64,000 bases of DNA. Origin: Symbiodinium sp. CCMP2592. Its lineage: Eukaryota; Sar; Dinophyceae; Suessiales; Symbiodiniaceae. Made by a program: the position numbers and the translations under genes. Position 1 is the stretch's first letter. Each line of letters starts with the position of its first letter. Below, in pieces: positions 1 to 64,000 of the stretch. The notes under the pieces were generated by a model. That model was given only the letters and a program-made list of their open reading frames with translations, did no database searches and was not told the DNA's origin. Where the stretch lies: the NCBI GenBank assembly GCA_905221615.1, contig CAJNDT010001280.1, positions 839,410 through 903,409 of the forward strand, in the 5' to 3' direction.

Positions 1-129
1 AGGTTCCTACATTACCCTTCTTCTCCCAATCTGCAAGGCATCGACTCGGGAGGCCAGTTCTTGGCCGTTAAAAGCTACGACGGCAGAACTGGGGCCCTAT
101 GTTACCGTGATAAATTCCCCCCAAACCCC

Positions 130-237
130 CGTGAGACTCCAATATCCCTTAATTAAGGAATATACCTTAGATTATAGTGGGATCCCTCATATGATTTACG
201 GTATATTCTTTAATTAAGGGATATTGGACTCTCTGGG
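130..237. mobile_element. HP2 hairpin element
   Basis: A foldback element: the left arm starts GAGACTCCAATATCCC and the right arm ends GGGATATTGGACTCTC, with an AT-rich centre containing the paired half-sites TTAATTAAGG. The same ends recur at 12,855, 38,186, 39,455 and 51,569. No coding capacity. Confidence 0.8.
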
Positions 238-328
238 CCACCGTGAGCTCTCAGAAGATCATGATTCCACTAAACCCTGAACCCTGGAGTGGCTGCCTTG
301 GTGAGGCCCCCCTGATAAAGCAGTTCAT

Positions 329-433
329 GTGGGTGGTTGTCAAGATTATGGCAACTTTCTGGGTACCCTAAATCATAGGTGCCGTATTATAATAGGGACC
401 CAAAAGAAACCATAATTTTGACAACCACCCATG
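329..433. mobile_element. HP1 hairpin element
   Basis: Inverted repeat ends GTGGGTGGTTGTCAAGATTA and TAATTTTGACAACCACCCAT enclose a conserved core (GGTACCCTAAAT...GGTGCCGTATTATAAT). One of eight HP1 copies in the window. The core is asymmetric, so orientation can be read from the GGTGCCGTATTATAAT side. Confidence 0.85.
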
Positions 434-589
434 TAAGGAGTACATGAACTCCCCTTCCACGGCACCTGTTAGGAAATGCACCAAGTAAAATAGAACGAAT
501 ATAGCTGTAAGCGGGTCGAGAAATCCTCATCTCTAAAAGCCCTAGCCCCAACAAACATCCGAAAAGAAGCGGGCGGCCGAAGCCCTGAA

Positions 590-745
590 CGCTAAAACCC
601 TCTTAGACCCACAGCTTCCTTGATGATACGGTTTAGGGTTTCTGGGTTTGGGGTTTAGGGTTTAGGGGTTTAGGGTTTAGGGTTTAGCGTTTAGGGGTTT
701 AGGTTTAGGGTTCAGGGTTTAGGCCCTAAGCCCTAAAGCGTAAAC
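590..745. repeat. Interspersed telomere-type repeats (TTTAGGG)n
   Basis: Degenerate TTTAGGG heptamers with 8-bp GTTTAGGG variants, then a short CCCTAAA stretch in the opposite orientation. The run is short, imperfect and flanked by unrelated DNA on both sides, so this is an interstitial repeat, not a chromosome end. Confidence 0.85.
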
Positions 746-1374
746 CGTAAACCGAGGCAGGTTCGCTGGGAAGCGGGAGAGAGTCTCAAGTACTCCCTTT
801 CGGCCGGATACTCGGAGGGTTCTTTCAAGAAGGGGTTTTATCAAGATTCTTCAAGGTAATGTATGGTTCGCTTAGAGGGTTCTATAAAAGGGGTATAGGG
901 GGCAATTTCTACAAGGGGCTTTCAGGCTTCTTGGTGGTTCTTCAGACTCTGAAGGTGATTATACGGCCTTAGTATGGGGGCCTCAAGAATGGGGGGTATA
1001 TGATACTTACGATTTAGACCTCCATATTACGGCTTCGATGGTCGATGGAATAGAAGCCTGAAGAAGTAGAAGGTTTTGGGTCTATTACAGATGTCTGGTG
1101 CAGGCCTGCTTCAGACCACTATGTCTCTCGCACCGCACTGCAGAAACTGACTGCGGTGCAATTTCTACAGTTGAAATCCGCCGAGACTCCACGCCCGAAG
1201 TTCTGAACTCTATGCCCTGCATTTGGCCCTACCTGTTTGGGGTTCCTTGTTACGGTTTCGTTCAGGTTCGTTTTTGTGTTCAGGAAAACCGTGAACCCCA
1301 AACCTATGAACAGACGGAAAAAGGTGCGGGGAAAAAACAAACAAAACCTGAAGCTTCCTAGCCGACACCCCGAG
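746..1374. other. Gene-free stretch
   Basis: No gene recognised. An imperfect inverted repeat with arms GCACCGCA/TGCGGTGC lies at about 1130-1160. The small open frames here have no family features I recognise. Confidence 0.5.
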
Positions 1375-1449
1375 GTTGTTGCGATGCTGGCGCTACTGAT
1401 GCTCTACTTCTCTGCTGACATCATGCACATGCTGGGCTCCCAAAATCAG
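1375..1449 (+). other. Exon-like island
   Basis: Follows CCCCGAG, a possible AG acceptor. Open codons read VVAMLALLMLYFSADIMHML-GSQ, hydrophobic and protein-like, and are more GC-rich than their surroundings. It could be an exon of a larger gene or chance; no family recognised. Confidence 0.25.
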
Positions 1450-2290
1450 GAACCGAAACGCCCACCTCAAGGTAAAGTTCCATTGTGGGGGTCTAGATTC
1501 ATGAAGGGCTCTGATGAATGGTACCCTCCTCTTGATATGGATTGTAGCAAGGATCCCTACATTAAGGCTCTTTTCAGAAGGGTGGTTTATGAATCGGGGT
1601 CTACAATATTTCCAAAATCAGGGATATGGGCGTTTGTGTAAATCTCTCAAACTGTAGGTACTTTAGGGTCTAGGGAGGTTTAGAGTTGCAATTTTCGGTT
1701 TTAGTTTGCATATGGGCCTTAAAAGGTGGCTGAGAACGGAACGGCGTGGATTGCTTTAGCAAGGCTCCGTCAAAGTGTTGCGGTGTCTTCAGAGGGTTTT
1801 CGGGTGGGCTTCATTGTTGGTTTCAATCCAATTGGCTCCACCGTGGTCGGGTCACACATACTAGACCCTGCATCCCAAGCCGTCAATCCCAAGCCCCTTC
1901 CAACCCTAACCGCTGGCAATACCGAAGGCATGTTACCGCTCTGAGCTCCCGAAACAGCTGGAAAGAGCTCAACGACAAATCCCAAGGCAGGCTAATTACC
2001 TCAAGACCTGCGCGGTGTTGTAAAGACGACATCCCCAAACCCTACAGTGGCCTTTGGGCCGTTCACCCAGGGCCTGGGGGCTCAGAGCTTCGCGAAGATT
2101 TACAAGTAGGATAGGGCTTACGCCGACAGCCCAAACCCGAGTACGGCACACCTTCCCCCGCCCCTGGCCAGTTGGATGACAGTCCCATAGATGCAAGTAT
2201 CGGCCAAGCATTTTCTCAGTCCTTACAAGAGATATTAAGGATTTTAGTAGACATCTTCCTTAACTCATATTAGGGTTCCTACTACAACTT
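1450..2290. other. Gene-free stretch
   Basis: Low-complexity intergenic or intronic DNA with scattered CCCTAA-like words. I see no hairpin element or convincing coding signal. Confidence 0.45.
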
Positions 2291-2294
2291 AAGG

Positions 2295-2345
2295 TATACT
2301 ATATATATATATATATATATACTCCTTAATTAAGGGATATTGAAT
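2295..2345. repeat. (TA)n microsatellite inside an HP2 remnant
   Basis: A run of about 11 TA units, followed by the HP2 right-arm sequence ACTCCTTAATTAAGGGATAT. It looks like an HP2 copy whose left half was replaced by TA expansion. Confidence 0.6.
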
Positions 2346-2479
2346 CAACACCTCCGCTCTATGGATTTTGTCAGCGAGTTTGGGAGTCTTAAAGCTCCCC
2401 CTGCCGAGGTCGAGCCAGAACTGCCTGCACCCTCTCTGGGATCTAATGGACGTGACTTCCTCGGAGTCCCTGGGGTGTT

Positions 2480-2568
2480 GTGGGGTCTAGAATCTAGAAG
2501 AAAGATGCACCTATCTGGGGTTGGTGTAGGGGTCTGGAGTCTAGAAGAAAGATGCACCTATCTGGGGC
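2480..2568. repeat. Two-copy tandem repeat, about 45 bp
   Basis: Two adjacent copies share TCTAGAAGAAAGATGCACCT followed by ATCTGGGG. No coding role apparent. Confidence 0.75.
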
Positions 2569-3610
2569 TTAGGGCTTTTATCATATCCTGCTTTAGGGGT
2601 ACTTTGGTTACTCTCGACAAGCCCTGAAATCCTAGAGACTTACCGCCCCAAGCCTTTGAATCCTGAGAGGATCCTCCTAGAATGCAAAGCTAGGTAGTTT
2701 TGTAGCGGTGGAAAGGATCCTAACACCAGCTTCTACTTAGGGTTGTTCTATTTTCTTTAACAGGATTGCCCTGTCCCAAGCCAGACACTCCCCAATAGGG
2801 CTTGGTTTTTTCTGTGTAGGATTTACGTTTCTCAGTTTGGGAGTGTACGTAAGGGATTTTGTCATTGAGGCTTTATTTTAGTTTGCCTCACGGTTTTCCA
2901 TGAGTTCCCAGGACAGGGCTCCGTGGGGGCTTTAAGAGGGGTTTGGGTATCGGTGGTTTACAGCTAGCACACTTTCGGGATGTGTTGTTTTTTGGTTGCT
3001 TTGTTGGGGCCCGTGGCTTGAAAATGTCTTTAATGGGATCGGGTTTTCTGTGTCCTTTTATGTAACTTTGGATCTCTTAATGAAAACAGAGTATTCAAGG
3101 CCACACATTAGCTGTACGGTTGATGAAATAAATCTTGCATTACCCATAATAAGGAATACCTCTACCTGGAGGTCCATGGCCAGTGAAAAGTGGGGTTACA
3201 ATTAGGGTAACCATGGTTATAACCCCGACTAGGGGACTTTTAACCCCATTCATAGCTACCCATGAACCTCCAAGCAACACTGTAGAGCCTTAACAGCCGT
3301 AAAGGACCGAGGTAACCTTGATAGATCCTTGTCGGACCCTTAAATCCCAATGCGCCAATCTCCCCCGCGGCCCCCCCTCCGGCCCTGCCCCAAACAATTA
3401 CCAAGACTCTTGTGGTGGCTCCTTATTTTAAGTATACTTCGTATAATATACCTCCAAACCCAATTCTAACTACATTACTTGTGGCTGCCAGTTGGAGGGA
3501 TAGGTTTTGCGACAACTGCCCTCATGGTCAGATGGGCCATTCCACGTCAATGCACGGGACGGAGTCCCGTTCAAAGCCAGGACGGACAAACTGCAAAACC
3601 AGAAGTGCTG
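2569..3610. other. Gene-free stretch
   Basis: No convincing gene. An HP7-like half-arm (GATGAAATAAATCTTGCATT) lies at about 3122, and short paired segments with GGTTATAACCCC lie at 3186-3250. Confidence 0.4.
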
Positions 3611-3720
3611 CATGGGTGGTTGTCAAAATTATGGTACCCCTTGTTGGGTCCTTGTTATAATACGGCACCTAATATTTAGGGTACCCAAAAGGGGCCATAA
3701 TTTTGACAACTACCTTCATG
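3611..3720. mobile_element. HP1 hairpin element
   Basis: Ends CATGGGTGGTTGTCAAAATT and GGCCATAATTTTGACAACTA. The core is in the opposite orientation to the copy at 329 (AATACGGCACCTAATATT). Confidence 0.85.
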
Positions 3721-3779
3721 CACCGTTAACTCACGAGGTCACATGGCCAGTGGTGGTGAAGACACAGCGGGCACTGATA

Positions 3780-3880
3780 TCGGAGTTTCCCAAAATAAGT
3801 GACCCTAATATAGTACCCTAAGTAGTAGGATCCTGATTATAAGGACCCCTAAACAAGGTACCCCTTATTTTCGGAAACTC
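3780..3880. mobile_element. HP3 hairpin element
   Basis: Ends CGGAGTTTCCCAAAATAAG and CTTATTTTCGGAAACTC around a core with AGTAGGATCCT. Only about 60 bp separate it from the HP1 copy on its left. Confidence 0.8.
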
Positions 3881-4071
3881 TAAACCCTAAACCCTTCACA
3901 GAACTCTCTTATAGATCTCTTTAAGGATCCCTTTAAAGTTGCCCCTAACTTTCGGAAGCTCCCATATGCCTTCACAGCCAAGTCTTAGCAGACCGCCATT
4001 CCTCGGGGCGTTGGACCTCCAAAGCGATCTTTTCTTCATAGAATCGTGAGGGTATAGGGTTAAGGTAAAAG

Positions 4072-4156
4072 CCAGAAAGTTGGAATATGATTATTCTAAG
4101 CCCTTTATGGTAAATTACAGGGTATCCTACCCTGAAACCATATTCCAACTTTCTGG
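4072..4156. mobile_element. HP11 hairpin element
   Basis: Perfect ends CCAGAAAGTTGGAATATG and CATATTCCAACTTTCTGG. The second copy, at 51,380, lies in the opposite orientation. Confidence 0.85.
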
Positions 4157-4533
4157 AGTTCCCTGTAAGGGTTTAGGGGTTTAGGGCAGTAGTCTCAACG
4201 GACCCTAGACCCAATATAGAATATAGACGTTTGGTTAGCAAGGAGTTAAGAAATCCTTCCTGAAATGATTGTTCAGGTGCATCCAGTACCGCATTTCATT
4301 CCCCCTGCCCCAAAGCTCTGAAGCCACGACTCAAGCAAGAACCAGGTGGAACAAGCCGAAGCCCGAAAAGCCATCAAAATTCTGAACGCCTAAAGAGATT
4401 CAACCCCGCACTGAAACCGCTGAAGCCACACACGCACAGGCACCCTTACGTCACCTGTCTCGAGCTCTTATGTAATTACGTTTTTCCCATATGGACTTCT
4501 TATTCAGGCTGAAAAGGAATCGTACTTTCCGAG

Positions 4534-4599
4534 GACATGAACGCTATGAAGCTGATAGAGCTTATCACGGCGACGAACATCAAGAAGTCCCGGCCACAG
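4534..4599 (+). other. Exon-like island (22 codons)
   Basis: After TTTCCGAG the codons read DMNAMKLIELITATN-IKKSRPQ with no stop, ending at CCACAG. Length is a multiple of three. Amphipathic and protein-like, but no family recognised. Candidate internal exon. Confidence 0.35.
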
Positions 4600-4864
4600 A
4601 GAGACGGCGCTTTTCGGTGTTCAGAGCCGCTCCCGAAGCTCAATTCTTGAATAGCTCCGATATGACGGTACCTAAAGGGTTACTATAAGGGTACTTCTTG
4701 CCAAGACCAGAAATTGTTCGCATCGCTCAGGTTACAAATAAGGTTTTTCAAATCTGCGGGTGTCTGATACTGTAGACCACTGATATATACAACCTCTCCC
4801 CCATGTAGGGATTAGGAAAAGGATGGTAGTATTCGGGCCGGCGAACAAGGCGAGATTCGCGCCT

Positions 4865-4903
4865 ACTGCTGCTGCTGCTCCAACAACAACAACTACTACT
4901 ACA

Positions 4904-4967
<64 letters not shown>

Positions 4968-4972
4968 TATAC
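4865..4972. repeat. (ACT)n trinucleotide microsatellite
   Basis: About 30 ACT/ACA units, with CTG/CTC repeats at the left edge and TACGACGACGAC at the right. An open frame through it would be a threonine homopolymer and is treated as an artefact. Confidence 0.9.
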
Positions 4973-5114
4973 TACGACTACGACGACGACGACTACTCCT
5001 ACGACTGGTCGGGGGTTTCGTTTCGCACGGATTTCCGACCGAGACCCCAGAATCTGCTCACCGAGACCCCAGAGTCTACTCGCGTTTGAGGATTGCAGAG
5101 TATCAAAGGGGAAC

Positions 5115-5165
5115 AGGAGGGACCCTTAATAAGGACCCCTAGGTATTTAAGGGATCAAAAAGGGT
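5115..5165. mobile_element. Half HP10 element
   Basis: Only the left arm is present: GGAGGGACCCTTAATAAGG followed by ACCCCTAGGTAT. A full copy lies 200 bp downstream. Confidence 0.6.
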
Positions 5166-5231
5166 TCTATAAAGGGTTTAGGGTTTAGGATTCCTTTAAT
5201 AAGGTTGCAGAGTATCACAGGGGAAAAGGAG

Positions 5232-5330
5232 GGATTTGGCGTTGGAGTTTAGGATTTCAGGGTTTGGTTTTTGTGTATTGGGCTTTGGGGGCTTGCGATA
5301 CTTAGCAAATCGCTTCTTCGAATTTACTAT
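5232..5330. repeat. Direct repeat, copy 1 (partner at 6644-6743)
   Basis: About 100 bp starting GGATTTGGCGTTGGAGTTTA recurs nearly unchanged 1.4 kb downstream, with TGTGTATTGGGC against TGTGTACTGGGC. The right edge of this copy abuts an HP10 element. Confidence 0.8.
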
Positions 5331-5460
5331 CCAAGGGTAAAGGAGGGACCCTTAATAAGGACCCCTAGGTATATACCCTTAATACAGCCATTATATACCC
5401 ATTATATAGCCCAGTATAGGGTAGGGGTCCCCATTAAGGGTCCCTCCTTTTCCCCTTTGA
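5331..5460. mobile_element. HP10 hairpin element
   Basis: Ends AAAGGAGGGACCCTTAATAA and TTAAGGGTCCCTCCTTTTCC enclose a TATATACCC-rich loop. Related copies lie at 18,712 and 27,138. Confidence 0.85.
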
Positions 5461-5487
5461 GAGTAGCAGCATTAGGGTTTAGGGTTT

Positions 5488-5560
5488 AGCAGCCACCGTC
5501 TCGAAGAGCATCGCACTCGCAGCCTTAACCACCGTCACAGGCATCAACCATGATCGTCAC
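5488..5560 (+). other. Exon-like island after a TTTAG acceptor
   Basis: Directly after GGGTTTAGGGTTTAG, the codons read ATVSKSIALAALTTVT. Here a telomere-type heptamer itself supplies the TTTAG acceptor. A minus-strand frame of 73 residues (5525-5746) overlaps and cannot be excluded as an alternative. Confidence 0.25.
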
Positions 5561-5897
5561 CAGTTTCCTCTCTAGTCTCGTAACGCAAGCATTATCTTCT
5601 TCTTGATCGGTTTTGGTATCATCTTCATCACAGCTACTTGGACAGCACCCCAAAGACTTCAAAGCCGCTGACAGAGCCCTCGACGTGTTGCTGCTTGTCG
5701 CCAGCAGAAACGCTCGGCTGAAAAAAACCAGCGTCAAAGCAGCCACATCAATATTCAGGATCCTGCTCTAGCTGAAAGTAAGTCGATTTCCCCCCTGCCC
5801 GCCGCCCCTGCAAAGGCAAAGAGGGCACCTCAAGCCAGCCTTCATAAGATTAACAACGACATTGAAAGCGATGCTTTTTTCAATTGTTCGCAGAACA

Positions 5898-6140
5898 GCT
5901 AACCCTAAACCCCTAAACCCTAAACCTCTAAACCCCTATATAAACCCTAAACCCTAAACCTCTAAACCCCTATATAAACCCTAAACCCCTAAACTCTAAA
6001 CCCCTAAACCCCTATATAAACCCTAAACCCTAAACCTCTAAAGCCCTATATAAACCCTAAACCCCTAAACTCTAAACCCCTAAACCCCTATATAAACCCT
6101 AAACCCCCAAACCCCTATATAAACCCTAAACCCTAAACTG
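5898..6140. repeat. CCCTAAA / CCCCTATATAAACCC array
   Basis: A roughly 240-bp tandem of CCCTAAA, CCCCTAAA and a longer unit ending CCCCTATATAAACC, repeated about six times. A telomere-type satellite with an internal TATATAAA insertion. Confidence 0.9.
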
Positions 6141-6643
6141 CTTCGACACTCCCAGGATCGATCAAGACATCGGGGTTACGCAGCTGACCAGGTCGGTTGC
6201 CAAAAGCCTGGGGTAGGGTTCAATAGGGATTTATGGGTTCCTGCGAGGTTTCCAAGCCAAGTGGTTTGAGATGTTAGTAGCCCTAAACCCGAAACCGACG
6301 CCCTGAACCTGGTAGAAGGGTCCTGGAAATAGTTGGCTTTCCTACTTCGGAGCGGTTTATGAGGGCTCTTCCCAGAACTTTACAGACTTTGCCGTTGCCT
6401 AGCTGCCGAATTTAGCGAGGTTTTGTGTATTTCTTGGCGCACAGGTATGTCTCGTAGGGTTTCGCAGCGATCTTTGTAAACACTCATGCGAAGCCACCAC
6501 TGTAAGAGAAGCAACATGTCACCTTGAACAAGGTGCGCGTGCCAGGAACCGCAGATGTTGGAGTGAGGGGTCATGGTTTAGAAGGTCTTATAGTCTTGTA
6601 GACCTTTGTGCGGTTCGATGGAGGCTTTTTATTTGGCCTCCAA

Positions 6644-6743
6644 GGATTTGGCGTTGGAGTTTAGGATTTCAGGATTTGGTTTTTGTGTACTGGGCTTTTG
6701 GCGGATTGCGATACTTAGTAAATCGTTTGTTGGGATATACTAT
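6644..6743. repeat. Direct repeat, copy 2 (partner at 5232-5330)
   Basis: Second copy of the roughly 100-bp unit. The end past AATCG diverges (TTTGTTGGGATATACTAT against CTTCTTCGAATTTACTAT). Confidence 0.8.
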
Positions 6744-6875
6744 ACGAAGTACCCAAGCCTGCGCGAGTGGATCTCCGCCAGCATCCCCGAAACCCCCAGA
6801 CGATTCAAGCGCCTCAAGCCTGTCAGTTACCTCCTTGCATGACGGCTGAAGATTATTGTTCTTCTTGGCATTTAG

Positions 6876-6996
6876 GCCCAGAGAGCCCAATACCCCTTCA
6901 TTAGGGAATATAGCTTAAATCATAATATGAAGCCCTATATAATTTAAGCCTTTTTCCTTAATTAAGGGGCCCCTTGGGCTCTCTGGGGGGCGAGGG
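6876..6996. mobile_element. HP2b hairpin element
   Basis: Ends CCAGAGAGCCCAATACCCC and GGCCCCTTGGGCTCTCTGG. The core TCATAATATGAAGCCCTATA is shared with 27,440 and 31,860. Confidence 0.85.
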
Positions 6997-7632
6997 GTTT
7001 AGAGTCTCCTTGCAGCTCCCCCAGAAACCCTGAGAGCCCTTCTTGAACCTTGCCAAATCCTGAACTTTCAACGTTGGAGCCCAAAGCAGTTCACAAACCC
7101 AAAGGGTCCAATGTGCCTATATAGTAGAATGTAGGGTTTAATTTCTATTTTAGGAATTACTATTTGATTTGGGGAAGTATCTCACATAACAGTACCTAGG
7201 ACCCTTTGGGAACCTCTTCAACTCTAAGACGAGGTGGCCAAGCAGTAAACTAGCAGCTGGAACAACTATCGGCACTCTTTCTATAGGATTCCAACATATT
7301 TATACCCTTGTACATTCTTCTTCCTGTTCTATTCTGCGGTGTCCATACACACAAAGCAAAAGCAAAAAACAACGATTTCTTCTACGTGGCTACTGTGGAA
7401 ATAGGACAAACAGGAATAATAAGGCCGAAAAGCCCATGAACGCAACTCCTTAAACCGTAACATCTGATTGATCCGACACCTGGACTGGAGGTCAACCATA
7501 ATTTTCCCGCTACAATAGATCAATCTCTAAACTTCCACACCAGAAACCCTAAACATCGCTACACGGCAAAACCCTAAACCCTGCGTCTAAACGTCTAAAC
7601 CCTAAACCCCGAATCCCCATGCTTGCGCCAAG

Positions 7633-7669
7633 GAGCCGTTGCAAGTGCAAGCCATTTGCGCCCGTGCCG
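7633..7669 (+). other. Exon-like island with a GTGAGA donor
   Basis: Codons EPLQVQAICARA run between GCGCCAAG and GCCG|GTGAGAGCC. The donor is the best GT-type match among the islands. Very short, so tentative. Confidence 0.25.
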
Positions 7670-7754
7670 GTGAGAGCCCCGCAGGGTTGAATAGTTCCTA
7701 CTAGGTTTCCTTCAAAAGCTCCTGTGAGGCTACTGTAAGGGTATTACACAGGCA

Positions 7755-7870
7755 CTACCTATAGTCTCCATTGTAGTTCCTTTTTCCGGTTAACCAGTTT
7801 TATGGTTAGGCGCCTATAATAGAGATTTTGGACAACCAAGAAAAGGAACTACAATGGAGACTATAGGTAT
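7755..7870. mobile_element. HP4 hairpin element (long variant)
   Basis: Ends TATAGTCTCCATTGTAGTTC and GAACTACAATGGAGACTATA: perfect, about 24-bp terminal inverted repeats with a divergent loop. Confidence 0.85.
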
Positions 7871-7997
7871 AATGAGAGTACTATAAGGTTCCTTTAAGGT
7901 TGCTCTCTAGCGGATCGAAAAGGGCAGGGCTGAAGGGGTTTCAGGCTTAGCTGAAACCTGAAAACCTTACGTATTCTATTCCACAGCATGGTTCGGT

Positions 7998-8040
7998 AGG
8001 TTTAGGGTTTAGGGTTTAGGGTTTAGGGCTAGGGGCTACA
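7998..8040. repeat. (TTTAGGG)n, short run
   Basis: Four TTTAGGG units followed by GCTAGGGGC. Interstitial telomere-type repeat. Confidence 0.85.
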
Positions 8041-8279
8041 ACTAGGTTGAGATTTTCGGGTTGAAAGTGTCGGGGTCAGATTCTGGGGGGTCTGTGTGCG
8101 TTCATGTTTGCGTGCGCATGTAGGCGTACGACGTGCCATGACATGTGTAGAATGGACTGGAGTGGAATGTCATATCATTACAGGTCACATCATGTATTGC
8201 AATCCGCTGTTAACTGGTGTGCTATATTATGTATTATGTATTATGAGAATTATGTTATTGCACGTGGTGTGTTGTGGTG

Positions 8280-8445
8280 GTTGGTTTGCCGCGCTATGCT
8301 GCCATGCTATGCTGTACTGTGCTATGCTGTACTTTGCTCTGCTATGTTATCCTGTGCTATTCTTTCCTTTGCTCTGCTTTGCTCAACTATGCTGTCCTAG
8401 ATGCTCTGCTTCATTCTCTGCTTTGCTCGACTCTATGCTTTGCTT
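8280..8445. repeat. TGCTATGCTG low-complexity tract
   Basis: A strand-biased stretch of degenerate TGCTATGCTG, TGCTCTGCTT and similar pentamer-based repeats. It generates spurious cysteine/leucine-rich frames. Confidence 0.8.
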
Positions 8446-8446
8446 G

Positions 8447-8555
8447 GGTACTGCGCCACTCAGTAACAGCTGGATAACATTCATAATATAGATATATTAG
8501 GACCTCAATAGTAGCTCTTTTATAGACTGTTACTGTATAGGGGGGCAGTACCAAA
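8447..8555. mobile_element. HP9 hairpin element
   Basis: Ends TGGGTACTGCGCCACTCAG and GGGGGGCAGTACCA with core CATAATATAGATATATTAGG. The close relative at 27,018 preserves the core. Confidence 0.8.
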
Positions 8556-8633
8556 TGCTCTGCTACGCTCTGCGTACTCAGTGCGTCTGGGTTGTAGGTA
8601 CGCGTGTGCAAATCCTGGGGCCTTCTCCGAGGT

Positions 8634-8775
8634 CCCTAAGCCCCTAAACCCTAAACCCTAAACCCTAAGCCCCTAAACCCTAAACCTTAAACCCCTAAAC
8701 CCCTACATAAACCCTAAGACCCTAAACCCCTGAACCCCTAAACCCTATAAACCCTAAAACCCTACATAAACCCGA
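8634..8775. repeat. CCCTAAA array
   Basis: CCCTAAA and CCCCTAAA heptamers and octamers with occasional CATAAACCC spacers. The array ends directly at CCCGAG, the possible acceptor of the next exon-like island. Confidence 0.85.
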
Positions 8776-8776
8776 G

Positions 8777-8849
8777 GTCGCCCAGGAGTTGTTGGGATTG
8801 CGGAAGTCGATGAGCCTCTTGGAATCGGCCCCCTGGCAGATGCTCTCGG
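8777..8849 (+). other. Exon-like island (24 codons)
   Basis: Codons VAQELLGLRKSMSLL-ESAPWQMLS run from ACCCGAG| to CTCGG|GTTTGCC. Markedly coding-like composition against an intron-like background. The left border is a CCCTAAA array. No family recognised. Confidence 0.4.
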
Positions 8850-8859
8850 GTTTGCCCAT

Positions 8860-8943
8860 AGGCTCCATAAGAGTTCCTTTTTGGGATTGCCTTATAGGAT
8901 TCTTTGTATGAGCGAGCCCCAAAAAGGAACTACTATGGAGCCG
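8860..8943. mobile_element. HP4 hairpin element
   Basis: Arms GGCTCCATAAGAGTTCC and GGAACTACTATGGAGCC with the shared loop TTGCCTTATAGGATTCT. It starts 10 bp after the exon-like island. Confidence 0.85.
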
Positions 8944-8949
8944 ATGGGT

Positions 8950-9385
8950 AAGGGTTAGGATCTAAGGAGTGTAGGGTTTGGGGTTTGGGGTTTAAGTAGG
9001 GTGGAGGGGTTTGGGATTTGGGTCTAAGCAGTGTGCGGTTTGGGGTTTAGTTAGGGTGTATAGGGTTTGTTAGGATTTGTTTTTGTCTGGTCTTTGCGGG
9101 CTGTTTCCTCCACACTGCGTGGTACCCACGGTCAGCTGTACGGTTCGGGAGTCTGGTCTGGGAGTTGAGGTTAGGGGTGCACGGTATAGGGCTTGGGAGT
9201 TTGATTCAGTTTTTGGGTTTGTTCTTTTGAGGGTTCAGGTTCGTTTCGACTAATTGCTAAAGCCTCCCTGTTACAATTCCGTCCGTTAGATTATGTTGGA
9301 GGAACAGCCTGAACTGCACAATCCAATCCTAAAAACGCTACACTGTTGTGGCGCTTCTGTCTGCAAGCCATCTCAGCTTAAGCCC
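8950..9385. other. TTTGGGG-rich spacer
   Basis: Degenerate GTTTGGGGTTT repeats to about 9080, then unremarkable DNA. No gene seen. Confidence 0.45.
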
Positions 9386-9389
9386 CCGC

Positions 9390-9642
9390 ATATAAACCCT
9401 AAACCCTCCTAAACCCCTAAACCCTAGACCCCTAAACCCGAAACCCCTAAACCCTAAACCCTTAAACCCTAAACCCCTAAACCCTAAACCCCTAGACCCT
9501 AAACCCTAAACCCCTAAACCCTAAACCCCTAAACCCTAAACCCTAAGCCCCTAAACCCCTAAACCCCTAAACCCCTAAACCCTAAACCCCTAGACCCTAA
9601 ACCCCTAAACCCCTAACCCCCTGGACCCTAAACCCTGTTCCC
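9390..9642. repeat. CCCTAAA array, about 250 bp
   Basis: The longest uninterrupted telomere-type array in the window: heptamers mixed with CCCCTAAA octamers and point variants (CCCTAGA). It ends next to a pyrimidine tract (TTTGCTCTCCTTTTTTGAG) that precedes an exon-like island. Confidence 0.9.
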
Positions 9643-9662
9643 CTTTGCTCTCCTTTTTTGAG

Positions 9663-9716
9663 GCCATGATCGCCTGGTCCAAGTACGTCCCAGCGAGGGC
9701 CCCAGGATTCGCGCAG
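9663..9716 (+). other. Exon-like island (18 codons)
   Basis: After the polypyrimidine tract and TTTTTTGAG, exactly 18 codons read AMIAWSKYVPARAPGFAQ and stop at GCGCAG. The pyrimidine tract plus AG is a credible 3' splice site. Unknown product. Confidence 0.4.
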
Positions 9717-9730
9717 TCCCGGATTAGAGA

Positions 9731-9816
9731 GAGTTTAGGGTTTAGGGTTTAGGGTTAAGGGTTTAGGGTTTAGGGTTTAGGGGTTTAGGGTTTAGGGTTT
9801 AGGGTTAAGAGGGTTT
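9731..9816. repeat. (TTTAGGG)n
   Basis: About eleven TTTAGGG or GTTAAGGG units in the opposite sense to the array just upstream. The two arrays thus flank the 9663 island as an inverted pair. Confidence 0.85.
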
Positions 9817-9971
9817 GGGGTGTCTATAGCTCTTAGGGTTTTTAGCGTTTTGTTTTTTTTCGGGTTTTGAGGCTTTGGGTTCTTTTAGGATTTTGGGCTT
9901 AGGTTTTAATTACTGTAATCTTACAGGGTTTCTTCGGTACTCTCAGGCTTTTACAGTGTTGTGGGTCCCAA

Positions 9972-10062
9972 ATGGGTGGTTGTGTCAATTTTAAGGTCCC
10001 CTTTCGGGTACCCTAAATACTAGGTGCCGTATTATAACAAGGACATAAAAGGGGATCCAACG
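9972..10062. mobile_element. HP1 element, right end lost
   Basis: The left arm AATGGGTGGTTGTG and the core GGTGCCGTATTATAAC are present. The right arm stops after GGACATAAAAGGGGATCC and runs straight into an HP3 copy. Confidence 0.75.
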
Positions 10063-10067
10063 AATTA

Positions 10068-10173
10068 TTTGGTAGTTTCCGAAAATAGGGCACCCTAATA
10101 TAGTAGCCTAAATAGTAGGATCCTTATTATAGGGACCCCAAAACAAAGGTACCCCTGATGTTCGGAAACTCCC
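10068..10173. mobile_element. HP3 hairpin element
   Basis: Arms GGTAGTTTCCGAAAATAGGG and GATGTTCGGAAACTCCCATT around AATAGTAGGATCC. It abuts the truncated HP1. Confidence 0.8.
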
Positions 10174-10676
10174 ATTTGGATGTCCGATGATTTTTGCAGC
10201 TCTGGTATTCTTCTTGTTGCTGTTGCCTGCCGTTTTGGGGGAGTAACATGTATGCCAAGATTCAGATTTCGGTGCCAGCGCGTCCCTGCAAATGTGGTGC
10301 GCGACATTGCGCTTCGGTGCGTTTTTGGATTTATTTTGCTGCGGAGCTGTTCGAAGTTCGGGCATTTGCTCGGGTTTTCGGTGTGGCAGCATGGGGCGGA
10401 GGTGGAGGGTTGGCCGAAATCTGAAGCTTGAAGTCCTTAGCCCAAACCGCCAAAATCACTGCTTTTTGCGGAGGCTTGGAGTCCCAGCTTCGGATTCTTG
10501 GAGACTTCGGGAAACAGGGAATGCGACTTGGGGATGCAGGGTAGCAGAACTGCCTGTGTTCAAGGCTCCGGCGGCGTAGTCTATCTTCGTGAGAAGGACA
10601 ACCCTTAGCTTAAGCCCTATAACCCTACACCGTAAACTCTGAACCCTAGACCCTAACCCTCTAAACCCTAAATCAG
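10174..10676. other. No recognised gene
   Basis: Open frames of 70-95 residues occur on both strands but none looks like a known protein. Ends in CCCTAAA-like words just before the next island. Confidence 0.4.
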
Positions 10677-10741
10677 GTGATCCTCCTCAAGCAGGTGATG
10701 AATGCCGGTGTGGAGGCCAACATTGGCCTCTCGGCTGGCAG
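10677..10741 (+). other. Exon-like island
   Basis: After CCCTAAATCAG, codons read VILLKQVMNAGVEANIGLSA and end at GGCAG. The acceptor is formed at the end of a telomere-type run. Helical-looking peptide; family unknown. Confidence 0.35.
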
Positions 10742-11398
10742 TTGATCTCGGACTCGGCAGAACAGCAGCAGTCGTAGTAGACGCAGTGGCAGTAGTCAGA
10801 AGTAGCAGCGGTCGTCGCCGCCGTCGTAGTCGTTGTCAGCTGCAGCTGCGCCGTGACAGCTGCAGGGTTCAGGGGTAGCGTGTCTTTCAGGTGCCCACAT
10901 GCTTTTCCAGTATCTTATAGTTTCAAGACTCTCAGAGTCAGAGTCTATGCCCGTAGCGTTCCTAAACCCTCCATAAAGTCTTAACACCTAACCCGACCGC
11001 TGCACGAGCCAACGCCGAACTGTCTGGTAGAGGCTTCAGGGGGCTACCCCAAATCCCAAGCCGAACTGCTCAAACCCTAAACCCTCCGGTCCACCCGCCT
11101 AAACCCCCCCTCCCCCCCCCCCGGTTCTCCCGAACCCCTAAACCTGGACCCAAAGGGCTCCGACGATGAAACCCAGAGGAGCTAAGCCGCACGCAGCCGA
11201 GGATGCATTCCGACCCAGGTTAGCATCTTCTTCTGTGACATAAAGGCGATTTGAGTCAGGTCTGGGTTTTGGGTTCAGGGATTTTGGGTTTAGGGTTCCC
11301 GTTGTGTTGGGGTCTAGAAGAGTGTGTAAAGCTCAAGGAACGCGAAGCCCGAGATACCAAAGTTCGTTCACAATCCGGAATCATTGAGGTTTGCTCCC
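10742..11398. other. AGC/AGT-rich DNA and C-tracts
   Basis: AGCAGCAGT-type trinucleotide stretch at 10,755-10,850 and a run of about 17 C-rich bases at 11,105. No gene recognised. Confidence 0.4.
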
Positions 11399-11465
11399 TT
11401 TGAAGCCCTCTTGAAGCCCCCTTTAAGCCCCCTTTAAAGCCCCCTTGAAGCCCCCTTTAGGGTCT
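11399..11465. repeat. AAGCCCCCTTT short tandem repeat
   Basis: Five copies of an imperfect 12-13 bp unit, TTGAAGCCCCCTT / TTAAGCCCCCTT. Confidence 0.75.
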
Positions 11466-11574
11466 TAGGGTTTCAGAGGTTTTTGGTTCAAAAGCTCTCA
11501 TGATTCGGACTTTGGGCTGCGGATCTCAAGGATTGCGGATTTCAGGGTGGCTTGAAGGCTGAGGGTCTACGACA

Positions 11575-11850
11575 GCAATAATTTTCCAGAATCATAAATA
11601 GCAATAGTGATACTAGGAGTTTCAATATTAACAACAACAGTCATATGAATACTGTGTAATAATGCCAACAATAGCAGTAACACTAATAATAACGATAACC
11701 ACAATAATGGTCTAGTCATAGTACTGCGACTGATAACAATGGTAGTAATCGCATGAACAAGAAGAAAAGAATAGGAGGAGAATTATTGCGGAATCATACT
11801 CGTCATAATATTGCTAATGATAATACTAACGGAAGTAATGTAGTTAACCC
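11575..11850. repeat. AAT/AAC-rich low-complexity tract
   Basis: Purine-rich DNA of AATAAT, CAATAG and TAATAACG trinucleotide-like words. No ORF and no hairpin. Confidence 0.6.
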
Positions 11851-12094
11851 CAACATACCACCGCTTGTGCATCCTCCAAAGGGAACACGCCTAGAGGGTC
11901 TACACCGCCAAGATGTTTGAGGCTTTCCGGATTGATGCGGGGTTGTGATGTACTGCATACTGCCGAGATTTTTGTCTTGTGAGGGTTGTGCTGCCCTAAA
12001 CCCTAAACCCTAAAGCTGGGGGTTTACATAGGACTTGGGGCCGCTGTTCACATGACTTGAAGCTTCGAATAATCTCGAAGCAGCAAGTCCTTCA

Positions 12095-12170
12095 AAAGGG
12101 ATCTATAAGGGTTCCTTTAGGGTTCCTTTAAGGGTTCCTTTAAAAGGGATCTATAAGGGTTCCTTTATGG
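12095..12170. repeat. Dispersed 25-bp unit (AAGGGATCTATAAGGGTTCC)
   Basis: Two to three copies of the unit whose tandem form makes up the array at 12,968. The orientation is opposite to that array. Confidence 0.7.
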
Positions 12171-12468
12171 GGCCTCAAGGGACTCCGAAAGTGCAAGTTT
12201 TGCGCGCGCGACGCAAAAAGTCGGTGAGGCACGAGCCCTCACAAACAAAACACACCACCCACTCAAAACGTACCTCGGCAACTGCAAGATTTGTGTGAAT
12301 CGTAGGCAGAAAGGCGATGGCCTGTATCATGCCACACCAAACCCCTACACCATCAACTGAACACACGGAAAGCAGTCCTTCTTCCTTAGCGCAGGACTTA
12401 CAACAAAGCCCCACCTAGGTGCTCCCAGAGGTGTCGAAGTCGCCATTATTTCTGTATCCTGATTGTTA

Positions 12469-12571
12469 TGGGTGGTTGTCAAAATTGTGGTCCCTTTTTG
12501 GGTACCCTAAATATAAGGTGCCGTATTATAGTAAGGACCCAAAAAGGGACCCTAATTTTGACAACCACCCA
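12469..12571. mobile_element. HP1 hairpin element with TA duplication
   Basis: Ends TGGGTGGTTGTCAAAATTG and CTAATTTTGACAACCACCCA. It is bordered on both sides by TA (12,467-12,468 and 12,572-12,573), which reads as a 2-bp target duplication. 103 bp long. Confidence 0.85.
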
Positions 12572-12572
12572 T

Positions 12573-12735
12573 ATAGGCGCCTGAATAATTACCAATATTA
12601 TTGTGGCTAGGATTTTTGTGACGCGCCCTAACAAGGGCCCGACTGTCCGCACAGAACAGAACATCCTTATTATGGCTATAGTATAATATCCCCTAAATCC
12701 CTGTTCTACTTGTTAAGGCCCCCATCGTATCGTAA
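12573..12735. mobile_element. HP8-related element
   Basis: Begins ATAGGCGCCTGAATAATTAC and ends TTAAGGCCCCCAT; the middle is longer than in other HP8 copies and partly unrelated. It directly follows the HP1 copy. Confidence 0.55.
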
Positions 12736-12854
12736 CTACATGGTTGCATGTTGCTGTTGCCTTTGTTGCTCCCATTACTACTACCATGATTCTAATTCAT
12801 TCACAGTGTCGCCATGTCTCTACTGATGTTACTCGTATTTTGGTATCTGACTGC

Positions 12855-12963
12855 CCATAGACTCCAAAATCCCTTAATGAAGGAATATACCTTAAATTAT
12901 AGGTAAGATCCTAATACGGTTTAAGGTTTATATTCCTTAATTAAGGGATATTGGAGTCTCTGG
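12855..12963. mobile_element. HP2 hairpin element
   Basis: Arms CATAGACTCCAAAATCCC and GGGATATTGGAGTCTCTGGG with core TAAGATCCTAATACGGTTTA. Confidence 0.85.
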
Positions 12964-12967
12964 GTAC

Positions 12968-13392
12968 CCTAAACTCTATAGATCCCTTAACGGAACCCTT
13001 ATAGATCCCTTTAAAGGAGCCCCTTATAGATCCCTTTAACGGAACCCTTATAGATCCCTTTAAAGGAGCCCCTTATAGATCCCTTTAAAGGAGCCCCTTA
13101 TAGATCCCTTTCAAGGAGCCCTTATAGATCCCTTTAAAGGAACCCTTATAGATCTCTTTAAAGGAACCCCTTATAGATCCCTTTATAGGAACCCCTTATA
13201 GATCCCTTTAAAGGAACCCCTTATAGATCCCTTTAAAGGAACCCCTTATACATCCCTTTAAAGGAGCCCCTTATAGATCCTTTAAAGGAACCCCTTATAG
13301 ATCCCTTTAAAGGAACCCCTTATAGATCCCTTTAAAGGAACCCCTTATAGATCCCTTAAAGGAGCCCCTTATAGATCCCTTAAAAGGAACCC
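12968..13392. repeat. 25-bp tandem array, about 17 copies
   Basis: Unit CCCCTTATAGATCCCTTTAA plus AGGAA, about 17 copies with GGAGCC/GGAACC variation and occasional 1-3 bp losses. The same unit is found singly at many other places (12,100; 18,290; 25,890; 26,060; 50,935), so the array is a local expansion of a dispersed word. Confidence 0.92.
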
Positions 13393-13397
13393 TCTAC

Positions 13398-13452
13398 CAT
13401 CCCGGTCATCCAGGGCTTCAAGGAGATCTGCACGGGGAAGACCCCTAAGGAG
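13398..13452 (+). other. Exon-like island
   Basis: Codons IPVIQGFKEICTGKTPKE end at AAGGAG|GTGCTTTC. It lies immediately after the 25-bp array. The true left border could be ATCCAG|GGC (13,414). Unknown family. Confidence 0.35.
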
Positions 13453-13499
13453 GTGCTTTCTTTGCCGGGAGACTCAGCGCGCTCTTACAGGATTCCTTT

Positions 13500-13680
13500 T
13501 TAGGGAGTATGGGGCTTAGGGTTTAGGCTTAGGAGTTTGGGGTTTAGGGGTTTGGGGTTTAGGGGTTAGGGGTTTAGGCATTATAGGGCTTAGAGTTTAG
13601 GCTTCGGGGTTTGGGGTTTAGGGGTTTGGGGTTTAGGGGTGAGGGGTTTAGGGATTACAGGGCTTAGGGTATAGAAGTCC
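13500..13680. repeat. Degenerate TTTAGGG/TTTGGGG tract
   Basis: GGGTTTAGGGGTTTGGGGTTT-like units; two roughly 95-bp halves (13,505-13,585 and 13,590-13,675) are similar to each other, suggesting segment duplication. Confidence 0.7.
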
Positions 13681-13689
13681 CATTCAGCT

Positions 13690-14150
13690 TGCTACGAGGT
13701 CTACTTTTCCTACAGCTTCAGGGGTTCAGAGCTTTCGGTGGGGCTTTAGGATTTTGGGGTTTACGAGCTGGTTTGGCGAGTTTACGTGTTTCGGGTTTGG
13801 GACCTCATTAGTACGGACACTCCGAGACTCGACACGGGAAGCCATTCTTGAACAAGACCTGGGAGTCCTTGCAAATCCGTTTGAGCCCGGAAGCCCAGTT
13901 ATCTATCTAGTGGCTCACTGCGCCCTTTTGTAATCGCCCTCTAGTACGCATAATCAACCCACGAACCGGCTATATGCAGGTACTTGGACTCTGAGCTCTT
14001 ATTGCCACCAAAGCCTTGTGAAGCCCTTCAGAACTGTTATTCATGGCCCTTTAAGGGCCCTATAGATTATCCGACCTCGACCCAAGCATTTAGACCCTCG
14101 TCACAACCAACCCTTTTCCTTTCGTAAGCCCTTCCATCATGCCCTGCTTG
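13690..14150. other. No recognised gene
   Basis: Mixed intergenic or intronic sequence without a repeat or coding signal I can support. Confidence 0.4.
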
Positions 14151-14256
14151 GGGGATCATAGGAGTAAGGTTATAAGTAACTGAATTGGGGCTATAAGTAA
14201 TTATAAGTATGGTTACCTTATCTATAACCCCAATTACTAAGTCCCATGATCCTTTA
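14150..14256. mobile_element. HP6-related hairpin
   Basis: Ends GGGGGATCATAGGAGTAA and ACTAAGTCCCATGATCC with GGGGTTATAAGTA-type inner words shared with HP6. A diverged relative; assignment tentative. Confidence 0.55.
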
Positions 14257-14490
14257 TGTGCCAGTACAAGCCCCTATAAACCCTACAACTCCTCCTCAGG
14301 CTCGATCCAAACTCCACCCTTCAAAAAACTCCAAGCCCTGTCTACAGGAGCCCTTCCTGGGACTCTTTACAAGACCCTTTGTAGGGATCGTATTATTCGG
14401 CCTCTTACATGAACCTTGTTTAGGGACCCTGGTAGGAATCCTTATGCTAACACCCTAACACCCCAACACCCGACACACACAACCCTCGAG

Positions 14491-14569
14491 GCTCGACGTG
14501 GTCTTGGAAGGCGTGAACCAAGCTCTTGAGCAGAACGGAGGGACGCTGCTGGAATTTATCGGCGACGAG
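14491..14569 (+). other. Exon-like island resembling a class III cyclase segment
   Basis: Codons LDVVLEGVNQALEQNG-GTLLEFIGDE lie between CCCTCGAG| and GACGAG|GCCTCG (a GC-type donor). NGG-x-LL-x-FIGD resembles the conserved stretch of class III adenylate/guanylate cyclases that carries the second metal-binding aspartate (usually FIGDxxxAxF). In that family this follows the metal-binding FxDxxGFT segment, which I do not find here. The match is short, so the identity is only a suggestion. Neighbours are hairpins and repeats, as expected inside large introns. Confidence 0.35.
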
Positions 14570-14728
14570 GCCTCGAACTCGTGCTTGTTCCATCGAACTT
14601 TTGGTGCCGAATCTCTGGAGTGTAGGGTTTTAAGGGTTCAAGGGGTTCTGAGGTTTTGTGATTAAGACTTTTTCTAGGCCCGGCTCCAGTTCTAAGTGTC
14701 GGGGCCTGAACTCGCGAGCTGAAGTCTT

Positions 14729-14834
14729 ATTGGGAGGTTGTCAAAAGTATGGTCCCTTTTTGGGTCCTTATTGTATTTCGGCACCTAATATTTAGGGTAC
14801 CCAAACAGGAGCCTTTATTTTGACAACCACCCTA
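14729..14834. mobile_element. HP1 hairpin element
   Basis: Ends TTGGGAGGTTGTCAAAAGTA and CTTTATTTTGACAACCACCC; core reversed (TTTCGGCACCTAATATTTAG). Flanked by TA on both sides. Confidence 0.85.
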
Positions 14835-15045
14835 TTGTATTATTCAGTGTCAGTTGCACCTGCCTCTCTATCTTCAATCCCAGTCATGTTCGTGATAGGC
14901 ACTTGCTGTTGTGTTTCGTTGCTGGAGTTGTCTGGGGCGTTGTTTTTCAATGGTGTGGCTTAAGTGTCTTTTGTTGTTTTTGTGTTGCGTGCGTGGTTGA
15001 GGTCGCTTGATTTGGGATCTTGGGTTGCATGCCCAGCTTATACGT

Positions 15046-17960
15046 GATGAAACCGACCTTCCAGGAAGTGCCGTCTGAGACTGCCACAGGCCAGGTAGTT
15101 TGTGACGCGCGAGGGTCAGCTGACAAGCTTGCGGATTGCATGTTTGTCGCTGCTTGCCTGTTGGTCCTTTCTGCATCTGATGTGGTGTGCAAGCTGAAAC
15201 GTTGTTTGGTTGATGAAACCGACCTTCAAGGAAGTGCCGTCTGAGACTGCCACAGGCCAGGTAGTTCGTGACGTGCGAGGGTCAGCTGACAAGCTGGCAG
15301 ATTGCATGTTTGTCGCTGCTTGCCTGTTGGTCCTTTCTGCATCTGATGTGGTGTGCAAGCTGAAACGTTGTTTGGTTGATGAAACCGACCTTCAAGGAAG
15401 TGCCGTCTGAGACTGCCACAGGCCAGGTAGTTCGTGACGTGCGAGGGTCAGCTGACAAGCTGGCAGATTGCATGTTTGTCGCCGCTTGCCTCTTTCTGCG
15501 TCGGATGTGGTGCGCAAGCTGAAACGTTGTTTGGTTGATGAAACCGACCTTCCAGGAAGTGCCGTCTGAGACTGCCACAGGCCAGGTAGTTTGTGACGCG
15601 CGAGGGTCAGCTGACAAGCTGGCAGATTGCATGTTTGTCGCTGCTTGCCTCTTTCTGCGTCGGATGTGGTGTGCAAGCTGAAACGTTGTTTGGTTGATGA
15701 AACCGACCTTCCAGGAAGTGCCGTCTGAGACTGCCACAGGCCAGGTAGTTTGTGACGCGCGAGGGTCAGCTGACAAGCTGGCAGATTGCATGTTTGTCGC
15801 TGCTTGCCTCTTTCTGCGTCGGATGTGGTGTGCAAGCTGAAACGTTGTTTGGTTGATGAAACCGACCTTCCAGGAAGTGCCGTCTGAGACTGCCACAGGC
15901 CAGGTAGTTTGTGACGTGCGAGGGTCAGCTGATAAGCTTTCGGGTTGGATGTCTGTCGCTGCTTCCTGTTGATTGGGGCCTTTCTGCGTCGGATGTAGTG
16001 TGCAAGCTGACACGTTGTTTGGCTGATGAAACCGACCTTCAAGGAAGTGCCGTCTGAGACTGCCACAGGCCAGGTAGTTCGTGACGTGCGAGGGTCAGCT
16101 GACAAGCTTGCGGATTGCATGTTGCTCGCTGCTTGCCTGTTGGTCCTTTTTGCATCTGATGTGGTGTGCAAGCTGAAACGTTGTTTGGTTGATGAAACCG
16201 ACCTTCCAGGAAGTGCCGTCTGAGACTGCCACAGGCCAGGTAGTCTGTGACGTGCGAGGGTCAGCTGACAAGCTTGCGGATTGCATGTTTGTCTCTGCTT
16301 GCCTGTTGGTCCTTTCTGCATCTGATGTGGTGTGCAAGCTGAAACGTTGTTTGGTTGATGAAACCGACCTTCAAGGAAGTGCCGTCTGAGACTGCCACAG
16401 GCCAGGTAGTTCGTGACGTGCGAGGGTCAGCTGACAAGCTTTCGGGTTGGATGTTTGTCGCTGCTTTCCTGTTGGGGCATTTCTGCGTCGGATGTAGTGT
16501 GCAAGCTGAAACGTTGTTTGGTTGATGAAACCGACCTTCCAGGAAGTGCCGTCTGAGACTGCCACAGGCCAGGCAGTTTGTGACGTGCGAGGGTCAGCTG
16601 ACAAGCTGGCAGATTGCATGTTTGTCTCTGCTTGCGTCTTTCTGCGTCGGATGTGGTGCGCAAGCTGAAACGTTGTTTGGTTGATGAAACCGACCTTCCA
16701 GGAAGTGCCGTCTGAGACTGCCACAGGCCAGGTAGTTTGTGACGTGCGAGGGTCAGCTGACAAGCTTGCGGATTGCGTGTTGCTCGCTGCTTGCCTGTTG
16801 GTCCTTTTTGCATCTGATGTGGTGTGCAAGCTGAAACGTTGTTTGGTTGATGAAACCGACCTTCCAGGAAGTGCCGTCTGAGACTGCCACAGGCCAGGTA
16901 GTTTGTGACGTGCGAGGGTCAGCTGACAAGCTTGCGGATTGCATGTTTGTCGCTGCTTGCCTGTTGGTCCTTTCTGCATCTGATGTGGTGTGCAAGCTGA
17001 AACGTTGTTTGGTTGATGAAACCGACCTTCAAGGAAGTGCCAAGCTTTTGGGTTGGATGTCTGTCGCTGCTTCCTGTTGATTGGGGCCTTTCTGCGTCGG
17101 ATGTAGTGTGCAAGCTGACACGTTGTTTGGCTGATGAAACCGACCTTCCAGGAAGTGCCGTCTGAGACTGCCACAGGCCAGGTAGTTTGTGACGTGCGAG
17201 GGTCAGCTGACAAGCTTGCGGATTGCATGTTTGTCGATGCTTCCTGTTGATTGGGGCCTTTCTGCGTCGGATGTAGTGTGCAAGCTGAAACGTTGTTTGG
17301 CTGATGAAACCGACCTTCCAGGAAGTGCCGTCTGAGACTGCCACAGGCCAGGTAGTTTGTGACGTGCGAGGGTCAGCTGACAAGCTGGCAGATTGTATGT
17401 TTGTCGCCGCTTGCCTCTTTCTGCGTTGGATGTGGTGTGCAAGCTGAAAAGTTGTTTGGCTGATGAAACCGACCTTCCAGGAAGTGCCGTCTGAGACTGC
17501 CACAGGCCAGGTAGTTTGTGACGTGCGAGGGTCAGCTGACAAGCTGGCAGATTGTATGTTTGTCGCCGCTTGCCTCTTTCTGCGTTGGATGTGGTGTGCA
17601 AGCTGAAAAGTTGTTTGGCTGATGAAACCGACCTTCCAGGAAGTGCCGTCTGAGACTGCCACAGGCCAGGTAGTTTGTGACGTGCGAGGGTCAGCTGACA
17701 AGCTGGCAGATTGCATGTTTGTCGCCGCTTGCCTCTTTCTGTGTCGGATGTAGTGTGCAAGCTGAAAAGTTGCTTGGCTGATGAAACCGACCTTCAAGGA
17801 AGTGCCGTCTGAGACTGCCACAGGCCAGGTAGTTTGTGACGTGCGAGGGTCAGCTGATATGCTTGCCTGTAATTAGGGCTTTTCCACATGGGATGTGTTG
17901 TGCAGCATAAGAAAGGTCGTTTTGTTGATGATACCGGAAGTGACATCTGTGACTACCACA
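15046..17960. repeat. Tandem satellite of 159/166/170-bp units, about 18 copies
   Basis: Every unit contains GAAACCGACCTTCCAGGAAG, then TGAGACTGCCACAGGCCAGG, and ends CAAGCTGAAACGTTGTTTGG. Successive spacings measured at GACCTT are 166,166,159,159,159,170,166,166,167,159,166,166,118,170,159,159,159 bp. The length classes come from one variable site: CTTTCTGC (159), GTTGGTCCTTTCTGC (166) or TTGATTGGGGCCTTTC (170). One unit is truncated (118 bp, at 17,029-17,147), and the last copy, after 17,870, is strongly diverged. Because 159 is divisible by three, long open minus-strand frames arise; I treat them as by-products. Confidence 0.95.
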
Positions 17961-18280
17961 GGAAGATCGCTTCAATTAAGTTTCCCCGCAGCCCTGCAGC
18001 TCGCGCAACCGCATGGAAACGTTCCAGAAAGGGATGATGCCGCTTGAGGGTCAAAGCCCAATTTCATCCTACCCACTCGATCCCTGAATTCAAATATCAA
18101 CCCCCGAAAGAATTATGAGACTCATTCCCGAAAACTGCGTCATAATAATCCCGTCCCTGGGTCCCTTAAAGAGCACTTAAGGCCCTTCTGTCAGCCTTCC
18201 CGCAGTCGCAGAGAGAGCCAGCGAGCACAGCCGTAGCAGCGCCGAGAAACCCAGCCTCAATAGCCTATGGGGGTTAGGGA
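17961..18280. other. Satellite edge and unremarkable DNA
   Basis: After the diverged last satellite unit I see no repeat or gene that I can support. Confidence 0.4.
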
Positions 18281-18282
18281 TC

Positions 18283-18340
18283 CCTAGGGTTCCTTTAAAG
18301 GGATCTATAGGGGTTCCTTTAAAGGGATCTATAAGGGTAT
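18283..18340. repeat. 25-bp dispersed unit, two copies
   Basis: GGTTCCTTTAAAGGGATCTA twice in tandem; same word family as the 12,968 array. Confidence 0.7.
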
Positions 18341-18711
18341 CATCATAGGAGGCCAAAAGTGGTTTTAGCCTATGAGGGTTTAGCAGGGATTCGGGTTCCC
18401 ACATTAGAATTCATATTAAGGAATCTCTACCCCAAGAATCTTAAACTCCCCGTTTGGCCTCCCATCTCAAAATCAATCGACATGGGGCGGGGGGGTGAGG
18501 TGGGGTCGGGTATGATTTAGGAGTTGACATTAAAGCCATAAGGATTCTAAAGTGCGAACCCTTGACAGAAATCATAGACATCCTAACACCAACGCTATCA
18601 CCGGCTCGATGAGCCCTTATAAACCGCTTGGAAAACTTCGAATCTTCTTTGAGGGTTTAGGATTTAGGGTTTAGGGTTCTATAGTGGTTCTTGCGAGGGT
18701 CGTCTTAATCC

Positions 18712-18842
18712 AAGGGTAGAAGGAGGGACCCTTAATAAGGACCCCTACCCTATAATGGGCTATATCATTGGTATATAATAGCTACATTAAGGGTATATGC
18801 CTTGGGGTCCTTATTAAGGGTCCCTCCTTTTTTCCTTGGATT
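18712..18842. mobile_element. HP10 hairpin element
   Basis: Outer ends ATCCAAGGGTAGAAGGAGG and CCTCCTTTTTTCCTTGGAT extend the HP10 stem by an ATCCAAGG arm. Core CCCTATAATGGGCTATATCA matches 27,175. Confidence 0.85.
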
Positions 18843-19228
18843 TAAGGTTTACAGCGTTGGTTTCCTGGCGGACACAACCTCTTGAATCATATCATGATAC
18901 CACACCCCATGTATTGTGTAAGGCAGTTTTGGCAAGAGAGGTTTTTGAGTTTTGTGAGTCCTTCTTAGAGGCTTAAAGGCCACAAGAATCTATCAATTCT
19001 CCGACGATTCGTTGTGTGGAAAGCTCATACGGACGGGCTCATACGGACGGGCCTTTAGGGCGAACTTTAGGGTTCAAGATATCGGCACGCGTCAGGTTTT
19101 GGCTGTCTTCAACGCCCCGAAGAAGGCAGGGCTGCTAAATCACCAGGCTTTCGGAGGCCTTTTGCTACCTTTAAGGGTCTCCTTTAAGGGATCTCTAGAG
19201 TTTTAAGGTTTAGGGTGATGTAATTTCA
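18843..19228. other. No recognised gene
   Basis: A small GC-richer segment at 19,010-19,130 includes a duplicated GCTCATACGGACGGGC. Possible exon, but no clear frame choice. Confidence 0.3.
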
Positions 19229-19230
19229 TA

Positions 19231-19335
19231 TGGGTGGTTGTCAAAATTAGGGTCCCTCTTTGGGGTCCTTATTATAATACGGCACCTAATATTTAGGGTA
19301 CCCCAAAAAGGGGCCCTAATTTTGACAACCACCCA
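19231..19335. mobile_element. HP1 hairpin element with TA duplication
   Basis: Ends TGGGTGGTTGTCAAAATTAG and CTAATTTTGACAACCACCCA: a perfect terminal inverted repeat of 20 bp. TA at 19,229-19,230 and 19,336-19,337. 105 bp. Confidence 0.88.
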
Positions 19336-19384
19336 TAATATGGGCTTCGCGAGCTTCTGAGACGGGGCGGCACGAGGGGTTAGA

Positions 19385-19535
19385 AGCTGCCAAGACCCTG
19401 TAATATTGACCATAAGGATTATATATAGGATTATATTAGGGCCCTATTATATTCCTATTATACCACTATGATCGTCCTATTATAGGCCATATTATATTCC
19501 TATTATACCACTGTTACAGGGTGGGGGCAGCTTCT
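19385..19535. mobile_element. HP15 hairpin/direct-repeat element
   Basis: Outer arms AGAAGCTGCCAAGACCCTGT and ACAGGGTGGGGGCAGCTTCT; the interior holds two direct copies of TATATTCCTATTATACCACT. A shortened relative lies at 32,046. Confidence 0.75.
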
Positions 19536-19654
19536 AAACGAGGGGCTTCAGAGGGTCACTTCACTGCGGGCTCGAGGTAGTTGATCGCTTTTGGGCGGGC
19601 TTAGGGTTTGGGGTTTAGGGTTTAGGGCATGAGCGCTTCTGAAGCCTTAGATCC

Positions 19655-19780
19655 AAATACAGGGGTCCGAATATAGGGGCCGGGGTAATTGCCTAATTAT
19701 ACTCTTTTTTGGGGGCTCCTTAGTCTGAATATAGTATAATGGGCCCCAAAGCCCTATTCTAATTACTGAGGCCTCTACAT
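19655..19780. mobile_element. HP8 element
   Basis: Begins TACAGGGGTCCGAATATAGGG GCC-type and ends TTCTAATTACTGAGGCC. Arms are imperfect; core TAGTATAATGGGCCCCAAA. Confidence 0.6.
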
Positions 19781-19984
19781 CAAAACCCAAGCCCCCAGCA
19801 CCAAAGCCATCACCCCAACGGTTTAACATGAGGGTTGGAGTTGCAACATGAATGGGAGTGTTCGCTGATCGTCCTTTAGCTGTAGGGCAATATACCCACC
19901 CACCCATTCCCCAAAAACAAAAAAACCCTGAACTGCCCCAAACCTCAACCCTGTACCTAACAACTCAAAACGGCATAGTATAAA

Positions 19985-20092
19985 TGCCTAAACAGTTAAT
20001 TACCAACATTATTCCTTGAGGTCCCTTATTCAACTAATATAAAACATGTACCCCTGAACCCTATTCTGATTAGTAAGGGCCCCATATCAAGC
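19985..20092. mobile_element. HP8 element
   Basis: ATGCCTAAACAGTTAATTACC at the left and TTCTGATTAGTAAGGGCCCC at the right; a diverged copy. Confidence 0.6.
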
Positions 20093-20640
20093 TTTCCGGC
20101 GGGGGTCTTGCGAGAATGATTCCTAGCATCTTGCGACCGGTGGGAATTCTGTGATTTTCTGATAAAGGGTGTTTTCTCAAAGGGTTCTGTATGGATTCTG
20201 TAGGAATCTGAACACTTAGCAGCCTAATAATATACCCTAGCTGCCCCACTCTATTGATTAAGTGCCCCTCTTTCCAGGCGTTGAGAGTTTCGGAGATAGG
20301 TGTGGGATTCCAGGGTTTTGGGGGGGTTCAAGGTTTTTAGAGATTGGGCTTAAAGGCTTAGGATTTCCAACAGGAGCTTCGGAGGTCAGCTTGGTGGTTT
20401 CGAACTTCTTCTGCAATGTCTTCAAAGACCTCCCCAAGATTGCAACCGAAGAAGCTGTAAGGTTCAGGGTTAAGGGTGGTTCTTACAACACAGCTCCCCT
20501 CCTACAACACAGATGCCTTCTTAGATTTAACTTCACAGCAACCCCTGTGACAGGTGATGTTCTCCCGATTACAAGCCCCGTTAAGTTCATGAACCACCAC
20601 GCTCTTCTGTTTATGAATTGCGAAATATTGAAACCCACCG
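20093..20640. other. No recognised gene
   Basis: A 136-codon plus-strand frame (20,262-20,672) crosses it, but its composition does not persuade me and I recognise no domain. Confidence 0.35.
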
Positions 20641-21015
20641 TAACACCTCAACCCCTAAGCCCTAAACCCTAAGCTTTAAGGTTTACATTCTAAGCCCTAA
20701 CCCCTAAACCCTAAACTGCCCTAAACCCGAAGCTTTAAACCCTAAACCCCAAGAAACCCTAACCGCTCTAAACCCTCGGCTTTTAAACCCCATAAACCCC
20801 AGAAACCCCCCCCCCCCCCCCCACCCCTAAACCCTAAACTGCCCTAAGCCCTGTAAGCTTCAAACCCTAAACCCAAGCAACCCTGGCCCTAAACCCGAGG
20901 CTTTTAATCCCTATAAACCCCAACCCTTCTTTCCCCCACCCCGTGTCGAGATCGAAATGTACCTTAACCCCTAAACCCTAAGCCCTCACCCCTAAACCCA
21001 AGAAACCCTGGCCCT
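20641..21015. repeat. Degenerate CCCTAAA region with C-tract
   Basis: Telomere-type words mixed with CCCCAAGAAACCCT; contains a 16-17 base C run at about 20,807 and a partial duplicate of GTGTCGAGATCGA that also borders the next island. Confidence 0.8.
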
Positions 21016-21033
21016 AACCGCCCCCGTGTCGAG

Positions 21034-21083
21034 ATCGAGATGTACAACCTGGCGGCGGTGAATGCCGCGCTCGAGGCCATTCA
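21034..21083 (+). other. Exon-like island
   Basis: After GTGTCGAG the codons read IEMYNLAAVNAALEAIQ. Coding-like composition directly beside telomere-type repeats. The acceptor motif GTGTCGAGATCGA is duplicated about 80 bp upstream. Confidence 0.35.
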
Positions 21084-21147
21084 GATCTCAGCTCGAAACT
21101 CAGGGCACCCACCGTGGAATCTACGTGGTGGTATGTGCAGATGCCTA

Positions 21148-21300
21148 CACACTATAGCATGGTAGAATATGGTATAATGTAACAGAGACCTACACACTAT
21201 ATATAGCATAATAGAATATGGTATAATATAACAGAGACCTACACACTATATATAGCATAATAGAATATGGTGTAATATACTCTATTAACTATGTAGTATA
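21148..21300. repeat. About 50-bp tandem repeat, three copies
   Basis: Unit CCTACACACTATATATAGCA followed by TAATAGAATATGGTATAATA. Followed to 21,530 by AT-rich DNA with GATACGATACGG-type words. Confidence 0.85.
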
Positions 21301-21584
21301 GCAAAAGTACATTTAAAAAGTACATTTATGTCATATACTATGTTATAGCAAATCTAACAAGGCATATTTTGATATAGTGCCATATATTGCTTATCGTGTA
21401 GTATAGTACAGTATCGAGTCGTAAATATACAATATACTACAACATTTCATCATATAAGATACCGCGGTATGATATGGCATGGTATGCTAAGACGCGATGT
21501 GACAGGATACGATACGGTACGGTGTTATGTATACAAAGGACATATAACGATATACACCCCTAAACCCTAAACCCTAAACGCATG

Positions 21585-21650
21585 CCTGCCTTGGCCTCGA
21601 GCGATGCTTCGAGGACTCATGGGCAAGGCCGTGTCAGGGAAGACAAGGTT
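21585..21650 (+). other. Exon-like island
   Basis: GC-rich segment after CCCTAAACGC; plus-frame codons LASSDASRTHGQGRVRE. Weak evidence only. Confidence 0.2.
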
Positions 21651-21704
21651 TCGAGTGGAGGGTTCAGGCATGATCCTAGGCCCCCAAAACGCAAAAAAAC
21701 AAAT

Positions 21705-21796
21705 ATTCGGATAGGGATATCCCATATAAACCCATTTCTACAATGAAGCCCAATAAGGTAGGGATATCCCTATAAAATGCCTATGCTTATGTGCTT
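21705..21796. mobile_element. HP18 element
   Basis: GGGATATCCCATATAAACCC and GGGATATCCCTATAAAATGC around AATGAAGCCCAATAAGGTA. The 31,290 copy is in the reverse orientation. Confidence 0.65.
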
Positions 21797-21947
21797 GTTG
21801 GGTCCCTTAGATTAGGGTGTAGGTTTTAGGATACGATACTTGGCTCAGGTATGACTAGTGTTAGGTAGGATTCAGGGTCCAGGTTTAGGGTTGATGGTCT
21901 CACGGTCTCACTTGTGATAGAGGTTCAGCAGAATGGGGGCTCTACAT

Positions 21948-22148
21948 TTACCCATGCTTTGGGCCCAACCCGCTCATGGACCCGTGATATACCCTGCGCA
22001 ATGCTGCGCGCAAATCTCGGTCGATGAGGAAAACCTCATCGACGAGCCGGTCCGTCGGAATCCCTGGACAGAGTTGGAGTCGGGCATCTTTACCTGGCAA
22101 TAGATTTCTACAGTAATTCATTGTCGGACCACACATGTCTACAGTCAT
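21948..22148 (-). other. Exon-like island, minus strand
   Basis: A minus-strand frame reading QLCPGIPTDRLVDEVFLID then RDLRAALRRVYHG looks protein-like. The same place carries the perfect hairpin CGATGAGGAAAACCTCATCG (22,022-22,041). I recognise no family. Confidence 0.25.
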
Positions 22149-22352
22149 GGTGAGGTTTAGAGCGCCGTATGGAGCTTGAGTGTCAGGGGCGACATTTCAG
22201 AAGAGCTAGTTTGCATGGCCCTGGTGTAGACTTGCGGTCTGAAGGGTTTGCGGTTTCTTACAGACTGCAGTCAAGGGGGTTCCGGGCGGGAGTTCAGTAT
22301 AATAGTCTAGTGTACAGTATGGTGGCCTAATGCTTTAAGTTCAGTGTTCGAT

Positions 22353-22450
22353 TACGTAGGATTTAACGAGTTGTTAAAGTCGCCTTACGTAGGATTCAAC
22401 GAGTTGTTAAAGTCTCCTTACGTAGGATTCAACGAGTTGTTAAAGTCGCC
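22353..22450. repeat. 33-bp tandem repeat, three copies
   Basis: Three head-to-tail copies of ACGTAGGATTCAACGAGTTG then TTAAAGTCGCCTT; single-base differences only. There are no spacers, so it is not a CRISPR array. Confidence 0.92.
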
Positions 22451-22788
22451 GTGGTTCGCCCGCCAGTCCTGTTATTTTTCTTCGCTATGATACTGGAGAA
22501 AGGGTAGGCGGATTCTTGAGGGTTATTGGGAAACCCTCGTTATCCTAAGTATCGGGATACTCACTATGAAAACCTTAGATAAGATACCCGTTAACACCCC
22601 GATCCTCAAATTCGGACCGGTTGGTTGACACTCGCTGCTTCAAACCCTGGACAGCATCAGCTGTTACCGAGAAGAGCTGTAGTGTCATTAGTATAGAAGC
22701 CCAAGTCGTTGGTGATGCCCTGACACTTGAGAGATGCTGATCGTTAGGGCTCCTTGTCACGATGGTCGTCTCTAATAGAAGCCCATTA

Positions 22789-22895
22789 CAGGTGGGTAGT
22801 TCCTCTTCCATAGTACTCCCATAAGAGCCCCTTTACCTTATAGGAGTGGTATGGAAGCCTTATGGGAGACTACCCACCTTATAACTACCCACCTG
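22789..22895. mobile_element. HP12 hairpin element with TA duplication
   Basis: Ends CAGGTGGGTAGTTCCTCTTC and TAACTACCCACCTG; a second inner pair ACCCACC/GGTGGG-type. TA flanks both ends. Exactly 107 bp, like its inverted partner at 24,749. Confidence 0.88.
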
Positions 22896-24305
22896 TAAAT
22901 GGCTTAGATCTAAAGACCCCCAAGCCGCAAAGCAACACCAAGGTCTGATTCTGCAGGGTTTCTGCGAGCCCTAAACCCTAAACCGCGATGGTTCTTGGCC
23001 GTATCAAGCCCCGAAACCCTGGCACTGGGCTCCTAGCTTCGCCTTGCAGGTGCGGTAGAGGTATGTAATTTGCGACACTATACCCAACATGGCCTGTTGT
23101 AAACTGTTATGGCCCCTGTAGAATGTGTTTTTTTTCTCCCGAGCTTTCGTTCCTAATTCGGGGTTGCGGTCTACGAAAATGTGCAGTAGGCTTGGCATTT
23201 TGGACTTGGGATGGGAATCTCAACAACGACTACCTGTCGTTTTTCCCATCAACTTTTCGGGCAGTTGTGACATGTACTTTAACGTTCAGCATCCTTTTAG
23301 AAGCCCATGCAGCAGAACCCACCGCAACTACCGCCCTGCGTGGCGGTTTCATGTGATGAGTCTTACAGCCCAGACAGGCACAAGGCATGAAGCTTAACTT
23401 CGGGTCTTCCACCCCCAAAAAGTCACTGGCTTTGAGGTTTGCAAAACGCTGTGATCCAGCATTCTTGTTTTTAAAAACAAATTTGTGTGTTGAGTTTGGA
23501 GTCTACATAGACCCCAAATTACCCCTGCGTTCTTGTTCGAACGGTGGTTTGCCCGATCCCTACCAAAATCTGAGGCATACCCATAATAGCTCAGTGATTT
23601 TGGACTAGAAGGGATCCAACGACCTCAGAACACTTTTTCATGTCTCATAGAATACATGCCAAACTCCTGAGGGCGCTTTCAGCTTGGCTTCATCCGTCGA
23701 CCTTTTCGGGCCAAACTGGTCTCCACAGTACCAAGGGCCGGTAGCTGTCCTGAAACCCTAAACTCAGGGCCCTACCCAAACCCCTAACCCCTATAACCCT
23801 CGACTCAAAACCCTAAACCCTAAGCCCAAAATCACGCAAACGCAAAAACCCTAGGCCCTGACACTCTAACCCCTGCAAGCTTAAGTAGGTGCATCGAAAG
23901 CACGACCGTGGAGGAAGACGGGTGTTTTCAATTGTTGGTGCTTCGGGCTTAGGGGCGTAGGCCAGGATTCGTCCAGCACCGTAAACGCAGAACCCTATAA
24001 AACCCTTCTTTTGGGGGGATTCCTTTTTATGATTTCCTTGCATAGTGGGTCCTTAAGAAGGTAGGTTCTTTAGGGTTCCGGTAAGCCCTAAACCGCGGCG
24101 TTTTACGATGTTTCAACCTTTAAGGCTTCCGTAATGCAAGCTTGGATCGATGCCCAAAACCCAAAACCCTAAACCCCTTTAGGGTTTAGGGGTCTTCAAT
24201 TTACCGGCAATGTTTTTGTTCAAAAAAGTCTGCACTCCGGCTTTCTGTCGGATCCTACATGAAAGCAAGCCCTTACAGGATAAGGCGAGCCTCAAAGCAT
24301 CTTCT
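22896..24305. other. No recognised gene
   Basis: Open frames up to 90 codons at 23,120-23,610 show no known domain. CCCTAAA words cluster at 23,755-23,830 and 24,160-24,200. Confidence 0.4.
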
Positions 24306-24309
24306 TCGT

Positions 24310-24412
24310 AAGTACCCTAAGGCCCCATAGTAGTTCCTTTGGGATTACCTAATAGGATTCTAAATATGAAGCACAAAATCAATAAGGAAATGCTTTGGGG
24401 CCTTAGGGTAAC
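24310..24412. mobile_element. HP4 hairpin element
   Basis: Outer arms TACCCTAAGGCCCCATAG and TTTGGGGCCTTAGGGTA with the shared loop TTACCTAATAGGATTCTA. Confidence 0.8.
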
Positions 24413-24748
24413 CTATATAAGCCTTACAGAATTCCTGATAGAAGCCTTGGTGGCAAATGTGCCAGCCGCTTGCCGGTGCGGCGCCGGAGGCAGAAGGTAC
24501 CACAGGGGGACTTGATTGGAAAGGGGCTTGGCTTGGAGGTATGTTATAGTATAGTTGTAAGCCCTTATTTGGCGAACTGCTCATCTGTAGATACAATGCA
24601 AACCACCGCGGCAAGCCCAGCTAGAAGTTGACGAGAGCTACCAGGGTAGGCAACATGCTTTCTTACTTCTGGTACTGCAATTTTAGGAGTTGACTCAGAG
24701 CCCAGAGGTCCATGCAGCCAATTATAAAATCACAATCTAAGACATTTA

Positions 24749-24855
24749 CAGGTGGGCAGTTATAAGGTGGGTAGTTTCCCATAAGCCTCCCATACCACTC
24801 CTATAAGGTAAAGGGGCTCTTATGGGAGTACTATGGAAGAGGAACTACCTACCTG
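24749..24855. mobile_element. HP12 hairpin element with TA duplication
   Basis: Reverse-oriented partner of 22,789, also 107 bp and flanked by TA. The inner words are the reverse complement of the first copy, almost base for base. Confidence 0.88.
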
Positions 24856-24976
24856 TAAGGGGCTTCTAAATAATGTTAAGCTATTGAGTCTTGCCCTCTG
24901 AATCGAAAACAGCCTTGGAAGCAAGAGCGCTAGCTTCGATAGGCGCGCAGACACAGCCCAGCTGTAAGGTTGGAAT

Positions 24977-25080
24977 AGGAGTGGTTGTCAAAATGAGGGT
25001 CCCGTTTTGGGTACCCTAATTATTAGGTGCCGTACTATGGCAGGGACCCAAAAAGGGACCGTAATTTTGACAACCACCCC
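24977..25080. mobile_element. HP1 hairpin element
   Basis: AGGAGTGGTTGTCAAAATGA and TAATTTTGACAACCACCCC; core TAGGTGCCGTACTATGG. No TA flank is visible on the left, so the ends may be eroded. Confidence 0.82.
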
Positions 25081-25749
25081 TCTGAGTGTCCTCAAGCATG
25101 TAAACGAAACCTTTCAACGTCACAGTGGTGAGAACAGTCAGCTGTTACATGGGTAACGAGGCTTTTGGGGTTAAGATCGGCGAACTCAAGCCCGTCGTCG
25201 AATTGCACAAGTCGTTATCGTAATTACAGCGGTCCCGTGAAGTTCCAGTTGAGATTAGTATTCCGAATACCGCAGCCTGCTTGGGAATACAACTGGAGAT
25301 GCTTGGGAATACAACTGGAGATGGAAAAAGCCATGCGATGTGATCCAGCGTCTATGCTCCCGACGAGCAGTTATATGGTAGTTCCGTGGCGGGGTACAAG
25401 TAACAGTATGGTTGCATAGCTTTCGTAATTTTAGACTATATCGGGATTGTTGCTATGCTAGCCCCAAAGATGCACACACACGAGGACCCAAACCCGAAAC
25501 ATCGTCAACCCCAACAGCATCAAAAGAAAGCTCTACACACTACACAGCCATAAAATCATAAAGCCTTACGCGTGGATATAGAACCTATCAGACGAGCCCA
25601 TCATACACCCATCGTGCACGGCAAGTCTTTGCTGTAATGCCCTGTTGACAGCTCTATCGTCACCCTACTAAAGCTCTCAGCCCCAAACCCCGAATCCCAC
25701 GCCGGAAGAAAGCCTAAACCCTACACCCTAAACAGCTGTAGCACTGCAG
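25081..25749. other. No recognised gene
   Basis: A short direct repeat (GCTTGGGAATACAACTGGAG twice, 25,280-25,320) is the only structure I see. Confidence 0.45.
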
Positions 25750-25802
25750 GGCTGGGTGATGGCCCACAGGGCGATGAAGCCTTCGAGGGCACCGTGGCGA
25801 AG
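25750..25802 (+). other. Exon-like island
   Basis: After CACTGCAG, codons LGDGPQGDEAFEGTVAK end at GCGAAG|GCCCGG, a GC-type donor, followed at once by a long CT tract. Reading frame inferred from composition. Confidence 0.3.
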
Positions 25803-25806
25803 GCCC

Positions 25807-25807
<1 letters not shown>

Positions 25808-25852
<45 letters not shown>
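25808..25852. repeat. (CT)n microsatellite
   Basis: About 22 CT units. The overlapping minus frame would be an Arg-Glu repeat and is disregarded. Confidence 0.95.
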
Positions 25853-25855
<3 letters not shown>

Positions 25856-26130
25856 TGACAAAGATCCTACGGCTGATGATGCAAATCTTGGGGTAAAGGG
25901 ATCTATAAAGGGTAGCATTAAGGGGTTCCTTTAAGGGATATTTAGGGTTTGGGGGTTTAGGGCTGATGCTGTAAATCCTGCATTACCCATAATAAGGAAC
26001 ATAACACAATTCCCATAGTTTAATCTCAAAGTATTGTTGATGATGTAAATCCTAGGGTTCCTGTAAAGGGATCTATAAGGGTAGCTTTAAGGGGCTCCTT
26101 CAAGGGATCTACAGGGGGTTTAGGGTTTAG

Positions 26131-26231
26131 GGTTGATGATATAAATCCTGCATTACCTTAAGGACCCTAAACTATGGGAGTTATGGTATATTCCTTGTTA
26201 TGGGTAATGCAGTGTTTATATCATCAACCGT
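26131..26231. mobile_element. HP7 hairpin element
   Basis: Arms GGTTGATGATATAAATCCTG and TGTTTATATCATCAACC with inner pair GCATTACC/GGTAATGC. A fragment of the same family lies at 25,956-26,055. Confidence 0.85.
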
Positions 26232-26333
26232 AGGTTGGGTACTGCCCCCACCTAGTAACAGTTGAATAATTTTTATTTTATACTAGGCCCTTAAGAGTAT
26301 CCCGATTGTAGACTGGCACTGTATGAGGGCAGG
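26232..26333. mobile_element. HP9 element, diverged
   Basis: TTGGGTACTGCCCCCACC at the left and ATGAGGGCAGGCCA at the right; starts right at the edge of the HP7 copy, suggesting insertion next to or into it. Confidence 0.7.
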
Positions 26334-26589
26334 CCACCCCAATCCTAGGGTTTAGGGTCCAGGTAAGGTTTGGTGTCCGAAAAGAGCACTTCAGGCTTAC
26401 GGGACAGGGACCTACTTTGAGATTGATTGTGGGGGATTCCGTGGTGTCTTGATGCGCTTTGTTTTTTGTCAGAAACGGTGTCGGCGCTCAAAAAACATAG
26501 GCGCAAGAAGGATATCGGCTCTTATACTAAATCCCTACGTAGTCTAAAGCCCAAAACCCCTAAACCCCTAAACCCTAAAACCCCCAAAC

Positions 26590-26698
26590 CCTAATCTAGG
26601 TAGGGCTTTGGGACATTTTATATTTTCCCTTATTGGGAATAAGAGGATCCTATTTACTAAATTTTTCAAAGGCTTTAAAAGCCCCACCTAGTAATCGG
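26590..26698. mobile_element. HP14-like hairpin
   Basis: CTAATCTAGGTAGGGCTTTG...GCCCCACCTAGT ends with core TATTTTCCCTTATTGGGAAT; a similar body lies at 28,845-28,945. Related to HP14 by the GGGAT/TTTTCCCT core. Confidence 0.55.
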
Positions 26699-26794
26699 GT
26701 TCCGGGTTCAGGTCTCAAGGGTGAGAAAGCTTAGAAGCCTGTGGGCCCAGGGCTTCAGAGTTTGGGCCTCAGATGTTCGAGAGGAATCTAATAT

Positions 26795-26912
26795 AGGGAC
26801 TTGAATAATTACCTATAATATTTTCGGGGGTTCCTTATTATACCTTAATTATAACTATAGTGTAAGATACCTCAAAAGCCTATTCTGAATATTAAGGTGC
26901 CTGCATGATGAC
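26795..26912. mobile_element. HP8 element
   Basis: ATAGGGACTTGAATAATTACC and TTCTGAATATTAAGGTGCCT ends; core ATTATAACTATAGTGTAAG. Confidence 0.65.
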
Positions 26913-27017
26913 GTCTGAGCTAGACATACAAAAGGGGCCCTGGAAGCGGGAATACTTAGACCAGGTGCTTTGCATAGTGTTTTTTCCAGGGAGTTGATCG
27001 GCTTGGGGGGTTATGGC

Positions 27018-27128
27018 TTGGGTACTGCCCCACCTCAGTAACAGTTGGATAATATTCATAATATCGACATATTAGGACCTTAATAGTAGCCCCATCAAAG
27101 ACTGTTACTGTATGGGGGCAGTGCCCAA
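27018..27128. mobile_element. HP9 hairpin element
   Basis: Ends TTGGGTACTGCCCCACCTC and TGGGGGCAGTGCCCAA with core CATAATATCGACATATTAGG; closest relative of the 8,447 copy. Confidence 0.85.
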
Positions 27129-27135
27129 GTAATCA

Positions 27136-27270
27136 GTATCAAAGGGGAAGAGGAGGGACCCTTCATGGGGACCCCTACCCTATAATGGGCTATATCATGG
27201 TAGTATATTAGCTATATTAAGGGTATATACCTAGGGGTCCTTATTAAGGGTCCCTCCTTTTACCCTTGGA
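27136..27270. mobile_element. HP10 hairpin element
   Basis: TCAAAGGGGAAGAGGAGGG and CCTCCTTTTACCCTTGGA ends; the loop CCCTATAATGGGCTATATCA is shared with 18,750. Confidence 0.85.
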
Positions 27271-27333
27271 CAGTACGGGAATATGATTACCGCTTGCCGG
27301 CTCTGGGACATGGTCTTAAGGAGGACTGTCTCT

Positions 27334-27508
27334 CAGAGAGCCCAAGGGGCCCCTTAACTAAGGAATATAGCTTAAATCAAATTAAGGATCCTACTATACT
27401 TCAAGGTATATTCCTCAATTAAGGAATATTGGAGTCTCTTGAAATCATAATATGAAGCCCTATATAGTTTAAGCCATATTCCTCAATTAAGGGGTATTGG
27501 GCTCTCTG
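27334..27508. mobile_element. Composite HP2b/HP2 element
   Basis: Left end is HP2b (AGAGAGCCCAAGGGGCCCC), followed by an HP2 right half ending ATATTGGAGTCTCTTG, then an HP2b right half (TCATAATATGAAGCCCTATA...GGGCTCTCTGGG). Reads as recombination or insertion between two related elements. Confidence 0.75.
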
Positions 27509-27527
27509 GGCTTGTCGGACCTGGACG

Positions 27528-27567
27528 TGAAGATTTGCGGTCGCACCCTAGGTTTGCTAGGTTCGGG
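27528..27567 (+). other. Exon-like island
   Basis: Codons SDLDVKICGRTL end at CCCTAG|GTTTGC. Short; adjacent to the end of the composite HP2 element. Confidence 0.25.
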
Positions 27568-27811
27568 TTAACGTGAAACCTTAAACCCTAAAACCAAAAC
27601 CCTAAACTCTAAACTCGCTCTAACAGGGGCATAATACAATGGGATACCAGCATCGCGCCCTTCTTCCTTGCCCTAGATTGTAAACCGCAAGCTGGCAAGG
27701 AAACTGCAAACACGCCAAGCCTGAGACCCTAGCGAAGAAGGCCTCAACGAAGCACTCCTAAAGCACTTGACACAGGTTCGTCACCATGGTCGTCTCGTGC
27801 TGCTGGAACTA

Positions 27812-27906
27812 CATGGGTGGTTTTCAAAATTATGATCCCTTTATGGGTACCCTAAATATTCGGTGCCGTATTATAATAAGGACCCCAAAAGGGACCCCAC
27901 CCATAT
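27812..27906. mobile_element. HP1 element with internal deletion
   Basis: Left arm CATGGGTGGTTTTCAAAATT is complete, but the right arm lacks the ATAATTTTGACAA segment, going from GGGACC straight to CCACCCAT. This breaks the outer stem. Confidence 0.8.
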
Positions 27907-28019
27907 GGTGCGAGGAGTTTGGAGTTTGGGCAGATTTTGTACAAGGCTTTCAAAGGTTCGCGTGAAGGTTTTTGCAAGGACTGGCGATGAGGATTGTATA
28001 ATGGTTTTGGCTATAAAGG

Positions 28020-28132
28020 CTCCTACCTTAAACTACCAAACCCTACTTTTTTGTAGGTTCTTATTATAAGCCCTAATATGGATCCTTAAAGGGACCCTGC
28101 AAAAAAGTAGGCTTTGGGGAGGTTCAGGTAGG
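28020..28132. mobile_element. Unnamed hairpin element
   Basis: Arms CTACCTTAAACTACCAAACC and TTTGGGGAGGTTCAGGTAG with inner pair CCTACTTTTTTG/CAAAAAAGTAGG. A related but diverged structure (GTACCTGGACCCCAAAAGT...) sits at 28,208-28,312. Confidence 0.65.
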
Positions 28133-28455
28133 GTTTGGGGATGAAGAGTGCAGGGGATTTGGGCTCAGAGCGTATAGCGGTTACGGCACATGCCAATGTA
28201 TACTATAACTTACTGTACCTGGACCCCAAAAGTATGTAGAATAATAGCCTATTTTATGGGTCTTGGGCCATTTTTTTACCTACTTTGGGAGGTTAAGGTA
28301 GGCGCTTTCGGGAAAATCGGGCTTTAGGTCTCATTCAGGTCCTATTAGGAAGGTTGTAGGATTTATACGCTTTGAGGGGTCATCTCACAAGGTAGTAGAG
28401 CGGAAACGGAATGCTGTCGCAGCATTGGAAAGCTTTCTGAGGCTTCTTGAACTTC

Positions 28456-28575
28456 ATTAATTAATTAGTTAGCAAGCAGTCAATTATATAATTGAATATG
28501 TAATTACTGAGTTAATTAGTTAGTTAGTTAGTTAGTTAGTTAATTAACTATGTAATTAACTAAGGAATTACTTAG
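28456..28575. repeat. TTAG/TTAATTAAG tract
   Basis: AT-rich DNA with seven consecutive TTAG units within a self-complementary TTAATTAACTA setting. Confidence 0.8.
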
Positions 28576-28844
28576 CACATTCCTTCGTTAGTTGTTCAGC
28601 TATTTTTCGTCATTTCATGAATTCATTCATGACTTCATTAATCCGCCCTGCCTTAGGCATTGGTATTTGCCATCGAAGTCCTACTACCTGTGGTTCGTCT
28701 TGGGTTTAGGGTTTAGGGCACCAGGCTGAGACGTGATGCTATTCATGAATACGGGGAGCTTCCAAATGCATGGCAGTTGTAAACCCTATAGCATCCCATG
28801 CTGAACTTGTACCACGAAAATGAAAAGCAAGCCCTCAACCTTTA

Positions 28845-28980
28845 GGGTTTTATTAGGTTGGATTTTGGGATATTTTCATTTTCCTTACTTGGGTTGGTAA
28901 GGGACCCTATATTTGAATATTGTTTAGGGTGTTTAAAGGCCAGCCCAGTTTAGGTCGAACCCTAAACCCTAAACCCTACC
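28845..28980. repeat. HP14-like body and CCCTAAA run
   Basis: TTAGGTTGGATTTTGGGATA...TTTAAAGGCC resembles 26,590-26,698, followed by three CCCTAAA units. Confidence 0.5.
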
Positions 28981-29161
28981 TATCCTGTGAGTATGTCGAC
29001 ATCAGCCCCGCGGCTCCCCGACAATTTCTCAACTCAAACCGCAATCCCTTCCCGAAGTCGATTGGGAAAAAGCTTGAACATCAGTAATTTATCCAATGAT
29101 AACCATAGTATGGCAGATCCCGCATCCTATCCTACTTGCTAAGGCTGGGATCCTTGCTATA

Positions 29162-29293
29162 CTTGGAGGGTCGGGGGACTTAGTATCTGGTTATTTTAAG
29201 GACTTATAAGTGCCATAACCCCAATTAGGGTCCCTTTTAGGGTACTTATAAGTCTACTTACTACCTACTTACTAAGTCCCCCGACCCTCCAAG
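29162..29293. mobile_element. HP6 hairpin element with TA duplication
   Basis: Ends CTTGGAGGGTCGGGGGACTT and AAGTCCCCCGACCCTCCAAG: a perfect 20-bp inverted repeat. TA at 29,160-29,161 and 29,294-29,295. The second copy, nested in an HP2 at 38,283, is in reverse orientation. Confidence 0.9.
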
Positions 29294-29487
29294 TAGCCCT
29301 TCTCAGGGGAGGGTTGCTACCCATCAGAGGTCTACATTAACCCCGCCCCGTCAGCAGCTGGAAACTGGAACAAGGATGCTTTGTGCTGTCACTTCTGTGT
29401 GCATTGCGATGCGGAAGCCTTTTATGTATGCACGTATGTATGTATGCACGCATGTATATCATAAGCCACCCAAAATCGTAGAACAGC

Positions 29488-29567
29488 TGAGGTTTGTGAA
29501 GCTCTCCGACGAAACCGGAGCCGAATTCGATGTAGTCTTCGACTGGAGGCGGGCATCGGGGATGTAA
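29488..29567 (+). other. Exon-like island
   Basis: After CAGCTGAG, codons FVKLSDETGAEFDVVFDW continue as RRASGM. The likely donor is GACTGGAG|GCGGGC. A matching border word, GAGGCGGGCATCGGGG, recurs at 38,502 without the exon. Looks like a genuine protein segment; family unknown. Confidence 0.4.
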
Positions 29568-29673
29568 GGCTAAACCAGTCCCCAAACCCTCTGGTAATTC
29601 TTTGGGATTTGGAAGGCTTTGGCTGTTGTTGCTGAGGTTTTTGTGGGCTTTGGGGGTAGCAGGGTTTTAGGAG

Positions 29674-29775
29674 ACGGTTGATGATATAAATCCTGCATTA
29701 CCTTAAGGACCATAAACTATGGGAATTATGGTATACACCTTATTGTGGGTAATGCAGGATTTATATCATCAACCG
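29674..29775. mobile_element. HP7 hairpin element
   Basis: Ends CGGTTGATGATATAAATCCT and AGGATTTATATCATCAACCG: perfect terminal inverted repeat of more than 25 bp. Confidence 0.88.
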
Positions 29776-30232
29776 TAGTGGATCTCGAGCTTTCGGATTC
29801 CAGGACCTTGGGCTAAAGGCATGACATGCGGTCCACAAGAAGCCGTAGGGCGCAACTCCTTAGGTCGGTTCCAGCAATTTTGGGGTCGGAATAATCATTT
29901 GCACGGGTTCTCATAGTATGCCGTCACCTATCCTTAAGGCATTATTGGATGTACTATCTTCTATGCTAAGGTACGATAAAGTAGCTGAAGGTTCTGGCAT
30001 TCGGGGTAGAAAGCCGATAAACTCAAAAGAATGAAGGAGACGGCAGTCGGCTGGGGAGGGGAAGCGGTGACAAGGGGGAGGGGGGAAGGGTGCAGCAGGA
30101 AAACCTGGAACGAGGGATGGTGAGGCTCAGACCAGAACCCAAAGCCCTCCAAAACGAAACAGCCTTCCAAACCCGAAACCCTCAAAAACTACACAGCCCT
30201 AAACCCTTGTCCTGCAAGTGACAGCTACCCTA

Positions 30233-30313
30233 AGGCTCCAAAGTAGTTCCTTTTTGGGGTTCATATATAGAATCCTATAAGGTAATCCCAAAAAGGAACT
30301 ACTATGGAGCCTC
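30233..30313. mobile_element. HP4 hairpin element
   Basis: GGCTCCAAAGTAGTTCC and GGAACTACTATGGAGCC around ATATAGAATCCTATAAGG; reverse orientation relative to 8,860. Confidence 0.88.
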
Positions 30314-30321
30314 TGTGTAAC

Positions 30322-30600
30322 CATTCCATGGCGGATCTGGCGTTGAAGGCTTCAGTTACCTCATGAAAGGTGAATCTCATATATGCGTTCCTTATTACCA
30401 CTTTGCCAGATTCATTACGTTCAAGAACTCATTGGAAGACTTGTCGAGACTCCACCAACATTCCGTGCGAATCCACGGAATGCCAAGCCTTTCATGGTGA
30501 ACGCCCCACCATCTCCCCTGCTTCTTTGCACGTTACCGAGCTCGCCAAACGCTACTCGAGCTGCTAAGTCCGCTATATCGGGGCCATAAACCTCTGAATC
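30322..30600 (-). other. Possible exons, RRM-like flavour
   Basis: Minus-strand codons IADLAARVAFGELGNVQRS, GDGGAFTMKGLAFRGFA and, further on, NAYMRFTFHEVTEAFNARSA look protein-like. FGELGNV...GGAF...FRGFA and AYMRFT..EVTEAFNA faintly recall an RNA-recognition motif. An in-frame stop at about 30,423 separates the pieces, so splicing or decay would be needed. Weak identification. Confidence 0.25.
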
Positions 30601-30751
30601 CATTCGACATAAACCTTAAGCTTATCGGAAGTAACCCCTGTAAGCAAGCGCATGCTGGGGGACTTGCGCCCTTAGCCTGAAAGAAGAATCTGAACCTCCC
30701 TGAAGGCCTCGCTCCCCTTCGCGGCTGACACAACAAAATGCTGACTAAGTA

Positions 30752-30842
30752 CCTCAACCCCACGTAACCTACCTTTTTTAGGGTTCCCTAGTATGATTTC
30801 TTTATATCAGTCCTTAAAAAGGTAGGTTACGTGGGGTTAAGG
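30752..30842. mobile_element. HP5 hairpin element with TA duplication
   Basis: CCTCAACCCCACGTAACCTA and TAGGTTACGTGGGGTTAAGG; loop CCCTAGTATGATTTCTTTAT. TA at 30,750-30,751 and 30,843-30,844. 91 bp, the same length as the copy at 31,552. Confidence 0.9.
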
Positions 30843-30959
30843 TAGTTTCAAGCTGGAGTTGTAATTGTAAGTAGGATAACACCCCAACTGGTACTTATAG
30901 GTTTGTTGTTATGCTACAGACGAATTCCGCAGATCTTTTAATTTTAAGTAGGGCTAAGT

Positions 30960-31200
30960 AGGGCAGGAACCACAAGCATAAACCCCTCTAAAGCACTACA
31001 TCATCGTATGAGCAGCCTCTAAAGCCCTATGAAGCGCCATGAAGCCCTAGAACGACACCTGAAGCCCTAAATCTTAAGTCCTGAACCCCAGACCTTAAAC
31101 CCTAATCCCTAAATCCCCTAAATCCCCTTAAAAAGGGGCGCTTTAAAAACAAATCCCCTAAGTCCCCCCAGCAGCCCTTTGTTGCGGAGGTTTTTCGAGC
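30960..31200. other. No recognised gene
   Basis: AAGCCCTA- and AATCCCCTAA-type words; no coding signal. Confidence 0.45.
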
Positions 31201-31254
31201 ATGAAAACAGCCCGCGACCGTTCCCTCCCAAGTCCGGGATCAAGGCTCGGTGCA

Positions 31255-31398
31255 GGGTTTCCCAGAGACTCCAATATTAGGGACCCAAAAAAGCACATAA
31301 GCATAAGCATTTCATGGGGATATCCCTACCTTATTATTGGGCTTTATTATAAGGGGATATATATATATATATATATATACACGCTCGGTGCAGGGTTT
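31255..31398. mobile_element. HP18 element beside (TA)n, within an HP2 duplicate
   Basis: An HP2 left end (TTTCCCAGAGACTCCAATAT) is interrupted by HP18 (ATAAGCATTTCATGGGGATA...), then a TA run of about 12 units. The leading sequence CTCGGTGCAGGGTTTCCCAG is repeated at 31,383. Confidence 0.65.
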
Positions 31399-31727
31399 CC
31401 CAGAGACTCCAATACCCCTTAATTAGGGAATGTTCCTTAGGGTTTAGGGTTTAGGGGTTTAGCGTTTAGGGTTTTGGGATCCTATTATAGTTTAAAATGT
31501 ATATTCCTGAATTAAGGGAGGGTTCCATGAGACCCCAATACCCCTTAATTACCTCAACCCCACGTAACCTACCGTTTTTAGTGTTCCCTAGTATGATTTC
31601 TTTATATCAGTCCTTAAAAAGGTAGGTTACGCGGGGTTAAGGTAGGGAATATTCCTTAAATCAGATTGGGGGTCCAATTTTATTTTACGGTACATTCCTT
31701 AAATTAAGGGATATTGGAGTCTCTGGG
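31395..31727. mobile_element. Nest of HP2 elements containing an HP5 insertion
   Basis: Two partly overlapping HP2 copies (31,400-31,530 and 31,531-31,727). The first has a TTTAGGG run in its loop. The second is split by a 91-bp HP5 element. Confidence 0.82.
31552..31642. mobile_element. HP5 inserted in HP2, TA duplication
   Basis: Element ends CCTCAACCCCACGTAACCTA / GCGGGGTTAAGG. TA flanks (31,550-31,551 and 31,643-31,644) sit in the HP2 context CCCCTTAAT-TA-GGGAAT. The unoccupied form CCCCTTAATTAGGGAAT, with one TA, is present at 31,406, giving an internal empty-site comparison. Confidence 0.93.
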
Positions 31728-31819
31728 TTCAAGGGCAGTTTAAGGGTTTAGGTTTGGGTGTTCAGGGTTTCGGTGACTTTAAGGTTTCTGTCTTATTGAT
31801 AAGACTAGGGTTTCCTCAC

Positions 31820-31938
31820 CGAGAGAGCCCAAGGGGCCCCTTAATTAAGAGATATAGCTTAAATCATAATATGAAGCCCTATATAATTTAAGCCATATTC
31901 CTTAATTAAGGGGTATTGGGCTCTCGGGGTAAAGGGTT
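31820..31938. mobile_element. HP2b hairpin element
   Basis: CGAGAGAGCCCAAGGGGCCC and GGGGTATTGGGCTCTCGGG around TCATAATATGAAGCCCTATA. Reverse orientation to 6,876. Confidence 0.88.
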
Positions 31939-32045
31939 CCTGAAAGGGGTCTATAACAGGACTTAGGCTTCACGGGATTTCGAGGTTTGTTTTGTTGGTT
32001 TTCCTCTGGGTGTTTATATGTTGTGCTGTGGTTTTATAGAGTTTG

Positions 32046-32128
32046 CAGAGGAGCCCCGACCCTATAATAGTGACTAGAAGGATTATATTTGGGCCCTTCT
32101 TTTACAGGGTGGGGGCCCCTTCTAAGGT
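32046..32128. mobile_element. HP15 element, short form
   Basis: AGGAGCCCCGACCCTATAAT and TTACAGGGTGGGGGCCCCTT; lacks most of the interior of the 19,385 copy. Confidence 0.65.
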
Positions 32129-32267
32129 TTACGGTTGTATTATTGGGGGGCTGTTTCGGGTTCAAGGTTCTAGGGCCCACTCAGGGCCCAGGGCACATTC
32201 GGGTCGCCTTGTAAGGTCCCCGGAGCACCGCCCCACCATTGAGGGCCACACACCGGTCTATTCCCTA

Positions 32268-32366
32268 AGGGTCCAAGTACCCAAATAGTAGGGTTTCAAG
32301 GTCCCAAAACCATTCAGAGTATGGATTTTGGGACCTAAAACCCTACTATTTGGGTACTTGGACCCT
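32268..32366. mobile_element. HP17 perfect hairpin
   Basis: AGGGTCCAAGTACCCAAATA...TATTTGGGTACTTGGACCCT: about 30-bp perfect arms, then a second pair GGTCCCAAAA/TTTTGGGACC. Single copy in the window. Confidence 0.85.
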
Positions 32367-32369
32367 CTG

Positions 32370-32680
32370 GGATTGGGATCCGAGCCCGGTGCACACTCCC
32401 AGGGCGTGCAGAGGTCTCGAATCAGCAGATCCCCACAACACGGCTCCACACATCGCCCTGTAAAACAAGCCCCTTACAGAATCCGCCCCAAACCGCTACG
32501 CCCGAAACTCTGAACCCTCAGCTTTACACCGTCTTTACAGAAACGCCCCGGGCCCAAAGGTAAGCATAAGCTATTGAAAACAACCTCCGCATAAAGAAGT
32601 TATCTTCAAAAGTTGCTTATGTTCAGGTGTTGTGTTGGCTCCGACCTCCCTAAGAACAGAAAGTCTTAAACCCTAACAAA
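32370..32680. other. No recognised gene
   Basis: Unremarkable sequence; small frames only. Confidence 0.4.
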
Positions 32681-32683
32681 CCT

Positions 32684-32773
32684 AGACCCTCCATCTACCC
32701 TCTATTAGACCCTCAATGCCCCTTATTTGGGTCCATATACCCCTATTTGAGGGTACAGGGAGGGTCCTGGAAC
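32684..32773. mobile_element. HP13 hairpin element
   Basis: CTAGACCCTCCATCTACCC...GGGTACAGGGAGGGTCCTGG; loop TATTTGGGTCCATATACCCC. Confidence 0.75.
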
Positions 32774-32794
32774 CCTTCAACCCCCTCAGAAGCC

Positions 32795-32925
32795 GAAAGC
32801 CCTAAACCCAAAAAGCTAAACCCTAAACCCTAAACCCCTAAACCCAAAAAGCTAAACCCTAAACCCTAAACCCCTAAACCCAAAAAGCTAAACCCTAAAC
32901 CCCTAAACCCCAAAAGCCCTTCAAA
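32795..32925. repeat. CCCTAAA array with AAAAAGCTAAACC inserts
   Basis: A higher-order unit of telomere heptamers plus CCCAAAAAGCTAAACC repeated three times (about 44 bp each). Confidence 0.88.
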
Positions 32926-32951
32926 CCAAAGCCGAAGTTTCCTTCAGAAGG

Positions 32952-33002
32952 CGGGCGATCGTATCATCGGACTTTTGGGCTTGCCCTCGGGCTTCTGGGC
33001 CC
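32952..33002 (+). other. Exon-like island
   Basis: After TTTCCTTCAG, codons KAGDRIIGLLGLPSGFWAQ. The pyrimidine-rich acceptor is good. It is sandwiched between a CCCTAAA array and a TTTAGGG array in inverted orientation. Confidence 0.35.
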
Positions 33003-33009
33003 AACTACG

Positions 33010-33165
33010 GTTTGGGGGTTTAGGGCTCAGGGGGTTTAGGGTTCAGGGGGTTTAGGGTTCAGGGGGTTTAGGGTTTAGGGTTCAGGGGGTTTAGGGTTTA
33101 AGGTTTAGGGTTCAGGGGATTTAGGGTTTAGGGTTTTAGGGTATAGGGTTTAGGGTTAAGGAACT
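33010..33165. repeat. TTTAGGG / TTCAGGGGG array
   Basis: GGGTTTAGGGTTCAGGGG units, five or more copies, opposite strand sense to the array at 32,795. Confidence 0.88.
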
Positions 33166-33175
33166 AGAACTTAGT

Positions 33176-33272
33176 AGCTGAGTGGGTAGCCTTTAACCTT
33201 TTGGGGTTTGTATAAGCCTACCAAAATTCAAGAGGTTATATAACCTTTTGGGGGCTAGGGTACTCAGCCTCT
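33176..33272. mobile_element. Unnamed hairpin
   Basis: GCTGAGTGGGTAGCC at the left and GGCTAGGGTACTCAGCC at the right, with two direct copies of AACCTTTTGGGG inside. Confidence 0.55.
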
Positions 33273-33511
33273 AAGAGAAAGCGGGTTTCTTTTTGCTGAA
33301 AGCTCTTGGGGATTTTGGATGTAGACTTTTCGGGTTGATCCTTCTTCTGTAATACCACATTACTACAGTCTGTGGGTTCTTAGAAGTCCGTACTACTCTG
33401 AAGTGTTTCTTTGGGACAAGTTCTGGGGCCTTGTAAAGAACCGTTTACATAATACTGCCTGTCACCAACCATGCTTGCTGCGCTTCGATGATCACTGTTT
33501 TTGAGTTTCTT

Positions 33512-33631
33512 CCCAGACCCCCGGGAGGATCCAAAAAGTAGATCCCTTAATGGGGTTCCTAGAAAGTACCCTTAGTAGTATAGGGCCCCAAATAAGGAGA
33601 TCTACTTTCTCGATCCTCCCGGGGGTCTGGG
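33512..33631. mobile_element. HP16 hairpin
   Basis: CCCAGACCCCCGGGAGGATC and GATCCTCCCGGGGGTCTGGG form a perfect 20-bp terminal stem, then AAAAAGTAGATC/GATCTACTTTCT. Single copy here. Confidence 0.88.
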
Positions 33632-33665
33632 TTCTTGTGTTTCTGGACTGGCCGTCATTTAGACA

Positions 33666-33773
33666 CATGGGAGTTTCAGAAAATTAGGGGTCCCCTTATT
33701 TTGGGGTCCTTATAATAAGATCCTACTATTTAGGGTACTATATTAAGGTCCCCTATTTTCGGAAACTCCCACA
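33666..33773. mobile_element. HP3 hairpin element
   Basis: TGGGAGTTTCAGAAAATTAG and CTATTTTCGGAAACTCCCA; loop AGATCCTACTATTTAGGG. Confidence 0.87.
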
Positions 33774-33774
33774 T

Positions 33775-34705
33775 TGACACGCAAGGCTCTCCAATTCAGT
33801 GCGTGGCCGTGACGAGTGCCTTACTATAGAGGTCTGAGTATTCGGCAGTACTATCCCTTCAGAATCCTTACACAGTCTTTGTCATAGGTCCCCACCCAAA
33901 GCCTTGATCTAGTTTTCGTGAGAGTGTTAAATTTGGAAGGATTTCTACACCGGTGTCGGAGTCCATTCGTGGTTGCTTGAGTCTCGAGTCTATCTGTCAC
34001 CCCGGGCCCTACAGGTGTTATGAGACCGGAATTCTAGGGCGAACAGCGGCGAACCGTCAAAACAGATTTCCAGGTGCAGCCTATCAGATGGATTCGTTCG
34101 AGACCGGGATTCCCGAAACCACCTTATTTGGGGGCATTAGGTGCGTGCAAACCAAGAAGCCTCAAAACCCCTGAGTGTTTGTACAGTAGTCAAAGTCCCA
34201 GACAAAAAGCACCCGCCCAGTATAGAACATATAAGATCCGCAGGATGGTTGTTGTTAGGAGTAGTCTGGGAACCTACTTTGCGAATCCCCCCGCCCCTCC
34301 ACCCATCCCGCTGCACCCTAATAATGCTGTTCAAGCGGTTGGTTCAGGGCCAAAACTGAGGTTTAACACAGGCTTTGCGCTTTTTTGGCTGCATGGTCTA
34401 GTAGTGCCCTCATTCCCTCTGTATCTTTTGGTCTCCTTATTCAGGTACCCTTCTGTTTACGGGCGTACTTGGGGAGTCTAGCGTATTTCTTCCTATTACC
34501 CGGTACCATATCCCTGATTTTATCCAATCTGAGGGTCTCGACAACCTGAACTGCGGATTCGTTTGTGATGCTGCTTGTTCTGGCTATGGCAATTTGTCCT
34601 TCCCTGCTTTCAAGTTTCGTTTGCCGAATATGATCAGTGCCGTGCATTGTTCTTCTGTTGCTTCTTATGACAGTCCCGGAAAAGCTAGTTTAGCCTCTCA
34701 ATGTG
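33775..34705. other. No recognised gene
   Basis: Longer frames (135 codons at 34,074-34,481) exist but show no domain. The composition shifts toward coding-like DNA from about 34,540. It may hold 5' exons or the promoter of the downstream gene. Confidence 0.35.
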
Positions 34706-34710
34706 GATGT

Positions 34711-34771
34711 GGACAAGCACGGCATCGGCGACCTCGTCGTTGACACGACAGGTGGTCCCTGCATGTTTTTG
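34711..34771 (+). other. Exon-like island upstream of the membrane-protein gene
   Basis: Codons NVDVDKHGIGDLVVDTT end at GACACGACAG|GTGGTCCC, a GT donor. It could be a 5' exon of the next gene, the last exon of an upstream gene, or part of the DNA into which a retrocopy inserted. Confidence 0.3.
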
Positions 34772-34808
34772 CGGGTGAGCAGGTGCCGATGCGTCTGCGA
34801 GCACATTC

Positions 34809-34825
34809 CCGCAGCCATTTTGGCT
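34809..34825 (+). promoter_or_regulatory. Relic of the dinoflagellate spliced leader
   Basis: CCGCAGCCATTTTGGCT differs at one base from positions 2-18 of the trans-spliced leader on dinoflagellate mRNAs (CCGTAGCCATTTTGGCT, from established knowledge). It lies 29 bases before the start codon of the downstream gene, on the same strand. Internal leader relics are known marks of mRNAs that were reverse-transcribed and reinserted. The last four leader bases are not preserved. Confidence 0.65.
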
Positions 34826-34854
34826 GTAATCTTGTGTTCACAGAGGGAGATGCA

Positions 34855-35532
34855 ATGTCAGAGGGTTCCCACAAGGTCTTTGCGACTCATGCCATCAATC
34901 AGTTCATTTCCGCTGTTTGGCCACGACGGCCCGGAGGATACTTCGCAGTCTGTTTGGTGAATGCCACAGCAGCAGCTGTGCTGTTTCCGAGACAGGCTGA
35001 CCTTGACTGTGCCGAGAATGTGGCCGGGATCCATGTCCTAGACAGATTCGCGTTCGTGTACCTGCAGCTGTCGAGTTTGGGCGCTGGCTGTGCAGCAGCC
35101 TTCTTGCGAAAGAGGGCTGCTGGTGCAGATATTGGAAGAACAGCTTGCGCCATTGGGATCCTCTGGATTGAGTCTTTGGTGGCTTCAATGACTCTATCTA
35201 TCGATATGCTTGACTGCAGATGGGGCGGCTTTCCAGAAGCCGTTGAGGTTTCCATCCTATGCTGCAGGCTAGTGCTGTTTGGGACATGTTCTTACATGAT
35301 TAATGTAGCCATGGGACATCGACTTCAGCGCTTGGAACAAACCTCGAATCGACACTTTTGCTTTTCTTGTTTTGGCTTCCTCCGCAAAGTGGCATTTGCC
35401 GCGCCGACAGTAGTTGTTGTTGTGCGGTGGTTCGTTGACGCCAAGTTTGGGAAGACGGAGGGAAGTTTCATGCAAGTGGTGGTGGAACTCGTCCAGCTTG
35501 CTTGGGCTTGCCATCTGGTGATAGGCATGCTG
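34855..35532 (+). CDS. Multi-TM protein with soluble C-terminal domain, exon 1
   Basis: Encodes residues 1-226 of a predicted 677-residue protein, starting MSEGSHKVFATHAINQF. I chose this ATG because it is the first in frame after the spliced-leader relic; the ATG at 34,850 is out of frame. At least five hydrophobic segments are visible (near residues 28-45, 65-85, 98-120, 130-155 and 180-200), then a sixth that crosses the exon junction (ACHLVIGML | VVGLLFSLVL). The proposed donor, ATGCTG|GTAATC, falls at a codon boundary and joins in frame to the acceptor CTGCAG at 36,078. Without splicing the frame runs on 33 codons to a stop at 35,631. Function is unknown; the topology suggests an integral membrane receptor-, channel- or sensor-like protein. 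The intronless body of exon 1 after a leader relic fits a retrocopy origin. Confidence 0.65.
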
Positions 35533-36078
35533 GTAATCTGCGCCATTGCCCGTTCCTTTGTCATGTTTTGTACCATTTTACATTCTTTTGGGTCCTTAAA
35601 CTTAAGAAGGAATAATAATGTACATGTTTAACACTATCCCAACCATGAACTATATAAACCCTAAACTCTAAACCGTATAGGTTCCTTCTGGATGTTGCGG
35701 GAGGTCTCGCGCCTTGCGGATACCGACATGCCAGTCACTGCCAGAGCTCACTTCAGAAGAGCTCGCAGGCTTCTAGAGACTCCAATAGGGTTTAGGGATT
35801 AGGGTTTAGGGTTTATGCCAATGCCCTTTAATTCATGGGATTTTTTGTGGTCCTATTGTAATATAAGGTATGTTCCTTTTATATGATTAAGGGATAATAG
35901 AAGCATGATCGGCATCTATGAGGGCTCCTTTAAGGGATCTGTAATGGTTCCTTTAAGAGTTTAGGATTTAAGCTTTTGGCTACCATACTAGGGGTCTATA
36001 GTAAATGAGATGATTTCCTTTTTATGGTAACTTAAAGTAAAGCCCCTTTAACAAGAACCCAGGCTTCTTGCTCTGCAG
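35533..36078 (+). other. Predicted intron, 546 bp
   Basis: GTAATCTGCG...CTTGCTCTGCAG, phase 0. It contains telomere-type words (TTTAGGGTTTAGGG at about 35,795), a CTATATAAACCC motif, the 25-bp dispersed word (TTTAAGGGATCTGTAATGG) and HP2-like TTAATTCATGGG sequence, that is, the same repeats as the gene-poor left half. This supports the reading that such repeats populate introns. If the gene began as a retrocopy, this intron was gained later. Confidence 0.55.
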
Positions 36079-37434
36079 GTGGTGGGCTTGTTATTTAGCC
36101 TCGTTCTCACGGCTTCGGCACTTCCAGCCATACTTGCAAGTTGTTTGCTCTACACGTCGGTGTTTCAAACGACTGCGATCTATTGGTTTGACTTTTTGCG
36201 GCATTGGATTCGGAATATTGGGACTGGCTGTCGTTTTGAAGCTCGTGCAGCAGGACTTGTTGTCCTTCAAGCCGCTGATGTCCTAGGGATGGCCCTGACC
36301 TTGCTGCTCTTGTCCGGAAGTCATAGGCTAATATCAGACAAGAAGCCATCTAGCTGCACCTGCCCCGCAGAGGCCGCGGATGAGCATGATCACAAAACAC
36401 TGGCAGAGGAAACCGAGTGGGGTAGCGAATGGAAAGCAAAGGTTGCTGAACTGTCCTTGAGGGGCATGACGTTGCGCAGCCTGCTGGATTTCTACCAGGA
36501 GCACCTCTACTCCATGCCAGACTGGCAGTATGTTCCTGCGGAACACAAGACCAGAGACGTGGTTCGCAGGGCAATCATTCCCCTCACTAGATCTAGCGAA
36601 TCCTCTTTCGCCGCTTCAGCTTTCAATCGGGACGGCGCTCAAAGGCCCCATGTCATGGTGACGCACAGTTGGGGGAACTGCTTTCGCGATCTGCTAGCAG
36701 CCGTCGTCTCCGATGCCTTAAAGGAAAGCAGCTTCGGATTGGTAGCAAACTTGCTGCAAGAAGATCCCGCTTTCCTGCGTGAGATTCTCGCAAGATGCAG
36801 CTGCCTCGATGACACGTATTGGATTTGTGCATTTGCCGTGAACCAGCATCTGAGCATATGCCACAGCAATCCTTTCGACCGCGACCCCCTCACCCAGGAG
36901 CTCCACCCCGTCTGTCAGTGCAGCTGCGTGAATATCATTGATCCGGACGGCCGAAGCTCTAGCTCAGAGATCAACAAGTTTGATGACATGATGTACCACC
37001 TTGCCGCGGTAGGGGGCTGCAGGCAAGTCATTGCAGTTGATCAAGCTCTTGACCTATTTCAGCGTGCATGGTGTGTCGCCGAAATAGCAGAAGCCAAGCG
37101 TCTGCGACTGACTCAGGTATTGAAGCTCAAATCCAAAGCCACTGTCACACAACATGCGAACGCTCTAGAGAACTTGGATGTTCGGAGCATGCATGCATCC
37201 TCCGACACGGACAAAGACTTCATTCTCAACAAAATAGTTCAAAATAGCAAGAGTATCGACCAGTTCAACCAAGAGCTGCGATTGCTGATTCTTGATCCGA
37301 AGTCCGGTCTCCTCGCATCCTGGCATGCGATGGACAGTCTGCAACAACTTGGAGAAGCCGGCCGGTTGATTCGATGGGGGCTTGCTGATGCAGGCACTGG
37401 GAAAGTGTGGAAAGCATGGGAAACCCATGAATGA
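36079..37434 (+). CDS. Multi-TM protein with THSWGN/RAWCVAEI domain, exon 2
   Basis: Encodes residues 227-677 after the CTCTGCAG acceptor and ends at TGA. It opens with two or three more hydrophobic segments (to about residue 300), a Cys/Asp/Glu-rich linker, then a soluble domain: HVMVTHSWGNCFRDLLAAVV at about residue 417, DDTYWICAFAVNQHLS at about 475, and QRAWCVAEIAEAKRLRL at about 555, with an NKIVQNSKSIDQFNQ-type helix near the end. The THSWG...W-C-F-NQ...R-A-W-C-x-x-E pattern recurs, from memory, in many dinoflagellate and algal proteins and loosely recalls TIR-like folds (a conserved acidic residue after WC). That assignment is tentative and no enzymatic role is claimed. The join to exon 1 is inferred from frame and splice consensus only. 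Confidence 0.65.
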   Translation: MVGLLFSLVLTASALPAILASCLLYTSVFQTTAIYWFDFLRHWIRNIGTGCRFEARAAGLVVLQAADVLGMALTLLLLSGSHRLISDKKPSSCTCPAEAADEHDHKTLAEETEWGSEWKAKVAELSLRGMTLRSLLDFYQEHLYSMPDWQYVPAEHKTRDVVRRAIIPLTRSSESSFAASAFNRDGAQRPHVMVTHSWGNCFRDLLAAVVSDALKESSFGLVANLLQEDPAFLREILARCSCLDDTYWICAFAVNQHLSICHSNPFDRDPLTQELHPVCQCSCVNIIDPDGRSSSSEINKFDDMMYHLAAVGGCRQVIAVDQALDLFQRAWCVAEIAEAKRLRLTQVLKLKSKATVTQHANALENLDVRSMHASSDTDKDFILNKIVQNSKSIDQFNQELRLLILDPKSGLLASWHAMDSLQQLGEAGRLIRWGLADAGTGKVWKAWETHE

Positions 37435-37606
37435 TCCCTCTTCTCAGCATCTCGAGTTTTTTGCACATCCCCAAAGAGGCATGTCGCATATGGGGTCCTC
37501 GGAGCAGATGGTACAGCGCATCAGGGCCACCGTGACCATTCTGTACAGGCATGGTCTGATAGCAGAGCCCTCTTGAAAGCTCCCCTGGACCTTGGTGTTG
37601 ATGCAT

Positions 37607-37705
37607 GCATACTATAGGGGCCTAAATAATTACCAATGCTGTTTTTTGGGAGGGGTCCTTATGGCCCAATACCCGATTCTAGTTATTAAGGCCCCTATAC
37701 AGCTG
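37607..37705. mobile_element. HP8 hairpin element
   Basis: ACTATAGGGGCCTAAATAAT and ATTAAGGCCCCTATA with inner pair TAATTACCA/TAGTTATT. It lies 170 bp after the stop of the membrane-protein gene. Confidence 0.75.
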
Positions 37706-37894
37706 CCTCCTGTTCTTGTAGTGCCACCCTGCGCTACAGACGGCTTTTGGAGAGGCATGCTTATGAATTTGTCGCACCACCGTTGTCATGACTGCCAGGA
37801 GCACGCAGCAAATGCAGCTGAAGGCATCTGCCTATAAGAAACTGATGTGGAAATGCATGGCCTTCCGTGCGCCGGACACATCCCCTCTACCCTA

Positions 37895-37997
37895 AATTCC
37901 TGGGTTGTCCTTTGGGATCTTTTTTAATTTTCCCTACTATTTTGTAGAGAACCATAATAGTAAATAATTTTCAAAGGGCGTAAGGGACAACTCAGAT
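37895..37997. mobile_element. HP14 hairpin element
   Basis: CCTGGGTTGTCCTTTGGGAT and AGGGACAACTCAG around TACTATTTTGTAGAGAACCA. The second copy is at 49,626, same orientation. Confidence 0.85.
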
Positions 37998-38043
37998 TCC
38001 TAAATGCCTGAACTTTCCAAGACGTGCTGCTTCGAACATAGCA

Positions 38044-38100
38044 GGTCATTGGCTACATCAACGACACCGACTACGGCAGCTACGAGGGCATACTGCGAAG
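38044..38100 (+). other. Exon-like island
   Basis: After GAACATAGCAG, codons read VIGYINDTDYGSYEGILRS followed by TAA and then CCCTAAA-type words. Good acceptor and coding-like composition. Could be a terminal exon. Product unknown. Confidence 0.4.
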
Positions 38101-38185
38101 CTAAACCCCCAAACCGCCCAAAAACCCTAAACCGTTAAACCCCAAACCGCCCCCCACAGGATTCTCGACTCCAAGAGCCCCCAAA

Positions 38186-38433
38186 GACCCAGAGACTCCA
38201 ATATCCCTTACTTAAGGAATATACCTTAAATTATAATAGGATCCCTAATATGATTTAAGGAAGATTCCCTAATTAAGGGGTACTTGGAGGGTCGGGGGAC
38301 TTAGTAAGTAGGTAGTAAGTAGACTTATAAGTACCCTAAAAGGGACCCTAATTGGGGTTATGGTACTTATAAGCCCCTAAAATAACCCAGTTACTAAGTC
38401 CCCCGACCCTCCAAGTATTGGAGTCTCTGGGGA
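38186..38433. mobile_element. HP2 element split by HP6
   Basis: HP2 ends CCCAGAGACTCCAATATCCC and TATTGGAGTCTCTGGGG are separated by a 133-bp HP6 insertion at the right arm. Rejoining across one TA gives the arm seen intact at 51,650. Confidence 0.93.
38283..38415. mobile_element. HP6 inserted in HP2, TA duplication
   Basis: CTTGGAGGGTCGGGGGACTT...AAGTCCCCCGACCCTCCAAG with TA at 38,281-38,282 and 38,416-38,417. The empty site AATTAAGGGGTATTGGAG exists at 51,651. The body is the reverse complement of the free-standing HP6 at 29,162, close to identical. Confidence 0.94.
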
Positions 38434-38526
38434 CCAGACCCTGGGGCGCCGCCCCGCGCCCGGCAGCTCTCCGCGCGCGAGCCGGGTGCCAAGCTGACTA
38501 CGAGGCGGGCATCGGGGGTTGAACCA

Positions 38527-38722
38527 TGTGGGAGTTTCCGAAAGTTAGGGGTACCTTTAAAGGGATCCTTAAAGGGATCTATAAGAGTTCCATAATGAAA
38601 GGGTTTAGGGTTTGGAGTTTCCGAAAAATAGGGGTATGTGATTTATAGGGGTCCTTGCAATGAGGATCCTACTATTTAGGGCACTATAGTAGGGTCTCCC
38701 ATTCTCGGAAACTCCCATGTTG
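38527..38722. mobile_element. HP3 element with inserted 25-bp words and duplicate arm
   Basis: Left arm GTGGGAGTTTCCGAAAGTTA is followed by the AAGGGATCTATAAG word and a TTTAGGG, then a second left arm GGAGTTTCCGAAAAATAGG and a normal right end CTCGGAAACTCCCA. A composite of one truncated and one full copy. Confidence 0.75.
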
Positions 38723-39344
38723 AGGCAGAAGTTGCTATGAGCAGAACCACGGCTAGTTCATTTCATTTCAATGCGGACTTTGGGTCTTGCCTCGGAGTCT
38801 TTTGGCTTGAGGGTCTGTTTGACTTATAGACTTTTCCCCTACGGGATTCAGGGCTTATATATCTTATTGGCAAGGAATAGGGCCCTTTACTTAGTAATTA
38901 TAGTGTTAAGTTTCAGGGTTTCGTAAGGGTTCATGAACTTGTTTATGACGATGTAGACCCTGATTTATACACTCCTTCTCCCGAATAAGATCACGGTAAG
39001 AACGCCGAGCCTCTGAAGCCTGTGGGGATACTAATCAGGGGCTGCATGAGTCACCTGAGTGGGTCTGGGAGTTCGGGGTCTGTCGTGTCGGGTTTGGGTT
39101 AGAAGGGCCCCCAGAGGAATAAAAAACCGGTGGAAGACTGCATACCTGCATACGGAATCCTTCGACGGAGCAACCCTTAAACCCGAACCGAAACGAAGGC
39201 CGCGAAGTCTTAAACTCAGAATGAATACTCAATACATCAAGTGACAGACGACCTTGTAAAGCCTTAAAACGGTCACCTTGAGCCCCTCGCCTCCGGCAAG
39301 AAGGCGCTTCCAGCACAAGTCTTTCAAGGCAAATATGAGACTCC
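38723..39344. other. No recognised gene
   Basis: No repeat family or coding segment that I can support. Confidence 0.4.
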
Positions 39345-39436
39345 TCCTAGACCCTCCATCTGCCCTCTATAGACCCTAAGTACCCGTTATCTGGGACCAT
39401 ATACCCCTATGTGAGGGTACAAGGAGGGGTCCTGGC
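39345..39436. mobile_element. HP13 hairpin element
   Basis: CTAGACCCTCCATCTGCCC...GGTACAAGGAGGGGTCCTGG; same orientation as 32,684, with loop ATCTGGGACCATATACCCC. Confidence 0.75.
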
Positions 39437-39454
39437 TGTAAGTCACCCAGAAAC

Positions 39455-39563
39455 CCAGAGACTCCAATATCCCTGAATTAAGGAATATTCCTTAAATCAT
39501 ATTAGGGATCCTACTATAATTTAAGGTAAATTCCTTAATTAAGGGATATTGGAGTCTCTGGGA
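39455..39563. mobile_element. HP2 hairpin element
   Basis: CCAGAGACTCCAATATCCC and GGGATATTGGAGTCTCTGG: perfect ends, core CATATTAGGGATCCTACTAT. Confidence 0.9.
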
Positions 39564-39896
39564 ACCCCATCTTGACTGAAGCTTGCAGGCTGCAGGCAGG
39601 CCACACACCCGACAAAGCTGCGTCAGGTGTTTTTGGTTACGGCCCTGTAAGGACCCTGGAAACCCGAAGCCCTAACCCAAGCCCTATGTTCCTGAAGTCA
39701 GAATCAGGAACCATATTCAAACCCCTAAAACACCGGACAGCCCCAAAGAGTCTGCACGGGTTTGGGGAGTCTCTGATCAAACCGATAGAGTCCACCCCAA
39801 ACCAACCCAATAAAAACCCTACAGCGCCTTATTACTCCCTGAACAAATCCTATAAGCCCTTATCAGCCTTATGAAATCCCCTCACAAAGCCCTTAA
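39564..39896. other. No recognised gene
   Basis: Left flank of the Copia insertion. A 100-codon plus frame (39,572-39,874) has no domain I recognise. Confidence 0.4.
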
Positions 39897-39901
39897 AGGT
39901 C
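39897..39901. other. Target-site duplication, left (AGGTC)
   Basis: AGGTC immediately before the LTR; repeated immediately after the other LTR at 49,341-49,345. Five bp is normal for Ty1/Copia integrase. Confidence 0.95.
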
Positions 39902-40214
39902 TGTAGGACTTAAGAGTCCGTATATCGAATTGAGAAGCACCACTCGCAAGGTCCAGGGTCTTAAGCTTATGCTCACAAGCAGTCAGCGCCGAGAAACCAT
40001 GAACGAGCGATGCAAAGCGAACTTTTTAGCAAGACTTCTGACCCACTGCTCTGGACGGCTTGAGCTGTCATTAGGCATGTCTTTACACTGCACATGAATG
40101 CCGACAGCTGGCCCTAGGGTCTTGATCACTGCAGAGGCTTGAAGCATAACAGCGACCATAAAAACACTCGTCCAAGAAAGCTCACGATCTCTGGAGGGAA
40201 CATGTTCTTTCATA
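39902..40214 (-). repeat. 3' LTR of the Copia element
   Basis: On the element's strand it runs TATGAAAGAACATG...AGTCCTACA. Matches the 5' LTR at every position I compared. The terminal dinucleotides are TA...CA rather than the usual TG...CA; the boundary is fixed by the 5-bp duplication on the outside and the polypurine tract on the inside. Confidence 0.96.
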
Positions 40215-40226
40215 CTCCTCCTTGAT
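40215..40226 (-). promoter_or_regulatory. Polypurine tract
   Basis: On the minus strand, TCAAGGAGGAG directly abuts the 3' LTR. It is the expected primer for plus-strand DNA synthesis and confirms the LTR border. Confidence 0.85.
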
Positions 40227-40290
40227 GAAGCCGAAAGGCCGCACATCACAATGCCATGAGTTCCCGACGGTTCTTTGGAGCCTCAGCCTC

Positions 40291-43200
40291 TTATCGATTG
40301 TATAAGCTTCGGCCTCCGTTTTCAACACAACATCTGCATAAGCGGAGAAGCTGTGCTCGACCGGTGTTCCGTAGTCCCCAGCAATTGGCCTGTAAGTGAA
40401 TCACATCAGCACCTGGTACATGATGGAAGGGGCCCGCAAAAGTCTCAACCCTCACCGGAGGCTCAGGAACTACTCTTTGGAAAACCGGTTCATAGTCCTT
40501 TCGGACTCCTTGATCTCGCGTACCTGGTCTTGAAGGCCGTGATGTAGAAGACGAAGCTGTACTGGTAGGGACATCTGGAGGAACTGTTGGAACAGGGGAA
40601 GTTCCCGAGGGCATCGTAGTCTCAAAAAGCTCTCTCAACTCAAGGAGCCGCAAGCCTTGTTGGTCTGTAAGATCATTTGGTTCCAGTGCAAGAAGCCTTT
40701 GTAACTCTTTGAGCTCGGCTCTCGTCATTTTCCCGAAACTTGATCTGGCTCGAAGTGCTCTGAGACGTATGTCTTTACCCTTCCAACAGCTCTTTAATCC
40801 CTCCCAGCAGAAAATCACGATCACTGCCATGACCAAGATCACCACATATAAATCCCAAGGGACCTCAGCTTGTATCTGCTCTTTCTGCGCAATTGCACCG
40901 CAGAGTTGACAGAGCATAAGCAGTTTGGTCAACCATGGTTTCTGTGTCTTGATCGTTTTCACCACAGGCGTTGTTTCGCTTCTGCGATCCACGACATTCC
41001 ACAACCTCATGAGTTGGTGAAGTCTCTCTTTGGTGAAGGGCTTTGTTCCCAAGTCGGCCTTCTGGGTGAGGCCCGGCTCAAAGACAATCGTCATGTCCCC
41101 TGTGTTTATCTTCTCCCGTACGTAGTTAGCTCGAAGTCGTAGATGACGTGTCCTCCACGAACCCGTAGAACCTTGGAGAAGAAGTAAAGCTGCTTGATTG
41201 TCAATATGCAGCTGTAGCTTCAAGACCCTTCCTTCCAGCTCTTGTAGAAGAGCCCGAGCTGAATTTGCAAGGGTGGTGCCTTCAACACCTTCCAAAAGCT
41301 CTGATTCAGCGGTACTCAAAGTCACTAGCTGCTGCCGTCCTGACTTCCACACCAGAGGGTTCTTCCCAAGGAACACGCATGCTGAGCCATGACTTCTCCC
41401 CGAGCTCGGAGCGAAACTTGAGTCAGTGTAGACCCTTAAAACATCTTCACCTGGTTCGTTCGGAGAAAACCTTATCCTGTAGTGGATGGTTTCGTTCAAA
41501 TAGCTCAACAATCTCTTCCCAACCTGGTTCACAATCTCCGGACATCTTGTAGTACGGGCAGAAAGGAGGGCGGTGATATACTGAATGTCCGGCCTTGTTC
41601 TTCCCGACAACCAAAGACACTCACCAACACGACGTTGGGCCTCTTTTAGCTCGTGTTCTCGTCCTGCAAGATCAGCGGGCTGAGCGTTGATGATCGCCTC
41701 TTCTTCTTCTGCAGACATCACCAGGGTTTCCTTTGGACCCTGCGTCATCGATCTGGAACCATCATGTCCATGTGCTCTCAGAAGTTCTCTTACGAAACCT
41801 TCCTGCGCAAGCTCTACCCCTCCATCCACCAAGTGCATTTCCATGCCCAAGAACTTTATGGGGTGCCCTTCTTGGAGAACATCTAAATGATCACACTCCC
41901 AACGCGCTGCAACCCATCCGTAGAAAGCTTCCATTGCAGCCGGCATGGCATTCACGAGGAGGTCATCAATGTAGACCATGACGTAACCCAAAGGCTCTGG
42001 ATCACCATTGCATCGAACGATCTTCCAGATTTGGTTGTCCGTGACCAACTGCACAACCTTGAGCTCTTCTTCCTTTCCATCAATGATCGCCTTGAACTCT
42101 GCCTTCTCCAACTGTTCATCTCTGAACTGCGACCACAAGGCTGGACTTTGTCTTAATCCATAAAGAGCCATCTCAACCAGCCAGTAGTCTCCAGGCTCTG
42201 CTAGCCCAAGCTCAAATGCAATAGCCGGAGGTTGCAAAGCCACTCGTTGACCTTTCCATGGAGCCAGAACAAAAGCTTGTCTGATGTCTGTTGTTCCATA
42301 AGCCCATGGGCGACCAATGGTGTAGGAAAGCATAGTCCTCAACGAAGTCGCATCTATGCCTGTGGCGAAGAGGTCCATATCTTCTTGACCACCAGGGATA
42401 TAGTTTCCACATCCCACGAACCTGGTTTTGCGCCTGTAGAGGTCCTTCTTGTCTGGTTTGGTGGTAAAGACGCCCTTACAGGGTATAATTTGACACCCAG
42501 GAGGTAGTTGATGCTTCTTCTTTATCGTGATGGCCCTTTTGTTGTCCTTAAGGTTCACAAACTCCTTCACTGCTGACTCCTTCCACGCCTCTAGGTTCTT
42601 TTTCACGTCTTGAAGGCTCACTGTGTGAGTTACATCTAGAGGTTGTTGACGTCGAACACAGTCTTCTAGGATATCTTCAATGCCCATGGTAAACTGGATC
42701 TCGGCCTTCTTTATGATCCTGCGGGGAGCATGGACAGGGGCCTCAACTCTTGAATCCGTTCCACCAATGCAGGGCGCCAGGTCTTCATCATTCAACTCGA
42801 TGAAAGCATGGGGGTCCCTTACTCCCATACGAAGAGCTCGGACTGCAACTTCTAGATCTCCTTGAGGTTCTTCATCAAGGTCCTCTATACCTGAGGCATC
42901 AGGCTTCAATGACTCTGGGTCAATAACAAAACCATGATCCTTCAAGGTATCCACATCGGACTGGGATAACTTGGTAGCCCTCGGAGTGTACATCAACATG
43001 ACAATCCGCTCTCCTTCCCAAGGTTGAACTTGATGCCATACCCTTGGTGAGAACTTAGTCACCTTCCCTGGCTCCATTTCCACGATCTTTCCTTGTACGA
43101 CCTTGTCATTTGGGAGGGTTCTCAACTCCTTCTGGCCTTCATCAACATCATCATCCATGACCCATAGTTGTCCGCCAGTGAAAGACGTCAAAGGCAACAC

Positions 43201-46200
43201 CGCATTTTTGGAGCCTTGGAAATTATGGGAGTCCCTGTGGATGCCCAGCTCGCAGTTCCTGGCAATGCCCAACGCAGAGAAACTCATGTCACCAACGCTT
43301 TTCTTAGCGAACTCCGTCAAGTACTTGGTGGTGTTGGGGTACTTCAGAAGGTTTCTCCGTACTCCTGCTTTTCCTCCATGAACATAAGCTCCAGAGTACC
43401 ATGAGGTAGCCGCGGTCTTTTTTCCAACCCTGAAGTCGGTATCCCCCAGCTCTTCCAACTTGTAGTAGAGGTTCAACACATCTTGCACTTGGTAGCTTTT
43501 TTCACAAAGGAACTTCCTGGCCATAAACTCTATCTCTTCCGCCAACTGCTCCTTGGATTGAGGACTTGGCTCCTCCTGGTCAAAGCTCCCATCCTCAACA
43601 GTTCCAAAGGGTAGTAGATCACGTAGGTGCTTGTCCGGTTCCATGACGTTGAACTTCACGCTCTTAGCGACTGTTAGGCCACCGTCCTCCCTCATGATAA
43701 GGTGGCCTTTGCTCACATCACTGGAAGGTCCTCTGTATAGACCCTTCTTCCATCTGGTACCAACTACCTCATGTTTCTTCTCTTCGGTACCCTTGTAAGC
43801 TTTGGCCCTAAACCATACTTCACATCCAAATGGTGCTGCTGGTGGTGTTGTAACCGGGCATGACGGAAAAGCCTTAGACCACAATGAGGTAGAGGCGTGA
43901 CTCGCTGCCATAGGCCAATCTCTTGCTTCGGCTCCTCCTGAACGTAGTAGCGCTCGAATTCTCGCCTTTGCCCACTTCACACCCAACTCAGCCGTGCTGT
44001 TTCCAGCAGGATCTCCTCCTGCAGTCCTTGACTGCTTGAGGTTACTTTCGGCCATCCAAGTCTTATACTGCTGGGAGTTGAACTCTCGGGCACGATCTGT
44101 GTGAACTCTTTCCACATGTAGTCCCGCTTGCCGTAGTTGAAGAACCACCTCTTTTGATGCTGTCAAGGCCGCTTGGGCTGTTCTCCTCCTCAACGGTCGG
44201 GTAATGTAGATGGTCCTCATCTCGATGGGCTTTGTCAACTCTTCAACTTCGCCTTCAAGCTCAGAGTCCTTGTCCTTCTCGACAATGTCTTCGCCCTTTG
44301 TCTCTTCCGCAACCTCAGCCTTATCATCCAACTCCAAAGGGTCCAATCCATCATCCCTTGGTTCAGCCTCCTCCTCGTCCGGAACATAGAGCTCCCGGTC
44401 GACTTCTGGAATTGCCTTAGCGCTGATGTACTCCTTGGGACAACGATAGGATGCAACCATTAAGTACTTGTAGTCATCGAAGTCCATGTCCCGCCCCTTA
44501 TTGGAGAAGGGACCGGCTAGGTCAAAAGCTACAGTATAAAGGTGTGGATGACGTACACGACGGTGTTTGTAGCCTGTTGCTTGGGAGTTAATGCATATAG
44601 AGCAATCAGCTCTATAAGGCTGGTGGTCGTTGGCCAAATGTTGCCTCCAGGCCTCCTTTTGATCCCTGGTCAACTTTGTGAGCTTCACTCCAAGATCATT
44701 CAACTCTTGCTCGTTATACTCTGAGCCGTCGTGGAAATCAAGGATGCCCTCAATCAGAACACTCTTAAAGCCCTTGGTCCATGCTCGTAAGTCCTTTCGC
44801 GAAAGCAGAGAGGGAGGCACACAGTCATCGCCAAAGTTGTAGTCGCCGTCGAGACTGAGGACGGAGGGATAGTTTGTTCCCACCGTTGTTGGACGTTTTG
44901 CCCGGTGACCATAGTTGCCCATGTAGAAGGAGGACACGCCCATGCCACTCACCGACTTGAAGGATTCCCACAGCTCGCTGTTCCACAAAGTAGCGTGGGG
45001 TGATTCCCCTCCATGAAACCATTCAGGGTCTGAGGGTAGCTCCATCGCAAAGCCAACGTTGCCCTTGTTTGCCATCATGGCCATAGTCCAGATTAACATT
45101 GACTTTGCCGCGCACGAAGTCTCCTGATGCAGCCGTTGTTGTTGCATCGGTTGTAGTCCATCACGTCCATAAGGAGCTTCCTTTGTTCTCATTGGCTCGC
45201 TCCCCGGTCCCCGTCGTGGAGTTTGGCACGTATGCCAAGTTCGATCCGGCAGCGAAACCACCACATCAGAGATTTTTCCTTTTGCCGCGGCCCATAGGAG
45301 AACCTGGTACACCCCAGAGGAGAAGTGGATGTTCCATAACTTCGAAGCTTTGATGTCAACCTCAAACAGGATCTTCCCTGCCCTTGGTACTGCCCGAAGT
45401 GGATCATCACGTTCACATTCTCCCTGAAAGAGCGACACCACCCAGTTAGGCGAACTCAGCAAAGCCCTTCGCTTCCTCCGCGTTAGGGGTAGAGCCTTCA
45501 GGTAAGCCTCGCCGGAATCCGGATTGAAGTCCTCGAGAAGCATAGATTGGACCTCCGCTGGTAGGGCTCTGGTAAAAGGGCATTTCAAGATGGCCTTCAA
45601 CAACACACCTCGCTTACCCGTTTTCTGGAACTCCTTCAACAACTCCGTCCAGTCCCGGTCGTCCTCCTTTTTCAAGACCTCCAAGCGAGCCCTCAAAGTT
45701 TCAACATGGGAGTTCAGCTCTTGTACCTGGCACATCTCCAACTCACGGATCATGTTCAAGGCGTCGCATGCTGCTACTTCAGGGCAATGGTTCCGTACCT
45801 TCACGACTATGGGGCCCTTTGTAGGATGGGTCAACTTCAACTGTTTTGGTCCCCAATTCAAGGTGTAACCCAACTTCTCAATGAGTGCACCCAACGGAAC
45901 GATTGGTTGGACTGGCTCGCCCTGCTCCTTCACTAGGATCGTCCCCTGATCATTCTGCTTCAAGATACGGACGTCCTCACCGGCCAAAGTCACTTTGACC
46001 GGGCTCCCAGAGTTGTACTCCACATTTGAAGCCGGCCTCATCGCATGACTCGCGCCACTGTCGAGCAAGCCATCCACGCCCTCCTCAGGCTCCTCATCAC
46101 CCCTTAACGTCTTCACCTTCTCGCCTTCAGCCTTGGTGGACTGAACCTCAAACTTTTTCAGCGTAGTTGCCGTCATAGCTTTTAAGACCTTGCCAACATC

Positions 46201-49023
46201 CGCGAGAACTTCTTTGATCTCTGCCGCATTGGAAGAATTCTCCTCGGCGGTCCTTGGAGGTACTGGCACAACTTCAGGTCGCTCATCCACTCGAACAGTT
46301 CGTGCGCTTGTAGTAGATGAAGAGGGAGGAGTAGCCTGTGGTCGATCATTACCGCTCTTTGGGGTTCCATTCGTAGACGTAGCTGGGGACTTCTTTGTGG
46401 GGCAATCCTTGGCTCCATGGCCTTTTCCCCCACAGGCCAAACATCTGTCCTTCTTATCAAGTCCATCCCAACTGTGAAGAAACGGACACTTCCCTGCCCT
46501 GGTGCATCCTTTCATTGACTTCCCGAAGAACCGACAGGGCACTTCGCCTTTTGGCTTTTCGTGCTTTGCCCCTTCCTCCGTGGTTGTAGTAGAGGTCGGC
46601 GTAGGTGAAGTCCTTGGCAAAGGTGGGGATGGCGCGGTCTTCGGTTCTGGCTTCATAGGCCTCAGCTTCGGCTCCGGTTTGGGGTTCGACACCGTAACCA
46701 TTTGCGAACTGGTAGCTGCAACCGCAAGTCCCTCGCATTCTGCCATCAAGTGCTTGTAAAAGCTTTCCACTTTTTCGTAGCTCGGATTTGTGTCAACCTG
46801 CAGCGTGCTTTTGACCAAGGAAGTTCTGAACGAAGCATCAGGACTCTTTTCCAAGACTGAGTGAGTCACCCGTTGGAGGCTTCTGACCAAAAGGCTCGGA
46901 TCAGGAGCCTGAAGTCCCAAGTCTGTACATCGCCGCAACCATCGATTCCACGTCCTCAGGGCTGTTACGGCAGCACTGGCATCGGTCTCCTGGTTGGGAG
47001 ACTGGAGGTTCTGGAGGATCTTGATCTTCTCTCCTTCTCCTCCTGGTTGATAAAGAGTAAGGATTCTGAAAAGCAGTCTCACCGTAGATCCCGCCAGCCT
47101 CCTCGCCACAACATCCTGTTTGACCGTCTCGTGCAAGGCTGCCATCACCATTGCCGCTGCGCGGCTATTCAGCCGCGAAAACTTGCCATCCTCAAGACCA
47201 GCCGTTTCTGGCGTTACTGCCAGCCTCTCCAAGGGACTCGCCAAAGACCATGCAGAGTAGGCCCGGTTCGCCTCTTTGTTCACTTGAAGCCACCAACCTG
47301 CACTGCTGTCGGAAAGGTCTGACATTGGACCATGAATCATTTCCAACCAGTCCATTACATCCACACACGCTGTGTCTGCACACACTTCACGGAGAACGGG
47401 TAGAGCATGAACTCCAGGTTTGATCGTTTCTGGGGAACGATCACCTTCGCTCTTCTTGCCCATTTGCTCTATCATCGCTGCCTGTAGCTGGGCCATTCCG
47501 TCTGCAAGGATCGCTATGGTTCCATCTTGGTTCTTCTGTCCCAACCACTTCTGAACTGGACTAGGCGACGGACCAGGAAGACCACCTGCTTGTGATGTAC
47601 TCAACGACGGACCAGGAAGACCACCTGCTTGTTCATTAACATTATGACCAGGTGGTTGTGGTACTTGATTCCCTCCGGGTACACCATAACTCTGACGTAG
47701 AAGACCTGGATGTCTCGCAAATACGTTAGGACCTCCGGCGAATTGACCATGATCCCTTGGTGGTACCTCGAAACCTTGAGGAGGTGAAGCATGAACTCCC
47801 GTATGCAGACCTTGGCCTGGTGGCGGAGGGCCTTGAACTCCAGCAGGTACACTTTGACCCTGTGGTAGCAGACCCTGAACTCCTGCGGGTACAGTTGGAC
47901 TTGGTGGTAGTGGAGGAGGTCTTACTGCACCCTGACATGCCGGTTCCCCAGGAAGCTCACTTGAACCTCGAAGTTGAAGAGGAGGTGGAGGTACATATAC
48001 AGGAGCACCATCTCGACCTTTGACTCCAGGGGCACTAGGTGGTTGTGGTAGGCCTTGATTCCCTTCGGGTACACCATAACTCTGAGGTAGAAGACCCTGA
48101 GCCACCATAGACCCGGCATTGAACCCATGACTTCTCGCACGCTCTTCATCCCGTTCGGTACGGAGCTGGAGAATTTCTCTCTGGAGTCTCTCCACTTCTT
48201 GCTGTTGCTTCACCTTGTACTCCTCAAGCTGTCGTTGGACTTCAGCTTGAAGTCTTGATGATCTTTCCGAATCACCCTCTGACCCTTGACCCTGAGGTCT
48301 GCCGTAGATCATCGGGTAATCTCTCTGAGCTTGTTGCATCCTCGCAAGCTCCACCGGGCCGAAAAGTGGGCCCTCAATCGCTGGTGGAGTCGCCCATGAG
48401 CCCGGAATGGCTGGAACCTGAGTCGCTGCAGGAGAGGGAAGTGCTTCAGGAGGGGAGAAGTTCATCGGCACATTCGTCACGGCCGTCTCCATTGTACGAT
48501 GTTCTCTGTGCTGGGTAACATTGGTAATTCCCAGACTATCCAGAACTCTATCCACTCCATTTGCACTTCTCGACGCCGTCAAACGCAGCATTTCAGTAAA
48601 TCTGGCCATCCATCTGACTCCTTGGTTTTCACTAGTAGTTCCCGAACGCGTAGTGTAAAACTCTTGGACTCTCATTGCCGAACTAGTAGGTGAGGAGTTG
48701 TCATTGGTTCCCACCAAAGCCGCGGCATGTTCCTGGTTTATAACGTTCGCGCCCATATGCGGAAGCTCGTGATACGGCGGCTCAACTGTGGTAGGTTGAG
48801 GCAAGTGACCAGGTGGCTCCATAACGTTCTGTGCTCCAGTTCTATCCATCTGTCGCTCCACATCTGTAGCATTCGGATTTTCCAACGCTCCAAGATCTGG
48901 TTGAACAGATGGGGCCGTTGCACGTACATTGTCCACACCGTTCATCACCGGTTGCCCTTCTCTCATAGCCCCGTATTCAGAACTCTGTCTCGTAGCGGAG
49001 TCGCCCAAAGCTTGGACGCTCAT
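40291..49023 (-). CDS. Copia Gag-Pol polyprotein with embedded 2OG-oxygenase-like domain (2,910 aa)
   Basis: A single intact frame. Residues 1-530 are Pro/Gly/Gln-rich, with a coiled coil at about 250-290 and repeated PAGVQG / YGVPEGNQG units. About 540-770 is a Copia-type Gag region (VDVMDWLEMIHG...). C830-H850 is a CCCH finger (C-x9-C-x5-C-x3-H) and C861-C874 a retroviral knuckle (C-x2-C-x4-H-x4-C). Aspartic protease: LLDSGASH with D988. Integrase: an HHCC-type HLANDH...CSIC at about 1,460, and catalytic D1501, D1643, E1679 (exact D-x35-E). At about 1,850-2,020 lies an extra domain with H1929-x-D1931, H1997 and R2006, matching 2-oxoglutarate/Fe(II) oxygenases. RT: TRFVGCGNY..., YGLRQSPALW, YIDD at 2,351-2,354. 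RNase H: YTDSSFAPSSGR with D2534 and TLSTAESEL. A C-terminal extension holds one hydrophobic segment (about 2,722-2,742) and a Ser/Thr/Pro-rich tail. All catalytic residues are present, so it may be active. The start is the first ATG inside the element, 5 bases from the LTR; later ATGs cannot be excluded. Confidence 0.96.
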   Translation of the reverse strand: MSVQALGDSATRQSSEYGAMREGQPVMNGVDNVRATAPSVQPDLGALENPNATDVERQMDRTGAQNVMEPPGHLPQPTTVEPPYHELPHMGANVINQEHAAALVGTNDNSSPTSSAMRVQEFYTTRSGTTSENQGVRWMARFTEMLRLTASRSANGVDRVLDSLGITNVTQHREHRTMETAVTNVPMNFSPPEALPSPAATQVPAIPGSWATPPAIEGPLFGPVELARMQQAQRDYPMIYGRPQGQGSEGDSERSSRLQAEVQRQLEEYKVKQQQEVERLQREILQLRTERDEERARSHGFNAGSMVAQGLLPQSYGVPEGNQGLPQPPSAPGVKGRDGAPVYVPPPPLQLRGSSELPGEPACQGAVRPPPLPPSPTVPAGVQGLLPQGQSVPAGVQGPPPPGQGLHTGVHASPPQGFEVPPRDHGQFAGGPNVFARHPGLLRQSYGVPGGNQVPQPPGHNVNEQAGGLPGPSLSTSQAGGLPGPSPSPVQKWLGQKNQDGTIAILADGMAQLQAAMIEQMGKKSEGDRSPETIKPGVHALPVLREVCADTACVDVMDWLEMIHGPMSDLSDSSAGWWLQVNKEANRAYSAWSLASPLERLAVTPETAGLEDGKFSRLNSRAAAMVMAALHETVKQDVVARRLAGSTVRLLFRILTLYQPGGEGEKIKILQNLQSPNQETDASAAVTALRTWNRWLRRCTDLGLQAPDPSLLVRSLQRVTHSVLEKSPDASFRTSLVKSTLQVDTNPSYEKVESFYKHLMAECEGLAVAATSSQMVTVSNPKPEPKLRPMKPEPKTAPSPPLPRTSPTPTSTTTTEEGAKHEKPKGEVPCRFFGKSMKGCTRAGKCPFLHSWDGLDKKDRCLACGGKGHGAKDCPTKKSPATSTNGTPKSGNDRPQATPPSSSTTSARTVRVDERPEVVPVPPRTAEENSSNAAEIKEVLADVGKVLKAMTATTLKKFEVQSTKAEGEKVKTLRGDEEPEEGVDGLLDSGASHAMRPASNVEYNSGSPVKVTLAGEDVRILKQNDQGTILVKEQGEPVQPIVPLGALIEKLGYTLNWGPKQLKLTHPTKGPIVVKVRNHCPEVAACDALNMIRELEMCQVQELNSHVETLRARLEVLKKEDDRDWTELLKEFQKTGKRGVLLKAILKCPFTRALPAEVQSMLLEDFNPDSGEAYLKALPLTRRKRRALLSSPNWVVSLFQGECERDDPLRAVPRAGKILFEVDIKASKLWNIHFSSGVYQVLLWAAAKGKISDVVVSLPDRTWHTCQTPRRGPGSEPMRTKEAPYGRDGLQPMQQQRLHQETSCAAKSMLIWTMAMMANKGNVGFAMELPSDPEWFHGGESPHATLWNSELWESFKSVSGMGVSSFYMGNYGHRAKRPTTVGTNYPSVLSLDGDYNFGDDCVPPSLLSRKDLRAWTKGFKSVLIEGILDFHDGSEYNEQELNDLGVKLTKLTRDQKEAWRQHLANDHQPYRADCSICINSQATGYKHRRVRHPHLYTVAFDLAGPFSNKGRDMDFDDYKYLMVASYRCPKEYISAKAIPEVDRELYVPDEEEAEPRDDGLDPLELDDKAEVAEETKGEDIVEKDKDSELEGEVEELTKPIEMRTIYITRPLRRRTAQAALTASKEVVLQLRQAGLHVERVHTDRAREFNSQQYKTWMAESNLKQSRTAGGDPAGNSTAELGVKWAKARIRALLRSGGAEARDWPMAASHASTSLWSKAFPSCPVTTPPAAPFGCEVWFRAKAYKGTEEKKHEVVGTRWKKGLYRGPSSDVSKGHLIMREDGGLTVAKSVKFNVMEPDKHLRDLLPFGTVEDGSFDQEEPSPQSKEQLAEEIEFMARKFLCEKSYQVQDVLNLYYKLEELGDTDFRVGKKTAATSWYSGAYVHGGKAGVRRNLLKYPNTTKYLTEFAKKSVGDMSFSALGIARNCELGIHRDSHNFQGSKNAVLPLTSFTGGQLWVMDDDVDEGQKELRTLPNDKVVQGKIVEMEPGKVTKFSPRVWHQVQPWEGERIVMLMYTPRATKLSQSDVDTLKDHGFVIDPESLKPDASGIEDLDEEPQGDLEVAVRALRMGVRDPHAFIELNDEDLAPCIGGTDSRVEAPVHAPRRIIKKAEIQFTMGIEDILEDCVRRQQPLDVTHTVSLQDVKKNLEAWKESAVKEFVNLKDNKRAITIKKKHQLPPGCQIIPCKGVFTTKPDKKDLYRRKTRFVGCGNYIPGGQEDMDLFATGIDATSLRTMLSYTIGRPWAYGTTDIRQAFVLAPWKGQRVALQPPAIAFELGLAEPGDYWLVEMALYGLRQSPALWSQFRDEQLEKAEFKAIIDGKEEELKVVQLVTDNQIWKIVRCNGDPEPLGYVMVYIDDLLVNAMPAAMEAFYGWVAARWECDHLDVLQEGHPIKFLGMEMHLVDGGVELAQEGFVRELLRAHGHDGSRSMTQGPKETLVMSAEEEEAIINAQPADLAGREHELKEAQRRVGECLWLSGRTRPDIQYITALLSARTTRCPEIVNQVGKRLLSYLNETIHYRIRFSPNEPGEDVLRVYTDSSFAPSSGRSHGSACVFLGKNPLVWKSGRQQLVTLSTAESELLEGVEGTTLANSARALLQELEGRVLKLQLHIDNQAALLLLQGSTGSWRTRHLRLRANYVREKINTGDMTIVFEPGLTQKADLGTKPFTKERLHQLMRLWNVVDRRSETTPVVKTIKTQKPWLTKLLMLCQLCGAIAQKEQIQAEVPWDLYVVILVMAVIVIFCWEGLKSCWKGKDIRLRALRARSSFGKMTRAELKELQRLLALEPNDLTDQQGLRLLELRELFETTMPSGTSPVPTVPPDVPTSTASSSTSRPSRPGTRDQGVRKDYEPVFQRVVPEPPVRVETFAGPFHHVPGADVIHLQANCWGLRNTGRAQLLRLCRCCVENGGRSLYNR
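42990..43480 (-). other. 2OG-Fe(II) oxygenase-like domain inside the polyprotein
   Basis: Residues about 1,850-2,010. Visible: TSWYSGAYVHGGKAGVRRN, a GIHRDSHN metal-binding motif (H1929-x-D1931), FTGGQLWVMDDD (the G-G-x-L strand common in the fold), and RVWHQVQPWEGERIVML with H1997 and, nine residues on, R2006, which would hold the 2-oxoglutarate carboxylate. The substrate (nucleic acid base, protein or other) cannot be told from sequence. It lies after the integrase C-terminal region and before RT, where ordinary Copia has only a linker. Confidence 0.65.
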
Positions 49024-49027
49024 AACC
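49018..49027 (-). promoter_or_regulatory. Primer-binding site, half-tRNA type, overlapping the start codon
   Basis: On the minus strand GGTTATGAGC directly follows the 5' LTR. It resembles the Drosophila copia primer site (GGTTATGGGC), which pairs with the anticodon arm of initiator tRNA-Met. The ATG complementary to the CAU anticodon is also the first codon of the polyprotein. Confidence 0.7.
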
Positions 49028-49340
49028 TGTAGGACTTAAGAGTCCGTATATCGAATTGAGAAGCACCACTCGCAAGGTCCAGGGTCTTAAGCTTATGCTC
49101 ACAAGCAGTCAGCGCCGAGAAACCATGAACGAGCGATGCAAAGCGAACTTTTTAGCAAGACTTCTGACCCACTGCTCTGGACGGCTTGAGCTGTCATTAG
49201 GCATGTCTTTACACTGCACATGAATGCCGACAGCTGGCCCTAGGGTCTTGATCACTGCAGAGGCTTGAAGCATAACAGCGACCATAAAAACACTCGTCCA
49301 AGAAAGCTCACGATCTCTGGAGGGAACATGTTCTTTCATA
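49028..49340 (-). repeat. 5' LTR of the Copia element
   Basis: 313 bp, same as 39,902-40,214. It should contain the promoter and transcription start. I see no canonical TATA box; dinoflagellates commonly lack one. The frame it encodes (MKEHVPSRDREL...) appears in both LTRs and is not counted as a gene. Confidence 0.96.
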
Positions 49341-49345
49341 AGGTC
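49341..49345. other. Target-site duplication, right (AGGTC)
   Basis: Matches 39,897-39,901. Confidence 0.95.
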
Positions 49346-49477
49346 ATAGACAGGCCCCTACACGCTACCCAAGAAGCCATCCCTGCAGTGCCGCTCCGAT
49401 TCGGCGGACGGGAGCTGTCGCTTCCTCGGGCAGCTCGGGTAACCTTTCGGGGGAGCTCGGGGTTCCAACCTGGACCC

Positions 49478-49530
49478 TAAGGAACCTATATAAGTCCTTA
49501 AAAAGGTAGGTTACGTGGGGTTAAGGAAGG
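49478..49530. mobile_element. HP5, right half only
   Basis: TATATAAGTCCTTAAAAAGG then TAGGTTACGTGGGGTTAAGG; no left arm. Confidence 0.75.
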
Positions 49531-49625
49531 GTTTAGGAGTTTTCTTTAGGGAGTTCTCTCTCTAAGGGGTTCCGTTAAGGGTTACCGAAGAAGGATTCTA
49601 TTGGGGTTTCAAGGTTTAGGAGTTT

Positions 49626-49724
49626 CTGGGTTGTCCTTTGGGATCTGTTTTGATTTCCCCTACTACTTTGTAGAGAACCATAATAGTAGATAATTTTCAA
49701 AGGGCTCAAAGGACAACTCAGGTT
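49626..49724. mobile_element. HP14 hairpin element
   Basis: CTGGGTTGTCCTTTGGGATC and AAAGGACAACTCAG; near-identical to 37,895. Confidence 0.85.
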
Positions 49725-50085
49725 TTCTTTGAGGAGTCCTTTCTTTCAGTGGTCCTTTAAGGGTTCCCTAGACTAGAAGGGTTCTATTGGGTTTGGAGTT
49801 CGGGGTTCTAGGGCTTTAGGGTTTCTTTAAGGAATCCCTTAAGGGGTCCTTGAAGAGTTCCCGTAAGGGTTCCTGAAAGGATTCTATGGGGTTTAGGGGT
49901 TTCGGGTTTATAGGGGTTTAGGGTCTAGGGTACAGGGTTTCAGGTGTAGGGCCCCTTCAGGTTTAGGATGTTCTTGGATTTAGAAAGGGTCAACGGTCAA
50001 CTAGTATAGTTACAACACGTTTTTTGTTTTTTTTTCGGGAGCCTTGTAAAGACTGCCCTTCGGCCAAGCCCCCACATCAGGGTTT
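49725..50085. other. Degenerate TTTAGGG / GGGTTC spacer
   Basis: Strings such as GGTTCCTTTAAGG and TTTAGGGG; no gene. Confidence 0.45.
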
Positions 50086-50089
50086 ACTT

Positions 50090-50190
50090 TAACCCCACAT
50101 AACTTACCTTTTTCAGGACCTATATTATAAAGAAATCGTAATAGGGGACAATAAAAAAGGTAGGTTCTTTGAGCTCCAGGTAGGGCTTTG
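50090..50190. mobile_element. HP5 element, diverged
   Basis: TTTAACCCCACATAACTTACC and AAAAGGTAGGTTCTTTGAGC; loop ATTATAAAGAAATCGTAATA is in reverse orientation to 30,752. Confidence 0.7.
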
Positions 50191-50820
50191 GGATTGGCGG
50201 GTGCCGGTCGCTCAAGAGGTGTAGGCTTCGACGTTTTGGGGCATTCCCGGCGGATCCTATCTCCCAGTGGTTGAAGGGTTAGTTCGACAACTATGACGTC
50301 GGTGCCAGCTATGTTGTATCGTTTGGGTCTGGGCAGGGTTGAAGTTTTCAGGTGTATGGCTTGGCGTGCTTCGTGCTGATGGTTACGTACAATAAGTTAC
50401 ATTGTAGAATCGACGGTCTTCAGCAACTGGTACTGTCACTCGTAGGCCTTTTTGAGTCAGCATTTTCGGTTTAGGCTTACGGGTTGTAAGTTTGTGCTGC
50501 TTTGCATTTCAAGGTTCAGGGTTTGGGGTTTTCGGTGCTTTTCGGATGATGAAGGTTGCATAAGGGTTTCAACCACTTTGGTTTAAGGTTGCTTGGGCTG
50601 TGGCGGTTTCATTGTTGCATCCTCGCAGAGCCAGTCATGACCTGTTATAGGTGCTGGACAGTTATTGTACCTAGTTTGGAGGGGTTACAGAGAGGAACCT
50701 TAACAGGAACCTTCAAAGGGTCTTATTCCTACTCCTTCACCCATAGAGATCTTGAAACCTTCACAGAACTCTTACATGAAGCCTGAAACGGAACCCTCAG
50801 AGAATCTGACTCCTACTCGT
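50191..50820. other. No recognised gene
   Basis: A short coding-like piece (FDNYDVGASY, 50,285-50,315) is the only candidate; the rest looks intronic. Confidence 0.35.
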
Positions 50821-50825
50821 TCACT

Positions 50826-50916
50826 TATATCCTGCATTACCTTATGGACCCTAAACTATGGGAATTATGGTATATTCCTTACTATGGGTAATCCAGGATT
50901 TATATCATCAACCCTA
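50826..50916. mobile_element. HP7 hairpin element
   Basis: TATATCCTGCATTACC and GGTAATCCAGGATTTATATC; the left end is shortened. A loose end (AATTTATATCATCAGCCG) recurs at 50,995. Confidence 0.8.
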
Positions 50917-51094
50917 AACCCTAAACCCCCTATAGATCCCTTCAAGGAGCCCCTTAAAGGTACCCTTATAGATCCCTTTAAAGGAAACCCTAGAATTTAT
51001 ATCATCAGCCGTACTCCTTCATGTCGGGCTCTTGGGAGATCTCAGGCTGCGCACCCTGCCTGCGCTGCGGAGCCAGTCAGCGCAGGCAGGAGCT

Positions 51095-51200
51095 GGAGGT
51101 TTCCGAAAATAGGGTACCATAATATAGTGCCCTAAATCGTAGGATCCTTATTATATTGACCCCAAAGTAAGGTACCCCTAATTTTCGGAAACTCCCATCT
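51095..51200. mobile_element. HP3 hairpin element
   Basis: GGAGGTTTCCGAAAATAGGG and CTAATTTTCGGAAACTCCCA; preceded by the palindrome GCCTGCGCTG...CAGCGCAGGC at 51,057-51,090. Confidence 0.85.
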
Positions 51201-51379
51201 GGGGTTTGGGTCCTATTTTTCAGGGCTTGGGTTCCAGCGCTTAAGGTTTAGGGTCCTGGTGTCTATGATTTTTCGGGCCAGTTTCATGAGTTTGAGGGCC
51301 CAACTCTCGGATTTAAGCGCTTCGCAGTCCAGTTTTTCTGGTCTTGATTTGAGTTTTGGGCTCAGGGATACAGGGAACT

Positions 51380-51477
51380 CCAGAAAGTTGGAATATGGTT
51401 TCATGGTAGGATGCCCTATAACTTACCATAGAAGGGTTAGGATAATAATCATATTCCAACTTTCTGGCTTTTACCTT
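51380..51477. mobile_element. HP11 hairpin element
   Basis: CCAGAAAGTTGGAATATGG and CATATTCCAACTTTCTGG; inverted relative to 4,072. Confidence 0.87.
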
Positions 51478-51568
51478 AGGGTTTTTTTGGGGTTGTTCTT
51501 TGCGGCTCGGCTCGGGGTTCAGCGCTTCGGCACCCTACAGCATTTGTGGAGAATCTAAGCCCTCAACC

Positions 51569-51676
51569 CAGAGACTCCAATATCCCTTAATTAAGGAATT
51601 TACCTTAAATTATAGTAGGATCCTTAATATGATTTAAGGAACATTCCCTAATTAAGGGGTATTGGAGTCTCTGGGA
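51569..51676. mobile_element. HP2 hairpin element (undisturbed)
   Basis: CCAGAGACTCCAATATCCC and GGGGTATTGGAGTCTCTGG. It serves as the empty-site comparison for the HP6 insertion at 38,283. Confidence 0.9.
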
Positions 51677-52168
51677 ACCCTTGCTTCCAACCCAAGCCCT
51701 GGACCAGGTTTGAAGCAGGGTGTTCATACACTTACGAATATTCCTCAGAGGAGCTCGGAATACACTCGCCACAATCTGCAGGCCCTCACAGCAAAGGCCC
51801 CTGATAGAATCCCAACTACGGTACATATAACTTTACTTATGACTTATGACGTACTCACCAACCCTAAACCCCAAACCGCGGTGTAGAATCCTTACAGGGA
51901 GCCTTGAGGAACCTAGTTGCAAAGTCTCCTGATCGTGTAAGTCTTAAACCTTGAACCCGACAACCCCCCGACCCCAAAACAAGGGCCTCTTGGAGAATCA
52001 CGAATAAGATGCACATAACGTACAACCGACTTGCTGAGTCCCCTGATCCTTGAATCCTAACCCCGAGCCCGAAGGGTAGAAGACTCAAAGGAACCTTGAA
52101 AGGAACTGCTTATCCTGTCAAGAACAGACCCAAAAGCCTTGAAACCCTAAACCCACAAACTCCGAATC
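51677..52168. other. No recognised gene
   Basis: Frames of about 74 codons on both strands; none convincing. Confidence 0.4.
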
Positions 52169-52170
52169 AC

Positions 52171-52256
52171 CCGGCGGCCCTGTAGTAGTTCCTTCTTCGG
52201 ATTACCTTATAGGATTCTAGAAATGAGCCCTAAAAGGAACTACTTTGGGGCCTTTG
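52171..52256. mobile_element. HP4 hairpin element
   Basis: GGCCCTGTAGTAGTTCCTTC and GGAACTACTTTGGGGCC with loop TTACCTTATAGGATTCTAG. Confidence 0.85.
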
Positions 52257-52272
52257 GGCAAGGGCCTTTCCA

Positions 52273-52336
52273 GCAGGTTCGACCTGGCTCGTGGCCTGCG
52301 TGCGCATCTGCGCGAAGCACATGCCCGGCGTCCGCA
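52273..52336 (+). other. Exon-like island
   Basis: After CTTTCCAGCAG, codons FDLARGLRAHLREAHARRPHLR. GC-rich and protein-like; family unknown. Confidence 0.3.
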
Positions 52337-52339
52337 CTT

Positions 52340-52830
52340 GAGGGGAATTGGGGTGTTGGGGGTTTAAGGGTTTTGGGGTTTGGGTTTTAGGGTTAAGGAG
52401 TTTAGGAGTTATAGGGCTGAGGGTTTAGGGTGAGGGGAACAACCCGGCCCTATGGTTAAGATAGGGCCTGTTCAAGGTATCCGCCTTTTGGAAGTGTTTG
52501 GATGGGGCTTACCTAGTTAAAAGAACACGACCCCAGAGACCCAGCAGAGCATGTAGGAGAGACTAGTTGCAGAGGGTTTTCCCTGCAGTGTTTCAAGTGC
52601 GACTTCGGATTATATTTGGCTCAAGAAAAAGAAGGGCAATGCAGCTAGATGCCCTGGTTCTTTAGAGGGTTGGCCGGGTTTAAGTACCTTCCTTCCCTCT
52701 TGATTGGTTATCAGCCGTAGCTCTTTGTTTCCTTTGGTTTCCTACTTGAACCCGGCCGCAGGGTTTTAGTGGTTCTTCCCCCTGCCATAGCAAGAGCGCA
52801 GCCTTAGGCGCGCTGGTGGGCAGATTGCTA
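52340..52830. other. Transition to GC-rich DNA
   Basis: Telomere-type words stop at about 52,440. From here to 60,260 no HP-family hairpin and few TTTAGGG words occur, a clear change of sequence landscape. Confidence 0.6.
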
Positions 52831-52834
52831 GTGG

Positions 52835-52854
52835 GGTGCTGCCTTGTGCGCACC
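52835..52854. repeat. Bulged palindrome GGTGC-T-GC-CTTGT-GC-GCACC
   Basis: First of the series. It lies in the non-coding DNA 10 bases before the ATG of the next ORF, so these palindromes are not confined to coding sequence. Confidence 0.85.
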
Positions 52855-52863
52855 GGCTAGCAT

Positions 52864-54222
52864 ATGCCACCAAAGGGCGAGGCACCTGCCGGAGACAAAC
52901 CCTACAGAGGGGGCCGCGCAGGAGCGAAGAGGAGGAAGCTTCACTTTTACCAAGCGCAGGACGCGCTGATCCAGCTTGCTGAGACGGTACAAGATATAAT
53001 CGTGCAGAGGAGGAGCTTTGAAGACGTTACCGAGGCCCACTACGACACGATTATAAGGTTCGGCCAGATTACAGAGCAAGTCGACGTATATCACCCTGTG
53101 TGGGCAGATTTGGTCGAGTACTATCCTGAGTTGTGGACTGCTTTTTCGGACGTCGCGGAAGAGCCTGCCACTGGGTCAGGAGCTCGCTGGAGGCCGAAAG
53201 CCGCAGCAAAGGCAGCTGGGTCGGGGGGTGCTGCTTCAAGCGCACCACAGGAGGAGGAGCAGCCAGCCGAGGAAGCGTCAGGCGCGCCCGCCGAGGGTGC
53301 AGCCCCTGGCGCACCGGCGCAGCCGCCCACACCTCCGAAGGCGCCGGCTCTTGGAATAAGGGGACCCACGCGGGACCTTTATTACAGGGGCCGGAGCGAC
53401 CCACTGAGGCAGAGGAGGGTGCCAGCAGAGCCAGAACAGATCATTGAAGACACTGGCGCGAGAGCATCATCCGAGCCACCGGCTGCCGAGGGCGAGGTGG
53501 ATCTGTCCAGAGCCGGCGGGAATCCGGCAGAAGATTCCCTGCGATCTGCCAGGCGCGTCCGCACCCCGCCGGCGCGGCGAGCGCAAGAGGAGGCACGCCT
53601 GGAGGAGCTTAGGCTCCGCGGCTCGGTGTTTGCCTCTTTTAGGGACGCCGAAGACGCGGAGCCCGAGCAGACAGCCGGCGAGGAGGAGACCGAGGAGGTA
53701 GAGGTAGAGGTCGAGGTTGCCCAAGGTGACGACCGGGGTGCTGCCGAAGGCGCACCAGACGACGAGCCAGCAACCGAAGGCCGACAGGCAGAAGGCGCCG
53801 AGGAGGAAGAGGCAGCAGAGGAAGACGAGGCAATAGACGTGCACCCTGCCTCGGAGGCAACAGTTTCTCCAGCCACCTCGGAAGCCGCAGCCCCAACGCG
53901 AGAGATCCGTGTGAATCTTGGCAGGGGCCGGGGTGTGACCCGCAGGCCACTTATCCTTGCACCTCCCACCGAAACCTTCCCAACGGTTCGGGTTGATAGT
54001 CAGGGTGCTTGGGTTCGGGTTAGGGATTCCGGTGCGGTTCCCACCTTTCAGCGTCGTGCCGTGCCCCCCCCGAGGGTGCAGCGCACCGCGCACCAAGGGG
54101 ACGCAGAAGAAGCCCTAAGTGCACCCGATCCGTTTGATCTGCCAGACGACGCGTGGATCGATCCCAGCTCCTACCGGGAGGTCTACACAGCTAGTGGGGT
54201 TCCTATAGGGGTGTGTCCGTAG
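52864..54222 (+). CDS. Low-complexity ORF, probable 5' part of a HAD-like-domain gene (452 codons)
   Basis: The N-terminus (MPPKGEAPAGDKPYRGG...) is basic. Residues 25-100 look globular and helical (FYQAQDALIQLAETVQDIIV...YHPVWADLVEYYPELWTAF). The remainder is Ala/Glu/Pro-rich with an acidic ETEEVEVEVEVAQ stretch, and it ends in DPFDLPDDAWIDPSSYREVY. Three copies of the 20-bp palindrome are read in frame as GAASSAP, GAAPGAP and GAAEGAP (53,227, 53,296 and 53,737); a fourth at 54,075 is out of this frame, next to an eight-C run. Coding-like sequence continues downstream in other frames, so either introns or frameshifts follow. No domain recognised. It resembles the N-terminal parts of dinoflagellate retroelement-associated ORFs, by impression only. 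Confidence 0.5.
   Translation: MPPKGEAPAGDKPYRGGRAGAKRRKLHFYQAQDALIQLAETVQDIIVQRRSFEDVTEAHYDTIIRFGQITEQVDVYHPVWADLVEYYPELWTAFSDVAEEPATGSGARWRPKAAAKAAGSGGAASSAPQEEEQPAEEASGAPAEGAAPGAPAQPPTPPKAPALGIRGPTRDLYYRGRSDPLRQRRVPAEPEQIIEDTGARASSEPPAAEGEVDLSRAGGNPAEDSLRSARRVRTPPARRAQEEARLEELRLRGSVFASFRDAEDAEPEQTAGEEETEEVEVEVEVAQGDDRGAAEGAPDDEPATEGRQAEGAEEEEAAEEDEAIDVHPASEATVSPATSEAAAPTREIRVNLGRGRGVTRRPLILAPPTETFPTVRVDSQGAWVRVRDSGAVPTFQRRAVPPPRVQRTAHQGDAEEALSAPDPFDLPDDAWIDPSSYREVYTASGVPIGVCP
53227..53246. repeat. Bulged palindrome, in frame (GAASSAP)
   Basis: GGTGC-T-GC-TTCAA-GC-GCACC. The type specimen of the series: a 5-bp outer stem, one-base bulge, 2-bp inner stem and 5-base loop. Confidence 0.9.
53296..53315. 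repeat. Bulged palindrome, in frame (GAAPGAP)
   Basis: GGTGC-A-GC-CCCTG-GC-GCACC, bulge A. Confidence 0.9.
53737..53756. repeat. Bulged palindrome, in frame (GAAEGAP)
   Basis: GGTGC-T-GC-CGAAG-GC-GCACC. Confidence 0.9.
54075..54094. repeat. Bulged palindrome, out of frame
   Basis: GGTGC-A-GC-GCACC-GC-GCACC; the loop itself repeats GCACC. Confidence 0.8.
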
Positions 54223-54266
54223 CGCGCATAGACACCAGCTTTTGCGAAGAAGAGACAAGGCAGCGG

Positions 54267-54286
54267 GGTGCTGCCTCAGGCGCACC
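54267..54286. repeat. Bulged palindrome (GAASGAP)
   Basis: GGTGC-T-GC-CTCAG-GC-GCACC, in the frame of segment 2. Confidence 0.9.
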
Positions 54287-54546
54287 GGCAACACCTAGGG
54301 CACCCCCACAGAGGCGACCGTTCCAGCAGGGAGAGATCGTTGAGGCCGAGGTGGAAGAGACAGCGGCCTTAGGCCAGCGGTGGCCCGCGACACCTGAGGG
54401 AGAGCCTCCAACGAGGCGCCCCCGTGTGGTCCTTACCCCCGCTTCTAAGGCACCCGGTGTCCCCACCGCAGCCAGCGCACACTCGCCTCCGAAGGCCAGG
54501 CCCAGGACAGCCGAGGCAAGCACAGGCATAGGTCAGGCCAGGCGAG

Positions 54547-54905
54547 GTGCAAAGGCAGAGCCAGCGCACAAGAACCCCGCGCCGGGCAGAAGCAGCTCCC
54601 CCAAAGGGTGCTGCACAGGCGCACCGGGGTCGAGGGCGCAGCGGGTCGTGGCCACCCAAGCGGCACGCATCTTCTTCACCAGAGGGTGCAGCTTCTGAGG
54701 GCGATTCCCCAAGGTCACGCGCACCGGTGACGAAGGAGAGTCTGCCAAAGGCACGGCAACCACAGCCGAAGCTTCCCTCAAAGGTGCCTCCGACCGATAA
54801 GTACGGGGTTAGGTATAAGTCGCCTCCTGCGCCAGCGCCGCCCACGCCAACGGGGTCGGCAGCAACAGCAGCATATAAGGGCCCGCCCCCACTCCGTGTT
54901 TGTGG
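54547..54905 (+). pseudogene. Segment 3, frame shifted
   Basis: Reads ...ASSSPEGAASEGDSPRSR-APVTKESLPKA..., including a palindrome with an enlarged loop (54,685-54,725). Continues LPSKVPPTDKYGVRYKSPPA up to about 54,900, after which coding potential passes to another frame. Confidence 0.4.
54607..54625. repeat. Bulged palindrome with 4-base loop
   Basis: GGTGC-T-GC-ACAG-GC-GCACC, 19 bp. The missing loop base shifts the reading frame through the element. Confidence 0.85.
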
Positions 54906-55039
54906 CCAATATCAGCAGGGGAGGCCAAGAGCAGCCCAAGGCGAGCACAAAGGCTCCACCGCCGATCGTCACAGGCAATCGTCAGAAGCTAGCGTACCAC
55001 GCTTGGGCGCAGCAGACGCGTGACGAGGAGAACGCCGAG

Positions 55040-55059
55040 GCCGCAGCTTCAAGCGCGGC
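55040..55059. repeat. Palindrome with exchanged arms (AAASSAA)
   Basis: GCCGC-A-GC-TTCAA-GC-GCGGC: the same bulge, inner stem and loop as 53,227, but both outer arms changed so that pairing is kept. Confidence 0.8.
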
Positions 55060-55080
55060 GGCTGCCAGTTCCTCGCAGAG

Positions 55081-55099
55081 GGTGCTTGCTACGCGCACC
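55081..55099. repeat. Degenerate palindrome
   Basis: GGTGC-TTGCTACGC-GCACC; outer stem kept, inner stem lost. 22 bases after the 55,040 copy. Confidence 0.65.
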
Positions 55100-56429
55100 G
55101 AGGCCACTATTGTATTCGACTGGCACCACGTCTTGGACAAGGCCTGGATCGAGTCCAGAGGTGCCACCTGGGACACCAAGCCTGGTTCCCACGGGTATTT
55201 CAATACTGAATTTGTGGCCGCGCTAAAGGAATTCTGCGAGGAACACAAGCCACTGCGATTGGCAATTCTGAGTTACAGCACGCAATCCACCGCTCCTTGG
55301 TACCGCTTCCACTTCCTCGAGGAGGCCCTAGAGTGCTTAAGGGTGGCGTTGCCTTTGAGCATCAACCTTAGCATTCCAAGAAAGGCCGTTCGACATCATA
55401 AAGCGCTCTTTGCGTCAAACGACCGTATGGAGCATTTTTCGGTTTTGGACGATATATAAACAGATTTGTCGAGTTGCGTGAAATACGTGACGAAAACCGA
55501 ATAAAGACAAACTCGATTGGATTTGTTTTGACAACAACCAGGAAAATTGGATTTGAGTGAAGTTTAAATACTTAAACGGACGACCAAGCCAGATGACTCG
55601 ACAAGCAGGCTTACAAATTTTCAGAAAGCATGACTGGCGAGATGCAAAAGATCCCGCTCGATATATGACAACGACGAACACATGCGTGCCAATATGTATA
55701 CGAACACTCACAGAGCAGTACGTCGGCTGCAGACTTTTCCTCGCAGCACTCACGACATGTCGGTTCCGACCCAACGGAGGGCGGTTAGCAGGCAGTAATG
55801 CTGCAAGGCCCGCAAGCTCATGGTGCGAGGATGCGAGTGCTCGACGATCCGCCTCAGATCAAAAGGCAAACCTGATGCGTGAAATCATGCGTGAAATCTT
55901 GTGTGCGAATTACATATATGCGCGAGATGAAATTATGCATGCATGTACAGGCGAATTGCTTGCACTTGCCGATGAGATCCTCATCGAGGAAACAACTGTA
56001 GTAGCGGGACATGCATCGAACTTGCGACCCCAAAAAGCCTGGCGTAAGCCCTAAACCCAATCCTAAACCCTAAACCGTCAAGCCTCAACCCTCAACCCGA
56101 AACACTTCAGCCTAAACCCTAAACCCTTAAGCCTAAACCCACCCCAAACCCTAAACCCTGAACCTTTTAGCCTGGCTCCGCCCTTTTGCCGATCGCACGC
56201 GCTGCATATTTTCATCGGAACATGGCGGGTGAAGCTTCTAGTCCGAGAGGATTGCAGCCATAAGTGGTGCACCCCTTCAGTTTCTGCTTAAGAGCAGGGT
56301 CTTCTGTGTCTGTCATGGACATTCTTGCATGAGGTCGGCCCGGCCTCAGAGCAGACATGAACGTGGCAAGTTCACACCCAGGACTTTTGAGGTATATTTG
56401 GAAAAAAAATTACAAAAATGTATGTTTTT

Positions 56430-57080
56430 GAACTTCACGCAATTTCACGCCCAGTCGGTCGTATAGAGCGCTCTATGTAGTGAATTTCACGCAATTTCAC
56501 GCAATTTCACGCCCACTGGTTTTTGACGATCTCGAAAAACCCAGGGATTTTCAGGGTTGCATTTGCCGGCCACATGAATTTCACGCAATTTCACGCCCAA
56601 AAGGCTGCCGAGCTGCAATTTCACGGAATTTCGCGGCCCTTATAATATAGCCGAGCTGCAATTTCACGGAATTTCGCGGCCCTTATAAGTGCTGAGCTGC
56701 AATGTATTTAACGGGCCGAGCTGCAATTTCACGGCCTCGAGTTTCGCGGAATTTCGCGGCCCGGAGCTGCAATATATAACTGGCCGAGCTGTAATTTCAC
56801 GGAATTTCGCGGCCGTGCTATAGCTGAGCTGCCAGAAATGTCGCGGTATGTAACCCGAGCTGCAATTTCACGGAATTTCGCGGAATTTCGCGGCCCTGTG
56901 CGGAGCTGCAATATAACGGGCCGAGCTGCAATTTCACGGACTTTCGCTGCCCTTATAAGTGCTAGCTAGCTTACAAGCCGAGCTGCAATTTCACGGAATT
57001 TCGCGGAATTTCACGGAATGGAACGGGCCGAGCTGCAATTTCACGGAATTTCGCGGCCTAAGGCCGAGCTGCAATTTCAC
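56430..57080. repeat. GCAATTTCACGGAATTTCGCGGCC repeat field
   Basis: Irregular tandem copies of CCGAGCTGCAATTTCACGG and GAATTTCGCGGCC, separated by short variable spacers (CTTATAAG, TATAACTGG, TGTGCGG). The left part starts with the related AATTTCACGCAATTTCACG. About 12-15 units. Confidence 0.9.
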
Positions 57081-57453
57081 GTATAGCCTGGGGTTTGGGC
57101 TGATCTATTAACACATACATATATGCAGATCGAGTGAATGCCGTCATGAGTGCCATTGTAAAGAAATGACCGGTTCAGGTTTCGGGCTGCTACTCCATGC
57201 GTGCTGTTTAAATTTTCGAGCCTTTAAAATCTACGGTGCGTCGCGTCTGTGCATCCATCTCACGAGCAGCAGAACTGACGTGCATGCATGCCAGTCCGTC
57301 GAAATCCGAGACGATCGCCAAGAAACATCTGTCGAAACGGAAAAAACGAAGTTGATAACAGAACCTGCATGCATGCCAGTCAGTCTCCAAATATTATAAT
57401 CGAATCCGAGACGATCGCCAAAAAACATCTGTCGAAACGGAAACAAACGAAAT

Positions 57454-57454
<1 letters not shown>

Positions 57455-57490
<36 letters not shown>
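57455..57490. repeat. (TA)n microsatellite
   Basis: About 17 TA units. Confidence 0.95.
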
Positions 57491-57492
<2 letters not shown>

Positions 57493-57544
57493 TTCCGACT
57501 TATAGCCAAAATGCGCTCTATAAGTGCGCCCCTTAAGTGCGCCC

Positions 57545-57832
57545 CTTGACGTCGACCGACCTTTCTTGGTTGGGCAGACGTACCAGCGCACAGGACCGGA
57601 CGGAAAAGCGCAGCAGTTGTGCCAGATAGTGCCGCCAGCAAGCGTCGTGATCGACGACAACCGAGGCATTATCAAGGAGTGCGCCAAAACCGGCGCACTC
57701 ACGGTACAGGCTCAGAAAGGAGGAGGCGTCGACCAGTTGATCTACGAGCTCAACCAGGCAAGTGCTCTGATCAGGCGCCGTGGGCGCAGCGGTGCCCGAG
57801 GGTGCCGCTCCAAGCGCACCGGGCCACCTTAG
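57545..57832 (+). pseudogene. HAD-like domain, C-terminal half
   Basis: DVDRPFLVGQTYQRTGPDGK, then ASVVIDDNRGIIKECAKTG, with the acidic pair of HAD motif IV (IDDN), then GALTVQAQ. It plausibly completes the domain begun at 55,100. After NQASALI the frame decays; the neighbouring frame carries GAAVPEGAAPSAPGHL with a palindrome at 57,801, showing another frame change at about 57,770. Retains no start of its own. Confidence 0.45.
57801..57820. repeat. Bulged palindrome (GGTGC-C-GC-TCCAA-GC-GCACC)
   Basis: Variant with C in the bulge position. Reads GAAPSAP in frame 3. Confidence 0.85.
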
Positions 57833-57844
57833 TGGTTTAGTGCT

Positions 57845-58283
57845 TTGGGTTTTGTAGCGGTTGCAAACGTCAGCTCCCTGCCTATCGGAAGGCCGCCGGT
57901 TCAGCGCAACACCTCCTTTCGCAGCGCCCTAGGGTGCTGCCTGTGGCGCACCGGGCCGGGTAACAGGTCTAGGGCGCATTGTGGTTTTAGTGCTGGGTGG
58001 TGGTCCTTAGGGGTATTGTACGTTACTTTTGCGTGTGTGTGCTGCATTTTGCGCGCAGCCGTCGGCACACACACTTCTTTCAGAGACGCTTGGCGCCCAA
58101 ACGGGCCAGCCACCGCGTGCGTACCAGTCACAAAAGTCTTTTCGAGAGTGGTTGCGTGAGGGGTCCTGTTTTCTTGCCCCCTCCCTTTTGCCCTAAGGTT
58201 CTTTTGGGGATTCTTTCGGGTCCCGGCCGATAGGCGGTTTTCGTAGACAGGGTTCAAAGGCTCAAGCTTCAGGAGGTGAAGCC
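57845..58283. other. Spacer upstream of the Gag-like ORF
   Basis: GC-rich; contains one palindrome and no supported gene. Possible leader or promoter of the Gag-like gene. Confidence 0.4.
57933..57952. repeat. Bulged palindrome (GGTGC-T-GC-CTGTG-GC-GCACC)
   Basis: In the spacer between the HAD remnant and the Gag-like ORF, preceded in frame by a TAG. Both this copy and that at 57,801 are followed by GGGCC and, after unequal spacing, by GTGGTTTTAGTGC-like sequence, so a larger segment may be duplicated. Confidence 0.85.
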
Positions 58284-60254
58284 ATGTCAGGCATCTCCCC
58301 ACCATCAGAAGACCGAAGCCGAAGCCGGACATCAGGGGAATCCTCCTTTAGCGACCCAGAGCTTTTTAGCGGCCAGGCCTTGGTCCCGGCAGCAGCAACC
58401 ATTCTTAGGATCCGCGAACCAGCCCCCACACCACAAAGGAATGAGGGGTATAGCTCGTCCTCCGCGGCGTCTCCCCCACAAAGGGGTCCCGAGCTTAGCG
58501 CAACCTTTCTTGCAGGTGCCGCCGTGACACACGCCCATCACGCCTCCGGCGTTGCCTTGGGTGCTGCGTCCCTCGCGCACCAGGCTGCAGAGAGGGAACA
58601 GCAAACAGTTACTCAAGCTAGGGAGGCCGTAATGCAAGCTAGCTTTCAAGCTGCAGCGGCCGAGGCACAGTACCGCGACGAGGCCCAGACGATTGCACGG
58701 GCTGCGCAGGGTATCGTGGATGATGCTAGGTATCGAGAAGCTAGCCTTAGGCAAGAAGCCCAATCCGCCATTGACGCCACCACTCGTGAGGCTCAACAAC
58801 GGGTCTCAATGATTCAAGGTGAGGCCCAGCAAGCCATAGCCCAAAGCAACCATTCAGCACAAGCTAGAATAAGGTTAGTTGAGGGTGAGGCTAGGGGTTT
58901 ATCAGAAGCTCTCCGGCAAGCCAGTTTGGCACGGGAGCAGGCTGAGGTCGATAGGCAGGAAGTGGTCCAGCGTTTGCGCCAACGTGACGCTGATATCGTG
59001 AGGCTAGCAGACGAGATGGAGTCGATGCAGCGGCGTCGCGAGGAGGCAATGGCCGTCATGGCCGAGCGATACCGTGATCTGTCTGCTAAGTTTGTGGAGA
59101 GTAGCAACGCCCAAGCGCAGCGAACCCCCACAAGAACCCGTCTCTCTTTTCCGGGGATGTCTTTCTCCCCGGACACAAGCCAAAATGATGCGGTCCAACA
59201 ACCCACAACCCCTGTGATCGAGCCAGTGCCTGAGGAACAAGAGACCTTAAGCACCCCGCTTGTCGCACAACCAACAGGCGAGAGCGATGCGCCCCAAGAG
59301 GGTGCAGCCGCTGGCGCACCAGGGGGGGAGGCCAGCTCAGCGTCTCCCGAAGATCCACAGCCTATTTCGGTAGACCAAAGGGTTGATGAATTGGCTAAGT
59401 TGGTTTCCGATCTAGCGAAGTTGGTCGCAGCTAGTGCCGCGCAGTCTGGTAGTGCAGCCGCGCCTTCGGGTGCAGCCCCAAGCGCACCAGCAGAAGCACA
59501 GTCCGACCCACCACCTCAGGTACCCACGTTGAACCTAGGAGGCACCGCTCAAGTTACAGCGCCACCAGGCTCACCAGGATCAGGCGGATCATCCAGCTCA
59601 TCGTCCTCATCTGATTCCTCAGCAAGGTCCGAGCACCCAGCATGTAGGATGTGTGGTTCTAAGAAACACGCAGAAGAGGAGTGCCCAGAGCTCACCTGCA
59701 ACAAAGATGGAGGTGATGATCCAGCCCCTGACGGTGATGGGGCCGCAGCTTCAAGCGCGGCGGCTCCGAAGACCAATGCAGAGCTTGAGGAGGACACCAT
59801 CAGAGTGAAATCGCTTTCTGATTTACCCTTCCCAAACCCGCCTCAAAACGCAGCGCAAGCGAGAGGGTTTGTGAATCAGACCTTGATGGCCATTGGAAAG
59901 CTCCAGAAGACCCCAGGCGACGAGGTGTACATCTGGGCACAAGACTGCCTAAAGAAGGAGCCTGCCGCACTTTGTAAGGATGGGCGCTTCCCTCGCCTTG
60001 ACCGCGAGATCGCCGCTAAGCTTATCAAAGTGTGTCGCCACGGTCGCTTCGGGTTGCTATTCCAGCAGATGGTTGAGTCTGAAAGGCTTAAGTCGGGTGG
60101 CATGCCCAATGGGCGCTGCATGCTGCGCGCCATATACAGTCACTTCCAGTTGGAACGTGATCGTATGGGTATGTTAGCGGAACGTAACCTCCTGAACATT
60201 AGGATCGGAGGGGACCCAGAGGACCGCCGATTGAAAAAAATCAAGCGGGATTGA
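58284..60254 (+). CDS. Gag-like protein with zinc knuckle (656 aa)
   Basis: Starts MSGISPPSEDRSRSRTS after a CAGGAGGTGAAGCC context. Residues about 95-275 are a long Ala/Gln/Arg-rich coiled coil (REQAEVDRQEVVQRLRQRDA). 300-450 is Pro/Ser/Ala-rich with palindrome-encoded GAAAGAP and GAAPSAP (59,301 and 59,469); GAASLAHQ (58,560) lies in the coil. C454-R-M-C-x4-H-x4-C is a CCHC knuckle. Residues 530-650 (RGFVNQTLMAIGKLQKTPGD...FPRLDREIAAKLIKVC...MLRAIYSHFQLERDRMGMLAERNLLNI) form a compact helical domain that I associate with capsid/Gag regions of dinoflagellate retroelements. No protease, integrase or RT follows; AT-rich repeats begin right after the stop. It is either an isolated or domesticated Gag or a 3'-truncated element. 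Confidence 0.6.
   Translation: MSGISPPSEDRSRSRTSGESSFSDPELFSGQALVPAAATILRIREPAPTPQRNEGYSSSSAASPPQRGPELSATFLAGAAVTHAHHASGVALGAASLAHQAAEREQQTVTQAREAVMQASFQAAAAEAQYRDEAQTIARAAQGIVDDARYREASLRQEAQSAIDATTREAQQRVSMIQGEAQQAIAQSNHSAQARIRLVEGEARGLSEALRQASLAREQAEVDRQEVVQRLRQRDADIVRLADEMESMQRRREEAMAVMAERYRDLSAKFVESSNAQAQRTPTRTRLSFPGMSFSPDTSQNDAVQQPTTPVIEPVPEEQETLSTPLVAQPTGESDAPQEGAAAGAPGGEASSASPEDPQPISVDQRVDELAKLVSDLAKLVAASAAQSGSAAAPSGAAPSAPAEAQSDPPPQVPTLNLGGTAQVTAPPGSPGSGGSSSSSSSSDSSARSEHPACRMCGSKKHAEEECPELTCNKDGGDDPAPDGDGAAASSAAAPKTNAELEEDTIRVKSLSDLPFPNPPQNAAQARGFVNQTLMAIGKLQKTPGDEVYIWAQDCLKKEPAALCKDGRFPRLDREIAAKLIKVCRHGRFGLLFQQMVESERLKSGGMPNGRCMLRAIYSHFQLERDRMGMLAERNLLNIRIGGDPEDRRLKKIKRD
58560..58581. 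repeat. Bulged palindrome with 7-base loop
   Basis: GGTGC-T-GC-GTCCCTC-GC-GCACC; read as GAASLAHQ within the Gag-like coiled coil. Confidence 0.8.
59301..59320. repeat. Bulged palindrome, in frame (GAAAGAP)
   Basis: GGTGC-A-GC-CGCTG-GC-GCACC. Confidence 0.9.
59469..59488. repeat. Bulged palindrome, in frame (GAAPSAP)
   Basis: GGTGC-A-GC-CCCAA-GC-GCACC. Confidence 0.9.
59742..59761. repeat. Palindrome with exchanged arms (AAASSAA)
   Basis: Identical 20 bases to the 55,040 copy although it lies in a different ORF 4.7 kb away. Confidence 0.85.
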
Positions 60255-60289
60255 AAATTCTCAGCGTTTTGATTGTGTCGATCAAATTC

Positions 60290-60485
60290 AATAGAAAACG
60301 ATCTTTTTCAATAGAAATTTAAATCCTCAAAATCAATAGAACTGCGACATAAAAATCAATAGAAACCTCCACATCAAAATCAATAGAAAATCTCCATAAA
60401 ATCAATAGAAATTTTCCATAAAATCAATAGAAATTTTCCATAAAATCAATAGAAATTTTCCATAAAATCAATAGAAATGTTATCT
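60290..60485. repeat. ATCAATAGAAATTTTCCATAAA tandem repeat
   Basis: About eight copies of AAAATCAATAGAAA, of which the last four carry the full 22-bp unit with TTTTCCATA. It begins about 40 bp after the Gag-like stop codon. Confidence 0.9.
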
Positions 60486-60534
60486 CAAATCAAACGAGAA
60501 ACACTTCTGACATCAATAGATTTCAGCGCTATCT

Positions 60535-60840
60535 CTGCCTCCACCACTATATATAATACCTCTACCTCGACCTCAACCTGTACCTTTATCCGTATCTCTG
60601 CCTGTATATCTCTACCTTTACATCTTTACTTCTTTATCTCTCTATCGCTGTATATCTCTCTATCGCTCTACCGCTCTATCGCTCGATCTACCGCTCTACC
60701 GCTCGGTCGCTCTATCTCTCTATCTCTTATATCTCCCTGTCTCTCTATCTCTCCATCTCTACCTGTATTTTTATTTCTATATATCTATCTCTTTCTTTTT
60801 TCTCTTTCTCTATCTCTCACTTTCTCTTCCCCACCCTTTC
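60535..60840. repeat. Pyrimidine tract (CTCTATCTCT / ATCGCTCTACC)
   Basis: A 300-bp polypyrimidine-biased stretch of irregular TCTCTATC and CGCTCTACCG words. A 127-codon Ser/Leu frame through it is an artefact of composition. Confidence 0.9.
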
Positions 60841-60846
60841 CCAGAA

Positions 60847-61165
60847 GGCTTCCAGCCTAACACTTCTTTTTCACAGCAGCGGCAGGGAATCTTGGGTGAA
60901 GCTTCTTTTGAGCTCTCCTTCGAAACTTGGCCTTGTAAAGGCCTCGGAGCCTAACTTTCAAAAACGGTTCCTGGCTACTTGGACTTGGACGTGGAATTGG
61001 ACTCAGGCATTCCAGCCTAACACTTCTTTTCCACAGCTGCGGCAGGGAATCTTGGGTGAAGATTCTCTTGAGCTCTTCCTCAAAACTTGGCCGTGGAGGC
61101 TTGGAGCTTACCTTTCAAAAAAAAGCTCCGGGCTACTTGGGCTTGGACTTGGTATTGGACACTGG
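60847..61165. repeat. About 163-bp tandem duplication
   Basis: TTCCAGCCTAACACTTCTTT...GGCAGGGAATCTTGGGTGAAG...AAACTTGGCC occurs at 60,847 and again at 61,011, with moderate divergence (CACAGCAGCGG against CACAGCTGCGG). Confidence 0.8.
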
Positions 61166-61441
61166 CAGCCCGCATGGCTGCAAGCCGTCCCTGACTCTCG
61201 GGTTTTGCTTGATGATCATTTTTTGAATCGGGGACAAAAAATCCCAAACGAGAAGGTGACCCGGCGGAGCTTCCGCTTCAGCTTCCTGTGAGGGGTCGTG
61301 GTAAAAGTCAGGCTCCTCTGGCCACTCCTTCATGGCCTGCTCAAAGTCACTCTGAGTGATCGGAGGGTCATACATGCCCAAGACCATCGTTTCCTGGCTC
61401 AGGCTCACGTTGTCCGGGCTCTGGTTTGGCCCCTTGGCCAT
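61133..61441 (-). CDS. Hypothetical minus-strand exon (102 codons)
   Basis: MAKGPNQSPDNVSLSQETMV...DPPITQSDFEQAMKEWPEEP...LVWDFLSPIQKMIIKQNPRV. The acidic, Trp-containing middle looks protein-like. The 3' end (VSNTKSKPK) runs into the tandem duplication, so the true exon end is uncertain. It is on the same strand as the genes to its right and may be a downstream exon. No family recognised. Confidence 0.35.
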   Translation of the reverse strand: MAKGPNQSPDNVSLSQETMVLGMYDPPITQSDFEQAMKEWPEEPDFYHDPSQEAEAEAPPGHLLVWDFLSPIQKMIIKQNPRVRDGLQPCGLPVSNTKSKPK

Positions 61442-61569
61442 GGTCTCGGCAGCTTGGCAAGCTTCCCAAACGGCTTCCAGACCTCCATCCGAGTTGTCTT
61501 CTTCCTGCAGATCTGTTTCGGCGTAAGGGTTTAAAAGCTGGTTATGAGGGTATAGGGGTTCACATCTAT

Positions 61570-61602
61570 CTATCTATATATATATATATATATATATATA
61601 CA
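61570..61602. repeat. (TA)n microsatellite
   Basis: About 14 TA units preceded by CTATCTATC. Confidence 0.9.
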
Positions 61603-61606
61603 AAAT

Positions 61607-62074
61607 CTATATATCGCACTGAAAGAATCCCGCCTCGAGAGCAAAGCAGGTGGCGGCTGCAGGCCTCTTGGCTGTCGTCTCTGCCGGAGTCTCCAAGGTG
61701 GCGTCTGGCCTCTTGACTGTCGTCTCTGCCGAAGTCTCCAAGGTGGCGGCTGGCCTCTTGACTGTCGCCTTTGCAGAAGTCTCCAAGGTGGCGGCTGGCC
61801 TCTTGGCTGTCGTCTCTGCAGGAGTCTCCAAGGTGGCGGTTTGGCTCTTGGGAGCTTGGCCACTGGAGGTCGTGGAAGTCGCAGGTCTTTTCTTGACGAC
61901 CTTGACCTTGACGACGGCCTCCTTGTCTGCGAGCTTGGCAGCTGGCTTCTTCGAGACCGGGGCCTGTCGAGGCACAGCCAAAACTTCAAAAAACAGACTT
62001 AAGCTCGACAAGCTCACAGGCAAGTATCTGGCCTGCCGTGCGGCCGGCTTCTTCTGGCTTCCTACTTTTGCCAT
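61607..62074 (-). CDS. Lys/Ala/Pro-rich repeat protein (155 codons as an open frame)
   Basis: MAKVGSQKKPAARQA..., then SKKPAAKLADKEAVVKVKVV-KKRPATST, then four 15-residue repeats of the form ATLETxAETTxKRPA. The KKPAAK/KRPAA motifs resemble the basic tails of linker-histone-like proteins, but no globular domain is visible. A 69-base GC-AG intron (62,032 to 61,964) is possible: it starts CGGCAG|GCCAGA, ends CTCGACAG|GCCCCG and would join KKPAARQ to APVSKKPAAK smoothly, removing an out-of-character RYLPVSLSSLSLFFEVLAV stretch. Unspliced, the frame also stays open. Function unknown; a DNA-binding role is only a guess. Confidence 0.4.
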   Translation of the reverse strand: MAKVGSQKKPAARQARYLPVSLSSLSLFFEVLAVPRQAPVSKKPAAKLADKEAVVKVKVVKKRPATSTTSSGQAPKSQTATLETPAETTAKRPAATLETSAKATVKRPAATLETSAETTVKRPDATLETPAETTAKRPAAATCFALEAGFFQCDI

Positions 62075-62194
62075 CTGAAGAGCCTATAAACTGCAGCTAT
62101 AGACGGCGACACATTTTTGCAAGCGTCCGGATTATACCACTTGGGAATGTACGTATAGGGCCGTCCGGCCCTTAGCAGATGGCGCAAGCGACTT

Positions 62195-62310
62195 GTTTTC
62201 CATGGGCCGTTTGCAGTCGGCCTGGACCTGGACCGTTTGAGCAGCTTATGGCTCATGGGCCGCTTGCAGTTGGCGTGGACCTGGGCCGCTTGCAGCTTGG
62301 CTGCTTGGGT
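62195..62310. repeat. Direct repeats of GGGCCGCTTGCAG type
   Basis: CATGGGCCGTTTGCAGTCGG / CATGGGCCGCTTGCAGTTGG / GGGCCGCTTGCAGCTTGG, three degenerate copies, probably intergenic. Confidence 0.7.
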
Positions 62311-62760
62311 CAGCTTGGCTCATCCAGCACTAGCAAGCCCTTTAAAAGCAGATGCCAAAACGTCCTGTACTTGAACAGGATGGTTTCCGGCACCTTGTGA
62401 GCTGCAGTGCCTGAAAGGCAAGCATTGGCGATGTGAGACATCAAGCCCATAAAGGATTCGGAACCATACGTCCAAAAAAACCTGGGGGCCAAGTGCTGCG
62501 AAACTTCTGGCAAGTGTGCCGTCATGTGAAACTTGGAAACTTGGCTATATCGACACTGCTGGGCATCAAAAGCCAGCTTGGCAAGATGGCCGTAGTGCTT
62601 GGTCAAGCACTGGACTTGGTCGGCGAATTTTCGCCTGACGTCCTGGGGCCACTTGAAGTCTTGCCTGTCCAGCAAGTCGTAGATGTCCCGCAGCGACTCA
62701 AGGACACGAAGTCGGTGCAGGCTTCGGCGATCATCTTGGGAGCCTGAAATTGCTGTAGAA
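62310..62760 (-). CDS. Transposase-like gene, 3' exon
   Basis: Reads RSLHRLRVLESLRDIYDLLD then RQDFKWPQDVRRKFADQVQC...YSQVSKFHMTAHLPEVSQHL...FFWTYGSESFMGLMSHIANA...CLSGTAAHKVPETILFKYRTFWHL. An acceptor TACAGCAATTTCAG lies at about 62,748. The conserved KFHMTAHL...YGSESFMG resembles the C-terminal part of large transposase-like proteins expanded in dinoflagellates (KxHxxxH...E, impression from memory). It continues the exon at 62,809 after an intron of about 60-80 bp; the junction phase is unresolved. Confidence 0.45.
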
Positions 62761-62808
62761 CTTTAAACAAGAATAAGGTCGTGTTCACATTTATAGATAT
62801 AATGCAGC

Positions 62809-63531
62809 TTAGACACTGTACCTCCTGGCGAGCTCCACAGCAACAGGCATGAAATGCCTGATTCGCCTGCCCTTCTGGTGCTTGAGGCAAGGGTACTCAT
62901 TGGCACTGCTGGCAATGTCAGACTTCCATTTCAGGTTCGGCAACCTGGTGCCTGAAGGAATGCCTAGCTCCTGGTAGATTTCCTGGATTTCGGCATTCAG
63001 GCAACTCATGTTGGTGTCCCTGGAACCTGGCTTGGAGTCTTCGATGATCTCCCAAAGCAGATTCCCCACCACATGGCAGGACACACCGAGGTCCAGGACG
63101 TGGAGGACGTCAAGCTTCAAAGCCTGAGCATTGACGCCTTGGACCTGGAAAAGCGGGTGCTCCAGCCTGGCTTCCAGCTGCCTTGGCCTGAGTGTTGTCC
63201 TTCTCCAGCCTGCTTCCTGGCGAAAGTCGTTCCAGCAGTTCTCGCCCTCTTGGGTGCAAGCGCACCAAAGGCAAGGGTTGGCTTGGTTCGGCCTGGGGAA
63301 CTTGAATTCCTGGTAGAAGAACTCCATGTCCCCTGTGATGCAGTAGATCACTCCTGGCCTGAACCGCCTGGAGGTCGTTGGGCACCTTCCTGAGGCCATG
63401 GCTTGGAGGGACTCGCAGAGCTTGGTCCAAAGATCTTCCATGAGCTTGGGCGTGATGCACGACTTGGGAATGCAGGCCAGCAACAATTGGCTGCTTGCCT
63501 GGACTGCGAAAGCAAAAATTAGAGACACCAA
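62809..63531 (-). CDS. Transposase-like gene, central exon
   Basis: SQLLLACIPKSCITPKLMED...RPGVIYCITGDMEFFYQEFK...NPCLWCACTQEGENCWNDF...LKLDVLHVLDLGVSCHVVGN-LLWEII...SSANEYPCLKHQKGRRIRHF. The pattern GDxEFF...PCLWC...LDxLHVxDLG...GNLL matches, in my memory, a gene family abundant in Symbiodinium-type genomes and reminiscent of CACTA/Plavaka (Tnp2-like) DDE transposases, with the D of GDMEFF and LDVLH as candidate acidic residues. The acceptor at the upstream end is TTTTGCTTTCGCAG (about 63,505), so the first nine codons of the open frame (MVSLIFAFA) are probably intronic. Identity moderate to low. Confidence 0.5.
   Translation of the reverse strand: MVSLIFAFAVQASSQLLLACIPKSCITPKLMEDLWTKLCESLQAMASGRCPTTSRRFRPGVIYCITGDMEFFYQEFKFPRPNQANPCLWCACTQEGENCWNDFRQEAGWRRTTLRPRQLEARLEHPLFQVQGVNAQALKLDVLHVLDLGVSCHVVGNLLWEIIEDSKPGSRDTNMSCLNAEIQEIYQELGIPSGTRLPNLKWKSDIASSANEYPCLKHQKGRRIRHFMPVAVELARRYSV
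63253..63266. repeat. Short palindrome GGTGC-AAGC-GCACC
   Basis: A 14-bp form of the bulged palindrome, lacking the inner stem, within the transposase-like exon on the opposite strand. Confidence 0.55.
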
Positions 63532-63572
63532 GACCTAAATGGTGATTTTGCGGTCGTACTGCCGAAAGAATA

Positions 63573-64000
63573 CTAGACAAGCCAAGCGTCAATCGAACGT
63601 CGTGACGTTATCGCTCTCATGGAGATCACAAGCAGACTGTCCACCTTGGAGTGGGGAGCTGCGTCGCCGTGCAAAGCGAAAGGGACCAAGGCTTGGGTGT
63701 CCTGGAAAACTTGGTCAAAGTAGTCCTGGCTTTGCGACACCCTGGAGTTAGCGCCTTTTTGGCTGTCCCAAAACTTGGCAATGTCCTGGATACCCAGGAT
63801 GTCATCGTCCATGCCATCCAGGCTTAGCATCCAGTTGTGCGGAAGCATGACTGGAAGCTTGCAGTCTACCTGGATTTTTTGGCCTGTGGCGCTTTTCCCC
63901 CATGCCTTGGTCTGCACGACCGTTGGGTCTGGAGCAGCCATGTCCTTGAAGACCCTGGAAAGCAGCTGGTGGTGCGTGTGGTTCGGGTTAACACCATGCG
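63573..64000 (-). CDS. Transposase-like gene, 5' part, leaves the window
   Basis: The open frame enters from the right edge with HGVNPNHTHHQLLSRVFKDM and continues AAPDPTVVQTKAWGKSATG...VMLPHNWMLSLDGMDDDILG...ALVPFALHGDAAPHSKVDSL-LVISMRAITS. It likely splices before the in-frame stop at 63,573 to the exon at about 63,505 (GC donor ATGAGA|GCGATA is one option). PFALHGDAAPH is a candidate conserved catalytic-core motif. The 5' end lies outside the window. Confidence 0.45.
   Translation of the reverse strand, partial: HGVNPNHTHHQLLSRVFKDMAAPDPTVVQTKAWGKSATGQKIQVDCKLPVMLPHNWMLSLDGMDDDILGIQDIAKFWDSQKGANSRVSQSQDYFDQVFQDTQALVPFALHGDAAPHSKVDSLLVISMRAITSRRSIDAWLV

Follow-up and report, generated by a model that had tools for sequence, protein, structure and literature searches.

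Arrays of bulged hairpins in a probable Ty1/copia-type retrotransposon clade of Symbiodinium: candidate protein-binding sites on the element RNA

Introduction

Some copies of the Rickettsia palindromic elements are read in frame in proteins. How a retroelement chooses its own RNA among cellular RNAs is an open question. For Ty1, the packaging account in PMC8396678 describes a 5' region with a pseudoknot, a cis RNA structure linked to Gag. The MS2 packaging motif, as outlined in PMC6281560, has an xYA loop and a bulged A on the 5' side, and the same outline covers dispersed packaging signals of RNA viruses, many sites with a common sequence-structure motif over one genomic RNA. Dispersed signals are debated because they are degenerate and hard to separate from chance in known viruses.

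We analysed a 64-kb stretch of Symbiodinium DNA (hereafter the window) in which a short bulged palindrome recurs. On our best reading, the palindrome is a hairpin family intrinsic to one Ty1/copia-type LTR retrotransposon clade in Symbiodinium and does not roam the genome. As in MS2-type phage operators, a single base is bulged on the 5' side of a short hairpin, separated by a few pairs from a small loop that ends in Y-A or Y-U, and several copies lie along the sense RNA. The hairpins differ from those operators in that the bulge is more often U than A, in that a three-pair upper stem with a triloop, or two pairs with a 5-nt loop, stands in place of the 4-nt MS2 loop, and in that about 28 near-perfect copies occur in a retrotransposon; the combination of a 5' bulged A with a 4-nt ANYA loop was not found among them. 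With the dispersed viral signals outlined in PMC6281560 they share the occurrence of many common-motif sites on one sense RNA (28 in one element), but here the sites are near-perfect, repeated and in a retrotransposon, and capsid binding is putative. Like Ty1, the carrier is probably copia-type, with a cis RNA structure that may be linked to Gag; unlike the single 5' region in the packaging account of PMC8396678, the hairpins recur along the whole element. Among the papers listed in our literature searches, cut to the best matches where lists were longer, no title or abstract opening described such hairpins in a retrotransposon.

Results

The window holds a damaged copy of the carrier element

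The pattern GGTGCWGC-N(3-8)-GCGCACC has 11 exact matches in the window, where the original prediction had placed them, all 11 on the + strand, while 100 dinucleotide shuffles of the window gave none; the motif is real and far above chance. A covariance model recovered 18 + strand matches with E <= 0.35, all inside 52795-60131 and partly by construction, since the model was derived from a sister copy; the remaining matches at E <= 5 were two faint signals on the reverse strand that mirror two of the 18 sites. The copy at 57801, previously listed with a W bulge, actually has a C, and a degenerate copy proposed at 63253 (GGTGCAAGCGCACC) lacks the GC-bulge-GC core, was missed by the hairpin model and has been dropped. 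The site at 55081 (GGTGCTTGCTACGCGCACC) is indeed degenerate and is likewise missed by the model, and the long-loop site at 54685-54725 does match, but at an E of only 0.35, and is doubtful. The earlier list, in which the arms were described as constant, overlooked copies with other, compensated stems: AGCGC/GCGCT at 52795, GCCGC/GCGGC at 55040 and 59742, TGTGC/GCGCA at 58038 and, doubtfully, GGCGC/GCGCC at 60112.

These sites lie in a damaged copy of an LTR retrotransposon of Symbiodinium, probably of Ty1/copia type (Table 1). Directly after its 5' LTR, at the junction, is TTGGTTATCAG, which we take to be primer-binding-site-like. The 2.2-kb insert in ORF1 has imperfect 35-nt inverted repeats near both ends, and a second insert interrupts the gag-pol ORF after ~60214, with pol continuing at contig position 914475.

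An undamaged copy, C280, is 11,970 nt (~12 kb) long and has the two LTRs and short target duplication of a Ty1/copia-type element: its 212-nt LTRs are 100% identical, with CTAAT at both flanks. Its ORF1 homologue is 950 aa, and its gag-pol is one 2612-aa frame with LWDTAAGRHLIG ahead of YVDDL, motifs that would fit a gag-PR-IN-RT-RH order with a copia-type reverse transcriptase; the RVT_2 match in gag-pol (E 0.0014) was under the Pfam cut-off, as were the matches of the CCHC-like and CCCH-like zinc fingers of Gag. No phage coat-protein family was among the Pfam matches of ORF1, gag or gag-pol parts, a 14.7-kb C280 stretch had no match at gathering score to 4227 Rfam families, and no relatives of the element were found in viral contigs. 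One relative bears the name GIP.

Table 1. Features of the retrotransposon copy in the window
Feature	Position	Strand	Remarks
5' LTR	52515..52705	+	Last 91 nt (52615-52705) identical to C280 LTR; 5' limit by eye
Hairpin AGCGC.A.GC.CTTAG.GC.GCGCT, 5' UTR	52795..52814	+	Model E 6e-4
Hairpin GGTGC.T.GC.CTTGT.GC.GCACC, 5' UTR	52835..52854	+	Exact match and model
ORF1 5' part, 452 aa open, frame broken downstream	52864..54222	+	
Hairpin, loop TTCAA, read GAASSAP	53227..53246	+	Exact match and model
Hairpin, loop CCCTG, read GAAPGAP	53296..53315	+	Exact match and model
Hairpin, loop CGAAG, read GAAEGAP	53737..53756	+	Exact match and model
Hairpin, loop GCACC, other frame (VQRTAHQ)	54075..54094	+	Exact match and model
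Hairpin, loop CTCAG, read GAASGAP	54267..54286	+	Exact match and model
Hairpin, 4-nt loop	54607..54625	+	Exact match; model E 0.05
Doubtful long-loop form	54685..54725	+	Model E 0.35
Hairpin GCCGC.A.GC.TTCAA.GC.GCGGC, compensated stem	55040..55059	+	Model
2.2-kb insert interrupting ORF1, foreign to element	55375..57571	.	C280 4358 = 55374, 4360 = 57572
Hairpin, C bulge, loop TCCAA, read GCRSKRT	57801..57820	+	Model
Hairpin, loop CTGTG, between ORFs	57933..57952	+	Exact match and model
Hairpin TGTGC.T.GC.ATTTT.GC.GCGCA, one T-G pair, between ORFs	58038..58057	+	Model
gag part of gag-pol ORF, CCHC-like knuckle	58284..60254	+	
Hairpin, 7-nt loop, read GAASLAHQ	58560..58581	+	Exact match and model
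Hairpin, loop CGCTG, read GAAAGAP	59301..59320	+	Exact match and model
Hairpin, loop CCCAA, read GAAPSAP	59469..59488	+	Exact match and model
Hairpin GCCGC.A.GC.TTCAA.GC.GCGGC	59742..59761	+	Model
Doubtful hairpin GGCGC.T.GC.ATGCT.GC.GCGCC, capsid-like coding	60112..60131	+	Model

An undamaged copy carries 28 hairpins of one architecture

From just 3' of its 5' LTR to just 5' of its 3' LTR, C280 has 28 hairpins built on one plan. A lower stem of five base pairs is followed by a single bulged base in the 5' arm (U in 21, A in 7); above it come two invariant G-C pairs and, in most cases, a third pair that covaries and closes the loop. The loops are short, of the type N-Y-A/U, and most measure 5 nt when the covarying pair is counted in. 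Exact stems are found in 25; of the other three, two end in a G-U pair and one in a mismatch. These 25 exact-stem sites are all sense, with none antisense, against a mean of 0.44 and a maximum of 4 in dinucleotide shuffles of the element; allowing loops of as many as 9 nt adds a single antisense match, which is unrelated. When six bulge positions were tried, enrichment was seen for the position after pair 5 alone (29 sense, 0 antisense). All three outer Watson-Crick pairs were present in 25 of 30 sense cores versus none of five antisense cores, a test that is unbiased by the search.

The loop-closing pair, which was not used in finding sites, is formed in 22 of the 25 hairpins with 5-nt loops, compared to a shuffled mean of 9.7, and none of 20,000 shuffles was as high. 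Viral contigs, with 62 loci of one motif match each at about chance level, were used as a loop control only; 13 of their 62 chance matches form the pair (p 8e-9). The outer stem has nine sequence forms, all of which keep the pairing, and the covariation score was 0.415 vs. 0.114 shuffled (24 alignment rows, one of two identical 20-mers being entered once) and disappeared on sliding, a score that is biased because pairing itself served to identify the outer pairs. A site for a dimeric DNA-binding protein was rejected, since the arms vary in concert and neither preserves a fixed half-site sequence. The hairpins share one geometry and one orientation, with compensatory change in their stems. We consider the hairpin structure well supported, and a structure paired within a single strand almost certain. 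Folding in silico in context gave partial formation, with mean pair probabilities of 0.55, 0.43 and 0.36 at spans of 30, 60 and 100 nt and values above 0.5 in 15, 10 and 8 of the 28 hairpins, respectively.

Stems are constrained among element copies

Among 10 sites compared in 14 copies, 4 of 140 stem sites were variable (2.9%) vs. 23.6% of 1183 flanking sites, and third codon positions varied at 1 of 15 in stems and 416 of 1130 elsewhere (p 0.014). Families 1 and 2 differ by a compensated double change at one homologous site. The hairpin at 55040 is identical in 13 of 13 copies having sequence at that place, and the site at 58038 reads TGTGC/GCACA in 12 of the 13 other copies. The family 2 homologue of the 59301 site has bulge T and loop TCCTA, that of the 59742 site is GGTGC.T.GC.TTCCA.GC.GCACC, and the outer stem of the doubtful 60112 site is unpaired in C280.

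Could the hairpins act as single-stranded DNA, in cDNA during reverse transcription or as cruciforms, for example as template-switch or recombination points that multiplied them? Three hairpin pairs have 25-37 nt in common, flanks included, a trace expected from short copying events inside the element, and it is possible that such copying, which the original prediction called gene-converting, spread some hairpins. Nonetheless, three of the four kinds of stem change give G-U pairs, which suit RNA, and the conserved loop letters and fixed bulge point to a protein reader. We regard a DNA role as improbable and think it very probable that the hairpins act as RNA.

Neither a mobile palindrome nor a selected peptide accounts for the distribution

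The original prediction led with the idea of a tiny mobile palindrome that inserts in frame like the Rickettsia palindromic elements and that disordered parts of proteins can tolerate. The hairpins are likewise palindromic and, as had been noted, common to different ORFs and non-coding DNA (at 52835 they lie upstream of the ORF1 start and at 57933 between ORFs). Unlike the Rickettsia elements, however, they give no sign of mobility, have one orientation, measure 20 nt and belong to one element clade. The search for clean insertions of 20-21 bp found no empty site in 10 sites x 14 copies; of these 140 cells four were gapped, two because the aligned slice of the window ends before reaching them, one because the window copy has lost 129 nt there and one because a partial deletion took away half a hairpin. 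Varied stems that stay paired, and a non-coding density above the coding density, likewise contradict mobility, and we consider this origin extremely unlikely.

The genome distribution agrees. The motif search that had been proposed, run on 1.1 Gb, gave 290 matches vs. four in the reversed control (loops of 4-8 nt), and a 5-nt-loop pattern gave 228 vs. 1; the pattern used there reads as the motif does on the opposite strand, so that it serves as a count and not as a test of orientation. Spread over unrelated genes was not seen: among the matches listed, 85 of 100 genome places belong to arrays, each with 2-14 places on a single contig, and the array contigs hold copies of one retrotransposon clade. 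The other 15 of these 100 places are single, 11 of them with loops other than 5 nt. GGGGC-type places were in arrays on contigs with the same clade in 33 of 35 cases. At four more distant copia-like loci (L106-L109) the hairpin model had no match and no site had four lower pairs, so the motif is dispensable for such elements in general; C3 and C5086 have three and two bare sense cores. An internally deleted copy, ~83-86% identical to C280 with LTRs 94% alike, and a diverged 3' end (~75%) both keep several hairpins, which is supportive but not decisive.

Selection for Gly-Ala-Ala-x-(Gly/Ser)-Ala-Pro at the peptide level, in a linker or cleavage motif whose codon usage would bring the palindrome with it, would fit the rank of GAAxxAP as the top repeated 7-residue pattern in 52 relatives, and the majority of coding copies in the window do share that frame, as predicted. 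Exceptions read VQRTAHQ (54075), GCRSKRT (57801) and GAASLAHQ (58560), and 9 of the 28 C280 hairpins fall within 914 non-coding nt, a density ~5x higher outside ORFs, which already contradicts this explanation. In the shuffled-codon comparison that had been called for, synonymous shuffles gave a mean of 1.34 and a maximum of 6 vs. 18 coding sites observed, in line with the conserved third codon positions of the stems. We therefore hold peptide selection to be most improbable. In 75 distinct, non-redundant GAAxxAP contexts from 81 relatives, residue 5 was G, S or R in all but one, as required by an NGC codon, while 11 different residues occupied position 4; the evidence from other species is at the protein level only. 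Coding-region hairpins may be tolerated in low-complexity linkers, which would make the peptide a by-product.

Discussion

The alternative with which the original prediction closed, an RNA or DNA structural signal, is supported. On our best reading the motif is a dispersed cis-acting RNA signal, most likely a set of Gag-binding sites for RNA recognition and packaging, although we rate this role of Gag as no more than evenly balanced. The full-length RNA would display many copies of one protein-binding site, and the reader would most likely be the element's own Gag, with its CCHC-like and CCCH-like zinc fingers. By analogy with coat protein on MS2-type hairpins, Gag may select this RNA and assemble on the hairpins. 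The irregular spacing of the sites (29-1727 nt), their partial folding in context and the lack of the motif at the four more distant copia-like loci count against this reading. More tentatively, ~28 cognate hairpins across the whole genomic RNA, read by the element's own Gag, might represent RNA-guided assembly that arose independently of the single-stranded RNA phages, in an array that spreads and turns over within the element while its pairing is kept.

A reader other than Gag, either a host RNA-binding protein or the ORF1 protein, could instead use the hairpins for export, localisation, stability or translation. The structural evidence suits any protein-binding hairpin, and site density is highest in the two UTRs and in the stretch separating the ORFs. 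A host system using the hairpin on host mRNAs was not seen, given the few matches outside the clade among the matches listed, which argues against a host reader without being decisive. We judge a reader of either kind to be rather unlikely.

Annotators should be cautious with the repeated peptide GAAxGAP in these proteins, which for the most part mirrors an RNA structure. For the element itself, the signal is near-perfect, repeated nearly 30 times and covarying, and its loops and stems occur in many natural versions, so that a single protein and a single short RNA would suffice for a test. The hairpin set looks like built-in docking sites for a putative protein that would recognise or package the RNA of the element.

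The hairpins are carried by an LTR retrotransposon

The hairpins in the window sit within a damaged LTR retrotransposon that is interrupted twice and whose remaining pol and 3' LTR fall outside the window. When the genome (1.1 Gb, 5383 contigs; the strain, CCMP2592, is given as S. tridacnidorum, a coral symbiont, in a passage of PMC8045281) was searched with the motif pattern, further contigs repeated the window's array of matches. The genome-wide search proposed in the original prediction returned 290 GGTGC-type matches versus 4 in the control, and 85 of the 100 matches listed stand in arrays. GGGGC-type matches numbered 35 versus 1 in the control, and 33 of the 35 lie on element-copy contigs with the element's loops. 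LTR matches numbered 41 genome-wide, with at least two on each of 15 contigs.

The undamaged reference copy on contig C280 has two 212-nt LTRs (100% identical) with CTAAT at each flank, a 950-aa ORF1, and a 2612-aa gag-pol frame that includes, besides LWDTAAGRHLIG and YVDDL, a knuckle of CCHC-like and a finger of CCCH-like type, motifs that we take to have their customary meanings. Pfam matches were each under the respective cut-off (RVT_2, E 0.0014; CCCH finger, E 0.007; CCHC knuckle, E 0.017). Among 12 relatives of part of ORF1, all four with a source name were from Symbiodinium. The conserved C-terminal domain of ORF1, which may resemble HAD-type folds, had no Pfam match; it is shared with family 2, a related family, and more remotely with the distant copia-like locus L106 (FIDFHQCLD ... 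LVDDH).

Coordinates of the window and of features in and around the element
Sequence	Position	Feature
C1280	839410-903409	Window
Window	600-720, 8630-9860, 32790-33160, 52340-52440, 56040-56175	Scattered degenerate TTTAGGG/CCCTAAA, telomere-like, contig-internal
Window; C280 ORF1	52864-57830 (window)	ORF1, ending in the conserved domain (FDWHHVLD ... IIDDNRGIIKEC)
Window	~55375-57571	First insert (2.2 kb), interrupting ORF1; imperfect 35-nt inverted repeats near ends, array of GCCGAGCTGCAATTTCACGGAATTTCGCGG-type repeats; perhaps a DNA transposon
Window	after ~60214	Second insert
Window	60281-60490	Tandem 22-nt repeat AATCAATAGAAATTTTCCATAA bordering second insert
C280	2203/6229, 4631/4842, 4020/6681 (element coordinates)	Pairs of hairpins alike, with flanks, over 25-37 nt
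C69; C5373	681537; 1367281	GGGGCAGC-N5-GCGCCCC matches without loops of element copies

Architecture and enrichment of the hairpin

The 28 sites in C280 have the common form G-NNNGC-W-GC-(mostly N5)-GC-GCNNN. Position -1 carries G at 27 of the 28 sites and position +1 carries C at none of them, which limits the lower stem to five pairs. The bulged base is U in 21 hairpins and A in seven. Outer pairs comprise GGT/ACC, GCC/GGC, AGC/GCT, TGT/ACA, GAG/CTC, GGG/CCC, AGT/ACT, AGG/CCT, and AAT/ATT, together with two GGA sites whose terminal pair is G-U and one site ending in a mismatch. The array starts 90 nt past the 5' LTR and ends 77 nt ahead of the 3' LTR. Copies also occur in non-coding DNA, as stated in the original prediction (9 in 914 nt, versus 19 in 10,632 coding nt). 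The coding hairpins use more than one reading frame.

When sites had to show five exact pairs, the GC core, and a 4-7 nt loop, C280 had 25 in the sense strand and 0 in the antisense strand, confirming the repeated motif against dinucleotide shuffles (mean 0.44, maximum 4, 500 runs). The comparison with synonymous-codon expectation gave 18 coding sites versus a mean of 1.34 (maximum 6) when both ORFs were shuffled synonymously. Where a 7-bp stem bears a single bulged base on its 5' side, that base followed pair 5 in 29 sense and 0 antisense cases, versus 1-7 at each of the other five places. Allowing loops of 3-9 nt brought in one unrelated antisense match.

Because such scans themselves select for pairing, we sought tests independent of it. 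A core-only search found three outer Watson-Crick pairs at 25 of 30 distinct sense cores, but at none of the five antisense ones. Of 25 C280 hairpins, 22 can pair the two bases at the ends of the loop (shuffled mean 9.7; 0 of 20,000 shuffles reached 22), versus 13 of 62 matches that arose by chance in viral contigs (Fisher p 8e-9). The third loop base is Y in 23/25 and the fourth A/U in 23/25, versus 27/62 and 39/62 of those chance matches. The covariation score was 0.415 versus 0.114 shuffled and was lost once partners were slid, although the outer pairs had been found by pairing.

Constraint among copies and relatives

Across 10 sites in 14 element copies, 2.9% of 140 stem positions varied, versus 23.6% of 1183 flanking and 21.9% of 32 inner-loop positions. 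Three of the four kinds of stem change produce a G-U pair and one a mismatch. Third codon positions varied at 1/15 in coding stems versus 416/1130 elsewhere (p 0.014). In family 2 (9.4 kb of a single copy; gag identity with family 1, that of the window and C280, ~46%), all nine sites that keep four or more lower pairs are in the sense strand and none in the antisense strand; six of these are GGGC-A-GC. At a homologous site, GCCGC/GCGGC in family 1 is GGTGC/GCACC in family 2, two pairs swapped on both arms, and three family 1 copies have a T-G pair at one of these two pairs. Given the stem, residue 5 of the GAAxxAP peptide should have an NGC codon and be one of G, S, R, and C; in 75 distinct contexts from 81 relatives this residue was G, S, or R in 74 and D in one (across the first 29 of these proteins, G+S+R+C account for 23.5% of residues), and residue 4, inside the loop, took 11 different identities.

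The original prediction favored a tiny mobile or gene-converting palindrome inserting in frame. No clean empty site was found among the 140 cells (10 sites, 14 copies); four were gapped, two past the ends of the aligned slices, one within a 129-nt deletion, and one by partial deletion. We have replaced the mobile palindrome with a hairpin built into the retrotransposon. The three C280 hairpin pairs that are alike over 25-37 nt hint that new hairpins may arise through short copying inside the element.

Possible function of the array

We conclude that the motif is a repeated, covarying RNA hairpin intrinsic to the retrotransposon. To our knowledge, no comparable array is known in any retrotransposon, and we found none among the literature titles and abstract openings listed. 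Evolution has kept its pairing on the sense strand, the bulge is constant, and certain loop bases are preferred, so that it resembles RNA hairpins that bind proteins. As the hairpins are carried by the element as a whole, the likeliest reader would be an element protein, Gag being the obvious one. Counting against Gag and packaging are in silico local folds in which the hairpins form only in part (mean pair probability 0.36-0.55), irregular spacing in C280, the finding of no hairpin site in four more distant copia-like loci, and the low in vitro specificity of Ty1 Gag noted in a section of PMC8396678. For MS2, as for other RNA viruses, packaging and assembly via dispersed RNA sites have been proposed, as described in part of PMC6281560, and on that model an array along the whole RNA may mark the element's RNA for packaging and aid assembly.
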